Origin: Aggregicoccus sp. 17bor-14
Lineage (GTDB): Bacteria; Myxococcota; Myxococcia; Myxococcales; Myxococcaceae
DNA: 64,000 bases
Direction of reading: 5' to 3'
Assembly: GCF_009659535.1 (NCBI RefSeq)
Contig: NZ_VJZZ01000009.1
Coordinates: 1 to 64,000 of the forward strand
Below the pieces are notes generated by a model. The model worked only from the letters and a program-made list of their open reading frames with translations. It had not been told where the DNA came from and searched no databases. Below are positions 1 to 64,000 of the stretch, piece after piece. Within the stretch, counting starts at the first letter, position 1; every line of letters begins with the position of its first letter. Both the position numbers and the translations under genes were made by a program.

Positions 1-120
1 GAGTTGCCCGAGCGCAGCTTCAGCACCCTCGACGAACTGCTCGCGGCGGTGCGGCGCGCACTGCGCCGCCACCACCTACGCCTGCGCTACCCTGGACAAC
101 ATCCGTGTCCGGGCGCTTAG
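1..120 (+). CDS. C-terminal end of an unidentified protein (5' truncated by window)
   Basis: Frame 1 is open from the first base to a TAG at 118-120 and gives 39 residues that begin LPERSFSTLDELL after one leading residue. The segment has an amphipathic Leu/Arg-rich stretch and then a Pro/Gly tail. It looks like the carboxyl end of a gene that starts outside the window. Nothing in these 39 residues identifies a family, so no function is proposed. It could also be a chance open frame, which is common in DNA this GC-rich. Confidence 0.4.
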   Translation, partial: ELPERSFSTLDELLAAVRRALRRHHLRLRYPGQHPCPGA

Positions 121-217
121 GCGCGCTCGCGGACGCGCACGCCTGCTGTGCCGAGCAGGCAGGGGGGCAGGGGTTCGAGAACACGCGCTGCGCTTTGTTA
201 CAGTGCGCGCCGCTTTG

Positions 218-1786
218 ATGACCTCCGACGTCCGCGCCCAAGTTCTCCCCGCAGCGCCCTCTGCTGCGGCTTCCGCCACCCGGATCGCGCTCGCGGTCCT
301 GTACGCCCTGGTGGTGCTGCGCTGCGCCTGGGTGAGTGACGATGCCTTCATCACCCTGCGTACCGTGGACAACCTGGTCCACGGGCTGGGCGCCACGTGG
401 AACCCCGCCGAGCGGGTGCAGGCCTACACGCATCCGCTCTGGATGCTGCTCCTGACGGCGGGCTACTCGGTGTGGCCCTCGGCCTGGGGCGTCGCGCTCG
501 CGCTGTCGCTGGCGCTCAGCTTCGCGACCGTGGTGCTGCTCGCGCGCGTCGCAGGAGGAACGCCCGGGCGCACCGCGCTCGCGCTCGCGCTGCTCGCCCT
601 GTCGCGCAGCTACGTGGACTACTCCACCTCCGGGCTGGAGAACCCTCTCACGCACCTGCTCATCGTCGCCTTCGCCGCGCGGCTCGTCGCACCGGGGGAG
701 GGCGCAGCGCGGCTGCGGTGGCTCTCGGTCATCGCAGGGCTGGGGGCGCTCAACCGGCTGGACACGCTGCTCATCTTCCTGCCCGCGCTCGCGCTCGAGG
801 CCTGGCGCTGCCGGGCGGTCCCGGTGCGCACGCGCCTGGGCACGCTGGCGCTGGGCTTCCTCCCGCTCGTCCTCTGGGAGCTGTTCTCGCTCGTGTACTA
901 CGGCAGCCTGGTGCCCAACACCGCCTACGCGAAGCTCGGCACGGGGCTGGGCGCCGGTGAGCTCGCGCTGCAGGGCCTGCGCTACCTGACGAGCAGCGCA
1001 CTCTACGATCCGGCGGGAGCGCTCGTGCTCTGCGTGGGGCTGCTCCTGGCGCTGCTGCGCGGCCGGCGCACGCCGCTCGCGCCGCTCGCGCTGGGTGGCC
1101 TGCTGTACCTCGGCTACACGGTGCGGGTAGGGGGGGACTTCATGGCGGGACGCTTCCTCGCTGCGCCCCTGCTGTGCGCGGTGCTCGCGCTGTGCACGCT
1201 CGAGCGCGAGCCCGTCGCACGGAGCGCGCTGCTGCTCGTCGTCACGGCCCTGGGCCTCTCCCTCGCCCTGGACGCGAGCCCGCTCACGCGAGGCGCAGCC
1301 GATGCGGCCTCGGGCCACATCATGGAGGTGAACGGGTACGGCGTGGCGGACGAGCGCTCCTTCTACTTCACCGGCACCGGGCTCTTCCGCGAGGACGGAG
1401 CGTACGGGGTGGACCATCCCTGGAACGATCGCGGAATGCTCATGCAGCAGCGCGGCGTGTCCCTTGCCGTCCTGGGCAACATCGGCTTCGCCGGCTACGC
1501 GGCCGGACCCCACACGCACATCGTGGACCCGCTGGGCCTGGCGGACCCGCTCCTCTCTCGCCTGCCCACGGCTCCCGGCGAGTGGCGGGTCGGCCACTAC
1601 GTGCGCGACATCCCCGCGGGCTACCTCGAGTCGCTCGAGCACGGCCGCAACGAGGTGCGCGACCCGTCCGTGGCGGCGCTCTGGGACTGCGTGTCGCGCG
1701 TGACGCGGGGGCCGCTCTTCACCCGCGAGCGCTGGGTTGCCATCTGGCGCCTGAACACCGGCGGCTGCCGTGCGCCCGGCGCCTGA
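218..1786 (+). CDS. GT-C fold membrane glycosyltransferase (AftB/GT89-like)
   Basis: A predicted integral membrane protein of 522 residues with about ten hydrophobic segments. Near the N-terminus, just after the first membrane segment, it carries SDDAFITLRTVDNLV followed by a WNP...ERVQAYTHPLW stretch. Paired acidic residues in the first extracytoplasmic loop, with an aromatic YTHPLW motif, are typical of GT-C enzymes that use polyprenyl-phosphate sugars, such as the AftB-like group. A soluble C-terminal part follows the last helices. ATG at 218 is preferred to an in-frame GTG at 203, because a TACAGT -10-like box at 199-204 would place transcription start close to 211. The donor sugar and acceptor cannot be read. 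It converges on a second transferase gene 63 bases downstream. Confidence 0.75.
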   Translation: MTSDVRAQVLPAAPSAAASATRIALAVLYALVVLRCAWVSDDAFITLRTVDNLVHGLGATWNPAERVQAYTHPLWMLLLTAGYSVWPSAWGVALALSLALSFATVVLLARVAGGTPGRTALALALLALSRSYVDYSTSGLENPLTHLLIVAFAARLVAPGEGAARLRWLSVIAGLGALNRLDTLLIFLPALALEAWRCRAVPVRTRLGTLALGFLPLVLWELFSLVYYGSLVPNTAYAKLGTGLGAGELALQGLRYLTSSALYDPAGALVLCVGLLLALLRGRRTPLAPLALGGLLYLGYTVRVGGDFMAGRFLAAPLLCAVLALCTLEREPVARSALLLVVTALGLSLALDASPLTRGAADAASGHIMEVNGYGVADERSFYFTGTGLFREDGAYGVDHPWNDRGMLMQQRGVSLAVLGNIGFAGYAAGPHTHIVDPLGLADPLLSRLPTAPGEWRVGHYVRDIPAGYLESLEHGRNEVRDPSVAALWDCVSRVTRGPLFTRERWVAIWRLNTGGCRAPGA

Positions 1787-1849
1787 GCCTGCAGGGGGCG
1801 CCCGCGCCGCGCGGGCGCAGCCACTCCGGGCCGCAGCTCCGCGCAGGGG

Positions 1850-3514
1850 CTACGGCTCGCCCCCGGTGTGGGCCGTCTCGACGGGGCGCTGCAGGGACGG
1901 CGGCAGGCGGGTGAGCCGCGCGGTTCCGACGTCGAGCCGATAGGCCGGCTTGCCCGGGAACAGCGCCATCAGCTCGGCGTCGCGCTCGCCGAGGTCCACG
2001 GCGAGGATCACCTTCTGGCTCGCGATGTCCGGGCCGTTGTGCGTGTGGTCCACGTGCGGGCTGTGGCCCGGAGGGTAGGAGAGGAAGACGAGGCCTCCGC
2101 CTCCTTCCCGAAGCGGACGCAGTGCTTCCGCGAGGGCGCGCTGCTCGTCGAACCACGCGGTGCCCCAGTAGGAGACCTGGCGCAGCTGGACGGGGAGGGC
2201 GTAGAGGACCAGGAGCGCCGGGAGCACGGCCATGCTCCAGAACGCAAGCCAGCGCTCGCGCGCCGTGGCGACATTGCGCACGCAGAACGCGGTGAAGCTC
2301 GCGCCGCTGCCCACCAGCAGCAGCAGGATGGGGTAGTGCGATTGGTAATAGCGCGCATCCCTCCAGTGGAAGGAGAGCATGAGGGTGAAGAGGCCCGCCG
2401 CGAAGATCAGCGCCGGCCGCAGCGCGCCCCGCGCCGTCAGCAGCCCCATGAGCAGGAAGAGCAGCAGCGCAGGGCTGGGCAGGTACCCGAGCATTTGCCC
2501 GAAGCGCTCGGCGGCGATCTGCGGCAGCTTGCCGAGGACGTGGGCCCGGCGCGACGCGCCCAACAGGGTGTCCAGCCGGAGGTGTGCAGGCAGCGCACGC
2601 TCGGGTGGGGGGGCCTCGACGGCCCCGAAGCCCGGCGGGTCCAGCGGCGTGTACTGGCGCGCGTAGAGGGTCCACGGCGGCAGCGTCCAGCTCCCCGTGG
2701 TGGCGCGGCAGAAGGCCATTGCGCCTCCGGCGCCCAGCAGCACGATCACGCCCCCCACCGCCAGGCGCCGCCACGTCGGGCGGGGCCGCGCGAGCAGCAT
2801 CAGCCCCAGCGTGGCCAGCAGCGCCACGCCGGTGAAGGGGCGCACGAAGCCCGCCGTCACGGCGAGCGCCGTCGCGCTGCCCATCCCGAGGGACGAGCGC
2901 TGCGGCGGCGCCACCGAGATGGAGATCAGCCAGCCGACGACGAGCAGCGCGGCCGTGGGATCCGAGAAGTACGAGAGCGAGTAGGAGAGGAAGTCGCCCG
3001 AGGCCAGCAGGAGGCAGGCGGTCCCCGCGGCGATCAGCCGGGAGATGCCCAGCGTGCGCTGAAGGAGGAAGAGCAGCCCCGTGGTGAGCCCGAGCACGAC
3101 GCAGGGGCCGAGCCACGGGAGGCCCAGCCGCACGAAGGGCGCGAGCCACGCGGCCTGGCCGGGGAAGTACTTCGACATGTAGGCGGGCACCATGAGGACA
3201 TGGGCGGTCTCGAAGAACTCCGGCAGCGGTGGCGTGGGCCAGGAGAGCCTGCCCTGTGCGAACATCTGCGCCTGGAGCAGGTAGGCCCACTCGTCGTGGA
3301 TGAGCGGGCTCGTCCCGCGCCGCAGCCACAGCGTGCACGCCACCGCCGTACCGAGCAGCGTGAGCAGGCCTGCGAGCCACGCGTCTCGCGCCTGGAGCCG
3401 GCGCGAGCCCTCGAGGCCGTGCGTCCACTCGCTACGCAGGGCACTCAGGCGCGTCCAGGAGTCCTTCAAAGAGGGAGGGATGATGGGAGGCGCCTTGTCG
3501 TCACCGGGTTGCAT
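1850..3514 (-). CDS. GT39/PMT-like membrane glycosyltransferase
   Basis: A 554-residue polytopic membrane protein. After the first helix comes PLIHDEWAYLLQAQMFAQG, an extracytoplasmic Asp-Glu pair of the kind used as the catalytic acid/base site in protein mannosyltransferase and ArnT-type GT-C enzymes. Roughly ten further hydrophobic segments follow, then a periplasmic C-terminal domain of about 120 residues containing HSPHVDHTHNG. ATG at 3514 was chosen because upstream codons in this frame overlap the divergent neighbour and have low-complexity composition. A TAGAAA box lies four bases before the ATG, but no matching -35 is visible. It is divergent from the phosphatase-fold enzyme at 3726, which suggests a shared envelope-glycan role. 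Specificity is unknown. Confidence 0.75.
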   Translation of the reverse strand: MQPGDDKAPPIIPPSLKDSWTRLSALRSEWTHGLEGSRRLQARDAWLAGLLTLLGTAVACTLWLRRGTSPLIHDEWAYLLQAQMFAQGRLSWPTPPLPEFFETAHVLMVPAYMSKYFPGQAAWLAPFVRLGLPWLGPCVVLGLTTGLLFLLQRTLGISRLIAAGTACLLLASGDFLSYSLSYFSDPTAALLVVGWLISISVAPPQRSSLGMGSATALAVTAGFVRPFTGVALLATLGLMLLARPRPTWRRLAVGGVIVLLGAGGAMAFCRATTGSWTLPPWTLYARQYTPLDPPGFGAVEAPPPERALPAHLRLDTLLGASRRAHVLGKLPQIAAERFGQMLGYLPSPALLLFLLMGLLTARGALRPALIFAAGLFTLMLSFHWRDARYYQSHYPILLLLVGSGASFTAFCVRNVATARERWLAFWSMAVLPALLVLYALPVQLRQVSYWGTAWFDEQRALAEALRPLREGGGGLVFLSYPPGHSPHVDHTHNGPDIASQKVILAVDLGERDAELMALFPGKPAYRLDVGTARLTRLPPSLQRPVETAHTGGEP

Positions 3515-3725
3515 CAGGTTTCTAGCGCAGGTCCTCGCGGGGGCGTGAGTGCGGCCCCCACGCCTGCCTGGATGCAGGGGGGGCCGAGCCCGACCGTCGA
3601 GCAGGCAGGTGTGGCGCGGCGGTTGTAGGGTGCCGCTGCGCCGCACTACGCTCCGGGTCGGCCGTGCCCCGCCGGCTCCGGGAACCCTGCAGCGGCTGCC
3701 CCTTCGCTGCCCCACCCGCACCGAC

Positions 3726-5531
3726 ATGCCGAGTATGCGCCCTCCCACCCCGGACCCGACCCCGCTGCCCCCGCGCTCCGCGCTGGCCGAGGCGGTGCGT
3801 GCGCGCCTCGGCGCACACGCGTTCGGCCTGCTCGTGCTGTGGCCGCTGCTCAGCGTGGTCTCGGCCGCGTGGACGCTGAAGGAGAACCCCCTCGCCTCCA
3901 ACAGCAACTGGCTCCAGGTGCTCGGCGGAATGGGGGCGGGCGTCCTGTTCATGGTCCCGGAGTTCCTCGTGGCCGGCCTCGCCGCGCTCGGACCGACGGC
4001 ACTGGTCTTCGCCCTGATCGCCCTTGCGGCGGGCGCCCCCGCGCCGCGCACCTGCAGCCGCCTGCGCCGCGCGAGCTGGGCGCTGGAGCCGCTGCTGCTG
4101 GGCGCCGCCGCGAGCCTGGGGGTGAGCCTCGAGTTTCCCGCAGTGCTGCTGCACCCCGCGCTCGCCCCCTTGCGCTCGCTCACCGTGGCGGCTGCGACCG
4201 CGGTCTTCGCCGTCGCAGTGCTCCTCCTGGCCGCCGCGCGCGGTGCCGTGGCGGGCCCGCGACGGGGCCGGGCGGTGCTCGTCAGCGTGCTCGCGGTGCT
4301 GGGGACGGGCGCCTTCGGGTGGCGCGTGCTGGGAGCGCCCTGGTCCCCACCGACCGTGATGGCAGGCAGGGACAGCACCCTGCTGTTCGGGATCGACTCG
4401 CTCTCACAGGCAGATGACGTGGCGCCGCTGCGCGCACTCATCTCCCGGCACGGGGGCGCCTGGTACGAGCGCCCGGTCACTCCGGGACTGATCACCAACT
4501 CGGTGTGGAGCGCGCTGCTCACGGCCCGCCCGGTGCACGACACGGGCGTCTTCTTCGTCTACCAGGGCGTGGACTGGAGCCGGGTGCCGTTCAACCTCGT
4601 CGCGCGGGCGCGGGCGGAGGGCCTGCGGACGAAGAGCTTCTTCTCCGACCAGTTCACGACCTATGTCGGCTCGGAGGCGGGGTTCGACGAGGACCACAGC
4701 GGCCCACGCGGCTGGCTGCAGCTCGCGTCGTCCACGCTCAAGGACGCGAGCCTTCTGCTGCCGGTGATCCTGCCGCGCCTTCCCGCGCTGCCAGGCAGCG
4801 TGCTCGCCCCGAACCAGGCGGGCACCTATGCCTTCAACGTGCGGCGGGAGGTGGCGGAGCTGATCGCCGGGCGGGATGGCGGGAGCCGCGCCTTCATCGC
4901 GGGGCATCTGGACTTCCTGCACCAGGCCCGCTTCCCCAACTACGCCGTGCTCACGCCCGCAGAGCGCGCCCTGGTGCGCGCAGGGCCCGTGCTGGCCCTG
5001 CGGGACTCCAGCCTGGACTGGCAGTACCCGGCCATCCAGGGCGACCGCCTCGACCTCTACTCGTGGAAGATCCGCCGCGTGCAGAAGCTCGTCATCGAGG
5101 AGCTCGAGCGCAGCGGTTTCCTGGACCCGGCGCGGGGCAACCGGCTCGTGCTGCTCTCCGACCACGGCAACCGCAAGGGCCTCACGCTGGAGAACTTCGG
5201 CGAGCCGCGCTTCCACCGGGTCCTGCTGGCCACCGTCGGGGTGCCCGCGCGCGACCCCCAGGTGCCCATCTCGCTGCTGGACATCGCCTCGCTCGTCGGG
5301 CTCGGGGACCCCTCGCGCCCCGCCGCCGCTCCACCGGTGGTGGAGTACACGAATGCGCTCGACGCGGAGTGGGGCGCGCTGATGGCCAGCGCCCAGATGC
5401 GTCCCACGGGCGTGGTGGCGCTCGAGCCCCGCCTGCTGCAGGGCATCGGGGGGAGGCTCAAGGCCGTCGCGCCGTACACCGAGCCGAGCCAGTACCAGCC
5501 GGTGGCCTCCCGGCCCGCGGGGCTGCAGTGA
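3726..5531 (+). CDS. Membrane-anchored alkaline-phosphatase-superfamily enzyme with Thr nucleophile
   Basis: A 601-residue protein with about five N-terminal hydrophobic segments (residues 25-200) and a C-terminal periplasmic domain. The domain has the metal-site pattern of the sulfatase/phosphatase fold: GIDSLS with Asp224, the nucleophile loop TNSVWSALLTARP with Thr257, and LLSDHGNRKG with Asp479-His480. When the LLTA motif is aligned with the sulfatase LLTG, Thr257 falls where sulfatases carry the formylglycine Cys/Ser. Thr at that position is the state in lipoteichoic acid synthases and phosphoethanolamine transferases, so a phospho-transferase or hydrolase is more likely than a sulfatase. 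ATG at 3726 is taken, with 3735 as an alternative. Substrate is unknown. Neighbouring GT-C genes suggest a surface glycan or lipid target. Confidence 0.75.
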   Translation: MPSMRPPTPDPTPLPPRSALAEAVRARLGAHAFGLLVLWPLLSVVSAAWTLKENPLASNSNWLQVLGGMGAGVLFMVPEFLVAGLAALGPTALVFALIALAAGAPAPRTCSRLRRASWALEPLLLGAAASLGVSLEFPAVLLHPALAPLRSLTVAAATAVFAVAVLLLAAARGAVAGPRRGRAVLVSVLAVLGTGAFGWRVLGAPWSPPTVMAGRDSTLLFGIDSLSQADDVAPLRALISRHGGAWYERPVTPGLITNSVWSALLTARPVHDTGVFFVYQGVDWSRVPFNLVARARAEGLRTKSFFSDQFTTYVGSEAGFDEDHSGPRGWLQLASSTLKDASLLLPVILPRLPALPGSVLAPNQAGTYAFNVRREVAELIAGRDGGSRAFIAGHLDFLHQARFPNYAVLTPAERALVRAGPVLALRDSSLDWQYPAIQGDRLDLYSWKIRRVQKLVIEELERSGFLDPARGNRLVLLSDHGNRKGLTLENFGEPRFHRVLLATVGVPARDPQVPISLLDIASLVGLGDPSRPAAAPPVVEYTNALDAEWGALMASAQMRPTGVVALEPRLLQGIGGRLKAVAPYTEPSQYQPVASRPAGLQ

Positions 5532-5595
5532 GGCCTGCTCCGCCGGACGGCGGCGGATGCGCAACCGGAGTGAAGCAGGTAGGGTCGCCGGCACC

Positions 5596-6531
5596 ATGAA
5601 CTGGCAGTCCACCCCTGGTCTCGAGGCGGCCTTCGCCCTCTGGCTGTGCGCGCTCGGGCTCGTGATCGGCAGCTTCCTCAACGTGGTCATCGCCCGCGTG
5701 CCGCACGGGCAGAGCGTGGTCCGCCCGCGCTCGCGCTGCCCGCGCTGCGGCCACCAGCTGAGCGCCTGGGAGAACATCCCGGTCCTCTCGTGGCTGTTGC
5801 TGCGCGGGCGCTGCCGGGGCTGCCGGCTGCCCATCAGCTGGCGCTACCCGGCGGTCGAGCTGCTCACGGGGCTGCTCTTCCTGGCCGCGCTGCGCCGCTT
5901 CGACTGGTCGCCGGAGCTGCCGATGGCCCTGGTGCTCATCTGCCTCCTCATTCCGCTCACCTTCATCGACCTCGAGCACTGGATCCTGCCCTTCTCCCTC
6001 ACGCTGCCCGGCATCGCCGCGGGCCTGCTGGTGACGGCGCCGCTCGGCCTGGAGCGCTGGCTCGCCTCGCTCATCGGCGCGGTGGCGGGCTTCTTCGTGT
6101 TCTGGGCGCTGGAGTGGCTGGGGGAGAAGATCTTCAAGAAGGAGGCGCTGGGAGGAGGGGACAAGTACCTGCTCGCGCTCATCGGTGCCTTCCTGAGCTG
6201 GAAGGCGCTGCTCGGCGTCATCTTCCTCGCATCCCTGCAGGGCGCGCTCGTGGGCACGGCGCTGCTGCTGGTGCGCGGCCGCGCCGGCCCTGCCCCCGAG
6301 GAGGGGACCCCGGCGCAGCCCCCCCCGGACGCTGCGGCACCCGCGGCGGCAGCCCCGGAGACAGCGGAGGCGCCGGAGTCCGCAGAGGAGGACGACTGGG
6401 AGCCCGGGCCCACCAACATCCCCTTCGGCCCCTGGCTGTCGATCGCCGCGCTCGAGCTGCTGCTGCTGGGGCCCGCCCTCGTTCGCTGGCTGCCCGAGGG
6501 CTTCGCGCTCCTGCTTCCCGCCGCGGGCTGA
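5596..6531 (+). CDS. pilD: Type IV prepilin peptidase / N-methyltransferase PilD
   Basis: This inner-membrane aspartyl protease cleaves the leader of prepilins and pseudopilins and N-methylates the new N-terminus. The 311-residue protein has the expected order. GSFLNVVIARVP opens the N-terminal domain. Two CxxC pairs (Cys48/51 and Cys73/76) flank the SAWENIPVLSWLLL segment. Two catalytic aspartates follow, Asp125 in FIDLEHWILP and Asp189 in the GGGDK form of the GxGD motif. A long acidic-proline loop (about residues 230-275) precedes the last membrane helix and is unusual in length. ATG at 5596 fits the family N-terminus better than the upstream ATG at 5557. It is followed after 21 bases by the sensor kinase gene, which suggests co-transcription. 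Upstream genes are not pilus genes. Confidence 0.95.
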   Translation: MNWQSTPGLEAAFALWLCALGLVIGSFLNVVIARVPHGQSVVRPRSRCPRCGHQLSAWENIPVLSWLLLRGRCRGCRLPISWRYPAVELLTGLLFLAALRRFDWSPELPMALVLICLLIPLTFIDLEHWILPFSLTLPGIAAGLLVTAPLGLERWLASLIGAVAGFFVFWALEWLGEKIFKKEALGGGDKYLLALIGAFLSWKALLGVIFLASLQGALVGTALLLVRGRAGPAPEEGTPAQPPPDAAAPAAAAPETAEAPESAEEDDWEPGPTNIPFGPWLSIAALELLLLGPALVRWLPEGFALLLPAAG

Positions 6532-6552
6532 GAGAGCGAGAGCGCGCCCCGC

Positions 6553-7674
6553 GTGAAGTGGCGAATCGCCAGCCTCGCCTTCCTGCTCAGCACGGCTGCG
6601 ACGGGCCTCGCCTGGCTCTCCCTGCAGCCGGTGCTCGTGCGGCTGCTCGAGCTGCTGCGCCAGCTCGCGCCCCCCGGCTCCGCAGCGCTGCTCGCGCTCG
6701 GGCAGGTGCGGGCGCTGCTGCCCTGGCTGCTGGGGTTCGATCTCGTGGCGATGGCGGCGCTGGCCTTCGCCGTGCTGTACGTGATGGTCGGCCGTCCGCT
6801 GCGGCGCACCGAGGAGACGGTGGAGGCGCTGGGGAGGCTCGAGCTGGAGCAGCCCTTCACCCCGGGGGGCGGGCCGCTGCTGTCGCGGGTGCAGGGGGCG
6901 CTGGGGCGCATGGCCGTGGCGCTGCAGGAGGAGCGGCGCGTGACGCAGGCCCAGCTGGTCGCGCTGCGCGAGGCCCATGCGCGCGTGTCGCGGGCCCAGA
7001 CCGAGCTCGTCGCCGCCGAGCGCCTCGCCACCGTCGGAAAGCTGGCCGCCGGCGTGGCCCACGAGGTGGGCAATCCGCTCTCCGGGGTGCTCGGCTACCT
7101 CTCGCTCGCCCGGGGGCGCGCCGCGCCGCTCCCCGACGTCGTCGACTACCTGGACCGCATCGAGCTCGAGGTGCAGCGCATCGACGGCATCGTGCGGCGC
7201 CTGCTCGAGCTGGGGCGCCCCGCACCGCTGCAGCTCTCGCCGGTGGACGTGGGCGCGCTCGTGCAGAGCTGCGTCGAGCTGCTGCGGGCCGGGCCGGACT
7301 TCGCCCGGGTCCACATCCGGCTCGAGCTGACGCCTGCCGTGGCGCGCACGGCCAGCGACCTCGTGTCGCAGATCCTCATCAACCTGCTGCTCAACGCGGC
7401 CCAGGCCCAGGAGGGCGCGGGCGAGGTGGCGGTGCACGTGGGGACGTCCGGGGGCCGCGTCCAGCTGCGGGTGGAGGACGCGGGGCAGGGAATCCCCCCC
7501 GAGGTGCTGCCGCACCTCTTCGAGCCCTTCTTCACCACCCGCACGGGAGGGCGTGGCAGTGGCCTGGGGCTCGCGGTCTCGCTGCACCTCGCCACCACGC
7601 TCGGGGGGCGCCTGACGGCGGAGAACCGCCCGGAGCGGGGCGCCCGCTTCACGCTGGAGCTGCCGGCGGCCTGA
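6553..7674 (+). CDS. pilS2: Sensor histidine kinase, PilS2-like
   Basis: A 373-residue membrane sensor kinase starting at GTG. Two hydrophobic segments (about residues 5-25 and 62-80) flank a short periplasmic loop. A HAMP-like region and coiled coil (residues 80-155) lead to the phospho-acceptor motif GVAHEVGNPLSG with His170. The HATPase domain shows the N box LINLLLNAAQ, G1 VEDAGQGIP, the F box LFEPFFTTR, and G2 GSGLGLAV. It resembles NtrB/PilS kinases. The place between pilD and an NtrC-type regulator, just upstream of pilM, is where M. xanthus carries PilS2, a second pilus-related kinase. The gene symbol rests on that synteny rather than on sequence search. The signal sensed is not evident. 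Confidence 0.8.
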   Translation: MKWRIASLAFLLSTAATGLAWLSLQPVLVRLLELLRQLAPPGSAALLALGQVRALLPWLLGFDLVAMAALAFAVLYVMVGRPLRRTEETVEALGRLELEQPFTPGGGPLLSRVQGALGRMAVALQEERRVTQAQLVALREAHARVSRAQTELVAAERLATVGKLAAGVAHEVGNPLSGVLGYLSLARGRAAPLPDVVDYLDRIELEVQRIDGIVRRLLELGRPAPLQLSPVDVGALVQSCVELLRAGPDFARVHIRLELTPAVARTASDLVSQILINLLLNAAQAQEGAGEVAVHVGTSGGRVQLRVEDAGQGIPPEVLPHLFEPFFTTRTGGRGSGLGLAVSLHLATTLGGRLTAENRPERGARFTLELPAA

Positions 7675-7735
7675 GCGGGGAAACCAAGTGAGGGCTACCG
7701 GCCCGCTGCGCTTCGGTCCACAATGACGCCGCACC

Positions 7736-9142
7736 ATGGCCTCGCTGCGCACCATCCTCGTCGCTGACGATGAGCCGTCCCTGCGGCACATCCTGACGCT
7801 GTCGCTGACGGAGCAGGGCTACGAGGTGCGCAGCGTGGCGGATGGCGAGGAGGCGCTGCGCGAGCTCGCCGCCCGCCCCTACGACGTGCTCGTCTCGGAC
7901 GTGCGGATGCCGCGCCTGGACGGGCTGAGCCTGCTGCCCCGCGCGCTCGAGCTGCAGCCTGCACTCACGGTCATCGTGATGAGCGCGTACGGCTCGCAGG
8001 ACGTCGCGCTGCGCGCGGTGGCCCAGGGGGCCTACGACTACGTCCAGAAGCCCTTCAAGCCCGAGGAACTCGTCCTCGTGCTGCGCAAGGCGGAGGAGCG
8101 CCTGCGCCTGCTGCGCGAGAACCGGCGCCTGCAGGCCGGGCCGGAGCGGGCAGGGGGGCCGCTGGAGCGGATCCTGGGCGAGTCCGAGCCCATCCAGCAG
8201 TTGCGCCGCCAGGTCACCCGGCTCGCACCGGTGACGACCACCGTGCTGATCACCGGCGAGAGCGGGACGGGAAAGGAGCTCGTCGCGCGCGCGCTGCACG
8301 AGCTCTCGCCCCGCGCGGGGATGCCCTTCGTCGCCGTGAACTGCGGCGCCATCCCGGCGGGGCTCATCGAGAGCGAGCTGTTCGGCCACGCGCGCGGCGC
8401 CTTCACGGACGCGCGCAGCGCCAAGCGCGGGCTCATCTCCGAGGCGGACGGCGGCACGCTGCTCCTCGACGAGGTGGGCGAGATGCCGGCCTCCGCCCAG
8501 GTGAAGCTGCTGCGCTTCCTGCAGGAGGGCGAGGTCCGCCCGGTCGGGGAGAGCAAGGTCGAGCGCGTCTCGGTGCGGGTGGTCGCTGCGACGCTGCGCG
8601 ACCTCGGCAAGCTCGTGGCGCGCGGCGAGTTCCGGGAGGACCTCTACTACCGGCTGAACGTGGTGAACCTGCACGTGCCGCCGCTGCGCCAGCGCGCCGA
8701 GGACGTGCCGCTCCTCGCGCGGGGCTTCATCGCGCGCTTCAACCGCGAGCTCAACCGCGAGGTGCCCGTCAGGGCGCTCTCCGCGGAGGCCGAGGCCCTG
8801 GTCCAGTCCTACGCCTGGCCGGGCAACGTGCGCGAGCTCGAGAACGCGATGGAGCGCGCCGTGCTGCTCGCGGAGGGCGAGCACATCGCCCCCTCGGACC
8901 TGCCCGAGCGGCTCTGGAGCCCGGCACGCACCGCGGCCGGGGCGGCGCCCCTGGCCTCGCAGGACCTCTCGCTCAAGCGCGCCATGCGGGCCCTGGAGGA
9001 GAGCTACATCCGTGCGGCGCTGCAGCGCACGAACGGCAACCGCACCCGCGCCGCCGAGATCCTGGAGATCTCCCACCGGGCGCTGCTCTACAAGATCAAG
9101 GAGTACGGCATCGCCCCGGACGCGGACGCCGAGCGCCCCTGA
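7736..9142 (+). CDS. pilR2: NtrC-family sigma-54 response regulator, PilR2-like
   Basis: A 468-residue enhancer-binding protein with three domains. The receiver (residues 1-120) has acidic DDE near residue 11, phospho-acceptor Asp55 in LVSDVRMPR and Lys in YVQKPFK. The AAA+ domain (about 145-385) has Walker A GESGTGKE, Walker B GGTLLLDEVG, the arginine-finger region and the sigma-54 contact loop in the form GAFTDA rather than GAFTGA. The Fis-type helix-turn-helix (about 420-460) contains NRTRAAEILEISHRALLYKI. It is the natural partner of the kinase 61 bases upstream. By position it corresponds to PilR2 of M. xanthus, which acts in type IV pilus-dependent motility. Its own targets cannot be read here. 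Confidence 0.85.
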   Translation: MASLRTILVADDEPSLRHILTLSLTEQGYEVRSVADGEEALRELAARPYDVLVSDVRMPRLDGLSLLPRALELQPALTVIVMSAYGSQDVALRAVAQGAYDYVQKPFKPEELVLVLRKAEERLRLLRENRRLQAGPERAGGPLERILGESEPIQQLRRQVTRLAPVTTTVLITGESGTGKELVARALHELSPRAGMPFVAVNCGAIPAGLIESELFGHARGAFTDARSAKRGLISEADGGTLLLDEVGEMPASAQVKLLRFLQEGEVRPVGESKVERVSVRVVAATLRDLGKLVARGEFREDLYYRLNVVNLHVPPLRQRAEDVPLLARGFIARFNRELNREVPVRALSAEAEALVQSYAWPGNVRELENAMERAVLLAEGEHIAPSDLPERLWSPARTAAGAAPLASQDLSLKRAMRALEESYIRAALQRTNGNRTRAAEILEISHRALLYKIKEYGIAPDADAERP

Positions 9143-9313
9143 GCATGGGGGTGGAAGGCTCACATCGGCACCCCCTCTCGCCCCTCGCTGCACCCCCGAA
9201 CACATGCTGCCGGCACTGCTCGCCGGAGTGTGGAGCGAGCGGGCACGGCGGCACTTTTTAGGAGGGGTTGCACACCGATGCTACGCTGCAGGTCCTCTGC
9301 ACGGAGTCACGGA

Positions 9314-10396
<1,083 letters not shown>

Positions 10397-10426
10397 TCCG
10401 CCCATCTCCTGAAGGAACCGACGCAC

Positions 10427-11095
10427 ATGATGATTCGCATCAACCTGCTGCCCGTCCGGGCGGTGAAGAAGCGGGAGATGGGCCGGCAGCTGCTGGTCCT
10501 GTTCGCCGTCGTCCTCGTGGGCGCGGGCGTGTTCAACTACCTCTGGCTCAGCAACCGTGAGGCGGAGCAGGCGCGCAACGCCCAGCGCATCGCGGACACC
10601 AACGCCAAGATCGCCAACCTGGAGAAGGTGATCGGCGAGGTGAAGAACATCAACGCCCGCAAGGCCGAGGTGGAGCGCAAGCTCGCCGTCCTCGACGACC
10701 TGCGCAAGGGCCGCTCCGGCCCCGTGCGGATGCTGGACGCGCTCGCCAGCGCCATGCCGAAGAAGGTGTGGCTCAAGTCCTTCGCGGAGGCCAACAACAA
10801 CGTCGCCATCACTGCCTCCGCCGCGAGCCACGACGACGTGGCCGAGTTCATGCGCGGCCTCGGCAACGTGGTGTGGACCCCCAAGGGGATGGGCCGCCTG
10901 GTGGAGCAGCGCCGGGACACGAACACCTCCCGCGTGGAGTCGCTCTCGGGTGACGCCTCCGTCGAGGAGTTCCCCTCGGCCGACGTGAAGCCCTTCTTCA
11001 CCAACGTCGAGCTGGGGTCCGCGCAGCAGATGGGCAATGCGGCCGGCTCGCAGGTGGACTTCAACCTGACGCTCGCCGCGTCGTACGCGCTGTAG
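10427..11095 (+). CDS. pilN: Type IV pilus inner-membrane protein PilN
   Basis: A bitopic inner-membrane protein of 222 residues. The first residues, MIRINLLPVRAVKKR, are the conserved cytoplasmic INLLP segment that docks in PilM. One membrane helix (about residues 25-42) follows, then a periplasmic coiled coil (residues 45-90) and a ferredoxin-like domain that pairs with PilO. Two ATGs in tandem (10427 and 10430) are possible starts, with an AAGGA ribosome-binding site about ten bases upstream. The gene lies 30 bases after pilM and 15 before pilO, and the stable PilMNOP complex explains the strict order. The C-terminal half is longer than in Pseudomonas PilN, with a Ser/Asp-rich insertion near residues 165-185. 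Confidence 0.93.
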   Translation: MMIRINLLPVRAVKKREMGRQLLVLFAVVLVGAGVFNYLWLSNREAEQARNAQRIADTNAKIANLEKVIGEVKNINARKAEVERKLAVLDDLRKGRSGPVRMLDALASAMPKKVWLKSFAEANNNVAITASAASHDDVAEFMRGLGNVVWTPKGMGRLVEQRRDTNTSRVESLSGDASVEEFPSADVKPFFTNVELGSAQQMGNAAGSQVDFNLTLAASYAL

Positions 11096-11110
11096 AGAGG
11101 CCCGAAAGCG

Positions 11111-11689
11111 ATGGAACAGTACCTCGACAAGTTCGCCAAGGCGCCTCCGGCCACGAAGTACGGCGGCCTCGCCGCGCTGGTGGCCCTGCTCACGGCCGCC
11201 AACTTCTTCCTCCTCGTCACCCCGGTGGAGGAGGACATCGTCCGCCAGGTGGCTCAGCAGCGCCAGCTGGACCTGCAGCTCTCCGAGAAGCAGGAGATCG
11301 CGCAGAACCTCAATGAGCGCCGGCGCGAGATGGACGTGCTCGAGCAGCGCCTCGCCGAGGCGCTCACCGAGCTGCCGGAGCAGAAGGACGTGGACGAGCT
11401 GCTCTCGCAGCTCAACGACATCGGCAAGAAGTCCGGCCTGCAGATCGCGCGCGTCGAGCCGGGCGCCGAGTCGCGCGGCGACTTCTTCTCGCGCATCCCG
11501 GTGAAGATGACGGTCACGGGCAACTACCACGAGATCGCGATGTTCCTCCAGGAGGTCGCGAACATGCGCCGCATCGTGAACGTGAACGGCATCACCCTGG
11601 ATAACGCCGAGCTGCGCAACGAGAAGGTCGTACTGAAGAGCACCTTCCTGGCCACCACTTTCCGATTTCTTGATCAGTCCAAGAAATAG
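11111..11689 (+). CDS. pilO: Type IV pilus inner-membrane protein PilO
   Basis: A 192-residue partner of PilN with the same architecture: a short cytoplasmic tail, one membrane helix (about residues 18-38, GGLAALVALLTAANFFLLV), a periplasmic coiled coil (about 42-85), and a ferredoxin-like fold containing VKMTVTGNYHEIAMFLQEV and ILRD-type strands (about 110-185). PilO heterodimerises with PilN and contacts PilP, and so helps align the secretin above the motor. It starts 15 bases after pilN and ends 21 before pilP. The length is close to family average and no key feature is missing. Confidence 0.93.
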   Translation: MEQYLDKFAKAPPATKYGGLAALVALLTAANFFLLVTPVEEDIVRQVAQQRQLDLQLSEKQEIAQNLNERRREMDVLEQRLAEALTELPEQKDVDELLSQLNDIGKKSGLQIARVEPGAESRGDFFSRIPVKMTVTGNYHEIAMFLQEVANMRRIVNVNGITLDNAELRNEKVVLKSTFLATTFRFLDQSKK

Positions 11690-11710
11690 GGCGACAACGG
11701 GAATCTGAGG

Positions 11711-12262
11711 ATGAAGACGTTCAAGTCCATCATGCTTGTGGCGGGCATCGCGCTGAGCGGCCTGGCCTGCGAAGACGAGGCGCCGCCGCCAGCGCCCGCG
11801 GTGCGCCCGAAGCCCAAGGCCGCGGCTGCACCCGCGACGACGGCTTCCGCCGCGCCGGCGTACGTGTACGCCTACAACCCCGTGGGCAAGCGCGACCCGT
11901 TCCGCAGCCCGCAGCAGGAGCGCGGCGCCACCGCCGAGGCGGTGGTCTCGGCCTGCAGCGAGCCGCTCTGCCAGTTCGACCTCGAGCAGCTCAAGCTGGT
12001 CGCGGTCATCACGGGTGACGCGAATCCCATCGCCATGGTCGAGGACCCCTACGGGCGCGGCCACGTGGTGCGGCGCAACACGCGCATCGGGAAGAAGGGC
12101 GGCAAGGCCACCCAGATCTTGCGCGAGTCGGTGACCATCACCGAGTACTACACCGGCACGGACGGCAAGGTGCTGTCCAACCCGGTCAGCATGCAGCTCA
12201 AGCCGGACGATCAGAAGGACCCGGCCTACAACCTGCTGACCGGCAAGAATTACGGCGAGTAG
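11711..12262 (+). CDS. pilP: Type IV pilus inner-membrane lipoprotein PilP
   Basis: A 183-residue lipoprotein with a type II signal peptide. The hydrophobic h-region LVAGIALSG is followed by the lipobox LSGLAC, and the acylated Cys is at about residue 20 with acidic residues just after it. An Ala/Pro-rich tether (residues 25-60) leads to the beta-domain (about 65-180) containing YNPVGKRDPFRSP, the usual PilP entry motif, and FDLEQLKLVAVI. PilP binds PilNO and the N0 domain of PilQ and bridges the inner-membrane frame to the secretin. Two extra cysteines (ACSEPLC) before FDLEQ may form a disulfide. Confidence 0.93.
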   Translation: MKTFKSIMLVAGIALSGLACEDEAPPPAPAVRPKPKAAAAPATTASAAPAYVYAYNPVGKRDPFRSPQQERGATAEAVVSACSEPLCQFDLEQLKLVAVITGDANPIAMVEDPYGRGHVVRRNTRIGKKGGKATQILRESVTITEYYTGTDGKVLSNPVSMQLKPDDQKDPAYNLLTGKNYGE

Positions 12263-12314
12263 CCGAGCAGCACCGGGGTACCGCAGACGGATTCAACTTG
12301 TTGTGAGGGGAAGC

Positions 12315-15050
12315 ATGCTCGGAACGAGCGCTGTGAGGGGCAAGTGGATCGTCGCGACCGGCCTGCTGGTCGCGATGCTGACGGCAGGCGCTGAGGGCGC
12401 GGAGCTCAACACCCTCAGGGGCCTGGATGTGGTCCAGACCGGGACGGGTGCCCAGGTGGTCGTCACCGGCACCCGTGCGCCCACCTTCACCGTCTTCCGG
12501 CTCAGTGGCCCGGACCGGCTGGTCGTGGACCTGTCCTCGGCGGATGCCACCGGCATCAAGGGGCACCACGAGGGCAAGGGCCCCGTCGCGGGCATCGTGG
12601 CGAGCCAGTTCACGGACGAGCGCGCGAGCGTCGGCCGCGTGCTGGTGGCGCTCACGGCCGCCGCCCAGTACGACGTGCGCGCCGAGGGCAACCGCGTGCT
12701 CATCTCCATCGAAGGCGCTGGAGCCAGCGCCGGCGCAGGGGAGGGGAGCACGGCCGCTGCCGAGCCCAAGCCCGCGCGCGCCCCGGCCGCCAGCGCCGCG
12801 CCCGCCGCTGCGGCGCAGGCCGCGAGCGCCGCGGCCGCACCCGCGCTCGCCGAGAACGTGGTGGCCGCCGAGGCGGACGAGCGCGACGTGGCGAACCCCG
12901 CCAAGCGCGTGACCGCGCTCGCGGTGGACGGCGACACGCTGCGCGTCGGCGCGGACGGCGAGATCGCCCGCTACGAGGTGCTGCAGCTCGCCGACCCGGC
13001 GCGCCTCGCGGTGGACCTGTACGGCGTGGGCCTCGCGGCGCGCGCCCCCAAGGTGCGCTCGGGCCTGCTCAAGGACGTGCGCGTGGGTGCCCACGCGGAC
13101 AAGGTGCGCCTGGTGCTGGACGTGCGCGGCGAGATGCCCGCCTACCGCGTGGAGCGCACCGCCCACGGCGTGGACGTGGTGCTCGGCGGCGCGGTGGCGA
13201 AGCAAGACGCGAAGCCCGCGGCGCAGGCCGAGACCCGCGCGGTCGTGGCGGCGGTCGAGCCCGCGGCGGCAGCGGCGAGCGAGCAGCAGCCGCTGCGCCC
13301 GGTGCCCCAGCCGGCCGAGACCAAGGCCGAGGTCGCCTCGGCGCCCGCGCTCGTCGAGGTGAAGGACCTGACCTTCAACGAGTCCGAGAGCGGCGGCGTG
13401 GTGGAGCTGAAGCTCTCCGGCGCGGTGGCCTGGAAGGTGGAGCGTCCGGACCCGCGCAGCGCGGTGCTCACGCTGGACGGCGCGCAGCTGCCGCGCAAGC
13501 TCGAGCGCAGCCTGGACACCAGCGCGCTCGAGACCCCGGTGAAGATGGTCAGCGCCTTCAGCGTCCCGGGCGCCGCGCACCAGGTGCGCGTGGTGGTCAG
13601 CGCGGACGGCGCGCTCGAGGAGAGCGCGAGCCAGGGCAAGGGCAGCCTGCGCTGGACCCTGGGCGTGAAGGGCGTGAAGACGGAGGAGGTCGCGGTGACC
13701 CAGCGCGCCGCCGGCTTCTCCTCCGAGGCCCCCGTCTACGCCGCCGAGGGCGCCCCGCGCCAGGCGCGCTTCACCGGCAAGAAGGTCACCTTCGAGTTCA
13801 AGGACATCGACATCCAGAACCTCCTGCGCGTCATCGCGGAGATCTCGAAGAAGAACATCGTCGTCGCCGACGACGTGACCGGCCGCGTCACCATCCGCCT
13901 GCGCAACGTGCCCTGGGACCAGGCGCTGGAGCTCATCCTGCGCACCCGCAGTCTGGGCAAGGAGGAGGTGGGCAACATCATGCGCATCGCTCCGCTCAAG
14001 ACGCTGGAGGAGGAGGCGCGCCTGCGCGCCGAGCGGCGCAAGAGCCTGCAGGCGCAGGAGGAGCTCTCGGTCAACCTCATCCCGGTGAACTACGCCACGG
14101 CCGGTGACATGAGCGCCCGCGTGAAGGACATCCTCTCCGAGCGCGGCTCGGTCACTGTGGACACGCGCACCAACGTGCTCATCGTCAAGGACGTGCGCGC
14201 GAACATCGAGAAGGCGCGCGCCCTGGTGCGCAACCTGGACACCCAGACGCCCCAGGTGCTCATCGAGAGCCGCATCGTCGAGGCGAACACCAGCTTCAGC
14301 CGCTCGCTGGGCGTGCAGTGGGGTGGTCAGGCCCGCGCGAGCGCCGCCACGGGTAACCCCACCGGCCTCATCTTCCCGAACAACATCGCGGTCACCGGCG
14401 GCTCCACCTCCGAGGGCAACGCGGGCGTCTCCGCCAACCCGAACTTCGCGGTGAACCTGCCGGCGGCCGTGGGTCTGAACAGCGGTGGCGCGCTGGGCTT
14501 CGTCTTCGGCTCGGCCGGCGGCGCGCTGAACCTCAACCTGCGCCTGTCCGCGGCCGAGAGCGAGGGCACGGTGAAGACCATCTCCGCGCCCAAGGTCACC
14601 ACGCTGGACAACAACACCGCCCGCATCAGCCAGGGCGTGTCCATCCCGTACGCGCAGGTGTCCGCCGCGGGCGCCAACACCACCTTCGTGGAGGCGCGCC
14701 TGAGCCTCGAGGTGACGCCGCACATCACCCAGGACGGCAGCATCCTCATGCAGATCAGCGCGCAGAACAACCAGCCGGACCCCTCCAACACGGGCGCGAA
14801 CGGCCAGCCGGCCATCCAGCGCAAGGAGGCCAACACCCAGGTGCTCGTGAAGGACGGCGACACCACGGTGATCGGCGGCATCTACGTGCGCCGCGGCGGC
14901 TCCTCCTCGTTCTCCGTGCCCTTCTTCTCCAAGATCCCGGTGATCGGCTGGCTCTTCAAGAACCACCAGGAGTCGGAGAACCGGCAGGAACTGCTGATCT
15001 TCATCACGCCGCGCATCCTCAACCGCCAGAACATGGCACAGACGCTCTAG
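12315..15050 (+). CDS. pilQ: Type IV pilus secretin PilQ with three AMIN-like regions
   Basis: PilQ is the outer-membrane secretin through which the pilus passes. ATG at 12315 follows a GAGGGG ribosome-binding site and gives 911 residues with a signal peptide (hydrophobic VATGLLVAMLTAG, cleavage near residue 27). Three peptidoglycan-binding AMIN-like regions can be seen, starting near LRGLDVVQTG (about residue 33), KRVTALAVDG (about 195) and VEVKDLTFNES (about 348), separated by Ala/Pro linkers. The STN/N0 domain (VTFEFKDIDIQNLLRVIAE, about 490), an N1 domain (about 580-650) and the secretin barrel follow, including VPFFSKIPVIGWLFKN and ending in RQELLIFITPRIL. Three AMIN regions match what is described for M. 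xanthus PilQ. Last core gene of the pilM operon. Confidence 0.96.
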   Translation: MLGTSAVRGKWIVATGLLVAMLTAGAEGAELNTLRGLDVVQTGTGAQVVVTGTRAPTFTVFRLSGPDRLVVDLSSADATGIKGHHEGKGPVAGIVASQFTDERASVGRVLVALTAAAQYDVRAEGNRVLISIEGAGASAGAGEGSTAAAEPKPARAPAASAAPAAAAQAASAAAAPALAENVVAAEADERDVANPAKRVTALAVDGDTLRVGADGEIARYEVLQLADPARLAVDLYGVGLAARAPKVRSGLLKDVRVGAHADKVRLVLDVRGEMPAYRVERTAHGVDVVLGGAVAKQDAKPAAQAETRAVVAAVEPAAAAASEQQPLRPVPQPAETKAEVASAPALVEVKDLTFNESESGGVVELKLSGAVAWKVERPDPRSAVLTLDGAQLPRKLERSLDTSALETPVKMVSAFSVPGAAHQVRVVVSADGALEESASQGKGSLRWTLGVKGVKTEEVAVTQRAAGFSSEAPVYAAEGAPRQARFTGKKVTFEFKDIDIQNLLRVIAEISKKNIVVADDVTGRVTIRLRNVPWDQALELILRTRSLGKEEVGNIMRIAPLKTLEEEARLRAERRKSLQAQEELSVNLIPVNYATAGDMSARVKDILSERGSVTVDTRTNVLIVKDVRANIEKARALVRNLDTQTPQVLIESRIVEANTSFSRSLGVQWGGQARASAATGNPTGLIFPNNIAVTGGSTSEGNAGVSANPNFAVNLPAAVGLNSGGALGFVFGSAGGALNLNLRLSAAESEGTVKTISAPKVTTLDNNTARISQGVSIPYAQVSAAGANTTFVEARLSLEVTPHITQDGSILMQISAQNNQPDPSNTGANGQPAIQRKEANTQVLVKDGDTTVIGGIYVRRGGSSSFSVPFFSKIPVIGWLFKNHQESENRQELLIFITPRILNRQNMAQTL

Positions 15051-15079
15051 GCGCCCGGCCCGTCATGGAACTCACGACT

Positions 15080-15736
15080 ATGAAGAGACTGGCTGCTCTC
15101 GCTCTCCTGGCCCTCTCGGCCTCCGCCTGCGTCGAATCGGACTCGGGCGTGCGGCTGCTCGCCGTGCACCCCGTGGACGAGGAGTGCGTTCCCGACAAGC
15201 TCCAGGTCGCGCGCGGCATCTACGCGCTGCCCCCGGCCGGCAGCACGCTGCGCGGCTACATGGTGGCCGTGGACATCGCGTCCGCCCGCACGGCGAACGA
15301 GCCCGGCACGGTGGGCGGCTCGCCGGTGGGCGGCACGGGCGGCGGGGACTTCATCGCGAGCGAGCAGGAGCTCAACTACAGCTCCGTGCCCGCGCTGGAC
15401 ATCCCGGCCCAGCACCTGCCGTTCTCGTACCTGCTGCCCGAGGGTGCCACCACGGACAGCTTCATCACGGCGGACCTGCTTCCCCCCGCGGTGCTGGCCG
15501 TCCTCGATGCGCACTTCGCGAGCTCTGCCGAGCCCGTGACGGTCAATGCCGCCCTGAAGCTGCACGGCAAGACCCGCACCGGCTCGACCGTGGAGACGAA
15601 CGAGGTGAACCTGGCCGTCGTCGTGACCGCAGCCACCTGCGCCACGGGCATCCCGGCCCAGGCCTCCGGCGCCTGCGGCGTGAACGGCTACAACAGCACC
15701 GCCCTCACCTGCGAAGCCGCTCCCGCTGGACCCTGA
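15080..15736 (+). CDS. Predicted lipoprotein encoded directly after pilQ
   Basis: A protein of 218 residues with a clear type II signal: MKRLAALALLALSASAC, with Cys at residue 17 as acylation site followed by acidic VESDSG. The mature part has four further cysteines (one near residue 37 and three between about 189 and 215), a Gly-rich stretch GTVGGSPVGGTGGGD and otherwise beta-type sequence. ATG at 15080 is preferred to 15065 because it gives the standard signal peptide. It begins 29 bases after pilQ and ends 18 before mglC, so it is probably in the pilus operon. I do not recognise the family. A role near the secretin, for example as a pilotin-like or accessory lipoprotein, is inference from position only. 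Confidence 0.75.
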   Translation: MKRLAALALLALSASACVESDSGVRLLAVHPVDEECVPDKLQVARGIYALPPAGSTLRGYMVAVDIASARTANEPGTVGGSPVGGTGGGDFIASEQELNYSSVPALDIPAQHLPFSYLLPEGATTDSFITADLLPPAVLAVLDAHFASSAEPVTVNAALKLHGKTRTGSTVETNEVNLAVVVTAATCATGIPAQASGACGVNGYNSTALTCEAAPAGP

Positions 15737-15754
15737 GCCCCCGAGCCCTCCGCC

Positions 15755-16117
15755 ATGTCCTTCCGCACCCACCTCGAAAGCGTGGTCAACCAGGTCGACG
15801 GCGCCCTCGCGTGCAGCATCATGGGCTTCGACGGCATCGCCGTGGAGACGCACCAGAAGGACGAGGCGGGGGAGCTGGAGCTCTCGACCGCGTGGGTCGA
15901 GTACGCGAACCTGCTCACCCAGCTCAAGGGCGCCGCCGAGGCGCTCAAGACGGGCAGCGTGAGCGAGGTGAGCATCAACAGCGAGCGCGTGCTCACGCTG
16001 ATGCGCATGGTCACGCCGGACTACTTCCTCGTGCTCGCGCTCAAGGCCGAGGGCAACTACGGCAAGGGCCGCTACGTGCTGCGCATCACGGCGCCCAAGG
16101 TGAAGGCCGAGCTCTAG
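15755..16117 (+). CDS. mglC: Roadblock/LC7 protein, MglC-like motility polarity regulator
   Basis: A 120-residue single-domain protein of the Roadblock/LC7 (MglB) family: a long first helix, the strand IMGFDGIAVETHQ, a central helix around WVEYANLLTQLKGAAEALK, then two strands, MRMVTPDYFLVLALKAEG and GRYVLRITAPK. MglB-type dimers act on the Ras-like GTPase MglA, which sets the leading cell pole in myxobacteria. MglC of M. xanthus is a paralog encoded downstream of pilQ and just before efp, exactly the position here, so I assign mglC by synteny. In that system MglC works with the RomR/MglB polarity module. It is followed by the operon terminator. Confidence 0.8.
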   Translation: MSFRTHLESVVNQVDGALACSIMGFDGIAVETHQKDEAGELELSTAWVEYANLLTQLKGAAEALKTGSVSEVSINSERVLTLMRMVTPDYFLVLALKAEGNYGKGRYVLRITAPKVKAEL

Positions 16118-16154
16118 CTCTCCTGGCCGCTGTGCAGAGGGACGCAACATCCCG

Positions 16155-16186
16155 GGGACGGCGCATTGCGCCGTCCCTTTCCTTTT
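16155..16186 (+). terminator. Intrinsic terminator of the pil-mglC operon
   Basis: A perfect 10-bp stem (16155-16164 with 16168-16177, GGGACGGCGC and its complement) closes a three-base ATT loop and is followed by TTTCCTTTT. It lies 38 bases after the mglC stop and before the efp promoter, so it should end pilus-operon transcripts. Confidence 0.9.
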
Positions 16187-16213
16187 GAAAAGGGCACCCC
16201 CATCAGCTAGACA
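16185..16213 (+). promoter_or_regulatory. Predicted sigma-70-type promoter of efp
   Basis: TTGAAA at 16185-16190, a 17-base spacer, then TAGACA at 16208-16213. The -35 box sits in the T-tract of the preceding terminator, which makes termination and re-initiation a compact unit. Transcription would start near 16220, leaving a leader of about 30 bases with a GAAGGAG ribosome-binding site before the efp ATG. Confidence 0.55.
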
Positions 16214-16251
16214 GCCCGGACTTTTCCAGCTGTCCGAAGGAGTCGTGCGTC

Positions 16252-16830
16252 ATGGCGGGTGTGATTGATACCTCCGAGTTCAAGAAGGGGATGAAGATCG
16301 AGATCGACGGCGAGCCGTTCGAGATCCTCGACTTCCAGCACGTGAAGCCCGGCAAGGGCAGCGCGTTCGTGCGCACCACCATCCGCAGCCTCCTCACCGG
16401 CCGCACCCTCGAGCCCACGATGAAGTCGGGCGACAAGGTCGGCAAGCCGGACATCGAGGACAAGGACATGCAGTACCTCTACAAGGAGGGCGAGGACTAC
16501 TACTTCATGGACACTCGCAACTACGAGCAGACCTTCATCAGCGAGAAGGTGCTCGGCGAGCAGAAGAACTTCCTGAAGGAGAACATCAACGCCTCGATCC
16601 TCTTCTACAACGGCAAGGCGATCGGCGTGTCCCTGCCCAACTCCGTGGACCTCAAGGTCACCAAGTGCGACCCCGGCATCCGCGGCGACACCGTCTCCGG
16701 CGCCCTCAAGCCGGCGGAGCTCGAGACCGGCTACTCGGTCAACGTCCCGCTCTTCATCAACGAGGGTGACGTGCTGAAGATCGACACCCGCGACGGCAAG
16801 TACCTCACGCGCGTCTCCACCGGGGGCTAG
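16252..16830 (+). CDS. efp: Translation elongation factor P
   Basis: EF-P enters ribosomes stalled at polyproline and stimulates peptide-bond formation. The 192-residue protein has the three expected beta-barrel domains. The N-terminal KOW-like domain carries the loop [10 protein letters not shown], whose Lys35 equals the residue that is modified or left bare in different bacteria. The middle domain has [11 protein letters not shown]. The C-terminal domain holds the family signature with [20 protein letters not shown]. No lysine-modifying enzyme (EpmA/B type or EarP) is encoded nearby. It has its own promoter and precedes accB, as in M. xanthus. Pro-rich proteins are abundant in the window (SgmX, TonB/TolA, PEGA), which fits a need for EF-P. 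Confidence 0.97.
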
Positions 16831-16922
16831 CCCCCACCGCGCCCCACAAGGCAATTCCGCGGGGGGCCGGGGCCAGTGGCCGGGCCTCCCGCGCGCACTT
16901 CACTCACGAGGGAGAGGGACGG

Positions 16923-17507
16923 ATGGCAACGAAGCGCAAGGCGAATCAGCCCGCGGCGGCTCAGACGGGCGCGGTGCGCGTCCAGGGCAACACCACGCTG
17001 GACGTGGACGCGCTGCGGCAGATCGTGGAGATCCTCGAGGCCTCGGACGTCACGCGGCTCACCTGGACGCGCGGCGACGAGCGGCTCTTCATCCGCCGCG
17101 GCCAGGCCCCCGCCACCACCATCGTGCACGCGGCCCCCGCGGCCCCGGCCGTCACCGTGGCGAGCGCCCCGGCGCCTGCCTACGAGGCGCCCCGGCCGGT
17201 GACCCCCGGCGTCGCGCCGGCCCCCGCGGCCGGCTCTGCCGCCCCCGCCAAGGCGGAGACGAAGCCGGGCCACGTGGTGACCAGCCCCTTCGTGGGCACC
17301 TTCTACCGCACGCCCGCCCCGGACCAGCCCGCCTTCGTCGAGGTGGGCGCCACGGTGCGCAAGGGCCAGGTGCTCTGCATCGTCGAGGCGATGAAGTTGA
17401 TGAACGAGATCGAGGCCGAGGTGGCGGGCCGCGTCGCCGAGGTGCTCGTGGAGAACGGCCAGCCGGTGGAGTTCGGGCAGGCGCTGTTCCGCATCGAGCC
17501 GGCCTAG
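16923..17507 (+). CDS. accB: Acetyl-CoA carboxylase biotin carboxyl carrier protein
   Basis: AccB carries the biotin that shuttles CO2 from biotin carboxylase to the carboxyltransferase in the first step of fatty-acid synthesis. The 194-residue protein has an N-terminal helical region ([20 protein letters not shown]), a long Ala/Pro linker (about residues 62-115), and the biotinyl domain with [12 protein letters not shown] and biotin site [12 protein letters not shown], where Lys in EAMKLMN is biotinylated. The start at 16923 follows a GAGGGAGAG ribosome-binding site in the 92-base gap after efp. That gap also holds an imperfect GC-rich inverted repeat around 16861-16890, possibly a weak attenuator or terminator. 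accC follows after 56 bases. Confidence 0.96.
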
Positions 17508-17563
17508 GCGCGCGGTCCCCCGAGGGCCCGCGAGGCGGGCCCATTGCGATTGGAGAAGACGGC

Positions 17564-18949
<1,386 letters not shown>

Positions 18950-19025
18950 CGCCCGGCAGCAGTCACATCGCAGAGGCGCCGCAGCGCAGCTTCTGGGGAG
19001 CAGGCGGGCGGGCCCGGGCGAATCC

Positions 19026-19055
19026 TTGACCCCCCGGGCCGCCTTCCGTTAGCCT
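19026..19055 (+). promoter_or_regulatory. Predicted promoter of the sgmX-like gene
   Basis: TTGACC at 19026-19031 and TAGCCT at 19050-19055 are separated by 18 bases. The three most conserved -10 positions (TA...T) are present. The predicted start near 19062 leaves a leader of about 75 bases. The match to TTGACN/TANNNT boxes upstream of other genes in the window supports the call. Confidence 0.55.
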
Positions 19056-19137
19056 CAAGGGCCCCCCACGCCCACCCCAAGGAAACCGGAAATCCCAACG
19101 TTTTCAGGGGTTTCGACTGGCCGGAAGCCCTCTCTCG

Positions 19138-22100
19138 ATGGACAAGAACAAGATCATCGAAGCCGCCGCGAAGCTGGTGGCCAAGGGCGCTTACGACAAG
19201 GCCATCAAGGAATACCAGAAGGTCCTCGAGTCGGACCCGCGGGACGTGCGCGTCCTCCAGAAGATGGGGGAGCTGTTCCAGAAGAAGAACGACAACGTGC
19301 AGGCCGCCACCTACTTCACCAAGGTGGCCGAGAGCTACGCGTCCGACGGCTTCTTCCTCAAGGCGGTGGCGCTCTACAAGCAGGTGCAGAAGCTCAACCC
19401 CACGCTGCTCGAGGTGAACCTCAAGCTCGCGGAGCTGCACCAGCAGCTGGGCCTCATGTCCGAGGCGACGGCGTACTTCCAGATCGTCGCCAACGCGTAC
19501 GACAAGGAGGGCAACACCCGCGCGAGCCTCGACACGCTCAAGCGGATGGTGGACCTCGATCCGGACAACGTCACCAGCCGCATCAAGCTCGGTGAGCTGT
19601 ACGCGCGCGAGGACATGCCCAAGGAGGCGCTGCCGGAGTTCAAGCGCGCCGCCGAGTACCTCAAGCGCCACAGCCGCACGGACGACTACCTGCGCGTGGC
19701 CGAGCGCATCAGCGCGCTCGAGCCGGACAACCTGCCGATCGCCAAGGAGCTCGCCACGAGCTACCTGGCGAAGGGGGACCAGAAGCGCGCGCTCGCCAAG
19801 CTGCAGATCTGCTTCAAGGCGGACGGCAAGGACGTGGAGACGCTGAACCTGCTCGCGCAGGCGTTCCAGGGCCTGGGCCAGACCTCCAAGACGGTGAGCG
19901 TCTACAAGGAGCTGGTGAAGGTGCTCGAGGAGCGCGGGCGCCAGGGCGAGGCGGACGGCGTCTGGTCGCGCATCGAGGTGCTGGACCCCTCGGACCCGGA
20001 CCTCGCCGAGCGCCGCGGGCCCTCCGCCGCGGCCGTGGACCCCGAGCCCGCGCCGGCCGCTGCCGCGGCTCCCGCGCGCGCCGCGGCACCCGCCCCGGCC
20101 GCTCCCTCGCGCGCGGCCCCTGCGGCGCCCGCGCCCGCGGCGGCGCCTGCGCCCGCGGCGGCTGCGCTGCCGCGCGAGCAGTTCGCCAAGGTGCTCACGG
20201 AGACGGACGTCTACGTGAAGTACGGACTGCACGACAAGGCGCTCGAGCACCTGCGCAAGATCTTCGCGCTGGACCCCGAGAACCTCGACGCGCACGAGAA
20301 GGCGCACGCCATCTACGTGGCCTCGGGCAGCGACGCGCAGGCGGCCGAGCAGCTGCTCAACGTGCTGCGCCTGTGCACGCGCCGCTCGGACGTGGCGCGC
20401 GCGCAGCCCTACCTCGCCACGCTGATGCAGGAGCAGCCGGACCACCCCGAGCTGCCCGCCTTCCTCGCGGTGCTGCAGGGCGGCGCGGACGGGGAGCTCG
20501 CCGAGCCGGTGGTGACCGAGGACGAGGCCTCCGGCTCCTACGACGGCTCGGACGACGACGCCATCCTCGTGGACTCGAACGACGACGAGGTCATCGTCTC
20601 GCCCGCGCCCGCGGACGCGCTCGCGCAGCCGGAGGGAGACGAGCTCGCGCTCGCCACCGTGAGCGGTGCGGACGCGGACGAGATCGTGGACGACGACGTC
20701 GAGCCCGTGGTCACCGGCGAGTACACGCCGCTGGACGACGGGGACGCGGAGCCGGTCGCGTACGCGCTCGCGGACGACGGCGACGACGAGCCGCTGGCCA
20801 CCAGCGGGGACGACGAGCCGCTGGGGTTCGTGGCGCAGGACGCCTCGGCCGACGAGGCCATCGTCGACGAGGACGTGGTCGACGACGCGGTGGTCGACGA
20901 CGCGGTGGTCATCGACCCCGGCGGCTTCGGGGACGCGGAGCAGGACTTCGGCGACGTGGCGGCCGCGGCGGCCCCGGACGAGGACGTGGAGGCCACGCGC
21001 GCCTTCACGCTCACGCCGGAGCTGCTGCAGCGCGCCCAGCCCACGCAGCGCCTGCCCACGGTGCCACCGGCGCCCGCGCGCGCAGCACCCCCTGCGCCCG
21101 CTGCACCGACCCGCGCCGCGGCGCCCGCGCCTGCTGCCCCCGCGCGCCCGGCGGCGCCTGCTCCTGCGGCGCGCGCCGAGGCCCCGCGCCCCGCCAGTGC
21201 GCCTGCGCGCCGCAGCAGCGAGCCCTCGCTCGAGGCCGCCGCGCTGCAGGCTGCGGCGCAGCGGCAGCCTGCGCCCGCGCCCGCGCGCTCCGCTCCGCCG
21301 GTCGCGAGCGCGGCGCCCCCCGAGCCCGAGGGCGAGGAGCCGGCGGCGGAGGAGTGCGACGAGGCGTCCTTCTTCCTCGACCAGGGGCTGCTCGAGGAGG
21401 CGCGCGAGATCCTCGAGACGGTGCAGATCGCCTTCCCGGGCCACGCGCGCGCCGCCGAGCTGATGGAGCGCCTGGAGGCGCTCGAGGCGGGTGGGGCGCC
21501 TGCGCCGAGCGAGCCGGTGCCCGCCGCGGCCGTGGCCGTGCCCTCGGTGCAGCCGGTGGGCGAGGAGCCGCGCGACGCCTTCGACCTCGCGGCGGAGCTG
21601 GCCAGCGAGGTGGACACGCTGGGCGGCGCGGACGCCGCGCCCGAGCCCGCCGCGGAGGACTTCCAGTACTCGGTGGAGGAGGTGTTCGCCGAGTTCAAGA
21701 AGGGCCTCGAGAAGGTGGTGAAGCCCGAGGACGTGGACACGCACTACGACCTGGGCATCGCCTACAAGGAGATGGGCCTCGTGGACGACGCCATCGGCGA
21801 GTTCACCGTCGCGCGCCAGGGCTGCGTGGGCACCAAGCGCGAGGTGGAGTGCCTCACCATGGTGGGCATGCTCCAGGTGATGCAGGGCGACGCCGCGGCT
21901 GCGGTGAGCACCTTCAAGGAGGCGCTCGCGAGCGAGCACGCCGCGGGCGAGGCCACCAAGGCGCTGGGCTTCGAGCTGGCGATGGCGCAGGAGGCCGCCG
22001 GCAGCCCCGGCAAGGCGCTCTACCACTACCGCCGCGTGGCCGCGCTGGACCCGCGCTACCGCGACGTGGGCGCGCAGGTGGCGCGGCTCGCGGCGAGCGT

Positions 22101-22203
22101 GCAGGCCGAGGACGACGCGCTGCCCGGCGCGCGGGGCGCGGGCGCGGCGGTGGCCGCCGCCTCGAATGCGGCACCCAAGACCCGGAAGGTCGGCTACGTG
22201 TAG
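19138..22203 (+). CDS. sgmX: TPR protein, SgmX-like type IV pilus polarity effector
   Basis: A 1021-residue cytoplasmic protein without signal peptide. Residues 1 to about 290 are tandem TPRs (for example KGAYDKAIKEYQKVLESDP). An Ala/Pro linker (about 295-345) is followed by more TPRs (about 350-450). Next come a very acidic, low-complexity region (about 455-625, rich in DD, DE and VVDD), an Ala/Pro-rich region (about 640-735) and a final TPR block (about 745-1000) with THYDLGIAYKEMGLVDDAI. In M. xanthus, SgmX is a TPR protein encoded near the pil cluster downstream of accC. It is recruited to the leading pole by MglA-GTP and stimulates pilus formation. Order, size and architecture match, so the name is assigned by synteny. 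The next ATPase gene follows after 15 bases. Confidence 0.82.
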   Translation: MDKNKIIEAAAKLVAKGAYDKAIKEYQKVLESDPRDVRVLQKMGELFQKKNDNVQAATYFTKVAESYASDGFFLKAVALYKQVQKLNPTLLEVNLKLAELHQQLGLMSEATAYFQIVANAYDKEGNTRASLDTLKRMVDLDPDNVTSRIKLGELYAREDMPKEALPEFKRAAEYLKRHSRTDDYLRVAERISALEPDNLPIAKELATSYLAKGDQKRALAKLQICFKADGKDVETLNLLAQAFQGLGQTSKTVSVYKELVKVLEERGRQGEADGVWSRIEVLDPSDPDLAERRGPSAAAVDPEPAPAAAAAPARAAAPAPAAPSRAAPAAPAPAAAPAPAAAALPREQFAKVLTETDVYVKYGLHDKALEHLRKIFALDPENLDAHEKAHAIYVASGSDAQAAEQLLNVLRLCTRRSDVARAQPYLATLMQEQPDHPELPAFLAVLQGGADGELAEPVVTEDEASGSYDGSDDDAILVDSNDDEVIVSPAPADALAQPEGDELALATVSGADADEIVDDDVEPVVTGEYTPLDDGDAEPVAYALADDGDDEPLATSGDDEPLGFVAQDASADEAIVDEDVVDDAVVDDAVVIDPGGFGDAEQDFGDVAAAAAPDEDVEATRAFTLTPELLQRAQPTQRLPTVPPAPARAAPPAPAAPTRAAAPAPAAPARPAAPAPAARAEAPRPASAPARRSSEPSLEAAALQAAAQRQPAPAPARSAPPVASAAPPEPEGEEPAAEECDEASFFLDQGLLEEAREILETVQIAFPGHARAAELMERLEALEAGGAPAPSEPVPAAAVAVPSVQPVGEEPRDAFDLAAELASEVDTLGGADAAPEPAAEDFQYSVEEVFAEFKKGLEKVVKPEDVDTHYDLGIAYKEMGLVDDAIGEFTVARQGCVGTKREVECLTMVGMLQVMQGDAAAAVSTFKEALASEHAAGEATKALGFELAMAQEAAGSPGKALYHYRRVAALDPRYRDVGAQVARLAASVQAEDDALPGARGAGAAVAAASNAAPKTRKVGYV

Positions 22204-22218
22204 TCGCGCGGGGGAACG

Positions 22219-23181
22219 ATGACCTATCTCGACTACTTCGAGCTCACCCAGGAGCCGTTCTCGAACGCGCCGGTGAGCCGCTTCTATTACAACTCCACGC
22301 AGCACTCGCAGGCGCTCACCCGGCTGATGCACGCCGTGAGCTACATGAAGGGCCTGTCCATCCTGGTGGGGGACATCGGGGCGGGCAAGACCACGCTCGC
22401 GCGCCGCATGCTCGACTCGCTCCCGGAGAGCGAGTACGAGGCCGCGCTGCTGGTCATCATCCACTCGGGCATCACCGCGAACTGGCTGCTGCGCCGCATC
22501 GCGCTGCAGCTGGGCGTGGAGAGCCCCGCGCAGGAGAAGCTCGCGCTGCTCAGCCAGCTCTACCAGCGCCTGCTGCAGATCTACGAGTCCGGCAAGAAGG
22601 CCGTGGTCCTCATCGACGAGGCCCAGATGCTCGAGACGCGGGAGATCATGGAGGAGTTCCGGGGGCTGCTGAACCTGGAGGTCCCCGAGCGCAAGCTCAT
22701 CTCCTTCGTGTTCTTCGGGCTCCCGGACATCGAGAAGAACCTCAAGCTGGACCCGCCGCTCGCCCAGCGCGTGGCGCTGCGCTACAAGCTCGAGCCCTTC
22801 ACCGCCGAGTCCACCGAGGCCTACGTGAAGCACCGGCTGCGGCTCGCCGGCTGCCCGCGCCTGCCCTTCACGCCCGAGGCGCTGCTCGCGGTGCACGAGC
22901 ACTCGGGCGGCACCCCGCGCGTCATCAACACGCTGTGCGACAACGCGCTCTTCGAGGCCTTCCTCTCCCGCGAGGAGACCATCAACGAGCAGCTGGTGCA
23001 CCGCATCGGACAGAACCTGGGCCTGCAGCGCGGCGCGGCCGGGGCGGAAGGCGCGGCGGCGCTCGCGGCGACCGGGACCTCCGGGGCGGGGGCAGCGTCC
23101 GCTCCCGCACGCTCGGCCACGGGCGGCAAGCTCGACCTGGCCGAGATCGACCGCTACCTCGAGGGGCTGGGTAAGCTGTAG
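22219..23181 (+). CDS. ExeA/GspA-like AAA ATPase linked to the sgmX-like gene
   Basis: A 320-residue ATPase beginning MTYLDYFELTQEPFSNAP, the typical opening of ExeA/GspA-family proteins. Walker A is GDIGAGKT (residues 51-58), Walker B VVLIDEAQM (about 136), and sensor regions and HSGGTPRVINTLCDNALF follow. Known ExeA proteins are membrane-anchored and carry a peptidoglycan-binding domain. This protein lacks both and ends after an Ala/Gly linker in a short helix KLDLAEIDRYLEGLGKL, which could be a docking peptide. The ribosome-binding site GGGGGAA lies in the 15-base gap to the sgmX-like gene, so the two are probably co-translated. A role in pilus machine assembly is inference. A general membrane-trafficking or chromosome-partner ATPase is possible. 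Confidence 0.85.
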   Translation: MTYLDYFELTQEPFSNAPVSRFYYNSTQHSQALTRLMHAVSYMKGLSILVGDIGAGKTTLARRMLDSLPESEYEAALLVIIHSGITANWLLRRIALQLGVESPAQEKLALLSQLYQRLLQIYESGKKAVVLIDEAQMLETREIMEEFRGLLNLEVPERKLISFVFFGLPDIEKNLKLDPPLAQRVALRYKLEPFTAESTEAYVKHRLRLAGCPRLPFTPEALLAVHEHSGGTPRVINTLCDNALFEAFLSREETINEQLVHRIGQNLGLQRGAAGAEGAAALAATGTSGAGAASAPARSATGGKLDLAEIDRYLEGLGKL

Positions 23182-23186
23182 CGGCC

Positions 23187-26100
23187 GTGACGCCCACGCA
23201 CCGGAACGGCGCTCGCAAGGCGCTCCTGCTCGTCCTGCTGCTGCTCGCGGCGAGCGTGGCGCTGCTGCGCCGCCCGGAGACGTGGGACGCCGCGTGCACG
23301 CTCGCGCGCCGCGAGCTGCCCGGCCTCACCGGGCTCGAGGTGGGCATCGGCCGCTGCGAGCTGGACCCGCTCGCGCAGACGCTGCGCCTGCGCGGCCTCT
23401 CGCTGTTCGTCCCGGGCACGGACACGCCGCTCTTCGCGGCGGACCTCGCCGAGGTGCAGCTGGGCTTCGTCTCGCCCTTCTCGGGGCGGCTGCCGGTGAG
23501 CCGGGTGCGCGTGGACCGGCCGCGCGTGAGCCTGGACCTCGCCCAGGCGCGCACCGCGCCCGCCGCGGCGACGGGCGCTCCCGCTGCGCCCACCTGCCCG
23601 CTGCAGCAGCTCGAGCGGCTGCGCGTGGGCCGGCTGGACATCCGCGACGCCGAGCTGCGCGTGGCGCTGCCGAAGGGGCGGCGCGTGGAGGTGGGCGGGG
23701 TGGACCTGGACTGGCGCGAGCGCTGGGGCGCCGCCGAGTTCGACCTCGAGGCGCGCGAGGGCCGGGTGCGGCTGGGCGAGGCGCAGGGGCCCGAGCTGCA
23801 GGGCCCCGAGCAGCAGGGCCCGGAGGAGCTCGTGCTGGGCCGCCTCGTGCTCTCGGGGCTGCTGGACCCGGACGAGGCGCTGCTCGAGGTGGACCGCGGC
23901 GAGCTGGCGGTGGAGGACGTGACGCTCTCGCTCAGCGGCAAGGTGGAGGAGCTGTGCAGCCCGGTGCTGGACCTGGACGTGCAGGCCTTCGTGCCGCTGC
24001 GCACCGTGGCGCGCATCGCCGCGCTGCCTCGCCCCGCCGAGGGGCACGTCTGGGCGCGCGTGGGGCTCAAGGGCCGCCCCGAGCACCTGAGCGCGAGTGC
24101 GGACGTGTCCACGAGCGGGCTCGCGTACGGCGCCTACGCGCCCGGCAGCCTCACCGCGCGCCTCTCCTACGGGGGAGAGCTGCTGCGCGTGGAGGAGCTG
24201 GTGGTGCCCGCGGGCGCGGGCAAGGCCACCGTGCGCGGCGAGCTGCGGCTCACGCCGGGCCTGCCCACGCAGGCCACGCTGGAGGCAGAGGGCGCGAGCC
24301 TCGCGCGGGTGCTGGAGAAGGCGGGGCTGCCGGGCGCGTGGGTGGACTTCCCCGCCACCGGCACCGCGCGCGTGGCCGGCACGCTGCTGCCGCGCCCGCA
24401 GCTGCACGGCGACCTGGACCTGCGCACCGGGCCCTTCCGGCTCGCCACGCGCCCCTTCGACCAGCCCTCGCGCAAGGGGCTCGAGCTGCTGCACTTCGAG
24501 CGCGGGCACGTGCGCGCGCAGCTCAACATTGGCCCGGACCAGGTGCGCTTCGGGGCCTTGAGCGTGGAGACGGCGAAGAGCCGCGTGCAGGGCGAGGCCA
24601 CGCTCTACTACGAGCCCAGCCGCGGCCTGGACGTGCGCGGCAAGGGCGAGCTGGACCTCGCGGACTTCGGGATGATCGCCGAGCTGCCCTGGAGCGGGCG
24701 CGGCGGCGCGGAGTTCGAGGTGACCGGCCCCTACAGCGACGTGCGGGTGGGCGCGGCGCTGTCCCTGCGCGACTTCGTCTTCTGGGGCTTCGGGCTGGGC
24801 GTGGTGCAGGGAAGGCTCTCGTACGCGGACGGCACGCTCGCCTTCCCGCACGTGAGCGGCCAGAAGGGGCGCACCCCGTACACGGGGGGCGGCGCGCTCA
24901 CCTTCGGCCCCACGCTGCACACGCGCGGGCGCATCGAAGTGCAGCACGGGCGCACCGAGGACCTGGTGGACCTGGTGGCGGGACTCAGCCCCTCGCTCGC
25001 GCTGATGCAGGGCACGCTGGGCGGCACGGTCTCCGGCAAGGTGGCGGTGGAGGGGCCCGCGGACCACTTCGGCGGCGGCATCGAGCTCGCGCTGCAGGAC
25101 ACCACCTACTACGGCCGGCGCATGGGCAACGGCACCGCGCGCCTGCGCTTCGTGGACGGCAAGGCGCTCGCCATGGAGCGCACCGTGCTCGAGGGGCCGC
25201 TGGGGCGCACCTGGGCGGAGGGCACCTTCACCTTCCTCGGCGGGGGGCTCGACTACCGCTACGGCGGCGAGAAGCTCTCCCTGCCCGAGCTGGTGGGGCC
25301 CGAGCAGGCGGCGCGCCTGGGCATCGAGGGCACGCTCGCGCTGGAGGGGGAGGTGGGCGGCAACGCGGACCTGCCCACCGCGAGCGGTCGGCTGAGCGCG
25401 CCCAACATCCGCTTCGCGCAGCGCGACCTGGGGCCCCTGAGCCTCGAGGGGCGCATGGTGGGCAAGGACTTCCAGCTGTGGGGCAAGCCCGCGCGGGATG
25501 CGAACGGCTTCGTGCGCGTGAAGCTGCGCGAGCCCTTCCCCTACGACGCCTCGCTCACGCTCACGCTGCCGGAGATCCGCCCGCTGCTGCCTGCGGTGGC
25601 CGCGGCGCAGGGGCTGAGCGGCTCGGTGTCCGGCGTCATCAGCGCGCAGGGCAACTTCCGCGACCCCGCGGACGCGCAGGTGGGCGCCACCTTCGAGCGG
25701 CTGCGGCTCTCCCGCGGCGACTTCGCGGGCGAGAACGACGGCCCGGTGGTGCTCACCTTCAGCCGCGGGCGCCTGGACCTGCAGGCCTTCACCTTCCGCG
25801 GGCCCAACACCGAGCTCGCGGCGGCCGGCTGGGTGGGCCCGGAGCGGCTGGACCTGAGCATGCGCGGCGCCATGGACGTGCGCCTGCTCGAGAGCTTCGT
25901 GCCGGGGCTCGAGCGCACCGGCGGCACGCTGGAGCTCAACGCGGTGGCGAGCGGCCCCTTGCAGAGCCCCACGCTGATGGGCAGCGCCGAGCTGCGCGAC
26001 GCGAAGCTCGCCCTGCGCGACCAGGCCCTGAGCGTGCGCGGGCTCAACGGCCGGCTCGAGTTCACCGAGCACCGCGTGCTGCTCGAGGACCTGCAGGGCC

Positions 26101-27152
26101 AGCTCAACGAGGGGCGCGTGGCGGTGCGCGGCGACGTGCGGCTCGAGCGCTTCGAGCCGCAGCAGCTGGAGCTGGGACTGCAGCTCACCGACGTGGCCTT
26201 CCGCCCGACGGAAGACCTGCCGCTCACGGCCTCCGGAGAGCTGCTGCTCAGCGGCAAGCCGGACGCGCTGCTGCTCACCGGCGACCTGGAGGTGGTGCGC
26301 CTGCGCTACCAGAAGGGCCTGGAGCTGGACGCGCTGCTGCAGGGCCTGGGGCGGCGCAGCGTGCTCAGCGCCTCCAGCGTGGAGCGCCCGCGCGAGTACC
26401 TCACCCTGGACGTGAAGGTGCACCTGGGGGACGTGCGCGTGGACAACAACCTGGCGCGCGCGAAGCTGCTGGGCGACCTGCGCCTCACCGGCACCAACAC
26501 GCGCCTGGGCCTGCTCGGCACGCTGGAGGCCGCGGAGGGCAGCCGGGCCTTCTTCCGCAACAACGAGTTCGCCATCACCCAGGGCGTGCTCGAGTTCAAG
26601 GACCGCTACGCCATCGATCCGGTGTTCGACCTGCACGCCACCACCCAGGTGCGAGACCACCTGGTGAAGCTGCACGGCTTCGGGCGCATCGCGAGCCCCC
26701 AGGTGCTGCTCGCCAGCGAGCCGGACCTGCCCGAGGGCGACATCCTCAGCCTGCTCACCCTGGGCGTGATGAGTCGCGACAAGGAGGCCACCGCGGCCAC
26801 CGGCGCCAGCCTCGCCGCCGAGGCCCTGTTCAACGTCTCCGGGCTGGACCGCCAGGTGCAGCGCTTCCTGCCCAAGAACCCGCTGCTGCGAGATCTGTCC
26901 TTCCAGATCTCCACCGCGTACAACGCCTCCAGCTCGCAGGTGGAGCCCACCGCACAGCTGGAGTCGAAGTTCCTCACCGAGCAGCTTAAGCTCACCATGC
27001 AGCAGCCCGTCAGCGGCCGGGGCACCCGCGCCCGCGCCGAGTACCGCTTCGACAACCGACTCTCCACCCAGGCCCAGTGGGACAACGAGCACAGCGACGC
27101 GGCGTTCGGCAACCTCGGCCTGGAGCTCAAGCTCAGCTGGCAGGTGGAGTAG
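23187..27152 (+). CDS. tamB: TamB-family inter-membrane bridge protein
   Basis: A very long (1321-residue) protein starting at GTG five bases after the ATPase stop. A single N-terminal hydrophobic anchor (residues about 10-28) is followed by about 1000 residues of repetitive beta-type sequence, with many short strands ending in Gly-Asp or Leu-rich turns, as in AsmA/TamB bridge proteins. The C-terminal 370 residues match the TamB (DUF490) pattern: LRLTGTNTRLGLLGTLEAAEG, FKDRYAIDPVFDLHATT and ending in a beta-signal-like LGLELKLSWQVE. TamB proteins span the periplasm and are implicated in barrel insertion and phospholipid transport to the outer membrane. The barrel partner gene overlaps its 3' end. 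Length is near the E. coli value. Confidence 0.87.
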   Translation: MTPTHRNGARKALLLVLLLLAASVALLRRPETWDAACTLARRELPGLTGLEVGIGRCELDPLAQTLRLRGLSLFVPGTDTPLFAADLAEVQLGFVSPFSGRLPVSRVRVDRPRVSLDLAQARTAPAAATGAPAAPTCPLQQLERLRVGRLDIRDAELRVALPKGRRVEVGGVDLDWRERWGAAEFDLEAREGRVRLGEAQGPELQGPEQQGPEELVLGRLVLSGLLDPDEALLEVDRGELAVEDVTLSLSGKVEELCSPVLDLDVQAFVPLRTVARIAALPRPAEGHVWARVGLKGRPEHLSASADVSTSGLAYGAYAPGSLTARLSYGGELLRVEELVVPAGAGKATVRGELRLTPGLPTQATLEAEGASLARVLEKAGLPGAWVDFPATGTARVAGTLLPRPQLHGDLDLRTGPFRLATRPFDQPSRKGLELLHFERGHVRAQLNIGPDQVRFGALSVETAKSRVQGEATLYYEPSRGLDVRGKGELDLADFGMIAELPWSGRGGAEFEVTGPYSDVRVGAALSLRDFVFWGFGLGVVQGRLSYADGTLAFPHVSGQKGRTPYTGGGALTFGPTLHTRGRIEVQHGRTEDLVDLVAGLSPSLALMQGTLGGTVSGKVAVEGPADHFGGGIELALQDTTYYGRRMGNGTARLRFVDGKALAMERTVLEGPLGRTWAEGTFTFLGGGLDYRYGGEKLSLPELVGPEQAARLGIEGTLALEGEVGGNADLPTASGRLSAPNIRFAQRDLGPLSLEGRMVGKDFQLWGKPARDANGFVRVKLREPFPYDASLTLTLPEIRPLLPAVAAAQGLSGSVSGVISAQGNFRDPADAQVGATFERLRLSRGDFAGENDGPVVLTFSRGRLDLQAFTFRGPNTELAAAGWVGPERLDLSMRGAMDVRLLESFVPGLERTGGTLELNAVASGPLQSPTLMGSAELRDAKLALRDQALSVRGLNGRLEFTEHRVLLEDLQGQLNEGRVAVRGDVRLERFEPQQLELGLQLTDVAFRPTEDLPLTASGELLLSGKPDALLLTGDLEVVRLRYQKGLELDALLQGLGRRSVLSASSVERPREYLTLDVKVHLGDVRVDNNLARAKLLGDLRLTGTNTRLGLLGTLEAAEGSRAFFRNNEFAITQGVLEFKDRYAIDPVFDLHATTQVRDHLVKLHGFGRIASPQVLLASEPDLPEGDILSLLTLGVMSRDKEATAATGASLAAEALFNVSGLDRQVQRFLPKNPLLRDLSFQISTAYNASSSQVEPTAQLESKFLTEQLKLTMQQPVSGRGTRARAEYRFDNRLSTQAQWDNEHSDAAFGNLGLELKLSWQVE

Positions 27153-30100
27153 CGCGCGCGCTCGCCCTGGCGCTGGCGCTCGCGGCGGGAAGCGCCCTCG
27201 CGCAGGCGCCCGCGGCCGCGCCGGCGGCCCCACTTCCTGCCGACGCCCCGCTGGACCCGCGGCCGCTCATCGCCGGGGTGGAGCTGCACCTGCCGGCGGG
27301 CGTGGACACGGCGGGCCTGAGCGAGCTGGTGGCGGTGCGCGCAGGCCAGCACCTGAGCACGCGCGCCGTGCGCCGCTCCATCGAGCGGCTGTGGGCCACC
27401 GGCCGCTTCACGGACGTGGTGGCGCGGGTGCAGGAGGGGGGCGCAGGCGCCGGAGTGACGGTCGTCTTCGAGCTCACCCCCGTGAAGCAGCTCGCGGAGC
27501 TGGGCATCGTGGGCAACGTGGTGCTGCGCGACGAGCAGGTGCGCGCGGCGAGCGGCCTCGCCGAGGGCCGCCCCTTCGACCCGGACGGGCTGGACGCGGC
27601 GCTGCGCGCCATCCAGGACGCCTACCACGCCCGCGGCTACGACTCGGCCCAGGTGCAGGTGGAGCGCCGCGAGGTGCCCGGCGGCGTCTCGCTCACGCTG
27701 GTGGTGGACGAGGGGCCTCCCACGCGCGTGGCGGCCGTCACGCTCGCGGGCAGCCCCGGCCTGCCGCTGCCCGAGCTGCTCGGCGCGCTGGGGCTGCAGG
27801 TGGGCGGCGTGCTCGAGCGCGCCGCGCTCGCGGACGGGGTGGAGCGGCTGCGCACCCGGCTGCGCGAGCAGCGCTTCTACCGGGCGCGCGTGGACGAGCC
27901 GCAGGTGAAGGTGGAGGGCACCCGGGCCAGCATCTCGGTGCCGGTGCAGGCCGGCCCCCAGGTCAGCTTCCACTTCCACGGCAACCACCACTTCACGGAC
28001 GCGACCCTGCGCGACGTGCTCGCCTACGACGCGAGCGAGCCCCTGGACGCGGTGATCATCGGGCGGCTCTCGCGCCGGCTCGCCGCCTTCTACCGCCACC
28101 GCGGCTACCACTCGGTGCGCGTGGAGCCGCGCGAGGTGCCGCGCCCGGACGGCGCCGAGCTGGTGCTGGTGTTCGAGGTGGAGGAGGGGCCCCCGCTGGT
28201 GGTGCGCGAGGTGCGCTTCGAGGGCAACACCGCCTTCGACGACGAGACCCTGCGCCAGGCGCTGTTCGAGCGCGTGCGGGTGAGCGCCCCGGACACCGGC
28301 AACGCCCCGCGCCTGATGGACGACCCGCTCGCCATCGAGGGGCGCGAGCGGCGCGAGCAGCTGCGCGATGCGAACGCGCCGGACCCCTCCACCGTGTTCG
28401 TGGAGGGCCCCTACCTGGAGGCCGCGGACCTGATGACCGCGGCCTACCGCGAGCGCGGCTACCTGCAGGCCCAGGTGCGCTTCGCCGAGCTCGTGCGCGA
28501 GGAGGACACCCGCACGGCGCGCGCGCGCTTCGTGGTGCACGAGGGGCCCCAGGCGCGCGTGGCCAGCCTCACGCGCGAGGGCTTCCCGGTGGGAGGCGCG
28601 CCGCTGCCGGGCTCGCTCGCGCCGGGCTCCGTGTTCGGCTTCCCCGCGGTGGAGCGGGACCGGCTCGCGCTCGGCCACGCGCTGGGGCGCCGCGGCTACC
28701 TCTTCGCCAAGGTGGAGGCGCAGACGGACGTCTCGGCGGACGGGCGCGAGGCGCGGGTGCGCTTCCGCGCGGAGCCGGGGCCGCAGGTGCGCGTGGGGCA
28801 GATCATCCTCCAGGGGCTGGGGCGCACCGAGGAGTCCACCGTGCGCGCGAACCTCAAGGTGCGCGCGGGCGACGTGCTCGACCCCGAGGCCCTCTTCGAG
28901 ACGCAGCGCGCGCTGGTGCTGCTGGGCATCTTCCGGCAGGTGACGGTGCGCCTGCTCGCGCCGGAGACGGTGGAGCCCACCAAGGACGTGGTGGTGGAGG
29001 TGCGCGAGCGGCCGCGCATCGACGGCGAGGTGGCCGGCGGCTACTTCCTCGTGGACGGGCCCCGCGTGCAGCTGGACACGGCCTTCCCGAACGTGAACGG
29101 CAGCGGCCTCAACCTGAACGCCCGCGGCAAGCTCAACTACGTGGGCTGGAACGCGCAGGTGCTCTCCGGCGAGTTCGACTGCCCGCGCGAGTGCGAGGAG
29201 CTCACCGGCCTGCCGGGCCTCGGTGGCCAGGGCACGCTCTCGGTGGCGCAGCCGCGCCTGTACGCGCTGCTGCCCTTGGAGGTGGGCGCGCGCCTGGACG
29301 TCATCGGCGAGCGCGTGCACCGCGCCTCCTACGTGTCCACGCGCGCCGCCGCCGTGGCCAGCCTCGACTGGGCCGCCACGCGCTGGCTCTCGCTCAGCCT
29401 GCAGTACCAGCTGGAGAACAGCCGCGTGCGCCCGCTGGGCGTGGCCGGCACGGAGCTGGTGAGCAGCGGCCGCCCCGAGGAGGAGCGCACCCGCTTCGAC
29501 TACGGCGTGTTCGGCCTGCACTCGCTGCGGCCCACCGCCACGCTGGACTTCCGCAACGACCCGGTGAACCCGCGCCGCGGCCTGCTGCTCTCCACCAGCG
29601 CGGAGCTCATCCGCGGCCTGAGCGTGGCGCCCACGGACGCGCAGGGAAACCCGCTGCCGGCCTTCCCCATCAACGGGCTCAAGCTCTCGGGCACCTTCAG
29701 CGTGTACGTGCCGGCGGGCAAGCGCGCGGTGCTCGCAGCCAGCCTGCGCGGCGGCACCGTGCGGCAGCTCGAGTCCGGCGCCCGCACCATCCCGCCCAAG
29801 CGCTTCTTCCTCGGCGGCTCCACCAGCCTGCGCGGCTTCCGCGAGGACAACCTGCTGCCCGAGGACCGCCGCCGCTCGCTGCACACGCAGCTCGCCGACT
29901 GCCGCGCGCTGCTCAACCCCGCTGGCTGCTCGCAGGAGGCGCTGGTGCTGCTGGGCGGCGACAGCCTGCCCAGCCAGGGCGGTGAGCTCTTCACCCTGGC
30001 GAAGCTGGAGCTGCGCGTGCCGGTGTACCGCGCCCTGGACGTGGGCCTCTTCACCGAGGCGGGCAACCTCTGGCTGGACCCGGCCGCCTTCGACCTCGCC

Positions 30101-30244
30101 ATCCTGCGCCCGGTGGCCGGCGCGGGCCTGCGCTACAGCACGCCCGTGGGGCCGCTCGCGCTGGATGTGGGCGTGAACCTGCACCGCGACCGCGAGGTGA
30201 ACGAGCCCAGCATGCAGGTGCACTTCGCCATCGGCCTGTTCTGA
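27077..30244 (+). CDS. TamA/BamA-like outer-membrane assembly protein (Omp85)
   Basis: An Omp85-superfamily protein with repeated POTRA domains (TRAVRRSIERLWATGRFTDV and similar, about five or more over residues 60-640) and a C-terminal 16-strand barrel ending AIGLF. The barrel has the lid-loop motif GGSTSLRGFRE and GAGLRYSTPVGPLALDVG, close to the canonical VRGF and GPL motifs. The start is uncertain. GTG at 27077 overlaps tamB by 76 bases and gives a 25-residue extension before the signal peptide (ALALALALAAGSALA). A CTG at 27137 would give a conventional signal peptide. The paired TamB upstream suggests TamA function, but the POTRA count is above the usual three of TamA. BamA itself is therefore a possibility. 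Confidence 0.85.
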   Translation: MGQRAQRRGVRQPRPGAQAQLAGGVARALALALALAAGSALAQAPAAAPAAPLPADAPLDPRPLIAGVELHLPAGVDTAGLSELVAVRAGQHLSTRAVRRSIERLWATGRFTDVVARVQEGGAGAGVTVVFELTPVKQLAELGIVGNVVLRDEQVRAASGLAEGRPFDPDGLDAALRAIQDAYHARGYDSAQVQVERREVPGGVSLTLVVDEGPPTRVAAVTLAGSPGLPLPELLGALGLQVGGVLERAALADGVERLRTRLREQRFYRARVDEPQVKVEGTRASISVPVQAGPQVSFHFHGNHHFTDATLRDVLAYDASEPLDAVIIGRLSRRLAAFYRHRGYHSVRVEPREVPRPDGAELVLVFEVEEGPPLVVREVRFEGNTAFDDETLRQALFERVRVSAPDTGNAPRLMDDPLAIEGRERREQLRDANAPDPSTVFVEGPYLEAADLMTAAYRERGYLQAQVRFAELVREEDTRTARARFVVHEGPQARVASLTREGFPVGGAPLPGSLAPGSVFGFPAVERDRLALGHALGRRGYLFAKVEAQTDVSADGREARVRFRAEPGPQVRVGQIILQGLGRTEESTVRANLKVRAGDVLDPEALFETQRALVLLGIFRQVTVRLLAPETVEPTKDVVVEVRERPRIDGEVAGGYFLVDGPRVQLDTAFPNVNGSGLNLNARGKLNYVGWNAQVLSGEFDCPRECEELTGLPGLGGQGTLSVAQPRLYALLPLEVGARLDVIGERVHRASYVSTRAAAVASLDWAATRWLSLSLQYQLENSRVRPLGVAGTELVSSGRPEEERTRFDYGVFGLHSLRPTATLDFRNDPVNPRRGLLLSTSAELIRGLSVAPTDAQGNPLPAFPINGLKLSGTFSVYVPAGKRAVLAASLRGGTVRQLESGARTIPPKRFFLGGSTSLRGFREDNLLPEDRRRSLHTQLADCRALLNPAGCSQEALVLLGGDSLPSQGGELFTLAKLELRVPVYRALDVGLFTEAGNLWLDPAAFDLAILRPVAGAGLRYSTPVGPLALDVGVNLHRDREVNEPSMQVHFAIGLF

Positions 30245-30264
30245 GTGGGCTACATTGCCGCCCT

Positions 30265-31614
30265 GTGTTCTACCGGCTCGTCCAGGCAGTGGTGGCCTTC
30301 GCGGTGCGGCTCTTCTACCGGGTGCGGGTGAGCGCACCCCCGCTCGAGCCCGAGGGGTCCGTCATCTTCGTGGGCAACCACCCCAACGGGCTGATGGACC
30401 CCGCGCTCGTCTTCATCCTCACCCGGCGCAAGGTGACCTTCCTCGCCAAGGCGCCGCTCTTCGCGCTGCCGGTGCTGGGGGCGCTCCTGCGCGGGCTGGA
30501 CGCGCTGCCCGTGTTCCGCCGCCAGGACGACCCCGGCCAGATGAACCGCAACGAGGGCACCTTCGAGGCCGCCACGGGCGCGCTCGTCGAGGGACGCGCG
30601 CTCACGCTGTTTCCCGAGGGCAAGAGCCACTCGGAGCCGGGGCTCGCGGAGCTGAAGACGGGCGCGGCGCGCATCGCGTTTCGCGCCCAGGCGCGCGGGG
30701 CGCGGGTGCGCATCGTGCCGGTGGGGCTCACCTACGCGGAGAAGCACCGCTTCCGCAGCGAGGTGCTCATCGACGTGGGGCCCGCCATCGAGGTCGCGGA
30801 CTTCTCCGTGCCTTCGGGCGAGGGCGAGGGCGAGGTCGCGGCGGTGCAGCGGCTCACCGAGCGCATTGCGCAGGCCCTGAAGGAGCGCACCCTGAACCTC
30901 GCCGCCTGGGAGGACCTGCCGCTGGTGCGCACCGCGGAGCAGCTCTACGCCCTGCGCCAGGGCGAGCGGCCGGCCTCCGAGCGGCTGCGCACCTGGGCGC
31001 GCGGCCTGGAGCTGTTCCGCGCGGAGCAGCCCGCGCGCTTCGAGGCCGTGCGCGCCGAGCTCGTCGGCTTCCAGCGCCGGCTCGCCCTGGTGCGCGCGGA
31101 CCCCTCGGACCTCGCGCTGGGCTACCGCCCGGCGGAGGTGGCGCGCTTCGTGGGCAACAACCTCGCCTCGCTGCTGCTCGGCCTGCCGCTCTTCGCGCTC
31201 GGGGTGCTGCTCTACGTGCTGCCCTTCCAGCTGCCGCGGGCCTGGGTGCGGCTGCAGCGCACGGAGCTGGACGTGCAGGCCACGGTGAAGTTCCTGGGCT
31301 CGCTCGTGCTGGCGCCGCTGTGGTGGGCGCTGCTGACCTTCGTCGCCTGGCGCGTGGCGGGCCCCGCGTGGGCGCTGCTCGTCTTCGCCGCGGCGCTGCC
31401 GCTCGCGCTCTTCACCCGCTACTTCCTCGCGCGCTGGCGCGAGGTGCTGCGCGACGTGGCCGTCTTCTTCGCGCTCGGCAGCCGCGCGCGGCTCAAGGCG
31501 CGCCTCCTGCAAGAGGGCGCGCGGCTCTCGGCAGAGGTGGAGCGGCTCGCCGGCGAGTACGGCCCGCGCGTCAGCCCGCCGCAGCCGGGCGCGCCGGCGG
31601 CGGAGGCGCGCTGA
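30265..31614 (+). CDS. PlsC-like glycerolipid acyltransferase, HX5D type
   Basis: A 449-residue protein starting at GTG. The N-terminal half has acyltransferase motifs: NHPNGLMDP (an HX5D spacing instead of the HX4D of PlsC), FRRQDDPGQMNRNEGTF, LFPEGKSHSEP and IVPVGLTY. This spacing and the EGTF element are seen in eukaryote-like glycerol-3-phosphate/dihydroxyacetone-phosphate acyltransferases. The C-terminal half has a helical region and two or three membrane helices (about residues 295-395). It probably acylates glycerol-3-phosphate or lysophospholipid. It starts 20 bases after the TamA-like gene, giving a TamB-TamA-acyltransferase run. Its last 44 bases overlap the convergent MFS gene. Confidence 0.82.
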   Translation: MFYRLVQAVVAFAVRLFYRVRVSAPPLEPEGSVIFVGNHPNGLMDPALVFILTRRKVTFLAKAPLFALPVLGALLRGLDALPVFRRQDDPGQMNRNEGTFEAATGALVEGRALTLFPEGKSHSEPGLAELKTGAARIAFRAQARGARVRIVPVGLTYAEKHRFRSEVLIDVGPAIEVADFSVPSGEGEGEVAAVQRLTERIAQALKERTLNLAAWEDLPLVRTAEQLYALRQGERPASERLRTWARGLELFRAEQPARFEAVRAELVGFQRRLALVRADPSDLALGYRPAEVARFVGNNLASLLLGLPLFALGVLLYVLPFQLPRAWVRLQRTELDVQATVKFLGSLVLAPLWWALLTFVAWRVAGPAWALLVFAAALPLALFTRYFLARWREVLRDVAVFFALGSRARLKARLLQEGARLSAEVERLAGEYGPRVSPPQPGAPAAEAR

Positions 31615-32857
31615 AGGGCGCAGGGGGCCGCGCGAGCTGCTCACCCAGCCAGCGCGAGGCCACCAGCAGGGCCGCGCCGCCGAAGAGCACGGGCACCGCG
31701 TTGAGCTCGATGGCGAGCCCGTAGGAGCCCGCATCCGCGATGGCCCCGATGGCGGTGGGGGAGAGCGCATCGCCCAGCAGGTGGATGCACAGCACGTTGA
31801 AGCCCATGGCGAAGGCGCGGAAGGCCGGCGGCACGCAGTTCACGATCGCCGCGTTGATGGGCCCGCTGTTGAGGAAGAGGAGGAACTGCGCCACGAACAC
31901 CGCCGCGCAGATGGGCCAGAAGCCCTGCACCTTCGCCGCGAGGTAGATGAAGGGGGCCGCGCCCAGCAGCCCGAAGCCCGACATGCGCAGGCCACCGCCC
32001 GCGCGCCGGCGGTCCAGCCGGTCTCCGAGCCGCCCGCCCACCAGCGTGCCCACGATGCCCGCGAGCACCGTCACCACGCCCAGCACCAGGCCCGCGTTGT
32101 CCTCGGCGAAGCCGCGCTCGCGCACGAGGAAGGTGGGCATCCACACCGCGATGCCGCCGATGGAGAAGGTCATCAGCGTGTAGCCCAGCGTCGTCGCCCA
32201 GAAGGCGCGGTTGCGCGCGAGCCCCTTGAGGCCCACGAGGAAGGGCAGCTTCACCTCCGCGTCCGGCCCGTCCATGGCGCCGCGGCGCGGCTCCCACATG
32301 GTGAAGGCGAGCAGCGCGAGCAGCAGGCCCGGCACGCCCGCCGCGTAGAAGGCCACGTTCCAGGAGTAGGCCTTGGTGAGCCAGCCGCCCAGCACGTAGC
32401 CCAGGCCCGCGCCCACCGGGATGGCCACGTAGAAGAAGGCCAGCTTCGCGGTGCGCTCGTCGCGCGGGTAGAGGTCCGAGATGATGGAGGGCGCCACCGC
32501 GCCGTAGCCCGCCTCGCCGACGCCAATCACACAGCGCGCGACGAGCAGCATGCCGAAGGAGGTGGCGAGGCCCGAGGCCCCCGTGGCGAGGCTCCACAGG
32601 AGCACGCTGCCGCCCACCAGGAGCTTTCTCGGCAGCCGGTCCCCGAGGAAGCCCCCCAGCGGCGAGGCCACCATGAACACCACGATGAAGAGCGAGGCGA
32701 GCAGGCCGCCCTGCTTGCCGCTCAGGCCGAACTGCTCCTGGATGCGCGGCATCGCCACCGCGATGACGTAGCGGTCCAGGTAGTTCACCAGGTTGATGAG
32801 CGTCAGCACGAACAGCGCGAAGCCTGCGCGGCGGGAGACGGAAGCGGCAGCGCTCAT
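31571..32857 (-). CDS. Major facilitator superfamily transporter, Spinster-like
   Basis: A 428-residue transporter with twelve predicted helices. Signature pieces include LINLVNYLDRYVIAVAMP at the first helix, the loop 2-3 motif GGFLGDRLPRKLLV, and GEAGYGAVAPSIISDLYP in helix 5. The NYLDR and GEA motifs are typical of Spinster-type MFS members, which carry lipids or organic anions. The substrate here cannot be deduced. ATG at 32857 overlaps the ppx stop by four bases (ATGA), and a GGAGG ribosome-binding site lies upstream. It is the last gene of the tol-aminotransferase-ppx run, and its 3' end overlaps the convergent acyltransferase gene by 44 bases. Confidence 0.87.
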   Translation of the reverse strand: MSAAASVSRRAGFALFVLTLINLVNYLDRYVIAVAMPRIQEQFGLSGKQGGLLASLFIVVFMVASPLGGFLGDRLPRKLLVGGSVLLWSLATGASGLATSFGMLLVARCVIGVGEAGYGAVAPSIISDLYPRDERTAKLAFFYVAIPVGAGLGYVLGGWLTKAYSWNVAFYAAGVPGLLLALLAFTMWEPRRGAMDGPDAEVKLPFLVGLKGLARNRAFWATTLGYTLMTFSIGGIAVWMPTFLVRERGFAEDNAGLVLGVVTVLAGIVGTLVGGRLGDRLDRRRAGGGLRMSGFGLLGAAPFIYLAAKVQGFWPICAAVFVAQFLLFLNSGPINAAIVNCVPPAFRAFAMGFNVLCIHLLGDALSPTAIGAIADAGSYGLAIELNAVPVLFGGAALLVASRWLGEQLARPPAPFSAPPPPARPAAAG

Positions 32858-33810
32858 GACGGGACTCCTCCGAAGCGGTGGGCGAGCAGGCCCCAGCGAA
32901 GCCCGCGGTCGCTCACCCGCAGGCTCGTGAGCCCCAGCGCGCGCACCGCGCACAGGAGGATGAGCGCGCCCGCGGGCACCACGTCCGCGCGCTTGGGCTG
33001 CAGGCCGGGCAGGGCACGGCGCTCGGCGAGCGGCAGGCGCCAGAGCAGGTCGGTGAGGCGCTCGAGCTCCGCGAGCGACAGCGTGCCCGCGTGCACGCGC
33101 TCGGCGTCGTAGGGCTCCACGCGGTGCTGCACGGCGTAGAGCGTGGTGACGGTGCCGGCCACGCCCACCAGGCTCGCGCCCGCGGGAGGCGGGGGGAGGG
33201 CGGAGAAGGTCTGCGCGAGCAGCGCCTCCATCTGCGCCCGCTCGCTGGCCTGCGGCGGATCCGCGCGCACGAGCCGCTCGGTGAGCCGCACCGCGCCCAC
33301 GTCGAAGCTGTGGCGGAAGGCCACCTGCCCCTGCGCATCCCCTGCGGCTCCATAGATGAACTCGGTGGAGCCCCCGCCGATGTCGATGACGAGCAGCGGG
33401 CCTGCCGCCCCGGCCGCGAAGTCCGCGTGCACGGCGGCGAAGGAGAGCTGCGCCTCGAGCGCGCCGGAGATGATCTCCACGCTCAGGCCCGCGCGGGTGC
33501 GCGCGGCCTCGAGGAAGTCCTTGCCGTTGTGCGCATCTCGCGCGGCGCTGGTGGCGGACACCGCGATGTCCCGGGCGCCCAGCGCGCGCGCCTCCTGGGC
33601 GAAAGCCTCCAGCACCCGCAGCGTGTCCTCCATGCCCGCGGGCGAGAGGACGCGGCTCTGGTCCACGCCGCGGCCCAGACGGGTGATCTCCGCGCGCTCG
33701 CTCACGGCGGTGAAGCGCCCGTCCGCCTGGCGCTCGGCCACGAGGAGGAGGACGGAGTTGGTGCCGATGTCGATGGTGGCGAAGCGGGGAGCGGCGGGGG
33801 GCTGCGGCAT
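32854..33810 (-). CDS. Ppx/GppA family exopolyphosphatase or pppGpp phosphatase
   Basis: A 318-residue ASKHA-fold enzyme consisting only of the Ppx/GppA domain, with phosphate loops ATIDIGTNSVLLLVAE near the N-terminus, VIDIGGGSTEFIYG in the middle and GVAGTVTTL. The Glu in SGALEAQLSF matches the catalytic region. Long Ppx and GppA proteins have a C-terminal HD-like domain of about 180 residues, and this protein stops before it. Short forms are common in Deltaproteobacteria and may prefer short polyphosphate or pppGpp. It begins ten bases after the aminotransferase stop and overlaps the MFS start by four bases, so it is a coupled member of the tol run. Confidence 0.92.
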   Translation of the reverse strand: MPQPPAAPRFATIDIGTNSVLLLVAERQADGRFTAVSERAEITRLGRGVDQSRVLSPAGMEDTLRVLEAFAQEARALGARDIAVSATSAARDAHNGKDFLEAARTRAGLSVEIISGALEAQLSFAAVHADFAAGAAGPLLVIDIGGGSTEFIYGAAGDAQGQVAFRHSFDVGAVRLTERLVRADPPQASERAQMEALLAQTFSALPPPPAGASLVGVAGTVTTLYAVQHRVEPYDAERVHAGTLSLAELERLTDLLWRLPLAERRALPGLQPKRADVVPAGALILLCAVRALGLTSLRVSDRGLRWGLLAHRFGGVPS

Positions 33811-33820
33811 GGCCCCGAGT

Positions 33821-35017
33821 CTAGACGGGATTGGCCAGCAGCGTGACGAGCGCGTCGCCCAGCCGCTCGTACTCCGAGGGCGTGTTGTACAGCTGCGCGG
33901 AGATGCGCACGTGGCGGCGCGGGCGGCGGGGGAAGTTCACCACCGGCACCTCGATGCGGTGCTCGAAGTAGAGCCGGTCCTGAAGCGGGTCCAGGAAGAG
34001 CGGCGCCCGCGGCTCGTAGGGCGCTGCGTCCGGCAGGGCGACGGCGGCCATGGAGCCCACCATCTCGTCCGGGCAGAGCGGAGGGGTGCCCAGGCGCGCG
34101 CTCAGCTCCGCGCGGGCCACCAGGGCCTTCGCGCGGTTGTCCTCCATCACGCCGGACCAGCCGCCGGGCACCATGCCGCCCATGAGTGAGAGCGCCTTGG
34201 GCACGCAGAGGAAGGGCGTGTAGTCGTCCGTGCCGGTGAAGTCGAAGTCCAGCCGGAACTGCGAGCGATCCTGCCGCCCCGAGTTGAAGCCGTGGCTGAT
34301 GGACAGCGGGCGGATGGCCTTCTGCAGGTCGCGGCGCACGTGCAGGAAGGCCGCGCCCTTGGGGGCGCACACCCACTTGTGCAGGTTGCCCGTGTAGTAG
34401 GCCGCGCCCAGCGTCTCCAGATTCAGGGGCAGCATGCCGGGGGCGTGCGCGCCGTCCACCAGCGTCTCCACGCCGCGCTCGCGCAGCTGCTGCACCAGGC
34501 GCTCCACGGGGAGCACCAGCGCGGTGGGGCTGGTCACGTGATCGATGAGCAGCAGGCGGGTGCGCGGGGTGACGCGCGCGAGCACCGCCTCCACCACCGC
34601 GTCCGCGCTCGGTACGGGCCAGGGCAGGGGCGCCACCACCACCTTCGCGCCCCAGAGGTCCGCGGCGTGCTGCAGCGCATTGCGCGAGGCGTTGTACTCG
34701 TGGTCGACCGTGAGGAGCTCGTCGCCGGGGCTGAAGCGCAGGGAGCGCAGCACCGTGTTCACGCCGGTGGTGGCGTTGGGCACGAAGGCGAGGTCGTCCG
34801 CGTGCGCACCGAGGAAGGTGGCCAGCTGGGCGCGCGCGCGGTCCAGCAGCTCCTCCAGGTCGCGGTGCATGAAGCGCACGGGTCCCGCCTCGAGCCGGGC
34901 CCGCAGCTGCGCCTGGTGCTCGAGCACCAGGGTGGGGCAGGCGCCGAAGGCGCCGTGGTTCAGGTAGGTGACCTCGGGGTCGAGGCTCCAGAAGGGGCGG
35001 AAGGCGCTGTCGCTCAT
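33821..35017 (-). CDS. Class V PLP-dependent aminotransferase, isopenicillin-N-epimerase-like
   Basis: A 398-residue fold-type I PLP enzyme. Near the N-terminus is VTYLNHGAFGACP, the phosphate-binding loop region has FVPNATTGVNTVLRSL, the cofactor Asp/His is in LVDGAHAPGML, and the Schiff-base lysine is in GNLHKWVCAPKGAAFL. This NLHKW form is typical of the isopenicillin N epimerase-like and hercynylcysteine lyase-like branch (not NifS desulfurases, which have a mobile Cys loop). The substrate cannot be predicted. The start overlaps the tolB stop by four bases (ATGA), so it is translationally coupled to the Tol genes, an unusual neighbour whose link to envelope function is unclear. Confidence 0.9.
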   Translation of the reverse strand: MSDSAFRPFWSLDPEVTYLNHGAFGACPTLVLEHQAQLRARLEAGPVRFMHRDLEELLDRARAQLATFLGAHADDLAFVPNATTGVNTVLRSLRFSPGDELLTVDHEYNASRNALQHAADLWGAKVVVAPLPWPVPSADAVVEAVLARVTPRTRLLLIDHVTSPTALVLPVERLVQQLRERGVETLVDGAHAPGMLPLNLETLGAAYYTGNLHKWVCAPKGAAFLHVRRDLQKAIRPLSISHGFNSGRQDRSQFRLDFDFTGTDDYTPFLCVPKALSLMGGMVPGGWSGVMEDNRAKALVARAELSARLGTPPLCPDEMVGSMAAVALPDAAPYEPRAPLFLDPLQDRLYFEHRIEVPVVNFPRRPRRHVRISAQLYNTPSEYERLGDALVTLLANPV

Positions 35018-36288
35018 CGGGCGCTCGCCGTGCCCCAGTCCGGGGTGAGGTGTGTGCCCGGGTCCATGGGAAGGGGCACCTGGTTGTTGCCGTCCGCGGT
35101 CATCACGTAGAGGCGCGCGGGGCCGGTGCGGGTGGAGCTGAAGACGATGAGCCGGCCGTTGGGCGAGAAGCTGGGCTCCTCGTTGTTGCCCTGGTCCTGG
35201 GTGAGGCGGGTGATGACCCCGGTGTCCACGTTCACCGTGAAGAGGTCGAAGGCGTTGCGCTCGTCGCGCGCGGTGAAGGCGATGAGGTCGCCGCGCGGGC
35301 TCCAGTCCGGGGTCTGGTTGTAGTTGCCGCGGAAGGTGAGGCGGCGCACGCCGGTGCCGTCCGCGTTCATCACGTACACCTGGGGGCTGCCGCCGCGGTT
35401 GGAGACGAAGGCGAGCCGGCGCCCGTCCGGGCTCCAGCTGGGGCTGGTGTTGATGCCGAAGCCGTCCGTGATGCGCTTCTTGCCGCTGCCGTCCGCGGCC
35501 GCCACGTAGAGGTGCGCCCCCTCGCCCTCGGCGAGCGCGTAGGCGATGCGGCTGCCGTCCGGCGAGTAGGCCACGCCGGTGAGCATCTGGCGCGCCTGCA
35601 CCAGCGGCACGGGCGCCGCGCCCCCATGGCTCACGAAGAGGTCCGGCTGCCCGCTGCGGTAGGTGGTGAAGGCCACGTCCCCGTTGGGCGCCACGGTGGG
35701 CAGCAGGTTGATGCCGCCCTGGGTGAGGGGCTTCGCGTTGCGCCCGTCCCAGTCCGCGACGAAGACGTCGCGGTTGGGGCCGGCCTTGCGCACGAAGGTG
35801 AGCCGCGAGGTGTAGGGGCCGGGCTCGCGGGTGAGGTGGCGGTAGAGCGCGTCCGCGAGCGCGTGGGCGAGCGCGCGCGGCTGCGTGGGGCCGAGCGCGA
35901 CCTTGAAGTCCTCGCGGCCGCTGCCCACGCTGAAGAGGCGCAGCTCGCCGCGCAGCTGCTCGCCCGAGCCCGTGAGCGCCACCTTCACCAGGCTGTCCGC
36001 GCCCACGTCGGCCCAGCGCGCGAAGTTGATGCTGCCCGCGGTGAGGCCCTCCTTCGCGTCCGCGAGGAAGCCCTTGCGGTCGAGCACCTGGAAGAGGCCG
36101 CTCGCGGCGAGGTCGAAGCTCATCGCCTCGTCGAAGGCGGGGGCGCTCGGCTGCGCGCCCGCGTCCGCGAGCGGCTGCGGGTAGGCGAGCGGGAGCGGGC
36201 GGAAGTTCGCGCCGGAGATCTGGATGACGGGCGCCTGCGCGAGCGCGAGCGCGGGCAGGAGGAGGGCGGCGAGGAGCAGGGCTTTCAC
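35014..36288 (-). CDS. tolB: Tol-Pal system periplasmic beta-propeller TolB
   Basis: TolB is the periplasmic partner of Pal and TolA in constricting the outer membrane at division. The 424-residue precursor has a signal peptide (MKALLLAALLLPALALA, cleaved before QAP), an N-terminal domain (about residues 25-160) with DLAASGLFQVLDRKGFL, and a propeller with repeated SPDG or SPNG turns (ISPSWSPDGRRLAFVSNRGG, QTPDWSPRGDLIAF and EPSFSPNGRLIVFSS). ATG at 36288 overlaps the preceding tolA/tonB stop by four bases. No pal gene follows. The next gene is an aminotransferase. Confidence 0.95.
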   Translation of the reverse strand: MKALLLAALLLPALALAQAPVIQISGANFRPLPLAYPQPLADAGAQPSAPAFDEAMSFDLAASGLFQVLDRKGFLADAKEGLTAGSINFARWADVGADSLVKVALTGSGEQLRGELRLFSVGSGREDFKVALGPTQPRALAHALADALYRHLTREPGPYTSRLTFVRKAGPNRDVFVADWDGRNAKPLTQGGINLLPTVAPNGDVAFTTYRSGQPDLFVSHGGAAPVPLVQARQMLTGVAYSPDGSRIAYALAEGEGAHLYVAAADGSGKKRITDGFGINTSPSWSPDGRRLAFVSNRGGSPQVYVMNADGTGVRRLTFRGNYNQTPDWSPRGDLIAFTARDERNAFDLFTVNVDTGVITRLTQDQGNNEEPSFSPNGRLIVFSSTRTGPARLYVMTADGNNQVPLPMDPGTHLTPDWGTASAR

Positions 36289-37058
36289 GGGCGGAACTCC
36301 AGGACGACGCCGTCGCGCTGCAGGGCGTTGCGCAGCGCTTCGGGAGGGGGCGAGAAGGGAGAGGCGCGCTTGACCGCGGCGAGCACGGCGGCGTCGAAGA
36401 GGTCGTTGCCGCTGCCCTTGGCGAGCTTCACGTCGATGACCTCGCCCGAGCGGCTGATGCGCAGCGCCACCTGCGCGCGCAGCTGCAGGCGCTCGGAGTC
36501 GGGGATGGTGTCGGACACGTCGTAGCGGCGCTTCACCTGGCTGGAGAGCAGGCCGTAGTAGCGCTCGCCCTCGGCCGTGGCGGAGTCGCCGTTGGGGTCG
36601 CCGTCCTCCTCGCCCTCCAGCTCCTCCGGCTCGCTCTTGCTCTTGCTCGTGCGGTCGAAGGCGCCGAACAGCTTCTTGCGCCGCTCGGCGGCGCTGTCGC
36701 CCTTCTGGGGCGGAGGCTTCGCGGCGGCCGGCACCGCGAGCGGCGCGGGGCCGGCCTCCACGGGCTTCGCCGGCTCGGGCGTGGGCGCGGGCGGGGTGGG
36801 GGCGGCCTTCTCCTCCTTGGGCGGAGGCGGCAGCTCCTCCTTGCGCGGCAGGAGCGCCTTGTCGCGCGGCTTGCCCTGGCGCACCAGCGTCGCCGTGATG
36901 GGCTTCGCGTCCAGCGGCAGGGCGGGCTTCGCGATGACGAGGTTGTAGATGAGCCCCGAGGCCACGAGCACCGCGTGCGCCATCACGCTGGCGAGCAGGA
37001 AGCGGCGCACCGGCGAGGGGCGGCTGACGAGCAGGCTGTGGCTGACGGCGGGGTGCAT
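36285..37058 (-). CDS. TolA/TonB-like energy-transducing protein
   Basis: A 257-residue bitopic protein with one membrane helix near residues 22-44 (RRFLLASVMAHAVLVASG), a long Pro/Lys/Glu-rich periplasmic stretch with repeated PPPPKEE-type sequence (about 65-115), an acidic region (EELEGEEDGD), and a TonB-like C-terminal domain (about 165-257) with RLQLRAQVALRISRSGEVIDVKLAKGSG. In this tolQ-tolR-X-tolB order it takes the TolA position, though its C-terminal domain reads as TonB family. ATG at 37058 is chosen because it lies four bases after the tolR stop. It should couple the TolQR proton channel to the outer membrane. Confidence 0.88.
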   Translation of the reverse strand: MHPAVSHSLLVSRPSPVRRFLLASVMAHAVLVASGLIYNLVIAKPALPLDAKPITATLVRQGKPRDKALLPRKEELPPPPKEEKAAPTPPAPTPEPAKPVEAGPAPLAVPAAAKPPPQKGDSAAERRKKLFGAFDRTSKSKSEPEELEGEEDGDPNGDSATAEGERYYGLLSSQVKRRYDVSDTIPDSERLQLRAQVALRISRSGEVIDVKLAKGSGNDLFDAAVLAAVKRASPFSPPPEALRNALQRDGVVLEFRP

Positions 37059-37062
37059 GGCG

Positions 37063-37518
37063 CTAGCGCTTCTGGCCCCGCTTGGGAGCACCCGGGCGCG
37101 GCGCGCCCGAGGGGTCGGTGATCATGCCCACGTTGGTGATGCCCGCGCGCTGCGCCGCGGCCATCACCTCCACCACCACGCCGTAGGGGATGTCCCGGTC
37201 GGCGTGCAGGTAGACCTCCTTGTCCGCCTGCGCCTTCGCGTTCGCGCGCAGCTTCGTCTCCAGCTCGTCGAGCGCGACCTCCGCCTCGCCGATGAAGACG
37301 CGCCGCTGCGGGTCCACCGAGAGCACCAGCTTCTTGTCGCTGGCCTCCACGGGGGTCGCCCGCGCCTCCGGCAGGTTCACCTTCACCCCCTGCTGGATGA
37401 GGGGCGCGGTGACCATGAAGATGATGAGCAGCACCAGCATCACGTCCACCATGGGCGTGACGTTGATCTCCGCCATCGTGGTACGGCCCGGACTGCCCTT
37501 GCCTCCGCTCATGCCCAT
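37063..37518 (-). CDS. tolR: ExbD/TolR-type proton channel subunit
   Basis: A 151-residue protein with one membrane helix near residues 22-42, INVTPMVDVMLVLLIIFMV. The Asp in this helix is the conserved protonatable residue of ExbD/TolR. The periplasmic domain follows, with PEARATPVEASDKKLVLSV and YLHADRDIPYGVVVEVM. With TolQ it forms the motor that energises the TolA/TonB-like protein. ATG at 37518 is used, and a second ATG at 37512 is equally possible. It starts 16 bases after tolQ and ends four bases before the tolA/tonB start. Confidence 0.93.
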   Translation of the reverse strand: MGMSGGKGSPGRTTMAEINVTPMVDVMLVLLIIFMVTAPLIQQGVKVNLPEARATPVEASDKKLVLSVDPQRRVFIGEAEVALDELETKLRANAKAQADKEVYLHADRDIPYGVVVEVMAAAQRAGITNVGMITDPSGAPRPGAPKRGQKR

Positions 37519-37534
37519 GGCGAGTGCCCGTGCC

Positions 37535-38242
37535 CTAGCGGAAGAAGTGCCGCTTCACGATGTTGAGGAAGTCCGAGGAGAAGTTGCTCATCTCCGTGTC
37601 GAACACCTTGATGCGGCTGACGAACGCGTTGTACGCGACGACGGCGGGAATCGCGGCGAAGAGGCCCGCGGCGGTGGCGAAGAGCGCGTTGCCCACGGGC
37701 GCGGCCACGGTGGAGAGGCTCGCGTTGCCCTTGTCGGCGATCTCGTTGAAGGCGTTGAGGATGCCCACCACGGTGCCGAAGAGGCCCACGAAGGGCGCGG
37801 CGCCCGCCACGGTGCCGAGGAAGGACACCCGGTGCTCCAGCTCCGTCACCTGCGCGGTGGCGGCGCGGTTGAGCGCGCGCTCCACGTTCTCGATGCCGCC
37901 CATCCGCTCGCTCATGGAGCCCTCCGGGCCGTCCTTGTGCTGCGCGAGCTTGTTCAGCTCGTCGTAGCCGGCGCAGAAGACCTTGGAGAGCGGCGAGCTC
38001 TCGAGCCCCTGGGCCGACTGGTAGATGGTCTCCAGCCGGTTCGCCTTCCAGAACACGTCCAGGAAGGTGAGGGACTGCGAGCGGGCGCGCGCGAGCTGGT
38101 TGTACTTCATGGCGATCAGCGCCCACGAGGCGACCGACACGCACGCGAGCAGCGCGAGCACGAAGAGCTCGATCAGCGAGGCGCCGCGGATGATCTCCAC
38201 GTAGTTCATCGCGGCGAGCGTCATGGGAATGCGGGGAGTCAT
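37535..38242 (-). CDS. tolQ: ExbB/TolQ-type proton channel subunit
   Basis: A 235-residue (or slightly shorter) inner-membrane protein with three helices: one near residues 20-42 (SLIELFVLALLACVSVASW), a long cytoplasmic loop, and two helices around VAGAAPFVGLFGTVVGILNAF and NALFATAAGLFAAIPAVVAYN. The GLFGTVVGI segment and the Thr-rich pore face are typical of TolQ/ExbB. First gene of the tol run. ATG at 38242 or 38224 are both possible. On the minus strand, a TTGACC box followed 17 bases later by TACGCG lies upstream, but the -10 match is poor and is not listed as a promoter. Confidence 0.94.
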   Translation of the reverse strand: MTPRIPMTLAAMNYVEIIRGASLIELFVLALLACVSVASWALIAMKYNQLARARSQSLTFLDVFWKANRLETIYQSAQGLESSPLSKVFCAGYDELNKLAQHKDGPEGSMSERMGGIENVERALNRAATAQVTELEHRVSFLGTVAGAAPFVGLFGTVVGILNAFNEIADKGNASLSTVAAPVGNALFATAAGLFAAIPAVVAYNAFVSRIKVFDTEMSNFSSDFLNIVKRHFFR

Positions 38243-38355
38243 GGGGCTAGGCGCGTAACATTCCGATAGGGGGGGGTCAAACAATGGCGGGGAGCCCGCC
38301 CGCTCCTGCGGCTGCACGTTGAATATTTCCAGCGAGCGGGCGTCCGAGGGGGCGT

Positions 38356-38379
38356 GCGGTGGACGGATGGGTCCACCGC
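38356..38379 (+). promoter_or_regulatory. Inverted repeat / hairpin upstream of the repeat lipoprotein gene
   Basis: A perfect 9-bp inverted repeat (38356-38364 with 38371-38379, GCGGTGGAC and its complement) around a six-base GGATGG centre. It lies 21 bases before the ATG at 38401 and close to the AGGAA ribosome-binding site. It could be a leader hairpin or an operator in the 158-base divergent gap with tolQ. No regulator is recognised. Confidence 0.5.
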
Positions 38380-38400
38380 GGATCCCCACAGGAACCCGCC

Positions 38401-39447
38401 ATGAACGCCAAGCTCCTCACTGCATTCCTCGGACTCGCAGTGCTCGCCCCCGCGTGTGTCGTCACCCCCGGTGACTGCTACGAGTGCGACGGCGGCTACG
38501 ACAGCAGCGCACTGGGCGGAGACGTGAATTTCACGTGGACCATCGCCGGGCGCTTCTGTGCGCAGATGCCGGACATCCACGGCATCCAGGTCACCATCCC
38601 CGGCGAGACGCTCGCGAACGACGGCTACTACGCCTGCAACACGGCGGGCTACGACGGCATCGAGCTGCACGACTTCCGCCCCGGCACCTACAGCTTCAAG
38701 CTCGAGGCGGTGAACCAGCTGGGCGACGTGACCTACGCCGCCACCGGCAACTTCCGCGTGAACGGCGACGTGCGCGTGTCGGTGGACCTCACTCCCGTGG
38801 GTGGGCCCAGCTCCTACGCCTACCTGTACTGGACGCTGCCCGCGGCCAACGGCTACGCGCGCCCCAGCTGCTACCAGGCGGGCGTCACGGACGTGTGGGT
38901 GCGCATCGACCAGACCTGGGGCTCGTTCAGCTGCGCAGACGGCACGGGGGAGGAGGGGGTGCTCACCCAGTACCTGCAGCCGGGCACGCACGAGATCGAG
39001 ATCGTGGCGGGCGGCTACGACTCCTCCGGCAACGAGCTCGCCCTCTCGCACTACGTCGGCACGCTGCAGACGGTGAGCGGCAAGCCGGTGTTCGCGGACT
39101 ACAGCCTGTGGGCCGTGGGCACCGCCGCCCTCAAGTGGCAGCCCTACACCTCGGGCGGCACCAAGCTCAGCTGCGACGACGCCGGCCTCACCAAGGTCGC
39201 CATCAACGTGCAGGACGCGAGCGGCAAGTTCCTCTACGGCGACGCGGGGCTCGAGTTCGGCTGCAAGGAGGCCCCCGTCACCCTCAACTACCTGCGCCCC
39301 GGCACCTACAGCATCTACGTGAAGGCCAGCGGCCCGGGCGGCAGCTACCTCTCCAGCACGAGCAACCCCAAGCGCTTCACGGTGAGCGCGTACGAGCAGG
39401 TGCCCGCCTCGGCCGCCTTCGAGGTGCCCCTGTACAAGGCGCAGTAG
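38401..39447 (+). CDS. Predicted surface lipoprotein with three tandem beta-type repeats
   Basis: A 348-residue lipoprotein with type II signal LLTAFLGLAVLAPAC, acylated Cys at residue 19, then a Cys/Gly-rich linker. The mature protein is three tandem repeats of about 100 residues (about 40-140, 140-240 and 240-345). Each opens with a Trp-containing strand (VNFTWTIAG, AYLYWTLPA, AALKWQPYT), has a pair of cysteines in comparable places, a strand of GVTDVWVRI or GLTKVAINV type and then LRPGTYS / LQPGTHE / FRPGTYS. This looks like Ig-like or carboxypeptidase-regulatory-like folds. No enzyme motif is present. It begins downstream of a leader hairpin, is followed by a strong terminator and so is monocistronic. 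Confidence 0.8.
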   Translation: MNAKLLTAFLGLAVLAPACVVTPGDCYECDGGYDSSALGGDVNFTWTIAGRFCAQMPDIHGIQVTIPGETLANDGYYACNTAGYDGIELHDFRPGTYSFKLEAVNQLGDVTYAATGNFRVNGDVRVSVDLTPVGGPSSYAYLYWTLPAANGYARPSCYQAGVTDVWVRIDQTWGSFSCADGTGEEGVLTQYLQPGTHEIEIVAGGYDSSGNELALSHYVGTLQTVSGKPVFADYSLWAVGTAALKWQPYTSGGTKLSCDDAGLTKVAINVQDASGKFLYGDAGLEFGCKEAPVTLNYLRPGTYSIYVKASGPGGSYLSSTSNPKRFTVSAYEQVPASAAFEVPLYKAQ

Positions 39448-39452
39448 GACAC

Positions 39453-39482
39453 GCGAGGGCCGGGGCCACCCCCGGCCCTCGC
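39453..39482 (+). terminator. Intrinsic-type terminator after the repeat lipoprotein gene
   Basis: A perfect 13-bp stem (39453-39465 with 39470-39482, GCGAGGGCCGGGG and its complement) closes a CCAC loop five bases after the stop codon. It is followed by GCCGTTTCG, so the T-tract is short. It separates this gene from murI. Confidence 0.8.
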
Positions 39483-39522
39483 GCCGTTTCGCCTGGCATC
39501 AATCGTGATACGCAGCCCCTGC

Positions 39523-40341
39523 ATGCGTCCTCTCAGCCACACCCCCGATGCCCAGGCTCCCGTCGGCGTCTTCGACTCCGGCGTGGGAGGCCTCACCGTC
39601 CTCAAGTCGCTGATGGAGCGGCTGCCCCACGAGAGCACGGTGTACCTGGGCGACACGGCGCGCGTGCCCTACGGCACCAAGAGCGGCGACGTGGTCACCC
39701 GCTACTCGCTCAAGAACGCCGAGTTCCTCGTGGAGCGGGGCATCAAGCTGCTGGTGGTCGCCTGCAACACGGCCTCCGCGGTGGCCCTGCCCGCGCTCTC
39801 GAGCGCGCTGCGCGTGCCGGTGGTGGGCGTCATCGCCCCGGGCGCGAAGGCGGCGCTCGCGCGCACGCGCGGCGGCACGGTGGGCGTCATCGGCACGCCG
39901 GGCACCATCCGCTCGGGCGCCTACCAGCGCGCGCTGGAGGCGGGCGGCGTGCGGGTGCGCGCCCGCGCCTGTCCGCTCTTCGTGCCGCTCGCGGAGGAGG
40001 GCTGGACGGGCGGAGACGTGCCGCGGCTCGTGGCGGGCGAGTACCTCGCGGACTTCGCGCGCGAGGGCGTGGACACGCTGGTGCTGGGCTGCACCCACTA
40101 CCCGCTGCTCAAGGGCGTCATCGCCGCGGCCGTGGGGCCGCAGGTGGCGCTGGTGGACAGCGCCGAGGCCACGGCCGAGGCGGTGGCCCAGCGGCTCGCG
40201 CAGGACGGGCAGCTCGCGAGCGCCCGCACGCCCGAGCACGCCTACTACGTGACGGACGTGCCCGAGCGCTTCGTGGAGGTGGGGGCGCGCTTCCTCGGCC
40301 GGCCCATCTCTGCGGCCGAGCAGGTGGACCTGACCTTCTAG
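39523..40341 (+). CDS. murI: Glutamate racemase
   Basis: MurI makes D-glutamate for peptidoglycan. The 272-residue protein shows the first catalytic-cysteine motif LLVVACNTASAVAL and the second VLGCTHYPLL, the N-terminal GVFDSGVGGLTVLKSL substrate loop and YLGDTARVPYGTKS. Length is normal. ATG at 39523 is chosen over a GTG at 39505, because the conserved sequence starts soon after it. It follows the lipoprotein terminator by 41 bases and runs towards the convergent carF gene, 12 bases away. Confidence 0.96.
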   Translation: MRPLSHTPDAQAPVGVFDSGVGGLTVLKSLMERLPHESTVYLGDTARVPYGTKSGDVVTRYSLKNAEFLVERGIKLLVVACNTASAVALPALSSALRVPVVGVIAPGAKAALARTRGGTVGVIGTPGTIRSGAYQRALEAGGVRVRARACPLFVPLAEEGWTGGDVPRLVAGEYLADFAREGVDTLVLGCTHYPLLKGVIAAAVGPQVALVDSAEATAEAVAQRLAQDGQLASARTPEHAYYVTDVPERFVEVGARFLGRPISAAEQVDLTF

Positions 40342-40353
40342 GCGCCCGCGCCC

Positions 40354-41205
40354 TCAGCGCGCGCGCAGGACCGCGGGCAGGTGCTCGGGCTCCTCGGAGC
40401 CGCCCTGCAGCAGCTCGCGCGCGGCGCTCACCACCTCCGGCAGCGGCACCTCGGTCTCCTGCACCAGCTGGCGCGCCGCCTCCGCGCCGATGTCGTCCTG
40501 GCGCGGCAGCAGGCCCGTGATGCGGGTGATGAGGCGCTCGGCGAGCGGGAAGAAGTGGACCATGCTCAGCGGCTTGTTCATCCAGCCCACGGTGATGCAG
40601 TAGTACTTGTTGAAGGGCGCCGTGTGGTGCACGCGGTGGTGGTCCGGCGGCAGGATGAGGTGCAGCCGCTGCAGCAGCCCCACCACCGGGCCCGGCGCGT
40701 CCAGGTGCGACCACTTGTGGAACTGGTTGGTCGCCATCACCCAGAAGATCATCGAGCCCAGCGCCGCCGAGGCGAAGAGCCACAGCGCGCTCGAGTGCGG
40801 CAGCAGCACCGCGATGATCGCCACCGGGATCGAGACGAGGCAGTTGTTGCCGTTGGTCTCCACGAAGTCGTGGCGGGTGATCGCCTTCTCGTCCACGTGG
40901 TGCTCGCGGAAGGGGCGGATGAAGGCCTTGCCCAGCAGGGGCATCTCGGTGGAGCCCCAGGTGTCGCCCGCCCAGTGCACGAAGCCGGAGACGAAGTCCG
41001 CGGCGAGGTAGCCCAGCACCAGCGCGCCCAGCACGAGCAGCGGGCTGAGGAAGGGATTGCCCCAGATGCGGTACACGAGGAAGAGCTCGAGCGAGACGAA
41101 CGTCACGATGCTCGCGATCTCCATCGCACGGATGGCCGGGCTGTAGCCCTGGGCCAGGGCGTGAGCGTCTTGCTGACGCAGGGAGGAGGGGGCGCGGTCG
41201 TTCAT
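40354..41205 (-). CDS. carF: CarF / TMEM189-type plasmanylethanolamine desaturase
   Basis: CarF introduces the vinyl-ether double bond that makes plasmalogens. In M. xanthus it is needed for the singlet-oxygen light response that induces carotenoids, and its human counterpart is TMEM189/PEDS1. The 283-residue protein has the family length, three to four membrane segments and the full set of histidine motifs: SGFVHWAGD, PFREHHVDEKAITRHDF with the following ETNGNN, ATNQFHKWSH and PPDHHRVHHTAPFNKYYC. All histidine clusters expected to bind the di-iron centre are present, so the enzyme should be active. The 158-base gap upstream contains a 7-bp inverted repeat GAATGCC-GGGC-GGCATTC (41268-41285). 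Confidence 0.93.
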   Translation of the reverse strand: MNDRAPSSLRQQDAHALAQGYSPAIRAMEIASIVTFVSLELFLVYRIWGNPFLSPLLVLGALVLGYLAADFVSGFVHWAGDTWGSTEMPLLGKAFIRPFREHHVDEKAITRHDFVETNGNNCLVSIPVAIIAVLLPHSSALWLFASAALGSMIFWVMATNQFHKWSHLDAPGPVVGLLQRLHLILPPDHHRVHHTAPFNKYYCITVGWMNKPLSMVHFFPLAERLITRITGLLPRQDDIGAEAARQLVQETEVPLPEVVSAARELLQGGSEEPEHLPAVLRAR

Positions 41206-41363
41206 GTCGGGTCTGTGCTCGGGTGAGGGGTGCAGCGCGCGAGACTAGGGCCTTTCCAGTATCGAACGAATGCCGGGCGGCATTCCAGCCGCTCCAACGC
41301 TCGCCTGCAGCGCGTCACGGGCCGGTCAGCGAGCCGCGCTTTTGCCGCAGATGAGCCCGGCTC

Positions 41364-41879
41364 TCAGAGGGACGCCGTCGCTCCCACCCGCTGCACCCAG
41401 TCCGCGATCGCGTCAAGCCGATCCGGGGCCAGGGTGGGCAGCTGTGCGGGGAGCCCGGCGGGTGTCTCACCCGAGAGCACCAGCAGGCCGATGTCCGCGC
41501 GGCTGCAGGCGAGCGGCGCGTCCAGCCCCTCGCGCCACACCTCGAGCTTCGGCAGGGGCGCATCCTTCCAGCCCTCCACCAGCACCAGGTCCACGAGCCC
41601 CTCGGCGCGCGCGAGCAGTGCGCGGAATAGCGCCGCCGGGTCTCCGGGCAGGGTGAGCTGCAGCCCCTCGGGGGTGGCGAAGCCCGTGGCCCGCGCGCCC
41701 GCCGCCCCGAGCCGCGCGCTGTCGCTGCCCGCGCGCTGCAGCGGGTGCGGGTGCGAGGAGTGCTTGAGCACGGCGACGCGCAGCCCGCGCGCCGCGAGGA
41801 GCGGGACGAGCCGCTCGAGCAGCGTCGTCTTGCCCGCGCCGGACCAGCCCACCACGGCCACGCAGGGCACGCCGCTCAT
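41364..41879 (-). CDS. mobB: Molybdopterin-guanine dinucleotide biosynthesis adaptor MobB
   Basis: A 171-residue P-loop protein. Walker A is VAVVGWSGAGKTTLLERLVP near the N-terminus, then VAVLKHSSHPH and the DSARLGAAGA segment, and VLVEGWKDAPLPKLEV, all typical of MobB. MobB is thought to help MobA attach GMP to molybdopterin or deliver the cofactor. ATG at 41879 overlaps the moeA stop by four bases, so translation is coupled. The neighbouring moeA and divergent mobA make a compact molybdenum-cofactor locus. Confidence 0.93.
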   Translation of the reverse strand: MSGVPCVAVVGWSGAGKTTLLERLVPLLAARGLRVAVLKHSSHPHPLQRAGSDSARLGAAGARATGFATPEGLQLTLPGDPAALFRALLARAEGLVDLVLVEGWKDAPLPKLEVWREGLDAPLACSRADIGLLVLSGETPAGLPAQLPTLAPDRLDAIADWVQRVGATASL

Positions 41880-43111
41880 GCGCCCTCGAGCGCGAGCGCG
41901 TGCGTGACCGGGTGGGCGAAGAGCTCGAGCGACACCTCCTCGCCCGCGGGAAAGTCCGCGCGGCCCGCGGGCAGCACCACCCAGCCCTCGGCGCCCACGT
42001 TCTGCAGCAGCTGGCCTGCGCCCTGGGGCCGGATGTGGGCTTCGCCTCCCTGCTGCCGCGCGCTGAGCAGGTAGGTGAGGCCGGCCTGCTTGTGCCGCGC
42101 CTCGCGCAGCCGCACGCGCACGCACCTGCGCTCCTCGCGCACGCCCTGCAGCGCGAGCAGGAGCGTGCGGCCCAGCTGATCGAAGGCCACGGTGGCCGCG
42201 CCCGGGTTTCCCGGCAGCACCAGCACCGGAAGGCCTCCCCAGCGCGCGAGTCCCACGGGCTTGCCCGGCTTGAGCGCCACGCCGTCCACCTCGAGGGTGG
42301 CGCCGCCCTCGCGCAGCGCGGCCTTCACCCGGTCGCGGTCTCCGACCGAGGCCCCGCCACTGGTGACGAGCAGGTCCACGCCGGCCGCGCGCGCCGCCTC
42401 GAACGCCCGGGAGATGGCCTCGGGCTCGTCGCTCGCGCGCGCCGCGTGCACCACCTGCGCGCCCGCCTCGAGGCACAGGCCCGTGAGCAGCGCGCGGTTG
42501 CTGTCGTAGACCTGGTGCGAGAGCGCGGGGGTGCCCGCCTCGAGCAGCTCGTCCCCCACGGTGAGCAGGGCCACGCGCGGGGCCGGGCGCACCCGGGCGT
42601 GCGAGAGCCCGAGGCTCGCGAGCACCCCGAGCGCGGCGGACTCGAGGCGCAGGCCCGCGGGGAAGAGGGGCGCCCCCTCCGCGAGCTCCTCGCCCCGCCT
42701 TCGCACGTGCTCTCCCGGGCGCGCGGTGACGAAGAGCAGGACCTCACCGCCCTCAGGACCCGTGGGCCGCGCGGCCTCCTGGCGCACCACCGCGTCCGCG
42801 CCCGCGGGCAGGGGCGCGCCGGTGAAGATGCGCGCCGCCTCGCCCGGGGCGAGCGAAAAGGCGGGGAGGGCGCCGGCGGCACAGGTGCCCACCACGCGCA
42901 GGCGCGCGGGCGCATCGCGCGTGGCGCCTCGCGTCTCCGCCCAGCGCACCGCGTAGCCGTCCATGGCCGAGTTGTCGTAGCCGGGCAGGGCGCGCGTGGC
43001 CGCGAGCGGCTCGGCGAGGTAGCGGCCCCAGGCGAGTGCGAGCGGCACCGGGACGGGGGGCAGCGGCACGCCGAGCGCGAGGGCGCGCGCGCGGGCCTGT
43101 TCGAGGGGCAT
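41876..43111 (-). CDS. moeA: Molybdopterin molybdenumtransferase MoeA
   Basis: MoeA inserts molybdate into adenylated molybdopterin. The 411-residue protein has the MoeA N-domain (LPGYDNSAMDGYAV), the molybdopterin-binding domain with LTVGDELLEAG, SNRALLTGLCLEAGA and VTSGGASVGDRDRV, PVLVLPGNPGAATVAF, and a C-terminal barrel domain. ATG at 43111 is preceded by an in-frame GTG. It overlaps mobB by four bases. Its start is 54-63 bases from the divergent mobA start, so both operons probably share a regulatory region. Confidence 0.95.
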   Translation of the reverse strand: MPLEQARARALALGVPLPPVPVPLALAWGRYLAEPLAATRALPGYDNSAMDGYAVRWAETRGATRDAPARLRVVGTCAAGALPAFSLAPGEAARIFTGAPLPAGADAVVRQEAARPTGPEGGEVLLFVTARPGEHVRRRGEELAEGAPLFPAGLRLESAALGVLASLGLSHARVRPAPRVALLTVGDELLEAGTPALSHQVYDSNRALLTGLCLEAGAQVVHAARASDEPEAISRAFEAARAAGVDLLVTSGGASVGDRDRVKAALREGGATLEVDGVALKPGKPVGLARWGGLPVLVLPGNPGAATVAFDQLGRTLLLALQGVREERRCVRVRLREARHKQAGLTYLLSARQQGGEAHIRPQGAGQLLQNVGAEGWVVLPAGRADFPAGEEVSLELFAHPVTHALALEGA

Positions 43112-43174
43112 CACGAGGGGGAGCCTAGCGTGCGCGGGGCGCACCCGGGTGGGGCATGCTGCCCCGTGCCCGCC

Positions 43175-43798
43175 ATGACGTCCGCCTCCGAAAGCTCCGC
43201 CGCCGCCTCCGACACCACGCTCGCGCTGATTGCCGGAGGCCGCGGCTCGCGCCTCGGCGGGGTGGCGAAGGGGCTCTTGCGCTGGCGGGGGCGCACGCTG
43301 CTCGAGCACCAGCTGCAGCTCGCGCCCGGCTTCGCGCGCGTGCTGCTGGTGACGGGGGACCCCGCGCCCTACGCGCGCTGGGGCCTCGAGACCGTGGCGG
43401 ATGTCATCCCGGGGCGGGGGGCGCCGGGCGGGGTCCACGCGGCGCTCGCGCACGCTCGCACGCCCTGGGTGCTGGCGCTGGGGTGCGACATGCCCTTCGT
43501 CACGCGGGCCGCGCTCGCGCCGCTCCTCGCCGCGCGCGCGGAGGGAGGTATGGCGGTGCTGTACCGCGTGGGCGGACGGCTGGAGCCCCTGCTGGCGCTC
43601 TACCGCGCCGCGCTCGCCCCGCGCTGGGGGCCCCTGCTCTCGGGCGAGCGCGGCCCCTCCTTCACGCAGCTGCTCGCGGCGGAGCCCGTGACCGTCCTGG
43701 AGGAGGCGGCCTTGCGCGCGGTGGACCCGGAGCTGGCGAGCGTGCGCAGCGTGAACACGCCGGAAGACCTGGACTCACTCGGGGTGCAGCGCCCGTGA
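43175..43798 (+). CDS. mobA: Molybdenum cofactor guanylyltransferase MobA
   Basis: MobA transfers GMP from GTP to molybdopterin to form the dinucleotide cofactor used by DMSO-reductase-type enzymes. The 207-residue protein opens with LALIAGGRGSRLGGVAKGLL, the nucleotidyltransferase signature, and continues with VADVIPGRGAPGGVHAAL, VLALGCDMPFVTRAAL and ending SVNTPEDLDSLG. ATG at 43175 or the in-frame GTG at 43166 may be used. The gene is divergent from moeA-mobB. The molybdoenzyme(s) served are not in the window. Confidence 0.93.
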   Translation: MTSASESSAAASDTTLALIAGGRGSRLGGVAKGLLRWRGRTLLEHQLQLAPGFARVLLVTGDPAPYARWGLETVADVIPGRGAPGGVHAALAHARTPWVLALGCDMPFVTRAALAPLLAARAEGGMAVLYRVGGRLEPLLALYRAALAPRWGPLLSGERGPSFTQLLAAEPVTVLEEAALRAVDPELASVRSVNTPEDLDSLGVQRP

Positions 43799-43837
43799 GA
43801 GGTCTTCCGGAGGCCTTGCAGGGGGGCGACTGCGAAG

Positions 43838-43866
43838 TTGTGCCGACGGGACCCCACTGCTAGCGT
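43838..43866 (+). promoter_or_regulatory. Predicted promoter of the conserved hypothetical / ftsEX run
   Basis: TTGTGC at 43838-43843, a 17-base spacer and TAGCGT at 43861-43866. The predicted start lies near 43873, only about eight bases before the ATG at 43881, with no visible ribosome-binding site. This would give an almost leaderless mRNA. Confidence 0.45.
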
Positions 43867-43880
43867 CCCGCACCCCGCGC

Positions 43881-44435
43881 ATGTCGAAGACCTTCGAAAA
43901 AGCCGTCACCGGCTTCAACCACAACATCAAGCACAAGGGGAAGGTCTACCACGTCCAGACCGAGGACTCGGGCGTGAACAACCCCCACATCATCACGCAC
44001 CTGTTCGTGGGCGGGAACATCCTCGCGTCGAAGAAGACCTCCTACGCGGACATCCTCAACGCGGAGAACCTCGCGGAGGTGGTGCGCGAGCTGATGGAGG
44101 AGCAGCACAAGGAGATGCTGCGCAACCTCATCAACGGGGTCTACGACAGCTTCGACACCGCGAGCCGCCACTACCAGCCGGGCCAGCTCGCCAGCGCCGA
44201 GGACGCCTCGCGCGTGAAGCTGCAGCCGGGCCAGTCCATGGCGCAGCGCCCCTCGCAGCCCACGCCCCCGCCGCAGCCGCCCCTGCCCCCCGAGGTGCTC
44301 GCCGCGCGCGCGCTCCCCAGCCAGCCGCGCATCAACGAGGTGGGCGTGGAGACGCTGTTCGGCGAGGACCTCATCAGCGAGAAGAGCCTGGACGAGGTCA
44401 TCCTCAGCTACCTCGCGGGCGAAGGCGACTCGTAG
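43881..44435 (+). CDS. Conserved hypothetical protein upstream of ftsE
   Basis: A 184-residue soluble protein of two parts. Residues 1-100 look folded (TGFNHNIKHKGKVYHVQTED, HIITHLFVGGNILASKKTSY, NAENLAEVVRELMEEQHKEM) and read like a conserved N-terminal domain known from Deltaproteobacteria. A Pro/Gln-rich linker (about 115-150) then leads to a short C-terminal helix SEKSLDEVILSYLAGEGDS of the kind used for docking. I do not recognise a defined function. It is 19 bases upstream of ftsE and may share its transcript. The split into domain, linker and tail helix suggests an adaptor role. Confidence 0.8.
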   Translation: MSKTFEKAVTGFNHNIKHKGKVYHVQTEDSGVNNPHIITHLFVGGNILASKKTSYADILNAENLAEVVRELMEEQHKEMLRNLINGVYDSFDTASRHYQPGQLASAEDASRVKLQPGQSMAQRPSQPTPPPQPPLPPEVLAARALPSQPRINEVGVETLFGEDLISEKSLDEVILSYLAGEGDS

Positions 44436-44454
44436 GCCTGTACGGGCGCAGCCG

Positions 44455-45153
44455 ATGATCCAGCTGTTCCACGTCTCCAAGTCCTACCCGGGCGATCCGC
44501 CGACGCTCACGGACATCAACCTGCAGATCGAGAAGGGCGAGTTCGTCTTCCTCACCGGGCCCTCGGGCGCGGGCAAGACGACGCTGCTCAAGCTCATCTT
44601 CTGCGCGGAGAAGGCCACGCGCGGCCAGGTGCTGGTGGGCGGGCGCAACACGGCGCGCATCCGTGAGAGCGCCATCCCCTTCCTGCGCCGCAACATCGGC
44701 GTGGTGTTCCAGGACTTCAAGCTGCTGCCCCACCGCACGGTGGAGGACAACGTGGCCTTCACCCTGGACGTGCTGGGCGTGCCGCGCGCCGAGGCCCGCG
44801 AGCGCGTGCACCGGATGCTCAAGCGCGTGGGGCTCGAGCACAAGGCGGGCACCTACCCCTTGCGCCTGTCGGGCGGCGAGCAGCAGCGCGTGGTCATCGC
44901 GCGCGCGCTCGTGAACGACCCCACCATCCTGCTCGCGGACGAGCCCACGGGGAACCTGGACCCGGCGCTCACGGTGGAGATCATGGACCTGCTCTCCGCG
45001 GTGAACGTGCGCGGCACCACCGTGGTGGTGGCCACCCACGACGCCACGCTGCTCAGCCGCTACCAGAAGCGCACGGTGCGGCTCGAGCGCGGGCAGATCG
45101 TCTCGGACGAGGACGGCGTGAAGGCGGCGCGGCGCATGGTGGGGCTCGAGTGA
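44455..45153 (+). CDS. ftsE: Cell-division ABC ATPase FtsE
   Basis: FtsE powers the FtsEX complex that activates peptidoglycan hydrolases at the division site. The 232-residue ATPase has the Walker A FLTGPSGAGKTTLLKLI, Q-loop VVFQDFKLLPHRTV, the signature LSGGEQQRVVIARAL, Walker B ILLADEPTGNLD and the H-loop ATHDATLL. The FKLLPHRTV segment after the Q-loop is the FtsE form and separates it from LolD. The stop overlaps the ftsX start by four bases, so the pair is coupled. Confidence 0.96.
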   Translation: MIQLFHVSKSYPGDPPTLTDINLQIEKGEFVFLTGPSGAGKTTLLKLIFCAEKATRGQVLVGGRNTARIRESAIPFLRRNIGVVFQDFKLLPHRTVEDNVAFTLDVLGVPRAEARERVHRMLKRVGLEHKAGTYPLRLSGGEQQRVVIARALVNDPTILLADEPTGNLDPALTVEIMDLLSAVNVRGTTVVVATHDATLLSRYQKRTVRLERGQIVSDEDGVKAARRMVGLE

Positions 45154-46052
45154 GCGCGGCGGCCAAGGCGCGCTACTTCCTGCGCTCGGCGGCCGGCGGC
45201 ATCCGCCACGCGCCCTTCGTGCACTTCATCGCCGTGCTCACCATCGCCATCGCGCTCTTCGCCGCGGGGCTCGCGCACGTGGCGGCGGACCGCGTGCAGG
45301 GCCTGCTCTCGAGCCTCGGCGGCGAGGTGCAGCTGACGGTGTACCTGGCGCCGGGGCTGGATGCGCAGGGCGTGCAGCGGGTGCGCGCGGAGCTGCAGCG
45401 GCGCTCGAGGGGTGAGGTGCGCCTCGTGCCTCCGGAGGAGGCGCTCGCGCGGCTGCGCCGGGAGCTCGGCGACCTGGGCGAGACGCTCTCGCAGCTGCCG
45501 GAGAACCCGCTGCCCGCCTCGCTCGAGCTGCAGGTGCCTCCCGAGAGCCGCACCCCCGGCGCGCTGCGCACGCTCGCGACCGAGCTGCGGGCGCTGCCCG
45601 GGGTGAGCGGCGTGGACTACGGCGAGGAGGCGGTGGAGCGGCTCAGCGCCATCGCGCGCGCGCTCACCTACGGAGGCTGGGTGGCGGCGCTGGTCGTGGG
45701 CCTCACCACGGTGATCATCGTCGCGGCCACGCTGCAGCTGGCCATCTACGCGCGGCGCACGGAGATCGAGATCCAGAAGCTGGTGGGCGCGACGGACCGC
45801 TTCGTCAAGGCGCCCTTCCTCCTCGAGGGGCTGCTGCAGGGGCTGCTCGGGGCGGGCGTGGCGCTGGGGGCGCTCGCGGCGTTCGGGCACCTGGTGGGCC
45901 CCTCGCTCGCGCAGCTCCTCTCCTTCCTGCAGGCGCCCGGAGGCTCCGCGCCCCTGGTGCAGACCTCGCTCGCGCTGGAGCTGCTCGCCGGCGGGTGCGC
46001 GCTGGGGCTGGGCGGCAGCTTCGTGGCCGTGGGGCGCTTCCTGCGGGTATGA
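45150..46052 (+). CDS. ftsX: Cell-division ABC permease FtsX
   Basis: A 300-residue membrane protein with the FtsX layout: a first helix (about residues 25-45, VLTIAIALFAAGLAHVA), a large extracytoplasmic loop (about 45-175) with EVQLTVYLAPGLDAQGV and SLELQVPPESRTPG, and three C-terminal helices starting at GWVAALVVGLTTVIIVAATLQLA and including EIEIQKLVGATDRFVKAPFLLEG. It begins at GTG within the ftsE stop and its own stop overlaps the M23-like gene by four bases (ATGA). The outer loop is the expected docking site for the EnvC-like protein encoded next. Confidence 0.95.
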   Translation: MSAAAKARYFLRSAAGGIRHAPFVHFIAVLTIAIALFAAGLAHVAADRVQGLLSSLGGEVQLTVYLAPGLDAQGVQRVRAELQRRSRGEVRLVPPEEALARLRRELGDLGETLSQLPENPLPASLELQVPPESRTPGALRTLATELRALPGVSGVDYGEEAVERLSAIARALTYGGWVAALVVGLTTVIIVAATLQLAIYARRTEIEIQKLVGATDRFVKAPFLLEGLLQGLLGAGVALGALAAFGHLVGPSLAQLLSFLQAPGGSAPLVQTSLALELLAGGCALGLGGSFVAVGRFLRV

Positions 46053-47191
46053 GCGCGCGCAGGGGTCCAGTCCTGCTCGTGCTGCTGCTCGGGCTCGCGC
46101 TCGCGCTGCCCGCGCACGCCACGGACGAGGCCACCGAGCGCGAGGTGGTGCGCGAGCGGCTGGAGGCGCAGCGCGCCGCGCTCGCGCTCATCGCGTCGAA
46201 GAAGGTCTCGGTGCTCGCCTCGGTGGAGCTGCTGCAGCAGTCCGCCGCGGCGAGCGCGCAGCGGGTGCGCGCCCTCGAGCGCGACCTCGCCACCTCGCGG
46301 CGCCGGCTGCAGGTGGCCGAGCGCGAGGAGGCCCTCACCGGAGCGCTCTTGCACGTGCAGCTGCAGCGCCTGGGGCCGCGGCTGTGGGGCTTCTACCGGC
46401 TCACCCGGCGCCAGCCGCTCGAGGCGCTGCTCAGCGCGCAGGACTTCGCGGGGCTCATCTGGCGCAGCCGCGCGCTCAAGGCCACGCTCGCGAGCGACCT
46501 CTCGCTCTTGCAGAGCGCGCGGGCCGCCGCGGCGATGCAGCGGCGCGCGGTGGGGGAGCTCGCGCGCCTTCGCGATGGGCTCTCCGGCCAGCTCGCCTTC
46601 CTGCGCGCGCAGGCGGCCCAGGCGGAAGGGCAGCGGCTCGCGCTGCAGGACGTGCTGGAGAGCCTGAGCAGCGAGGCGAGCCAGGCGCGGCGCGTGGTGC
46701 GCGAGCTGGAGGAGGCCGAGCTGGAGCTCACCCGGCTGCTCGAGGACATGGAGGAGCGCCTGCCCACCAGCGGCTTCGGCGCGCTGCGCGGCAAGCTCCC
46801 GTTCCCCACGCCGGGGCTCGTGGAGGTGGGCTTCGGCAAGGTGGTCAACCCGCGCTTCAACACCGTCACGGTGCAGAAGGGCATGGACATCCGCGCGCCC
46901 CTGGGCACGCCCGTGTACGCGGTGGCCCCGGGGAAGGTGGCCTACGCGGGCTGGCTGCGCGGCTACGGCAACCTGCTCATCCTCGACCACGGGGACGGCT
47001 ACCACTCGCTCATGGCGCACCTCGCGAGCGTGAGGCCCGCCCTGGGCGCGAGCGTCGCCGCGGGCGAGCCCGTCGGGGCGGTGGGGGACACCGGCTCGCT
47101 CAAGGGGGCCTACCTCTACTTCGAGATCCGCAAGCGCGGCGACGCGGTGGACCCGTCCGTATGGCTTGCGGGCGGACGTTCCCCGCACTGA
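46049..47191 (+). CDS. EnvC-like murein hydrolase activator with degenerate LytM domain
   Basis: A 380-residue secreted protein. The signal peptide (VLLVLLLGLALALPAHA) is followed by a coiled coil (about residues 25-245), where FtsX docks in E. coli EnvC. The C-terminal LytM/M23 domain (about 262-372) keeps the fold motifs GTPVYAVAPGKVAYAGW and GYGNLLILDHGDGYHSLMAHL, but the zinc ligands are changed. The HxxxD motif reads QKGMD (Gln276, Asp280), and the HxH motif reads YLY (residues 355-357). An inactive LytM domain is the hallmark of EnvC, which activates amidases instead of cutting peptidoglycan. ATG at 46049 overlaps the ftsX stop by four bases, so ftsE-ftsX-envC-like genes form one coupled unit. 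Confidence 0.9.
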   Translation: MSARRGPVLLVLLLGLALALPAHATDEATEREVVRERLEAQRAALALIASKKVSVLASVELLQQSAAASAQRVRALERDLATSRRRLQVAEREEALTGALLHVQLQRLGPRLWGFYRLTRRQPLEALLSAQDFAGLIWRSRALKATLASDLSLLQSARAAAAMQRRAVGELARLRDGLSGQLAFLRAQAAQAEGQRLALQDVLESLSSEASQARRVVRELEEAELELTRLLEDMEERLPTSGFGALRGKLPFPTPGLVEVGFGKVVNPRFNTVTVQKGMDIRAPLGTPVYAVAPGKVAYAGWLRGYGNLLILDHGDGYHSLMAHLASVRPALGASVAAGEPVGAVGDTGSLKGAYLYFEIRKRGDAVDPSVWLAGGRSPH

Positions 47192-47275
47192 GCGACTGCA
47201 GCTTCGACGCGCTGCGGCGTAGAGTCGTCCCCGTTAGCCTTGGCGAGAGAGGCTCGAACGGGAAGGACTGAAGTC

Positions 47276-48139
47276 GTGGATCTCCTCGGCAGTCTTCAGA
47301 AGGCCCTGCGGCAGATGCTGGTGGCGCGCGGCGTGGAGTCGGTGTTCGTGCGCGCGGGCGGCCAGACGCTGCACACCTACCGGCTGAAGGGCGAGGGCTC
47401 GGGCCCTCCGGTGGTACTGGTGCACGGGCTGGGCGGCACGGCGAACGGCTTCTCGCGGGTGCTGTTCCCGCTGGCGAAGCGCTTCCGCCAGGTGCTCGCG
47501 GTGGACCTGCCGGGCCACGGCTTCTCGCCCGAGCTGTGCGGCGGCCCCATCTGCGTGCGCTCGCAGTTCGAGGCGCTGCAGGCCTTCTGCCGCGAGGTGG
47601 TGGGGGCCCCCTCGTACGTGGTGGGCAACTCGCTGGGCGGAGCCATGGCGGTGGAGCTCGCGGCCGAGTCGCCCGAGCTCGTGCGGGCGCTCGCGCTGGT
47701 GGCCCCCGCGGGAGCGGACCTGCCGCCCGGCCGGCTCGACCAGGTGCTGCACGACATGATCGGGGTGCGCACCGCCGCAGACGCGCGCGCCCTCACCCGG
47801 CGCCTCTTCCACGCGCCGCCCGCAGCCCTGCTGCTCTTCGCGCACGAGCTGCGCAAGTTCTACGGGACGCCCACCGTGCGCGCGATTGCCCAGGAGGCGC
47901 TGGAGGCGCGCGCCGCGCTCGCACCGGCGGTGCTCGGCGGCCTGCAGATGCCCACGCTGCTGCTGTGGGGCGCGAGCGAGAAGCTGCTGCCCTACGAGAG
48001 CCTCGACTACTTCCGGGCGCACCTGCCCTCGCACGCGGAGATCCAGGTGGTGGAGGGCTTCGGGCACATCCCGCAGATGGAGCGTCCGGCAGAGCTCGTA
48101 TCCCACCTCGTCGCCTTCGCGGACGCATCGGGGCTGTAG
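47276..48139 (+). CDS. Alpha/beta hydrolase
   Basis: A 287-residue alpha/beta hydrolase. The oxyanion region is VVLVHGLGGTANGFS, the nucleophile elbow YVVGNSLGGAMAVEL (Ser in GNSLGG), an acid is likely in GASEKLLPYESLDY, and the catalytic His is in EGFGHIPQMERP. GTG at 47276 fits an AAGGA ribosome-binding site. A TTG at 47240 would add 12 residues. There is no signal peptide, so it acts in the cytoplasm. The family covers esterases, meta-cleavage hydrolases and lipases, and the substrate cannot be read. It sits between the FtsEX unit and a CtpA-like protease, with gaps of 84 and 24 bases. Confidence 0.87.
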   Translation: MDLLGSLQKALRQMLVARGVESVFVRAGGQTLHTYRLKGEGSGPPVVLVHGLGGTANGFSRVLFPLAKRFRQVLAVDLPGHGFSPELCGGPICVRSQFEALQAFCREVVGAPSYVVGNSLGGAMAVELAAESPELVRALALVAPAGADLPPGRLDQVLHDMIGVRTAADARALTRRLFHAPPAALLLFAHELRKFYGTPTVRAIAQEALEARAALAPAVLGGLQMPTLLLWGASEKLLPYESLDYFRAHLPSHAEIQVVEGFGHIPQMERPAELVSHLVAFADASGL

Positions 48140-48163
48140 CGGCGGGTGCTAGAGTCCTGCGCC

Positions 48164-49513
48164 GTGACTCCTCTCGCCCCCCGCCTGCGCGCGCTCTGCT
48201 CCGCGGCCCTGCTGCTCGCGGGGCTGCTCGGTGCGCGCCCCGCGCTCGCGCAGCCGGACGAGCGGCCGCCGCACTCGGAGGAGACCTACCGCCAGCTCGA
48301 GCTGTTCTCGCGCGTGCTCTCCTACGTGGAGAACAGCTACGTCGAGGAGCCGGACCGCAAGAAGCTCGTGTACGGCGCCATCCAGGGGATGCTGGACACG
48401 CTGGACCCGCACACGGTGTTCCTGCCCCCGGACGTGTTCCGCGAGCTGAAGATGGACACCTCGGGCGAGTTCGGCGGCCTGGGGATGGAGATTGCCCGAA
48501 AGGGCGACAAGCTCGTGGTGGTGGCCCCGCTGGACGATGCCCCCGCGGCGCGCGCCGGCCTCCGCGCGGGCGACGAGCTGGTGCGCATCGACGGGGAGAG
48601 CACGCAGGGCATGGACCTGGCCGTGGCGATGCGCCGCCTGCGCGGCCCCGCCGGTGAGCGCGTGACGCTGGGCATCCTGCGCGAGGGCTTTCGCACCCCG
48701 CAGGACATCCCCGTGGTGCGCGAGCACGTGCGCGTGGTGTGCGTGGAGGGCGCGCTCTACGAGGGCATCGGCCACGTGCGGGTGAAGAACTTCCAGGACC
48801 ACACGGACCAGCAGCTGCGCAAGGAGCTGGAGCGGCTGCGCGGGCTCAACGGCGGCAAGCCCCTGCGCGGGCTGGTGCTGGACCTGCGCAACAACCCGGG
48901 CGGCCTCCTGGACGAGGCGGTGGCGGTGAGCGATCGCTTCCTGCCCGGCAACCTCACCATCGTGAGCACCCGCGGGCGAAACGGCCGCGGCGCCACCGTG
49001 GAGCGCAGCCGCGACCGCGACACCGAGCCTCCGTACCCGCTCGTGGTGCTGGTGAACGCGGGCAGCGCCTCGGCCTCCGAGATCGTCGCCGGCGCGCTGC
49101 AGGACCACCACCGCGCCGTGGTGATGGGCTCGCAGACCTTCGGCAAGGGCAGCGTGCAGACCGTCATCGAGCTCGAGGACGGCTCCGGCCTCAAGCTCAC
49201 CGTGGCGCGCTACTACACGCCCTCCGGCCGCAGCATCCAGGAGAAGGGCATCACGCCGGACTACCTCGTGCCGGACGCCGACGAGGCGAAGGGCGCGGTG
49301 TACGAGCGCGACCTGCAGCGCCACTTCAAGGCGGAGCCCGCCGTCGCCGCGCGCAGCACCCCGGTGCCCATCACCCCGGCGGAGCACAGCGTGCCGGAGT
49401 GGGCGGCGACCACGGGCATGAAGGACCTCGCCCTGCGCACGGCCCTGGACTACCTGCACGGGGTGCTGGAAACAGCGCCTGCCGCGCCCATGCGCGTGGG
49501 CCAGGCGAAGTAG
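48164..49513 (+). CDS. S41 carboxyl-terminal processing protease (CtpA-like)
   Basis: A 449-residue periplasmic protease starting at GTG. Signal peptide (LLLAGLLGARPALA) is followed by an N-terminal helical region (QLELFSRVLSYVENSYV), a PDZ domain (about residues 85-165) with FGGLGMEIARKGDKLVVV, and the S41 catalytic domain with the serine in NAGSASASEIVAGALQD and lysine in GKGSVQTVIELEDG, the Ser-Lys dyad. DLRNNPGGLLDEAV is the family substrate-loop motif. CtpA-type proteases degrade or mature envelope proteins, often peptidoglycan hydrolases, which fits the FtsEX-EnvC neighbourhood, though that link is inference. Confidence 0.93.
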   Translation: MTPLAPRLRALCSAALLLAGLLGARPALAQPDERPPHSEETYRQLELFSRVLSYVENSYVEEPDRKKLVYGAIQGMLDTLDPHTVFLPPDVFRELKMDTSGEFGGLGMEIARKGDKLVVVAPLDDAPAARAGLRAGDELVRIDGESTQGMDLAVAMRRLRGPAGERVTLGILREGFRTPQDIPVVREHVRVVCVEGALYEGIGHVRVKNFQDHTDQQLRKELERLRGLNGGKPLRGLVLDLRNNPGGLLDEAVAVSDRFLPGNLTIVSTRGRNGRGATVERSRDRDTEPPYPLVVLVNAGSASASEIVAGALQDHHRAVVMGSQTFGKGSVQTVIELEDGSGLKLTVARYYTPSGRSIQEKGITPDYLVPDADEAKGAVYERDLQRHFKAEPAVAARSTPVPITPAEHSVPEWAATTGMKDLALRTALDYLHGVLETAPAAPMRVGQAK

Positions 49514-49582
49514 CGTCAGGGGTGGGTGCTACGCCGGCTTCCGGGCCCTGAAGTGCGAAGGGGTGGGGCCGGGAGGGTGGCG

Positions 49583-50821
49583 ATGGGCGGGAGCAGGGAA
49601 GGCGCGCCGCGTGCGGCGCTGGCCGGAGTGCTGGTGGGCTGGCTCGCAGCGGGGCCGGCCGTGGCGCAGGGGAGGGCGTGGAGGCCTGCGGTGCAGCCCG
49701 CGCGCCGGGCGGACGCGGGACCGTGCGCCGCAGAGGTGCGGGCTTCTTCCGGTTGCGCCGCGCTCGAGGAGGCGCGGCGCGCGTACGACGCCCTGGACAT
49801 GGACGCTGCGCTCGCGCACGCGCGCCGGGCGCGCGCGGCGTTCGCCCTCGAGCGTCCCTCGCGGCGCGGTGAGGCGGAGCGCGAGGCGTGGGAGCTGGAG
49901 CTGGCGGCGCAGTGGGCCCGGGGTGAGGAGGACGAGGCCCTGCGCGAGGCGCAGCGGCTGCTCGCCGTGTACCCCTCCGCGTCCTTCTCGCAGAACCACT
50001 TCCCGCCCGAGGCGCTCGCCGCGCTCGAGCGCGTGCGGGGCCGCGCCCAGGAGGAGGGCGCACCGGAGCTCGTGCGGGCGCCGCCCGTGCGACGGGTGTG
50101 GATCTCCTCCCTGCAGCTCGCTCCGGAGGAGGCGGCGGACGCACCCTGGGCGCCCGCCCCCCGCAGCACGCCCGCGCCGGGCACGGAGGCTCGCGGGATA
50201 GGGCTTCGCCGGGGCGTCGGCTTCGCGCTGGTAGCCACGGGCGCGCTGCTGCTCACCGGCGGGGTGCTCTTCGCGCACGAGGCCTCGAGCCGCGAGGCCG
50301 CGGGACGGGTGCTGCCACCGGACTCCGCGCTCGCGGGAGAGCTGCGCGCCGGCAGCCGGCGCTTCACGGTGATGGCGGACGTGGGCGTGCTGGTGGGGCT
50401 CGCGTGTGCGGGCACGGGCGGCTACCTCGCGCTCTCGAGCCCCCACCCGCGCTCCGGGAAGCGCGACGAGCCGCCGCGGGAGAGGCCGTGGCCCGCGGAT
50501 CCTCCGGGCGGAGCGGACGTGACCGCGGGGCGCGAGGAGAGGACAGGCGCGGGTGAAGAGAGCTCCGCCGCGCGTGCGGACGCGGTGGCCGTGCGCGTCG
50601 CCTACCCCGCGCGAGCGACGGGCCCGTCCACGCGCGAGGACGTGCCTGCTGCGCGGACCGCCGAACCTGCGCTGCGTCCGCCGGAGCGAGCCTCGCGCGC
50701 CATCGCGCCTGCGGCCGCGTCCGTCCGCACGCCGGCGCCACCGCCAGAGCCCCCGGCCGCAGTGGAGGCGCCGGCGCCGCAGCGCCGTCCGCTCGACGAG
50801 GACGACCTGAGGGACGACTGA
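49583..50821 (+). CDS. Hypothetical exported protein with Pro/Ala-rich tail
   Basis: A 412-residue protein I do not recognise. It has a signal peptide (AALAGVLVGWLAAGPAVA), a helical TPR-like region (about residues 55-150) with CAALEEARRAYDALDMDAALAHARRA, two membrane segments (GVGFALVATGALLLTGGVLFA near 212 and ADVGVLVGLACAGTGGYLAL near 257) and a long disordered Arg/Pro/Ala-rich tail (290-412) ending in EDDLRDD. Similar layouts (TPR-like head, two helices) occur in many myxobacterial envelope proteins of unknown function. It starts 69 bases after the protease stop and converges on the next hydrolase, 15 bases apart. Confidence 0.75.
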   Translation: MGGSREGAPRAALAGVLVGWLAAGPAVAQGRAWRPAVQPARRADAGPCAAEVRASSGCAALEEARRAYDALDMDAALAHARRARAAFALERPSRRGEAEREAWELELAAQWARGEEDEALREAQRLLAVYPSASFSQNHFPPEALAALERVRGRAQEEGAPELVRAPPVRRVWISSLQLAPEEAADAPWAPAPRSTPAPGTEARGIGLRRGVGFALVATGALLLTGGVLFAHEASSREAAGRVLPPDSALAGELRAGSRRFTVMADVGVLVGLACAGTGGYLALSSPHPRSGKRDEPPRERPWPADPPGGADVTAGREERTGAGEESSAARADAVAVRVAYPARATGPSTREDVPAARTAEPALRPPERASRAIAPAAASVRTPAPPPEPPAAVEAPAPQRRPLDEDDLRDD

Positions 50822-50836
50822 GTGAGGCCCAACTGC

Positions 50837-51670
50837 TCAGGACGCGAGGAACTGGACGAGGGCGCGGTTGAACTCGTCGGCATGCGAGACGTTGAAGCCG
50901 TGCGGGCCGCCCTTGATGACGACGAGCTTGGCGTTCTTGATCGCCGCGGCCGAGCGCTTGCCACTCACCTCCACGGGCACGATGCCGTCGGCGTCGCCGT
51001 GCAGGACGAGCGTGGGCACGGTGACCTTCTCCAGGTCCTTGCGGAAGTCGGTGCGCCCGAACGCGGCGATGCAGTCCAGCGTGCCCTTCGGCGAGGCGAA
51101 CGCGGCGATGTCGCGCGCGTACAGGCGCATCGGCTCGCTCACCTTGAGCTCGCCGTTCGCCGAGAAGAAGTTGCGGGTGAACTGGTCGAGGAAGACGAGC
51201 CGGTCCGCCTTCACGCCCGTCTCGAAGCCCGCGATGCCCGCGTCGTCGAATCCTCCCTCGGGATTGTCCTTCGACTTGTGCAGGTAGGGCGGCACCGCGC
51301 CCGCGAGCACCGCGCGGGAGACGCGGCCCGTGCCGTAGCGGCTCAGGTAGCGCACCACCTCGCCGCCGCCCATGGAGAAGCCCACCAGCGCCGCGTCGCG
51401 CAGGTCCAGGTGCTCGAGCAGCGCGTGGAGGTCTGCGGCGAAGGTGTCGTAGTCGTAGCCCTGCCACGGCTGCGAGGACTGGCCGAAGCCGCGGCGATCG
51501 TAGGTGATGACCCGGTAGCCCGCGTCGATGAGCGCGGGCAGCTGCTTCTCCCAGGAGCGCCCGCTCAGGGGCCAGCCGTGGATGAGCACCACGGGTCTCC
51601 CGGTGCCATGGTCCTCGTAGTACAGCTCGATGGGAGTGCCGTTCTCGGTGCCGACTTTCACGTACGCCAT
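50837..51670 (-). CDS. Alpha/beta hydrolase, non-heme chloroperoxidase-like
   Basis: A 277-residue cytoplasmic protein of the haloperoxidase/esterase branch. It has VVLIHGWPLSGRSWEKQ at the oxyanion site, ITYDRRGFGQSSQP, nucleophile Ser in LVGFSMGGGEVVRYLSRYG, an Asp in LVLHGDADGIVPVE, and His in IKGGPHGFNVSHADEF. The GFSMGGGE elbow and GDADGIVP stretch are characteristic of bacterial chloroperoxidase-type hydrolases, whose true substrates are usually esters or peracids. ATG at 51670. Monocistronic, with no regulator nearby. Confidence 0.9.
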   Translation of the reverse strand: MAYVKVGTENGTPIELYYEDHGTGRPVVLIHGWPLSGRSWEKQLPALIDAGYRVITYDRRGFGQSSQPWQGYDYDTFAADLHALLEHLDLRDAALVGFSMGGGEVVRYLSRYGTGRVSRAVLAGAVPPYLHKSKDNPEGGFDDAGIAGFETGVKADRLVFLDQFTRNFFSANGELKVSEPMRLYARDIAAFASPKGTLDCIAAFGRTDFRKDLEKVTVPTLVLHGDADGIVPVEVSGKRSAAAIKNAKLVVIKGGPHGFNVSHADEFNRALVQFLAS

Positions 51671-51962
51671 CTGCGCGCCTCCAGTGGGGGAAACCGGGAA
51701 CGGATAGGGAGCGCCGAGGGGGGCGGCAAGGCGTGCCCTGGTCGCTGCCCGGAGGGCTCGTCCGGAGAGGGGGCGGGCGCAGGGCCTGCGGCGAGGCCTT
51801 CGGCCCACGGGCCCACATGGGCGCGAGGCCGCGAGGCCGCAGGGGGGCGCTGTGGGCGCAGGCGCCTGCGCTCGGGGACGCGCCGCGCGGGGTGTGGCCG
51901 GCGGGACGCGCCGGAGGCTGGCACCGCGCATGCTCTGTCCCCACGCCAGGAGGCGTGACGAC

Positions 51963-52943
51963 ATGGGCAAGCGAGTCGGTGTGCTGATGGGCGGGTGGGG
52001 CGAGGAGCGGGAGATCTCCCTCAAGACGGGCGAGGCGGTGGTGGCCGCGCTCGAGGCGCGCGGGCACGCGGTGACGCGCGTCTTCGCCGGGCCCGGGCTG
52101 GACCGGGCCCTGCGCGGCGCGGAGCTGGACGTGGCCTTCCTCGCGCTGCACGGGCGCATGGGGGAGGACGGGCGGGTGCAGGGGCTGCTCGAGCTGCTGG
52201 AGCTGCCCTACACGGGCTCGGGCGTGCTCGCGAGCGCGCTCGCGATGGACAAGCCCGTGGCCAAGCGCCTCTTCCGGCTGCACAACGTGCCCACCCCGCA
52301 CGGCTACAGCACGCCGGCAGCCCCGGCCACGCAGCTGCTCGAGCGCCACGGCGACCTCGGCTTTCCCTGCGTGGTGAAGCCCGCGCGCGGCGGCTCCTCG
52401 GTGGGGCTCGCGCGGGTGTGCGAGCCCGGGGCGCTCGCCGCCGCCATCTGCGAGGCCGCGCGCTACGGCGGCGAGGCGCTGGTGGAGCGCCTCGTGCGCG
52501 GCCGCGAGGTGACGGTGGGCATCCTGGACGACGCGGTCTTGGGCAGCTGCGAGGTGGAGAGCCCGCGCGAGGGCTTCGACTTCGAGGCGAAGTACCGCGG
52601 CGGCGCGCGCTACTTCCTGCCGCCGCGCCTTTCGCCCACGCGGCTCGCCAACGCGGAGGCGCTCGCGCTCGCGGCCTACCGCGCGCTGGGCTGCCGCGGC
52701 TACGGGCGCGTGGACCTGCTGTGCTCGGAGGAGGAGAACGACGTGGTGCTCGAGGTGAACACGCTGCCCGGCCTCACCCCCGTGAGCCTGCTGCCGCGCA
52801 TCGCCGCGCAGGCCGGCCTCGGCTTCCCCGAGCTGCTCGAGCGCGTGCTCGCCCTCGCCACCCACGACCGGGCCGAGCCCTCCGGGCCTGCCGGGCCCGC
52901 CGCCCCCCTGCCGCTCCCTGTGCCGCGCCGCGCCGCCGTCTAG
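51963..52943 (+). CDS. ddl: D-alanine--D-alanine ligase
   Basis: Ddl joins two D-Ala residues for the peptidoglycan stem. The 326-residue ATP-grasp protein has an N-terminal MGGWGEEREISLKTG, ALHGRMGEDGRVQGLLE, YTGSGVLASALAMDKPVAK, the ATP loop VVKPARGGSSVGLARV, and the C-terminal metal site VVLEVNTLPGLTPVSLLP. The start ATG at 51963 fits the conserved N-terminus. A Pro/Ala-rich tail of about 30 residues after the ATP-grasp domain is unusual. A GT2 gene with its own promoter follows. Confidence 0.96.
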   Translation: MGKRVGVLMGGWGEEREISLKTGEAVVAALEARGHAVTRVFAGPGLDRALRGAELDVAFLALHGRMGEDGRVQGLLELLELPYTGSGVLASALAMDKPVAKRLFRLHNVPTPHGYSTPAAPATQLLERHGDLGFPCVVKPARGGSSVGLARVCEPGALAAAICEAARYGGEALVERLVRGREVTVGILDDAVLGSCEVESPREGFDFEAKYRGGARYFLPPRLSPTRLANAEALALAAYRALGCRGYGRVDLLCSEEENDVVLEVNTLPGLTPVSLLPRIAAQAGLGFPELLERVLALATHDRAEPSGPAGPAAPLPLPVPRRAAV

Positions 52944-52999
52944 TGGGGCCTGCGGTGCAGCGGCTCCTTCGGCCCGTGTGCGCGAGGGGAGGGTGGAGT

Positions 53000-53028
53000 T
53001 TGACAGGGCCCTGACGCGTCTCTATTGT
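53000..53028 (+). promoter_or_regulatory. Strong predicted sigma-70-type promoter of the GT2 gene
   Basis: TTGACA at 53000-53005, exactly 17 bases, then TATTGT at 53023-53028. The -35 is a consensus match. The predicted start near 53035 leaves a leader of about 70 bases with a lower-GC stretch around 53050-53085 before the gene. It is the best consensus promoter I see in the window. Confidence 0.75.
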
Positions 53029-53106
53029 CCGGCGCCAACCTGCGCCTGGAATGGGAAATCCTTGTCATTCCAAGTAATTAGCGGGGCGAGGGGCTGAGCG
53101 ACACCG

Positions 53107-54633
53107 ATGACGACCGTCGAGATCATCTTCCTGGGCGTGTACTTCACCGTCCTCTGCGTGCTCGCGATGTACGGCTCGCACCGCTACCGGATGGCGTACC
53201 TGTACTACCGGCACAAGTTCAAGCTGCCGACGCCCAAGGGAGTGCTCGCGGCGCTGCCGAAGGTCACCATCCAGCTGCCCATCTTCAACGAGATGTATGT
53301 GGTGGAGCGGCTCGTGGACTCGGTCTGCAAGATCGATTACCCGCGCGAGCTGCTCGAGATCCAGCTGCTGGACGACTCCACCGACGAGACCTGCGCCATC
53401 GCGCGGGCGTGCGTGGAGCGCAACCGGCAGAAGGGCCACAACATCGTCTACATCCACCGCGAGAACCGCGCGGGCTACAAGGCGGGCGCGCTGGAGCACG
53501 GCCTCAAGAGCGCGAGCGGCGAGTTCGTGGCGGTGTTCGACGCGGACTTCGTTCCGAGCCCGGACTTCCTCAAGCGCACGGTGCCCTTCTTCGCGGACGC
53601 GAAGGTGGGCATGGTGCAGGTGCGCTGGGGCCACCTGAACCGCGAGTTCTCCATCCTCACGCAGGCCCAGAGCATCCTGCTGGACGGCCACTTCATCATC
53701 GAGCACACCGCGCGCAACCGCGCCGACTGCTTCTTCAACTTCAACGGCACCGCGGGCATCTGGCGCCGCGAGACCATCGGTGACGCGGGCGGCTGGCAGC
53801 ACGACACGCTCACCGAGGACCTGGACCTCAGCTACCGTGCCCAGCTCAAGGGCTGGCAGTTCATCTTCCTGCCCGAGGTGGTGTCCCCCGCCGAGGTGCC
53901 GGTGGACATGAACGCCTTCAAGAGCCAGCAGCACCGCTGGGCGAAGGGCTCCATCCAGACGGCGAAGAAGCTGCTGCCCACCATCCTCAAGAGCGACCTG
54001 CCGCTCGCGGTGAAGCGCGAGGCCTTCTTCCACCTCACCAACAACGCGGCCTACCTGCTGCTGGTGCTGCTCAGCGTGATGATGCCGCTGAGCATGGTGG
54101 TGCGCTTCCAGCACGGCCTCTACGGCACGCTGTTCCTGGACCTGCCCTTCTTCCTCACCGCCACCGCGAGCGTCGCCTTCTTCTACTTCGCGACCCAGCG
54201 CGAGCAGGGCTACAAGGGCTGGGACCGGGTGAAGTACCTGCCCTTCCTGATGAGCCTCGGTATCGGCATGGCGATCAACAACGCCAAGGCCGTGATGGAG
54301 GCGCTGCTCAACCAGCAGTCCGGCTTCGCGCGCACGCCGAAGACCGGCAGCGAGGGCAAGGCGCAGAAGGTGGTGAAGAAGGCGTACAAGGGCAGCAAGA
54401 CGATGATGCCCGTGGTGGAGATGCTCTTCGCGCTCTACTTCACCGGCGCGCTCTGGTTCGCCATCGACGTGAAGATCTACACCTCGGTGCCCTTCCTGCT
54501 GCTCTTCCAGCTGGGCTTCCTCTACGTGGGCGTCTCCAGCCTCGTGCAGGATCGCTTCAAGTTCCTGCGCCGCGCCTCGAGCGCGCCGGCGCTCCCGGCC
54601 GCGGCCGAGGAGCAGGCCCGCCGCGCCGCCTAG
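53107..54633 (+). CDS. Processive GT2 beta-glycan synthase (CslA/BcsA-like)
   Basis: A 508-residue inner-membrane glycosyltransferase. One N-terminal helix (residues 5-24) precedes the GT2 domain, with VTIQLPIFNEMYVVERLVDS, the first Asp in LLDDSTDETC, DAD in AVFDADFVPSPDF, TEDLDLSYRA, and QQHRWAKGS, which is the D,D,D,QxxRW set of processive synthases. Several C-terminal helices follow (about 305-480), with a Lys-rich cytoplasmic loop (about 405-435). The FNEMYVVERLVDSV and FNGTAGIWRRETI forms are close to glucomannan/mannan-type CslA synthases. The product is probably a beta-linked exopolysaccharide. No PilZ domain is present. It is driven by a consensus promoter. No other exopolysaccharide genes are adjacent. 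Confidence 0.87.
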   Translation: MTTVEIIFLGVYFTVLCVLAMYGSHRYRMAYLYYRHKFKLPTPKGVLAALPKVTIQLPIFNEMYVVERLVDSVCKIDYPRELLEIQLLDDSTDETCAIARACVERNRQKGHNIVYIHRENRAGYKAGALEHGLKSASGEFVAVFDADFVPSPDFLKRTVPFFADAKVGMVQVRWGHLNREFSILTQAQSILLDGHFIIEHTARNRADCFFNFNGTAGIWRRETIGDAGGWQHDTLTEDLDLSYRAQLKGWQFIFLPEVVSPAEVPVDMNAFKSQQHRWAKGSIQTAKKLLPTILKSDLPLAVKREAFFHLTNNAAYLLLVLLSVMMPLSMVVRFQHGLYGTLFLDLPFFLTATASVAFFYFATQREQGYKGWDRVKYLPFLMSLGIGMAINNAKAVMEALLNQQSGFARTPKTGSEGKAQKVVKKAYKGSKTMMPVVEMLFALYFTGALWFAIDVKIYTSVPFLLLFQLGFLYVGVSSLVQDRFKFLRRASSAPALPAAAEEQARRAA

Positions 54634-54657
54634 CCGGCTCCCCGCACGGTGCCTCCC

Positions 54658-54697
54658 GCGCGCCGCCCGCCTCCCGAAGGGGAGCGGTGCGGCGCGC
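54658..54697. terminator. Nested hairpin between convergent genes (candidate bidirectional terminator)
   Basis: An outer 9-bp stem (54658-54666 with 54689-54697, GCGCGCCGC and its complement) encloses a second 5-bp stem CTCCC-GAAG-GGGAG (54671-54684). It lies between the stops of the convergent GT2 and lipoprotein genes. No T-tract follows on either strand, so efficiency is uncertain. Confidence 0.5.
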
Positions 54698-54714
54698 AGC
54701 CGTTTCGGGCGCCG

Positions 54715-55272
54715 CTACGGCGTGCCCGCGTCCGGCGCGCCGCGCACCAGCACCTGCTCGGTGCGCGTGGGCGCGGGGCCCTTGGCCGCGGGCGGCGGGG
54801 GCTGGCACTGCTCGTCGAAGAGCGCCTTGTCCGCGGCGCGCAGGGTGAGGGCGCGCTCGCTGCAGGAGACCACCTCGGTGGGGAAGCGGATGGGGCACTC
54901 GGCGCCCGTCTGCGTGTAGCCCACCGCGCGCGTCTCGCCGACGAAGCCCTGCTCCGTGCGCTCGAGGTGGATGGCGAGGCTCGCGCTGCTGCCGCTGCTG
55001 CCTCCATCCGGCGTGGCCTCCGCGCGCACGCCGCCGTCCTCCTGCGCGCGCAGCACCGAGAGCACCAGCGTGCCGCCGTCGTCCTCGCCGCGGTAGCGGA
55101 AGGCGGGGTTCTGCGCGTGGTAGTAGTCGCCCGCCTGGCTCTTCTCGCAGCCCTTGGGCACGTGGAAGACGCGGGGGGCAGGGCCCTCGCCGCGCGGCGG
55201 CGCCTTGCCGGGACAGGCGAGGAGCGGCGCGCAGAGCAGGGTGACGGCGAGGACGGGGCGGGCGCAGGGCAT
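54715..55272 (-). CDS. Predicted small lipoprotein
   Basis: A 185-residue protein with a type II signal peptide (PVLAVTLLCAPLLAC, acylated Cys about residue 20). The mature part has a mixed beta region (FHVPKGCEKSQAGDYYHAQNPAFRY, GTLVLSVLRAQEDGG, SLAIHLERTEQGFVGETRAVGYTQ, CPIRFPTEVVSCSERALTLRA) with four cysteines and a Pro-rich tail. I do not recognise a family. The frame extends far upstream with no start more likely than ATG at 55272. It is divergent from the PEGA protein gene, 84 bases away. Confidence 0.75.
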   Translation of the reverse strand: MPCARPVLAVTLLCAPLLACPGKAPPRGEGPAPRVFHVPKGCEKSQAGDYYHAQNPAFRYRGEDDGGTLVLSVLRAQEDGGVRAEATPDGGSSGSSASLAIHLERTEQGFVGETRAVGYTQTGAECPIRFPTEVVSCSERALTLRAADKALFDEQCQPPPPAAKGPAPTRTEQVLVRGAPDAGTP

Positions 55273-55317
55273 GGCGGCGCTTCCTTGTACCAATCGGCAG
55301 AGCAGGCGGTGGTCCGT

Positions 55318-55346
55318 TTGACCCCCCTCTTGTGACTCTCTAACCT
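55318..55346 (+). promoter_or_regulatory. Predicted promoter of the PEGA gene with near-leaderless start
   Basis: TTGACC at 55318-55323, 17 bases, TAACCT at 55341-55346. Transcription would begin near 55353, only about four bases before the ATG at 55357, and no ribosome-binding site is present, so the mRNA is probably leaderless. Confidence 0.6.
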
Positions 55347-55356
55347 TTGGCCCGCC

Positions 55357-56334
55357 ATGGCCCTTCCGCGCGCCCCCCTTGCAGCGCTGTTGACCGTCCT
55401 CCTCCCGCTGCAGGCGTTCGCCCAGGCGCCCCGGGCACCGGCCTCCGCAGGCGCGGACGACGACGGCCTGCTCGCCCCCCTCACGCCCGCGAAGAAGCCC
55501 GCCCGGGCCGCAGCGCCGCACCCCAAGGCCGCTCCGGCCCCTGCGGCGCCCGCCGCCGAAGACGACGACGAGCTCATCGCGCCGCTGGTCACCCGCCCCA
55601 CCTTCCTGCGCGTGCGCCTGCCCGCGGGGCTGAAGGGCGCGCGGCTGCTGGTGGACGGGGACGATGCGGGCGCGCTGCCTGGCGCGGAGGTCTCGGTGCG
55701 CCCCGGCACGCACCACGTGCTGGTGCGCCGGCCCGGCTACCGCGACTTCAGCACCCGGGTGCGCACGCCCGAGGGCAAGACCACCGAGGTGGGCGCGCAG
55801 CTGGTCGCGGTGGCGGGCGTGCTCGCGGTGGGGGCGGACGTGCCGGGCGCGCGCGTGCGCATCGACGGCAAGGCGGCCGGCACCGCGCCGCTCGCGGACG
55901 TGGTGCTCACCCCGGGCGCGCACGAGGTGGTGGTGAGCCGCGAGGGCTACTTCGAGGAGCGCTCGCGCCTCAGCGTGAAGGCCGGCCGCGACTACCGGGT
56001 GGACGCGCAGCTGCGCCCGGACGGCAGCCTCCCGGTGGCCGCGAGCGACCGCCCCGAGGCCGCCGCCGCGGGGGGCGCCATCGCGCTCGCCCCGCGCGCG
56101 CTGCCGCAGGAGCCTGCCGCCGGGGCGCTCGCCCCCACGCCCTCGCTCGCGGCGCCGGCGCCCTGGTTCAAGCGCTGGTACGTCTGGGCGGGCGTGGGCG
56201 CGGTGGCCACGGCCGCGGTGGTGGGCACGGTGGCGGCCACGCACGGCGGCGGGACGGCGCAGCCCTTCACGCCAGGCGAGGTGTGCGGCGGCAACTGCGA
56301 CGCCGTGCTGCACGCCCAGCCCGCGCGGCGCTAG
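55357..56334 (+). CDS. PEGA-domain envelope protein
   Basis: A 325-residue exported protein. Signal peptide (LLTVLLPLQAFA) is followed by an Ala/Pro-rich linker with DDD clusters, then two PEGA-type repeats (about residues 78-150 and 150-225). Paired motifs are VDGDDAGALPGAEVSVRPGTHHVLVRRPGY and VRIDGKAAGTAPLADV ending in PGAHEVVVSREGY, the typical PEGA ending. A single C-terminal helix (WYVWAGVGAVATAAVVGTVAA) is followed by a short Cys-containing tail. PEGA domains are structural surface modules, and no enzymatic role is expected. Confidence 0.85.
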   Translation: MALPRAPLAALLTVLLPLQAFAQAPRAPASAGADDDGLLAPLTPAKKPARAAAPHPKAAPAPAAPAAEDDDELIAPLVTRPTFLRVRLPAGLKGARLLVDGDDAGALPGAEVSVRPGTHHVLVRRPGYRDFSTRVRTPEGKTTEVGAQLVAVAGVLAVGADVPGARVRIDGKAAGTAPLADVVLTPGAHEVVVSREGYFEERSRLSVKAGRDYRVDAQLRPDGSLPVAASDRPEAAAAGGAIALAPRALPQEPAAGALAPTPSLAAPAPWFKRWYVWAGVGAVATAAVVGTVAATHGGGTAQPFTPGEVCGGNCDAVLHAQPARR

Positions 56335-56379
56335 GCGGCCCGCGGCTCCGGGCCCAGGGTTCGGAATATGGCACCGGAG

Positions 56380-56419
56380 TGCAGGGCCCTATCGGTCCAG
56401 TCGATAGGAGCGCCCTGCA
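56380..56419 (+). promoter_or_regulatory. Long two-part hairpin in the terC leader region
   Basis: Outer arms 56380-56387 and 56412-56419 pair over 8 bp (TGCAGGGC with its complement), inner arms 56388-56394 and 56402-56408 pair over 7 bp (CCTATCG with CGATAGG), with a three-base bulge and a seven-base loop. It starts 128 bases before the terC ATG at 56508 and lies in a 173-base gap. No T-tract follows, so it does not look like a terminator. It could be an RNA element or a double-palindrome operator. Confidence 0.6.
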
Positions 56420-56507
56420 TTACCTCGTCGCGCGCGGAGGGCCGGGGACTTACCTCTAGCGGGTCGGGCCGATGGGCGGCCCTCCACCTTCCCGCGAGCG
56501 CACGTTC

Positions 56508-57521
56508 ATGGAGATCCACAGCATCGGCAGCCCGGGCCTCTGGGCCGGCTTCATCGCCTTCGTCCTGGCGATGCTGGCCCTGGACCTGGGCGTGTTCCAC
56601 CGCAAGGCGCACGTGGTGAAGGTGCGCGAGGCGGCGGTGTGGAGCGCCATCTGGGTGGGCATCTCGCTGCTCTTCAACCTCGGGGTGCTCTGGCGCTTCG
56701 GTGCGCAGCCGGCCACCGAGTTCCTCACCGGCTACCTCATCGAGAAGAGCCTCTCGGTCGACAACATCTTCATCTTCGTCGTCATCTTCGGGGCGATGAA
56801 GATCCCGGCGATCTACCAGCACCGGGTGCTGTTCTGGGGCATCCTCAGCGCGCTCGTGCTGCGCGCGGCGATGATCTTCGCGGGCGTGGCCCTGCTCGAG
56901 CGCTTCCACTGGCTCATCTACGTCTTCGGCGCCTTCCTGGTCGTCACCGGCGTGAAGCTGTACCGGGACTGGCGCAAGGGCGCGGAGGCGCACCCGGAGG
57001 AGAGCCGCGTGCTGGGGATGATCCGCCGCGTGCTGCCCTCCACGACCCAGCTGCACGGCCCCCACTTCTTCGCCCGCGAGGGCGGCCGCTGGCTCGCGAC
57101 GCCGCTGTTCATGGCGCTGCTGCTGGTGGAGCTGACGGACGTGGTGTTCGCGCTGGACTCCATCCCCGCCATCTTCGCGGTGACGCGCGACCCCTTCATC
57201 GTCTTCACCTCGAACATCTTCGCCATCCTCGGCCTGCGCAGCCTCTTCTTCCTGCTGGCGGGGATGGTGGACCGCTTCCACTACCTCAAGGTGGGGCTCG
57301 CCGGGATCCTCGCCTTCGTGGGCCTGAAGATGGCGCTGGTGGACGTGGTGCACGTGCACCCCTTCGTCTCGCTCGCGGTCATCGCGGCCATGCTCGTCGC
57401 CTCCATCCTCGCCTCGTTCTCGTACGCGAAGCGCCACCCGGGCGCGGCCGCGTCCGCCCCGGCCGAGCGCGAGGCGCGCGAGGTGGCGGCGCACCGCGGG
57501 CAGCCGGTGGAGGAGGCCTGA
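56508..57521 (+). CDS. TerC/Alx-family membrane protein (probable metal exporter)
   Basis: A 337-residue protein with eight or nine membrane helices. Family motifs are EKSLSVDNIFIFVVIFG and ELTDVVFALDSIPAIFAVTRDPFIVFTSN, whose acidic and Asn/Ser residues in helices form the metal path. The TerC/Alx group includes manganese exporters. The ORF extends upstream to 56472, but ATG at 56508 matches the family N-terminus. The Ala/Pro tail after KRHPGAA is variable. It is followed 28 bases later by the convergent transposase remnant, and preceded by a hairpin leader that could hold a regulatory element. Confidence 0.9.
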   Translation: MEIHSIGSPGLWAGFIAFVLAMLALDLGVFHRKAHVVKVREAAVWSAIWVGISLLFNLGVLWRFGAQPATEFLTGYLIEKSLSVDNIFIFVVIFGAMKIPAIYQHRVLFWGILSALVLRAAMIFAGVALLERFHWLIYVFGAFLVVTGVKLYRDWRKGAEAHPEESRVLGMIRRVLPSTTQLHGPHFFAREGGRWLATPLFMALLLVELTDVVFALDSIPAIFAVTRDPFIVFTSNIFAILGLRSLFFLLAGMVDRFHYLKVGLAGILAFVGLKMALVDVVHVHPFVSLAVIAAMLVASILASFSYAKRHPGAAASAPAEREAREVAAHRGQPVEEA

Positions 57522-57549
57522 GATGCCGTGACCTCCAGCAAGCGTTTCT

Positions 57550-58749
57550 TCATGCGGTACCTCCTGCTGCGGCGAGTGGCGCAGCGGGCAGTTGCGGGAT
57601 GAAGGGGCGGCGGTGCTTGGCGACGAAGTAGATGGCGAGCAGCAGCTTGTGCATGCAGGCGGTGAGGGCCAGCTTCGGGGGCTTGCCGCGCGACAGCAGC
57701 CGCGCGTAGTGGGCCTTGAGCCAGGCGTTCCTCTTCACCGCGGTGAGGACGGGCCTCCACAGCGCGGCACGCAGCGCCGCGTGGCCAATGGGGGAGAGGG
57801 ACGCACTTGAGGACGTGCGCTTGCCCGACTGGCGCAGGCCCGGTGCGAGGCCCACGCAGGCCACCAGGGCGGCAGGAGACTCGAAGCGGGTGATGTCACC
57901 CAGCTCGGCCACCCGCTTGGCGGCCGAGCTGGGTGCCCACGCCGTCGATGGTGGTGAGCAGCGTGCCCACCTCGTGCGCTTCCAACGTGCCCGCGATGTC
58001 GCGGTCCAGCTCGCGGATGCGCGCACGCAGCACGTCCAGGTCCTGGCAGGCGTGCTTCACCTGGAGGCGGTAGGCGTGCGCGTGGTGGGCGCCCACGGAA
58101 GCCCCCGCCGCGGCAATCAGCGTCTGGGCGAGCTCGAGGCCGACGAAGTGCCGCCCGTCGTACTTGAGGTGCGAGACGGCGCGCGGCCGGGCAGCGGCGA
58201 AGGCGCGGGCGGTGGGGTACTCCGAGAGAAGCGCGGTGGCCAATTCCGAGTCCAGCCGGCGCCCGTGGCGGGTGAATTCGGGAAAGCCCAAGTCGACGAG
58301 GCGGTGCAACTGGCGCGTCTTGTCCCCAAACTCCTGCACGAGGCGGTCGCGGTGGCGCACCAGCTCACGCAACTCCTCCGTGGCCGACTCCGGCAGGCGC
58401 GTGGGAGGCGGGCGCTTTTGCTGGGCGAAACGCGCCAGGCCCAGGGCGTCGACGGCGTCCGTCTTGGTGCGCTGCAAGTCCTCCTCGGCGAAGCGCCGGG
58501 TGCGCAGCGGATTGACGAGTGCCACCGCAAAGCCGTGGGCGGCGAGCCAGGCGAAGAGGTTTTTCCAGTAGTGCCCGTCGCCTCCAGGACGAGAAGCACG
58601 TCCTCGGGGGAGGCCAAAAGCTCCAGCAGCTTCTGGTACCCGCCCGCGTCCTCGCCGAAGGCCGTGGGCTTGAGAAGCACCTCGCCTTGCGCATCCACTG
58701 CCGCCACCACGTGCCGCTCCGACGCGACGTCCACTCCGACGTAGCGCAT
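57550..58749 (-). pseudogene. IS110-family transposase broken by two single-base frameshifts
   Basis: The reconstructed protein is about 400 residues. Frame 1 starts at 58749 with RYVGVDVASERHVVAAVD, the DEDD-type Asp motif, and reaches VLEATG. Near 58573, one C appears missing in a run of Cs (GGGCCAC would restore HYWKNLFAWLAAHGFA). The second frame runs with VALVNPLRTRRFAEEDLQRTKTDAVDALGLARFA, VKHACQDLD and TTIDGVGT. A second shift near 57938 (one extra C in GGCACCCAGC) moves to KRVAELGDITRFESPAALVACVGLAPG and HKLLLAIYFVAKHRRPFIPQ. Both breaks sit in C-runs, so sequencing error is possible. If real, the element is dead. No terminal inverted repeats or duplication are visible, as usual for IS110. 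Confidence 0.88.
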
Positions 58750-59127
58750 ACCGCCTCCCCCTCTGACGGAGGGTGCCCGAGAGCCTCGCAGCCGGCGTCC
58801 CTGCCCACGCTTGTCCATGCGAGGACTCGGCTTGAGGGCCGGCCTCCCGATGCCGTCCGGGCGCAAGACGCCGGAGGAGGGCGCCACTCTCAGGCCCGAG
58901 GACACCGCCTCAGCGCGCGCACGGCGACCCTCTCCCGGTTTCCGTCCGCTCCTCTCTACACCTCCTGCAGTGCGACCGGCTCTTGCCCTGCGGGGACCCG
59001 TGGTGGAGGAGATACAAGCGCCGGGCGGTGAACGTAGGGCTGCGCCGCGAGCAAGGCGCCCGCACGCTCGGAGGGGAACAGCCTCGGCGCTGGGCGCAGC
59101 GCTCACCCCGCGTGAGGGCGAAGGCGC
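58750..59127. other. Gene-free stretch between the transposase and the beta-lactamase
   Basis: 378 bases without a credible gene. The part next to 58750-58800 probably contains the promoter-proximal end of the IS110 element. The rest is GC-rich with no recognisable promoter, terminator or RNA, and the ORFs that cross it have low-complexity composition. The insertion-element end cannot be fixed without a second copy. Confidence 0.6.
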
Positions 59128-60036
59128 TCAGGGCGCCTTGCCCTCGGCCTCCTTCGCGAGCCGCTCGCTGAGCCCCTGCTCCGCGCGCTCCGCGTACGCG
59201 CGGCAGGCGCCGGCGTCGAGGAAGGCCGCGCGCCCCCCGCTCGCACTTGCCTTCCACTGCGCGAAGAGGCGGCTGGCCGCGGGATGCGTGGGAATCATCA
59301 CGTCACAGGGCAGCTCGCGCACCGTGGCGATGCTGCGCCGCAGCTGCGCCACGCGCGCCGCGTCCGCGCTGAAGCGAAAGTGTGGCGCGGCGACCGCACT
59401 GAGGCTCTCCGCGTACACCACGTCCGCGCAGCGCTCCCCCTCACAGCTGCGCCAGGTCCAGGTGACGCCGCCCGGCGTGTGGCCCGGCGTGTGGTGCGCG
59501 GTGACGACGACGTCACCCAGCCGCACGCTCTGCCCGTCCGCCACGGGCGTCACCTCACGCACGGCGGGGAAGTGCCTGAAGGCGACGAAGCCGACCTGCG
59601 GGTCGTCCGGGGCCACGGCTCCCGCGCGCAGCGCCGCCGCACCCGCGGGGCTCGCGGCCACGCGCGCGCCGCTCAGGCGCTGCAGCGCGGCCAGGCCCCC
59701 CGCGTGGTCGGAGTGGGCGTGCGAGTTGAGCAGCCACTTCACGTCCCGCAGCGAGAAGCCCAGCGTGCGCAGGCTCCGGGCGATGCGCGGCGCGGACTGG
59801 GGCAGCGCGCCGTCGAGCAGGATGAGCCCCCGCCCTGTGTCGATGAGCACCGAGGAGAGCCCCGCCACGCCGACGTAGTAGGTGTTGCCGTACACGCGGA
59901 AGGGCGCCTGCGGCGCGTTCCACGCGGCGCAGGCGTCGCAGCGGATGGGCTTCGTGTCGGAGGAGGGGGGCAGCGACGCAGGCGGCGAGGCGGCTGCGGC
60001 GCAGGGCAGCAGGAGCAGCAGGGCGAGCAGTCTCAT
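59128..60036 (-). CDS. Subclass B3 metallo-beta-lactamase
   Basis: A 302-residue exported enzyme with a signal peptide (LLALLLLLPCAAAA). The metal ligands follow the B3 pattern: His106, His108, Asp110, His111 in NSHAHSDHAGG, His186 in HHTPGHTPGG, and His251 in IPTHPAAS. B3 enzymes use the HxHxDH set with no Cys ligand, as here. FRVYGNTYYVG and SSVLIDTGRGLILLDG are typical of the group. An active site is therefore intact, and carbapenem or other beta-lactam hydrolysis is expected of the family. Four Cys are in the mature part, none at a metal position. A degenerate IS110 lies downstream. The flanking genes are ordinary chromosomal genes. Confidence 0.92.
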   Translation of the reverse strand: MRLLALLLLLPCAAAASPPASLPPSSDTKPIRCDACAAWNAPQAPFRVYGNTYYVGVAGLSSVLIDTGRGLILLDGALPQSAPRIARSLRTLGFSLRDVKWLLNSHAHSDHAGGLAALQRLSGARVAASPAGAAALRAGAVAPDDPQVGFVAFRHFPAVREVTPVADGQSVRLGDVVVTAHHTPGHTPGGVTWTWRSCEGERCADVVYAESLSAVAAPHFRFSADAARVAQLRRSIATVRELPCDVMIPTHPAASRLFAQWKASASGGRAAFLDAGACRAYAERAEQGLSERLAKEAEGKAP

Positions 60037-60110
60037 GCGCGCTGGACCTAGCCGCTAACGTGCCGTGCCGCGCGAGCGCCCCGGTGTGGCCCTCTTGCCG
60101 CACCCGGAGC

Positions 60111-61664
60111 TCAGTCGAAGAGCGCCTGCACGAACTCGTGCGGCTCGAAGCGGCGCAGGTCCGCCACCTTCTCGCCGACGCCCACCCACACCACGGGCAG
60201 CTTCAGCTCGTCGCAGATGCCGATGATGACGCCGCCCTTGGCGGTGCCGTCCAGCTTGGTGAGCGCGATGGCGGTGACCCCCACCGCCTCGTGGAACTGC
60301 TTCGCCTGCTGGATGGCGTTCTGGCCGTTGGTGGAGTCCAGCACGAGCAGCACCTCGTGCGGCGCGCCCGGCAGCGCCTTGTCCAGCACGCGCTTCACCT
60401 TGCGCAGCTCCTCCATCAGCGGGGCCTTGGTGTGCAGGCGGCCTGCGGTGTCCACGATCACCACGTCCGCGCCCGCGTCGCGCGCGCGCTTCACGCCCTC
60501 GAAGGCGACTGAGCCGGGGTCTCCGCCCTCGGGGCCCTTCACCAGCTCGGCACCGGCGCGCTCGCTCCACACGTCCAGCTGCTCGCTCGCGGCAGCGCGG
60601 AAGGTGTCGCCCGCGGCGAGCACCACCTTCTTGCCCGAGTCGCGCAGCTTCGCGGCGAGCTTGCCGATGGTGGTCGTCTTCCCGGCGCCGTTCACCCCCA
60701 CCACCATCACCACGTGCGGGGGGCCGCCGCCCTCGAGCGAGCGGGGCACCGGCAGCGAGACGATGCGCTGCACCTCCTCGCGGATGACGTCCTTGATGCG
60801 CTCGGAGTTGGAGAGCTCGTTGCGCTTGAGCCGCTCGCGCGCCACCTCCACCAGGTTGCTCGCGGTGCGCACGCCGATGTCCGCGGTGAAGAGGATCTCC
60901 TCCAGCTCCGCGAGCACGCTCTCGTCCATCGGGCGGCTCTGCCCGAAGAGCCCGTTGAGCCGCGCCATGAAGCCCTGGCTGCGCGTCTTGTCCAGGCCGT
61001 AGGCGAGCGTGTGGCCCGCCTCCGCCTCGACCTTCGCGCGCGCCGCGGCCTCCTCGGCGGCGCGCGCGGCCGCGGCCTCGGCCTCGGCGCGGGCGCGGGC
61101 CTCGGCCTCCTGCCGCTCGGCCTCCTCCTGCTCGCGGCGGCGGCGCTCGCGCGCGTCCTGCTCCGCGAGCTTGCGGATGCGGTACTCCTCGCGCTTCGCC
61201 TCCTCCTCGCGCGCCTTGAGCGCGCGCGCCTCGCCCTCCAGGCGCAGCCGCTCGGCGGCGTCGCGGGCCGCGCGGGCCTGCTGGGCGAGGTCCACGCGCT
61301 CGCGGGCGAGGCGCTCCACCTCCGCGTGGGCGCTCTCGGCCTGTCTCAGGTGCTCGGTCTCCTGGGCGCTGGGCGGCAGCTCCACCCGCAGCCGCGGGGC
61401 GGGCAGGGTGGGCTGCTGCGGCGCGGCCTCGGGGCGCGCGGCCGGGGGCGGCGCGGCGGCGCGCCGGCGCGTCACCACCTTGCGCAGGGCCACCAGCATC
61501 AGCGCGGCGAGCAGCGCGACGCCCGCCACCCCGACGACGTCGCCCACCGGGAAGTTGTCGCGCACCGGCTGCTCCGTGCCCGGGCGCCCCTGGGTGGGGG
61601 GCGGGGCGATGGGAGAGGGCGGGGGCTGCGCGAGCAGCAGCAGGTGGGCAGGAGGCGTCGTCAT
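60111..61664 (-). CDS. ftsY: Signal recognition particle receptor FtsY with N-terminal membrane anchor
   Basis: FtsY docks SRP-ribosome complexes at the membrane. The 517-residue protein has an N-terminal region with a membrane helix ([18 protein letters not shown], about residues 42-60), a highly charged Ala/Glu/Arg coiled coil (about 105-210), the N domain ([25 protein letters not shown]), and the G domain with [44 protein letters not shown] and [12 protein letters not shown]. Many FtsY proteins, as in E. coli, associate peripherally through an A domain. A true N-terminal helix, as in this protein, is the alternative anchored form. ATG at 61664 is chosen because it gives a short tail before that helix. 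Confidence 0.95.
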
Positions 61665-61805
61665 GGGCCCGTCCGCATACCTCAAGAGCCCCCCGGGCGT
61701 CCCAGGGCCCGTGCAGCGCGCCATCCGGCGGTGGACGGCCCCGCGCGCGCCCCGCGTCGGGGCGGTGGATGCCGGCCCGCCGGGCCGCTAAGAATGCGGC
61801 CTGCC

Positions 61806-62393
61806 ATGGCCCCCCGCTCTCCGCACCGCCGCGCGCTGCTGCCCCTCACCCTCGCCGCCTGCGGAGGGCTGCTGGGCGCGGGCTGCATCGTGGAGGCGCC
61901 GGGCGGGGCGAGCCCGGCCGAGCGCCGCGCCGCCACGGTGGCGAGGGTGCCCCCGGTGAGCGTGAAGAGCGGGGCGAACTTCGAGGGCAAGGTGGAGGTG
62001 GTGGGCGCGAGCCTCGAGCCGGGGCGCGCGGTGCCCGGCGAGCCCGTGCGGGTGACGATGTTCTTCAAGGTGCTCGCCCCGCTGAGCGAGGACTACTTCG
62101 TCTTCGTCCACGTGGAGGACGCGTCGGGCCGCGGCGAGCGGATGAACGTGGACCACAAGCCGGCCGGCGGCCTCTACCCCACGTCGCAGTGGCGGGTGGG
62201 GGAGACGGTGAAGGACGAGTTCACCTTCACGCTGCCCACCGGGGGCGCCACGCCCTCCGCGGTGAACCTGCTCTTCGGCTTCTGGCAGCCGGAGACCGAC
62301 ACGCGCCTGAGGCTGAGCAACCCCCAGGCGGTGCGCAGCGACGGCAAGGACCGCGTGCTGCTCGCGCAGGTGCCCGTGGCCAACGCGCGCTAG
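61806..62393 (+). CDS. Predicted lipoprotein with beta-sandwich domain
   Basis: A 195-residue protein with a type II signal: a short Arg-rich start, a hydrophobic run, and the lipobox LLGAGC, with the lipidated Cys near residue 27. An Ala/Pro linker is followed by a domain with VKSGANFEGKVEVVGASLEPG, VRVTMFFKVLAPLSEDYFVFVHVED and SQWRVGETVKDEFTFTLP, which resembles a beta-sandwich used in surface or glycan-linked proteins. No catalytic motif is seen. Divergent from ftsY (141-base gap). Confidence 0.78.
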   Translation: MAPRSPHRRALLPLTLAACGGLLGAGCIVEAPGGASPAERRAATVARVPPVSVKSGANFEGKVEVVGASLEPGRAVPGEPVRVTMFFKVLAPLSEDYFVFVHVEDASGRGERMNVDHKPAGGLYPTSQWRVGETVKDEFTFTLPTGGATPSAVNLLFGFWQPETDTRLRLSNPQAVRSDGKDRVLLAQVPVANAR

Positions 62394-62416
62394 CGGCAGG
62401 GGACGAAGGGACGAAA

Positions 62417-62817
<401 letters not shown>

Positions 62818-62822
62818 CCCGG

Positions 62823-62851
62823 GCTCTAACCCAAGCCCGGGGGTGGAGCAA
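62823..62851 (-). promoter_or_regulatory. Weak predicted promoter of rnpB
   Basis: On the minus strand, TTGCTC (62851-62846), 17 bases, TAGAGC (62828-62823). Both hexamers match only three positions, but the spacing is ideal and the predicted start near 62816 agrees with the 5' end of the P1 helix. Confidence 0.4.
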
Positions 62852-62891
62852 GGGGCCCTTGCGGAGCTCCGGAGCCCGCGCCCGCGCCCGC

Positions 62892-64000
62892 CTAGTGGCC
62901 GGGCTCGGGCTGCGGCGGGTGCGCGGGCGGCGGCGTGCCGCCGTGCGGCTCGCTGCGCTCGGCGGCGTGGCGCGGGGCGCGCCGCAGCCGCTGCACCGCC
63001 ACGTACAGCGTGGGGATGAAGACGAGGTTCACCACCGTGGACACCAGCATGCCGCCGAACACCGTGGTGCCCAGCGAGTTGCGCGCGCCGGAGCCCGCAC
63101 CCTTGGCGAGCATCAGGGGCACCACGCCCAGGAGGAAGGCGATGGAGGTCATCAGGATGGGGCGCAGGCGCACGCTGGCCGCCTCGATGACGGCGTCCAG
63201 CGCGCCCTTGCCCTGGGCGCGCAGGTGCTCGGCGAACTCCACGATGAGGATCGCGTTCTTGCTCGCGAGGCCCACGAGCATCACCAGGCCCACCTGACAG
63301 AACACGTCGTTGGGCAGCCCGCGCAAGCCCTGCAGCCCGAGTGCGCCGAGGATGGCGAGCGGCACCGAGAGGATGATCACGAAGGGCAGCACGAAGCTCT
63401 CGTACTGGGCCGCGAGCACCAGGAACACGAACACGATGCCCATGGCGAAGATGACCAGGGTCTGACCGCCGCTCTCCTTCTGGTCGAGGCTCACGCCGGT
63501 CCACTCGCCCGCCATGCCCTCCGGCAGCTTGCTGGTGAGCCCCTCCATCGCGCTGATCGCCTCGCCGGAGGAGGTGCCGGGGGAGGCCTGGCCGTTGACC
63601 TCGACCGAGCGGAAGAGGTTGTAGTGGCGGATGGTCTGCGCGCTGGTGGTGGGGCGCACCTTCACCAGGGCCTCGAGCGGGATCATGTCCCCGCTGTCGC
63701 TGCGCACGTAGAAGGAGCTGATGTCCGAGGGCGCGTCGCGGAACTGCTGCTCCGCCTGGACGTACACGCGGTACGTGCGGGCGGCGTAGTTGAAGTCGTT
63801 CACGTACTGGCTGCCCATGAAGATCTGCAGGGTGCCGAAGACCTGGTCCATCGGCACGCCGAGCGACTTGGCCTTCTGGCGGTCCACCTCCACGTCCAGC
63901 AGCGGCGTGGCCGCGCTGAACGAGGTGAACACGCCGCGCAGCTTGGGCTCGTCCGCCGCCGCGCCGATGAGCGCGTTGGCGCCCGCGGACAGCTCGTCCA
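62892..64000 (-). CDS. RND multidrug efflux permease, C-terminal part (window edge)
   Basis: The frame is open to the right edge, so the N-terminal part lies outside the window. The 369 residues present cover part of the porter domain (VEVDRQKAKSLGVPMDQVF, ALVKVRPTTSAQTIRHYN) and membrane helices of the second half (FVFLVLAAQYESFVLPFVI, GLVMLVGLASKNAILIVEFAEHLRAQGKG, MTSIAFLLGVVPLMLA, FGGMLVSTVVNLVFIPTLYV). The KNAILIVEFA motif and the GARNS(L)GT stretch are typical of the HAE1/AcrB-like family, which exports drugs or lipophilic compounds. Its Pro/His-rich tail is variable. The membrane fusion protein and outer-membrane channel genes are not visible here. Confidence 0.94.
   Translation of the reverse strand, partial: DELSAGANALIGAAADEPKLRGVFTSFSAATPLLDVEVDRQKAKSLGVPMDQVFGTLQIFMGSQYVNDFNYAARTYRVYVQAEQQFRDAPSDISSFYVRSDSGDMIPLEALVKVRPTTSAQTIRHYNLFRSVEVNGQASPGTSSGEAISAMEGLTSKLPEGMAGEWTGVSLDQKESGGQTLVIFAMGIVFVFLVLAAQYESFVLPFVIILSVPLAILGALGLQGLRGLPNDVFCQVGLVMLVGLASKNAILIVEFAEHLRAQGKGALDAVIEAASVRLRPILMTSIAFLLGVVPLMLAKGAGSGARNSLGTTVFGGMLVSTVVNLVFIPTLYVAVQRLRRAPRHAAERSEPHGGTPPPAHPPQPEPGH

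Follow-up and report, generated by a model that had tools for sequence, protein, structure and literature searches.

A Spinster-family transporter is the recurrent neighbor of an HX5D acyltransferase that, in Myxococcaceae, joins a TamB-Omp85 gene run

Our comparisons across three bacterial phyla suggest that the recurrent partner of an acyltransferase with an HX5D motif is a Spinster-family transporter, not TamB. This transporter was absent from a sequence-only reading of the same DNA, which had centered on a trio of TamB, an Omp85 barrel, and the acyltransferase. We put the chance that the enzyme and its neighboring transporter form a lysophospholipid salvage pair at about even.

The window analyzed here is a stretch of 64,000 nucleotides (G+C 72.7%) from Aggregicoccus sp. 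17bor-14, whose genome measures 6.9 Mb. Its gene content (pilM-Q, efp, accB, accC, and sgmX) matches the pil/sgmX region of Myxococcus xanthus. Genes were called from open reading frames (ORFs) and codon-position G+C, and families were assigned with Pfam and NCBIfam/TIGR models, scores being compared with the model cut-offs, giving the following features:

19138..22203, forward strand: sgmX homologue, a TPR protein of type IV pilus activation, which opens the run (NCBIfam NF052243 SgmX, 1365.8 bits, the cut-off of 1800 not being reached)
22219..23181, forward strand: AAA ATPase of the ExeA / pepcterm_ATPase type (PF13401, 80.1 bits; TIGR03015, 191.8, under the cut-off)
23187..27152, forward strand: tamB, 1321 aa (PF04357, 171.9 bits at residues 968-1318, cut-off 22.4)
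27077..30244, forward strand: omp85, a BamA/TamA-like outer-membrane barrel (PF07244 in five stretches; PF01103; TIGR03303, 278.6 bits)
30265..31614, forward strand: HX5D glycerophospholipid-type acyltransferase, 449 aa (PF01553, 61.9 bits; AF2 pLDDT 92.4)
31571..32953, reverse strand: Spinster (SPNS)-family MFS transporter, assigned from phmmer matches in the PDB (SPNS1 1.7e-61, SPNS2 8e-57), signature residues, and adjacency in other phyla

The run is as tight as first described. By ORF coordinates, sgmX and the ATPase gene are 15 bases apart and the ATPase gene and tamB 5 bases apart, the longest omp85 frame overlaps tamB by 76 bases, and the acyltransferase starts 20 bases beyond the omp85 stop. 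The omp85 start is uncertain, and an in-frame CTG at 27137 would still give an overlap. The transporter gene is convergent with the acyltransferase gene and overlaps its 3' end by 44 bases. A promoter and terminator scan gave no promoter match and one terminator match, within the acyltransferase gene, which is fewer than in shuffled sequences. The same-strand genes may be co-transcribed. The window also encodes, 9 kb from the acyltransferase (40354-41205, reverse strand), a Lipid_desat protein (PF10520, 199 bits), from the domain family to which the CarF/TMEM189 plasmalogen desaturases belong.

The sgmX-(ATPase)-tamB-omp85 portion of the locus is not new. The sgmX-tamB-omp85 order was described in 2014 and 2020 (PMC3983030, PMC7668184), and M. 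xanthus MXAN_5766-5763, in which an ATPase gene interrupts that order, was described together with Bdellovibrio bd2492-2495 (PMC3983030). The window has the same genes in the same order as the M. xanthus operon, including the ATPase gene (PMC3983030, PMC7668184), and shares the sgmX-tamB-omp85 order with Bdellovibrio, where bd2492-2495 are co-transcribed by RT-PCR and deletion of the TamA-like gene was unobtainable (PMC3983030). Loss of the genes downstream of sgmX leaves type IV pilus motility in M. xanthus unaffected (PMC7668184, PMC11580455). The accessible portions of these operon accounts make no mention of an acyltransferase or a transporter (PMC3983030, PMC7668184, PMC11580455). The open-access literature yielded no paper in which this acyltransferase is paired with either TamB or a Spinster gene.

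The TamB protein has a hydrophobic segment close to its N terminus and its TamB domain at the C terminus. Its pairing with an Omp85 gene recalls the TamAB and BamA-TamB modules (PMC4494059), whereas the window Omp85 (PF01103, 87.6 bits, cut-off 24) has at least five POTRA stretches (PF07244), lies below the TamA model (NF047950, 93.7 bits against 625), and is just short of the BamA model (TIGR03303, cut-off 297.15). A stronger Omp85 match (213 bits) on contig C22 is probably the BamA of this genome. A second TamB of the window genome (G000) is encoded on contig C20, where an Omp85 gene and ExbB/ExbD-like genes adjoin it, an arrangement also seen in loci L054 and L095.

By domain model and predicted fold, the acyltransferase is a member of the PlsC/GPAT (PF01553) family, and acyl transfer is its predicted activity. 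PF01553 (cut-off 23) is the sole Pfam domain in the protein, and the 1-acyl-G3P acyltransferase model TIGR00530 scores 52.4, under its cut-off of 102.95. Whereas motif I of PF01553 acyltransferases is usually spaced as HX4D, the HX5D motif (HPNGLMD) noticed in the first reading is real, and neither H39 nor D45 varies across the 44 relatives that were aligned. The AF2 model consists of a PlsC-fold domain and a C-terminal helical extension. Its best structural match is bacterial PlsC (5kym, Z 18.8, rmsd 2.6 over 188), and human GPAT1 (8e4y, Z 16.6, rmsd 4.5 over 250) follows, along with plant GPATs; a single-sequence search of solved structures returned no relative, and a profile search returned only PlsC 5kym.

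Scanning genomes with an alignment built from varied representatives of the family recovered at least 547 relatives across bacteria. The best 80, which we analyzed, come from Myxococcota, Acidobacteriota, Gemmatimonadota, Chloroflexota, Bacteroidota, Planctomycetota, and Pseudomonadota, although some MAG titles behind these labels are clearly mislabeled. Given this breadth and the first rank of bacterial PlsC, the label "eukaryote-like" finds no support as a statement of the enzyme's origin. The phage collection searched contained three weak partial matches only. A second copy of the acyltransferase, ≈55% identical, occurs in loci L056 and L071 and in genera g7, g8, g13, g14, and g16, with neither TamB nor Spinster adjoining in the loci read.

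How far the enzyme accompanies TamB was determined by comparing positions in Myxococcaceae genomes; other families were judged from fetched loci and 80-locus profiles. Among 146 genomes of the phylum Myxococcota, 80 encode the enzyme and 138 TamB. In 55 Myxococcaceae genomes, the enzyme follows TamB in the same orientation, and the stretch from the TamB domain to the enzyme is shorter than 3.3 kb in 13 of them, which leaves room for omp85 alone (about 3.1 kb), 3.3-4.5 kb in 25, and 4.5 to 12 kb in 17. For the majority of these 25 genomes, the additional 0.55 kb contains a frame of 173-177 codons with a lipoprotein-signal-like start, as judged from its translation. The enzyme thus adjoins the barrel gene, or stands one small lipoprotein-like gene away from it, in about 38 of the 55 genomes. 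Because the gene order is kept across Myxococcaceae genera, the arrangement is not due to chance.

Other families of the order have the sgmX-ATPase-tamB(-omp85) run without the acyltransferase in the fetched loci, and no TamB or Omp85 gene was found near the enzyme in the fetched Myxococcota loci outside Myxococcaceae. Purpose-built profiles likewise detected neither neighbor in any of the 80 loci, drawn from several phyla (the best 80 of at least 547 relatives). In the loci compared, the acyltransferase joins the sgmX-(ATPase)-tamB-omp85 run only in Myxococcaceae: the trio is conserved beyond this strain, with larger insertions in the 17 genomes, but a general occurrence of the combination is not supported. 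In two Myxococcota genomes without the enzyme, G094 (L110) and G119 (L057), a Spinster gene adjoins tamB-omp85.

In the sequence-only reading, phospholipid bound for the outer membrane would be supplied by the acyltransferase and exported by TamAB, the two forming one co-regulated unit; these distributions bear on that proposal. Such a unit would fit the close packing of the genes on one strand, where 20 bases separate omp85 from the enzyme in the window and most Myxococcaceae genera have short gaps, as well as the implication of TamB proteins in phospholipid transport (PMC8912898, PMC11014939). The linkage is limited to Myxococcaceae, however, and in 17 of the 55 genomes the TamB-enzyme stretch, normally filled by omp85 alone, is far longer. 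The window genome also encodes 15 PF01553 matches, several of them PlsC-like, and one PlsY; PlsY and the PlsC-like proteins, encoded elsewhere, give de novo phosphatidate synthesis genes of its own, so the acyltransferase need not be a phospholipid supply. A lipid theme is plausible, and we regard the supply-and-export unit itself as unlikely.

The window MFS protein is, by its sequence relatives and its TM1/TM4 network, a Spinster-family transporter, and among solved structures the human lysophospholipid carrier SPNS1 ranks first, SPNS2 second. HnSpns, the bacterial member of solved structure, matches it at 1e-27, and SPNS1 outranks HnSpns not only here but also for an Acidobacteriota partner (5e-54 to SPNS1) and a distant Myxococcota partner (6.2e-52 to SPNS1), for both of which SPNS1 is the best solved match. 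The Spinster signature residues have a role in proton coupling and in transport of lysophosphatidylcholine (LPC) and S1P (PMC13192786, PMC9440201). SPNS1 mediates the lysosomal exit of lysophospholipids, and its LPC uptake is impaired when either the TM1 Arg or the TM4 Glu is mutated (PMC13192786). The window transporter keeps D60 and R61 (the TM1 Asp-Arg), R140 and E147 (the TM4 Arg and Glu), and the TM7 Arg, and the TM1 and TM4 pairs are present in 49 of 49 aligned MFS rows. The proton-sensing Asp of TM2, which forms the TM2-TM7 salt bridge, is found in 43 of the 49 rows and is replaced by Gly in the window transporter; both it and the TM7 Arg are kept in all 22 transporters that adjoin the enzyme on the same strand. 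The window protein differs from SPNS1 further in being bacterial and encoded beside an acyltransferase, and lysophospholipid is its putative substrate.

Adjacency of enzyme and transporter extends well beyond Myxococcaceae. Genes around the loci were called by a simple codon-position method that missed some genes. Upstream neighbors of the enzyme are MFS genes in 25 of 78 loci (17 Spinster/OATP-type, 8 ATG22-type), compared with at most 1 of 78 for third neighbors (Fisher p 5e-8, related loci not being independent). The 17 Spinster genes lie directly upstream on the same strand, with one more on the downstream side, whereas most enzyme loci of the 80-locus sample have no Spinster neighbor. The two genes are no more than 250 bases apart in 14 of the 15 Acidobacteriota genomes that have both, and 13 of these pairs share a strand; in Gemmatimonadota, they are adjacent in 4 of 7 such genomes, always on the same strand; and Myxococcota families f3, f15, and f19 likewise have them side by side in one orientation. 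Outside Myxococcaceae, in these two phyla and in distant Myxococcota, the paired genes overlap or are separated by a short gap; among 56 Myxococcaceae, 37 have them convergent and no more than 300 bases apart. An enzyme tree built by a quick method places the pairing in at least three separate parts: Myxococcaceae, Acidobacteriota/Gemmatimonadota, and a further, mainly Myxococcota part.

Co-occurrence of the two genes in Acidobacteriota does not clearly exceed chance (15 genomes against 12.7 expected), and the enzyme is missing from 29 of the 44 Acidobacteriota and 11 of the 18 Gemmatimonadota genomes that carry the transporter. Enzyme-free Spinster genes adjoin a DPP-IV/S9 peptidase gene, an M3 peptidase gene with a TLC transporter gene, or a glycosyltransferase gene, so that transporter substrates may vary. 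Gemmatimonadota loci L169, L180, L208, L210, and L211 have a DPP-IV/S9 peptidase gene immediately upstream of the Spinster gene, with or without the acyltransferase, L169 and L180 being enzyme-bearing. In Myxococcota family f23, the Spinster gene and a TLC ATP/ADP-transporter-like gene belong to one run (L102, L103), and L102 also contains the M3 peptidase gene. An ATG22-type MFS gene takes the place of the Spinster gene beside the acyltransferase in L129, L133, L136, L137, L151, L154, and L172, where one transporter partner may have been exchanged for another. Long frames in L126, L135, L181, and L199 were considered as MFS-acyltransferase fusions and rejected, as they carry the acyltransferase domain alone (Pfam).

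The most economical account of these observations is that the enzyme and the transporter are a functional pair held together by selection. In the salvage reading, the transporter would use the proton gradient to move lysophospholipids across the inner membrane from the periplasmic to the cytoplasmic side, much as SPNS1 carries them from the lysosome to the cytosol. With acyl-ACP or acyl-CoA as donor, the acyltransferase would then restore the lost acyl chain. The lysophospholipids could arise from outer-membrane damage, lipoprotein maturation, or digested prey. We infer this substrate by analogy with SPNS1 and with LplT-Aas of E. coli (PMC11416262), in which the MFS protein LplT flips lysophospholipids, Aas re-acylates them, and the two proteins bind each other. 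The proposed pair would work like LplT-Aas, importing through the inner membrane before re-acylation and linking an MFS protein to a PlsC-fold acyltransferase, yet would be built of different parts: the transporter is Spinster-type, not LplT, and the enzyme carries an HX5D motif and a helical extension at its C terminus but lacks the fused acyl-ACP ligase domain of the Aas type.

Support for the salvage pair thus comes from a Spinster-type MFS protein with its kept residues, from adjacency and its spread over the tree, from the PlsC fold with the motif His and Asp, and from the LplT-Aas precedent. Counted against it are the enzyme-free Spinster genes, whose other neighbors leave other substrates possible, the many enzyme loci without a Spinster neighbor (8 with an ATG22-type MFS gene instead), the near-chance joint presence in Acidobacteriota, and the TM2 Gly of the window transporter. 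In Myxococcaceae, the convergent genes cannot share a transcript, which also weighs against the pair.

Some PF01553 proteins acylate non-phospholipid substrates. The enzyme might make, and the transporter export, a lipid product, be it a signaling lysolipid, an amino acid or sugar carrying an acyl group, or a surfactant. An exporter model exists for HnSpns, and MsSpns is under study for drug transport (PMC13192786, PMC9440201), points that also tell against salvage, and the peptidase and glycosyltransferase genes beside other Spinster genes are compatible with synthesis and efflux as well. We nevertheless consider this improbable: the best match of three separate partners is SPNS1, which moves lysophospholipid towards the cytosol, and the top structural matches of the enzyme are PlsC and then the GPATs. 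Neutral synteny, in which tamAB, the enzyme, and an MFS-ppx-tolB block are neighbors in Myxococcaceae by shared ancestry without joint action, is very doubtful, for although enzyme-free loci of other families also have the tolB/ppx block close to tamB (L039, L110) and several genera tolerate insertions between the genes, recurrence of the same-strand pair in Acidobacteriota, Gemmatimonadota, and distant Myxococcota makes local synteny an insufficient explanation; for the enzyme-TamAB part alone, it may apply.

If the functional pair is real, the enzyme gene would have come to lie between the transporter gene and the TamAB run in Myxococcaceae. Its position at the 3' end of the sgmX-ATPase-tamB-omp85 run, converging on the transporter, brings two candidates into one locus: TamAB as a candidate outward phospholipid bridge and the enzyme with its transporter as a candidate inward repair route. 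At somewhat less than even odds, we propose more broadly that bacteria of three or more phyla salvage lysophospholipid by means of a Spinster-type transporter paired with an HX5D acyltransferase, independently of LplT-Aas and in parallel to lysosomal SPNS1, and that Myxococcaceae joined this salvage to TamAB, so that envelope phospholipids are both delivered outward and repaired inward from one locus.

Bacterial Spinster proteins serve as models for SPNS1 and SPNS2, and an acyltransferase that recurs beside them directs the search for their natural substrates to one specific class that can be tested. If the proposal is true, bacteria would have a second MFS-plus-acyltransferase solution to lysophospholipid repair besides LplT-Aas, and Myxococcaceae would have placed the repair step beside TamAB, a candidate phospholipid bridge.

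What the first reader, a model, noticed from the sequence alone, without database searches (positions are those of the whole stretch)
57550..60036. Intact B3 metallo-beta-lactamase beside a damaged IS110 element
All B3 ligands (His106, His108, Asp110, His111, His186, His251) are present in an exported protein. The adjacent IS110-family gene shows recent mobility in the region. The lactamase could be ancestral in myxobacteria, which make and meet antibiotics, or a mobile acquisition.
Basis: partly seen in the sequence, partly recalled or inferred. Interest (0 to 1): 0.5.

Follow-up and report, generated by a model that had tools for sequence, protein, structure and literature searches.

The report
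Myxobacterial B3 beta-lactamase at rearranged site
A soil bacterium of the Myxococcus family carries an intact-looking gene for a known kind of antibiotic-destroying enzyme, sitting in a spot where its relatives have a different gene, next to a broken jumping gene that probably did not bring it.

Summary
Window 59128-60036 (-) encodes a 302-residue protein with a signal-like N-terminus and all six B3 ligands. It passes NCBIfam's B3 equivalog (317 versus 240 bits), is 53% identical to the solved B3 enzyme Rm3, and groups with B3 lactamases rather than with seven other MBL-fold proteins of its genome. The IS110 gene (57604-58743, -) is real, single-copy and broken into three pieces by two frame changes.

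In 20 of 20 fetched ftsY loci of relatives an M1-peptidase-like gene lies near ftsY, with no lactamase, TerC or IS110 match. Here that peptidase is missing and TerC, IS110 and B3 fill the interval, so the site is lineage-specific. Only 3 of 95 family relatives carry this B3 sublineage (70-72% identity), each at a different locus. Between two genera the gene is 94% identical in DNA against 84-90% for five other genes, which points to transfer within the family. This IS110 was not found in any relative searched, those with the lactamase included, so it is a poor candidate vehicle. 'Recent mobility' is not shown.

Verdict: an ordinary new chromosomal B3 enzyme from a patchy, moving set in Myxococcaceae. 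Hydrolysis is untested.

The parts
59128..60036 (-). subclass B3 metallo-beta-lactamase, 302 aa; ligands H106, H108, D110, H111, H186, H251
57604..57930 (-). IS110-family transposase gene, C-terminal piece (Transposase_20 domain), same frame as the N-terminal piece
57929..58576 (-). IS110-family transposase gene, middle piece, in the other frame
58567..58743 (-). IS110-family transposase gene, N-terminal piece (start of DEDD domain)
58744..58937 (-). non-coding stretch upstream of the IS110 gene, alignable with the IS110 copy on Sandaracinus plasmid pSa001; likely IS left end where a bridge RNA would lie (inferred; fold not better than shuffles)
56472..57521 (+). TerC/Alx family membrane protein; its orthologues in the relatives fetched lie elsewhere, mostly beside an Hsp70-family gene
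60111..61724 (-). ftsY, directly upstream of the lactamase on the same strand (74-base gap)
55357..56334 (+). PEGA-domain protein; left border of the changed interval, found near ftsY in 18 of 20 relatives' loci
53107..54633 (+). family 2 glycosyltransferase of the conserved ftsY neighbourhood

Best explanation
The gene encodes a zinc-dependent subclass B3 beta-lactamase that is most likely exported to the periplasm and hydrolyses beta-lactams there by the canonical two-zinc mechanism (His/His/His and Asp/His/His sites). It is a chromosomal gene of a B3 sublineage that Myxococcaceae hold patchily, pass between genera and carry at different places. In this lineage it ended up between ftsY and the PEGA gene, where relatives have a peptidase gene, together with a relocated terC gene and an IS110 element. 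The IS110 element arrived separately, is broken as assembled, and is a bystander or at most took part in the local rearrangement. Shown: family, ligands, site difference, patchiness, IS state. Inferred: export, activity, order of events.
For: B3 equivalog score and full model coverage. 53% identity to Rm3, 52% to MEM-A1, 47% to SMB-1. Quick tree of 117 rows puts it in a 5-row Myxococcaceae clade (SH-aLRT 97) inside B3, apart from seven MBL-fold proteins of its own genome. M1-peptidase-like gene near ftsY in 20 of 20 relatives' loci, with no match to B3, TerC or the three IS110 pieces in those 20. No close copy of the peptidase in this genome, only partial hits of 29-35%. B3 of this sublineage in G001, G002 and G032 at loci sharing about 1.09 kb plus short repeats. 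B3 DNA 94.0% between G001 and G032 versus 84.2-90.2% for ftsY, M1, GT2, terC and orf. No match to the IS110 middle piece at 1e-20 in 95 family relatives.
Against: No activity or export data. B3 between this genome and G001 (77.6% DNA) lies within the core-gene range (72.1-85.1%), so old presence with loss and relocation is also possible. The window's genus is represented by one genome in the family set, so timing cannot be resolved. YAES stands where Rm3, MEM-A1 and L1 have YADS; its effect is unknown. The frame changes in IS110 could be assembly errors. The seven outgroup rows are long branches and the careful tree did not finish.
Confidence: 0.78

Rival explanations
1. The lactamase is ancestral in this branch of Myxococcaceae; most relatives lost it, and the differing loci reflect ordinary genome shuffling rather than transfer.
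For: The window protein and the three 70-72% copies form one clade, and their divergence from the window copy matches core genes. TerC at the same site appears to be a relocated native gene, so genes do move here.
Against: 3 of 95 relatives only; loci without shared flanking genes; G001-G032 copies more alike than all five other genes compared.
Confidence: 0.25
2. The IS110 element carried or directly caused the arrival of the lactamase at this site.
For: The IS lies between TerC and B3 in an interval that differs from all 20 relatives' loci fetched.
Against: The three relatives with this B3 have no match to this IS110. The IS is one broken copy. That IS110 elements are simple IS without cargo is recalled, not tested.
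Confidence: 0.08
3. In relatives the gene was moved by an IS91-type rolling-circle element, and the window copy descends from such a move.
For: An IS91-type zinc-binding transposase fragment lies 4.9 kb from B3 in G001 (L036:13335-13919; Pfam Zn_Tnp_IS91, 56 bits), and a piece of it, 81% identical over 73 residues, lies 1.8 kb from B3 in G002. The eight other loci of that genus fetched at 9 kb or more gave no such match, save one weak hit of 42 residues. That SMB-1, a related enzyme, is carried by an IS91-like element is recalled.
Against: Fragments only; no match near B3 in G032 or in the window. The eight comparison loci are stable core regions, so the contrast may only reflect variable versus stable DNA.
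Confidence: 0.1
4. An MBL-fold hydrolase that has lost or never had beta-lactamase activity and acts on another substrate.
For: Activity is not predictable from ligands alone; a HARLDQ-type non-B3 family model exists close by.
Against: All ligands canonical; the HARLDQ model scores only 184 against a 350-bit cut-off while B3 passes; nests inside B3 with solved enzymes.
Confidence: 0.07

Closest known systems
Rm3 (PDB 5iqk), B3 lactamase from a functional metagenome
   Same: Same subclass and ligands; cysteines align; 53% identity over 267 residues
   Different: Different tree branch, joining Janthinobacterium rows; YADS in place of YAES
THIN, SMB-1 and MEM-A1 B3 enzymes
   Same: THIN is the best-scoring named family model (291 bits), SMB-1 next (275 bits); 47% identity to SMB-1 and 52% to MEM-A1
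   Different: Cut-offs of the named families shown are missed (THIN 700, SMB-1 400 bits), so it belongs to none of them
L1 of Stenotrophomonas maltophilia
   Same: Subclass B3
   Different: 38% identity only; other Myxococcaceae carry a separate L1-like gene, one measured at 77%
IS110 of Sandaracinus amylolyticus plasmid pSa001
   Same: Transposase middle piece 66% identical; DNA alignable from the non-coding upstream stretch into the gene
   Different: The plasmid copy is annotated as one gene of 1317 bases; the window copy is in three pieces

Membership tests
Subclass B3 metallo-beta-lactamase | HHH/DHH zinc ligands (H116, H118, H196; D120, H121, H263 in BBL numbering) | tested here: met
   Positions 106, 108, 186; 110, 111, 251; motif from passages of PMC10318434
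Subclass B3 metallo-beta-lactamase | Passes a curated B3 model over the whole domain | tested here: met
   NF033105 317.4 bits, cut-off 240, positions 1-257 of 257
Subclass B3 metallo-beta-lactamase | Ser, not Cys, at position 221 | tested here: met
   S211, invariant in 5 of 5 aligned rows and aligned with the Ser of YADS in Rm3; that B3 has Ser221 is recalled
Subclass B3 metallo-beta-lactamase | Tree position inside B3, outside other MBL-fold hydrolases | tested here: met
   (quick tree; careful tree unfinished); outgroup is 7 own-genome MBL-fold rows, all long branches
Subclass B3 metallo-beta-lactamase | Hydrolyses beta-lactams with zinc | not testable with these tools
   needs enzyme assay
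THIN / SMB-1 / other named B3 families | Family cut-off score | tested here: not met
   THIN 290.7 of 700; SMB-1 275.3 of 400; AIM 218.2 of 675; L1 180.7 of 560 (best 25 of 37 families shown)
IS110 family transposase | DEDD_Tnp_IS110 and Transposase_20 domains | tested here: met
   Both over Pfam cut-off in separate pieces
IS110 family transposase | One intact reading frame / family cut-off | tested here: not met
   Three pieces in two frames, 38, 105 and 69 bits against 140
IS110 family transposase | Bridge RNA in a non-coding end | tested here: inconclusive
   Upstream stretch aligns with the pSa001 copy, but its RNA fold is no better than shuffles, z 0.69, 156 of 200 shuffles fold at least as well; no Rfam match there at E up to 1

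The most novel reading that the evidence does not exclude
A minimal unit of about 1.09 kb, the B3 gene with roughly 170-180 bases before it and 20-40 after it, moves as such between myxobacterial genera and lands at unrelated sites. It may be mobilised by a decayed IS91-type rolling-circle element, whose fragments lie near two of the three copies, or by a way not yet described: in G032 it is framed by an imperfect 37-base direct repeat with an internal inverted repeat.
Probability: 0.1. Interest if true: 0.45.

Novelty: new member of a known kind. Interest (0 to 1): 0.25.

Why it matters
It shows that predatory soil myxobacteria are a reservoir of several different B3 lactamases held patchily. 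Of 96 family genomes, this one included, 24 have a B3-like hit of 140 bits or more, and nine of nine family loci scanned, out of 23, pass the B3 model. One sublineage appears to have moved between genera. This bears on where clinical B3 enzymes come from, but the enzyme itself is an ordinary member and clinical relevance is not implied.

Tried and rejected
IS110 as carrier of the lactamase: rejected as main explanation, since relatives with the B3 gene show no match to the element.

Clean empty site in Archangium: tried with PurC beside B3 in G001. Homology to five other genomes of the genus stops right after PurC, and G004 and G002 also part there, so the stretch is variable and gives no clean empty site.

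The first two scans covered 18 of 23 ORFs chosen with a filter on G+C at third positions. Searches scanned the other 5 and 22 unfiltered ORFs of 100 codons or more; one of the 45 has an IS91-type zinc-binding domain. Likewise G080 is not the nearest genome by FtsY: on the same part it has 82% against 79-88% in the other 19 loci.

Bridge-RNA structure: the fold of the IS110 upstream stretch is not better than shuffles; left open. Azospirillum copies align only within the gene, so no covariation test was made.

Plasmid and phage copies: best plasmid match 48% identity, 7 records at E up to 1e-30, including blaLMB-1 on two enterobacterial plasmids; phage-collection matches of 30-47% in 4 records at E up to 1e-10, three of them Salmonella records. 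No near copy was found there.

Literature: 0 papers in the library held 'metallo-beta-lactamase', 'myxobacteria' and 'subclass B3' together; 1 held 'B3 metallo-beta-lactamase', 'phylogen' and 'Myxococc', and its passage lists MYX of Myxococcus xanthus in a naming table. Of I saw only the listings (12 of 20, 10 of 186 and 10 of 47 papers); no title there is on B3 enzymes of myxobacteria.

Structure prediction was not run; 53% identity to a solved enzyme made it of little use.

Full report
OBSERVATION. The minus-strand ORF at 59128-60036 encodes 302 residues with H106, H108, D110, H111, H186 and H251 as stated. It passes the NCBIfam equivalog for subclass B3 (317.4 bits, cut-off 240). It misses the cut-offs of the named families shown, THIN (290.7 of 700) and SMB-1 (275.3 of 400) being the best-scoring; the HARLDQ non-B3 model scores 184 of 350. 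Solved structures by sequence: Rm3, MEM-A1 and SMB-1 lead, with BLASTP identities of 53, 52 and 47%; L1 is 38%. The IS110 gene lies at 57604-58743 in three pieces that together cover the 343-position model; the outer two share a frame and the middle one does not. Searches with the whole stretch and with the family model find no second copy in the genome, apart from a 31-base match.

SURROUNDINGS. Gene order in the window: GT2 glycosyltransferase, PEGA protein, TerC, IS110, B3, ftsY, then an ORF conserved next to ftsY and RNase P RNA. I located ftsY in relatives (its query was read in a wrong frame, and one search confirmed the places used with the true protein) and fetched 20 loci out of the 71 relatives with a hit. 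In 20 of 20 a homologue (51-87%, or identical in its own locus) of the ORF L058:6012-7772 (586 aa, Pfam Peptidase_M1) lies near ftsY; by the match coordinates it is within 130 bases in 17, about 0.7 kb away in two and 1.5 kb in one. The PEGA protein is found in 18 of 20. None of the 20 has a match to B3, TerC or the IS110 pieces. In the window genome that peptidase is not found, with only partial hits of 29-35% identity. So the interval between PEGA and ftsY was replaced or rebuilt in this lineage.

TERC. In relatives the best TerC match (66-71% identity in the leading hits) stands elsewhere. In 12 of the 13 TerC loci fetched it has an Hsp70-family gene nearby (named by Pfam for L046); the thirteenth, L053, is a short contig. 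The window genome keeps that Hsp70 gene and neighbours from one side on another contig, C8, with no TerC match in the 19.5 kb fetched there. TerC therefore appears to have moved, so the ftsY interval is a place of rearrangement.

THE LACTAMASE IN RELATIVES. Of 96 family genomes, this one included, 24 have a B3-like hit of 140 bits or more, but only four (the window genome, G001, G002, G032) have this sublineage, at 70% identity or more. Around the copies in G001, G002 and G032 the DNA is 92-95% alike over about 1.09 kb; beyond it only short stretches of up to about 200 bases match. Apart from B3, the one protein match between those three loci is a LysR-type pair at 36%. DNA identity of the B3 gene between G001 and G032 is 94.0%, against ftsY 87.8, M1 84.2, GT2 90.2, TerC 89.2 and orf 84.9; between G002 and G032 it is 93.9 against 83.3-87.6; between G001 and G002, of one genus, 96.1 against 89.6-94.2. 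This favours transfer between these genomes. For the window copy versus G001 the figure is 77.6, inside the range 72.1-85.1 of the other genes, so nothing shows a recent arrival in the window genome.

POSSIBLE VEHICLES. I scanned 45 ORFs of 100 codons or more around the three other copies with Pfam. One, L036:13335-13919 in G001, has an IS91-type zinc-binding transposase domain, 4.9 kb from B3. A fragment like it lies 1.8 kb from B3 in G002, and a 99-base DNA match lies in L039, the locus of another B3 gene. No match was found in the G032 locus or in the window. Of ten loci of 9 kb or more that I hold from that genus, only the two with B3 have the fragment; L057 has a weak hit of 42 residues. 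The eight without B3 are stable core loci, so this is a hint and no more.

TREE. 117 rows: the window protein, 24 rows of Myxococcaceae loci (one of them, L080, is the same gene as L004), 79 further loci of the 80 kept out of 142 found, two plasmid enzymes, four solved enzymes and seven MBL-fold proteins out of those one search lists for the same genome. An eighth was dropped because the script found no H.H.DH frame in it; L099, L135 and L148 had stops in the extended frame and were cut or masked. The window protein sits with the rows of G001, G002 (twice) and G032 (SH-aLRT 97), with MAG UBA2363 as next neighbour (99). The Myxococcaceae label needs four changes on the tree, and starred branches force at least two. 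L005 (G079) falls among Massilia rows. The careful tree did not finish in two runs, so supports are SH-aLRT only.

IS110. No match to the middle piece at 1e-20 in 95 family relatives or in 194 phylum genomes, which include family members again, with fewer candidates scored per genome. The nearest found is on plasmid pSa001 of the myxobacterium Sandaracinus amylolyticus (66%), then Azospirillum plasmids (53-55%). The DNA match with pSa001 starts in the non-coding stretch upstream of the gene. IS110 elements use a bridge RNA (starts of the abstracts of PMC11208160 and PMC11208158 in the listing; its position is recalled). The predicted fold is not significant.

LITERATURE. PMC10318434 (passages) gives the ligand motif and says that B3 enzymes are mostly from environmental organisms. 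PMC10740994 (passages) lists MYX of Myxococcus xanthus as a named MBL. I found no paper on B3 lactamases of myxobacteria.

VERDICT. A sound observation of an ordinary enzyme with a moderately interesting history. The IS110 neighbour is broken as assembled and most likely unrelated to the lactamase. Interest 0.25.

Noticed in passing
L006:1501-2355 (G071); L007-L017 and L021 join it in the tree: A separate L1-like B3 lactamase in Myxococcaceae: the L006 protein is 77% identical to Stenotrophomonas maltophilia L1 over 265 residues and scores 522 bits against the L1 model's 560 cut-off. In the tree the L1 row falls inside this group (supports 80-92, only one L1 row included).
   Followed up: partly
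L018, L020, L022, L023: Further B3 genes in the family score best among named families with BJP, CAU or FEZ models, so the family holds several B3 types.
   Followed up: partly
L036:13335-13919 and L038:10296-10514: Fragments of an IS91-type transposase zinc-binding domain near the B3 gene in two Archangium genomes.
   Followed up: partly
L037:7099-7135 and 8255-8291 (G032): Imperfect 37-base direct repeat with internal inverted repeat frames the B3 unit in this genome; not seen in the other loci held.
   Followed up: partly
L037 1100-15063: Several copies of interspersed repeats of about 80-240 bases around the B3 gene, shared in part with L038 and L039.
   Followed up: no
window 56472-57521: TerC orthologue next to ftsY; neighbours that TerC has in relatives are on contig C8 of the same genome.
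   Followed up: yes
window 62418-62812 (-): RNase P RNA, class A, 274.8 bits, near ftsY and an RND efflux gene.
   Followed up: no
window 57894-57936: By eye, a near-palindromic stretch lies at the second frame change of the IS110 gene and could favour mutation or assembly error there.
   Followed up: no
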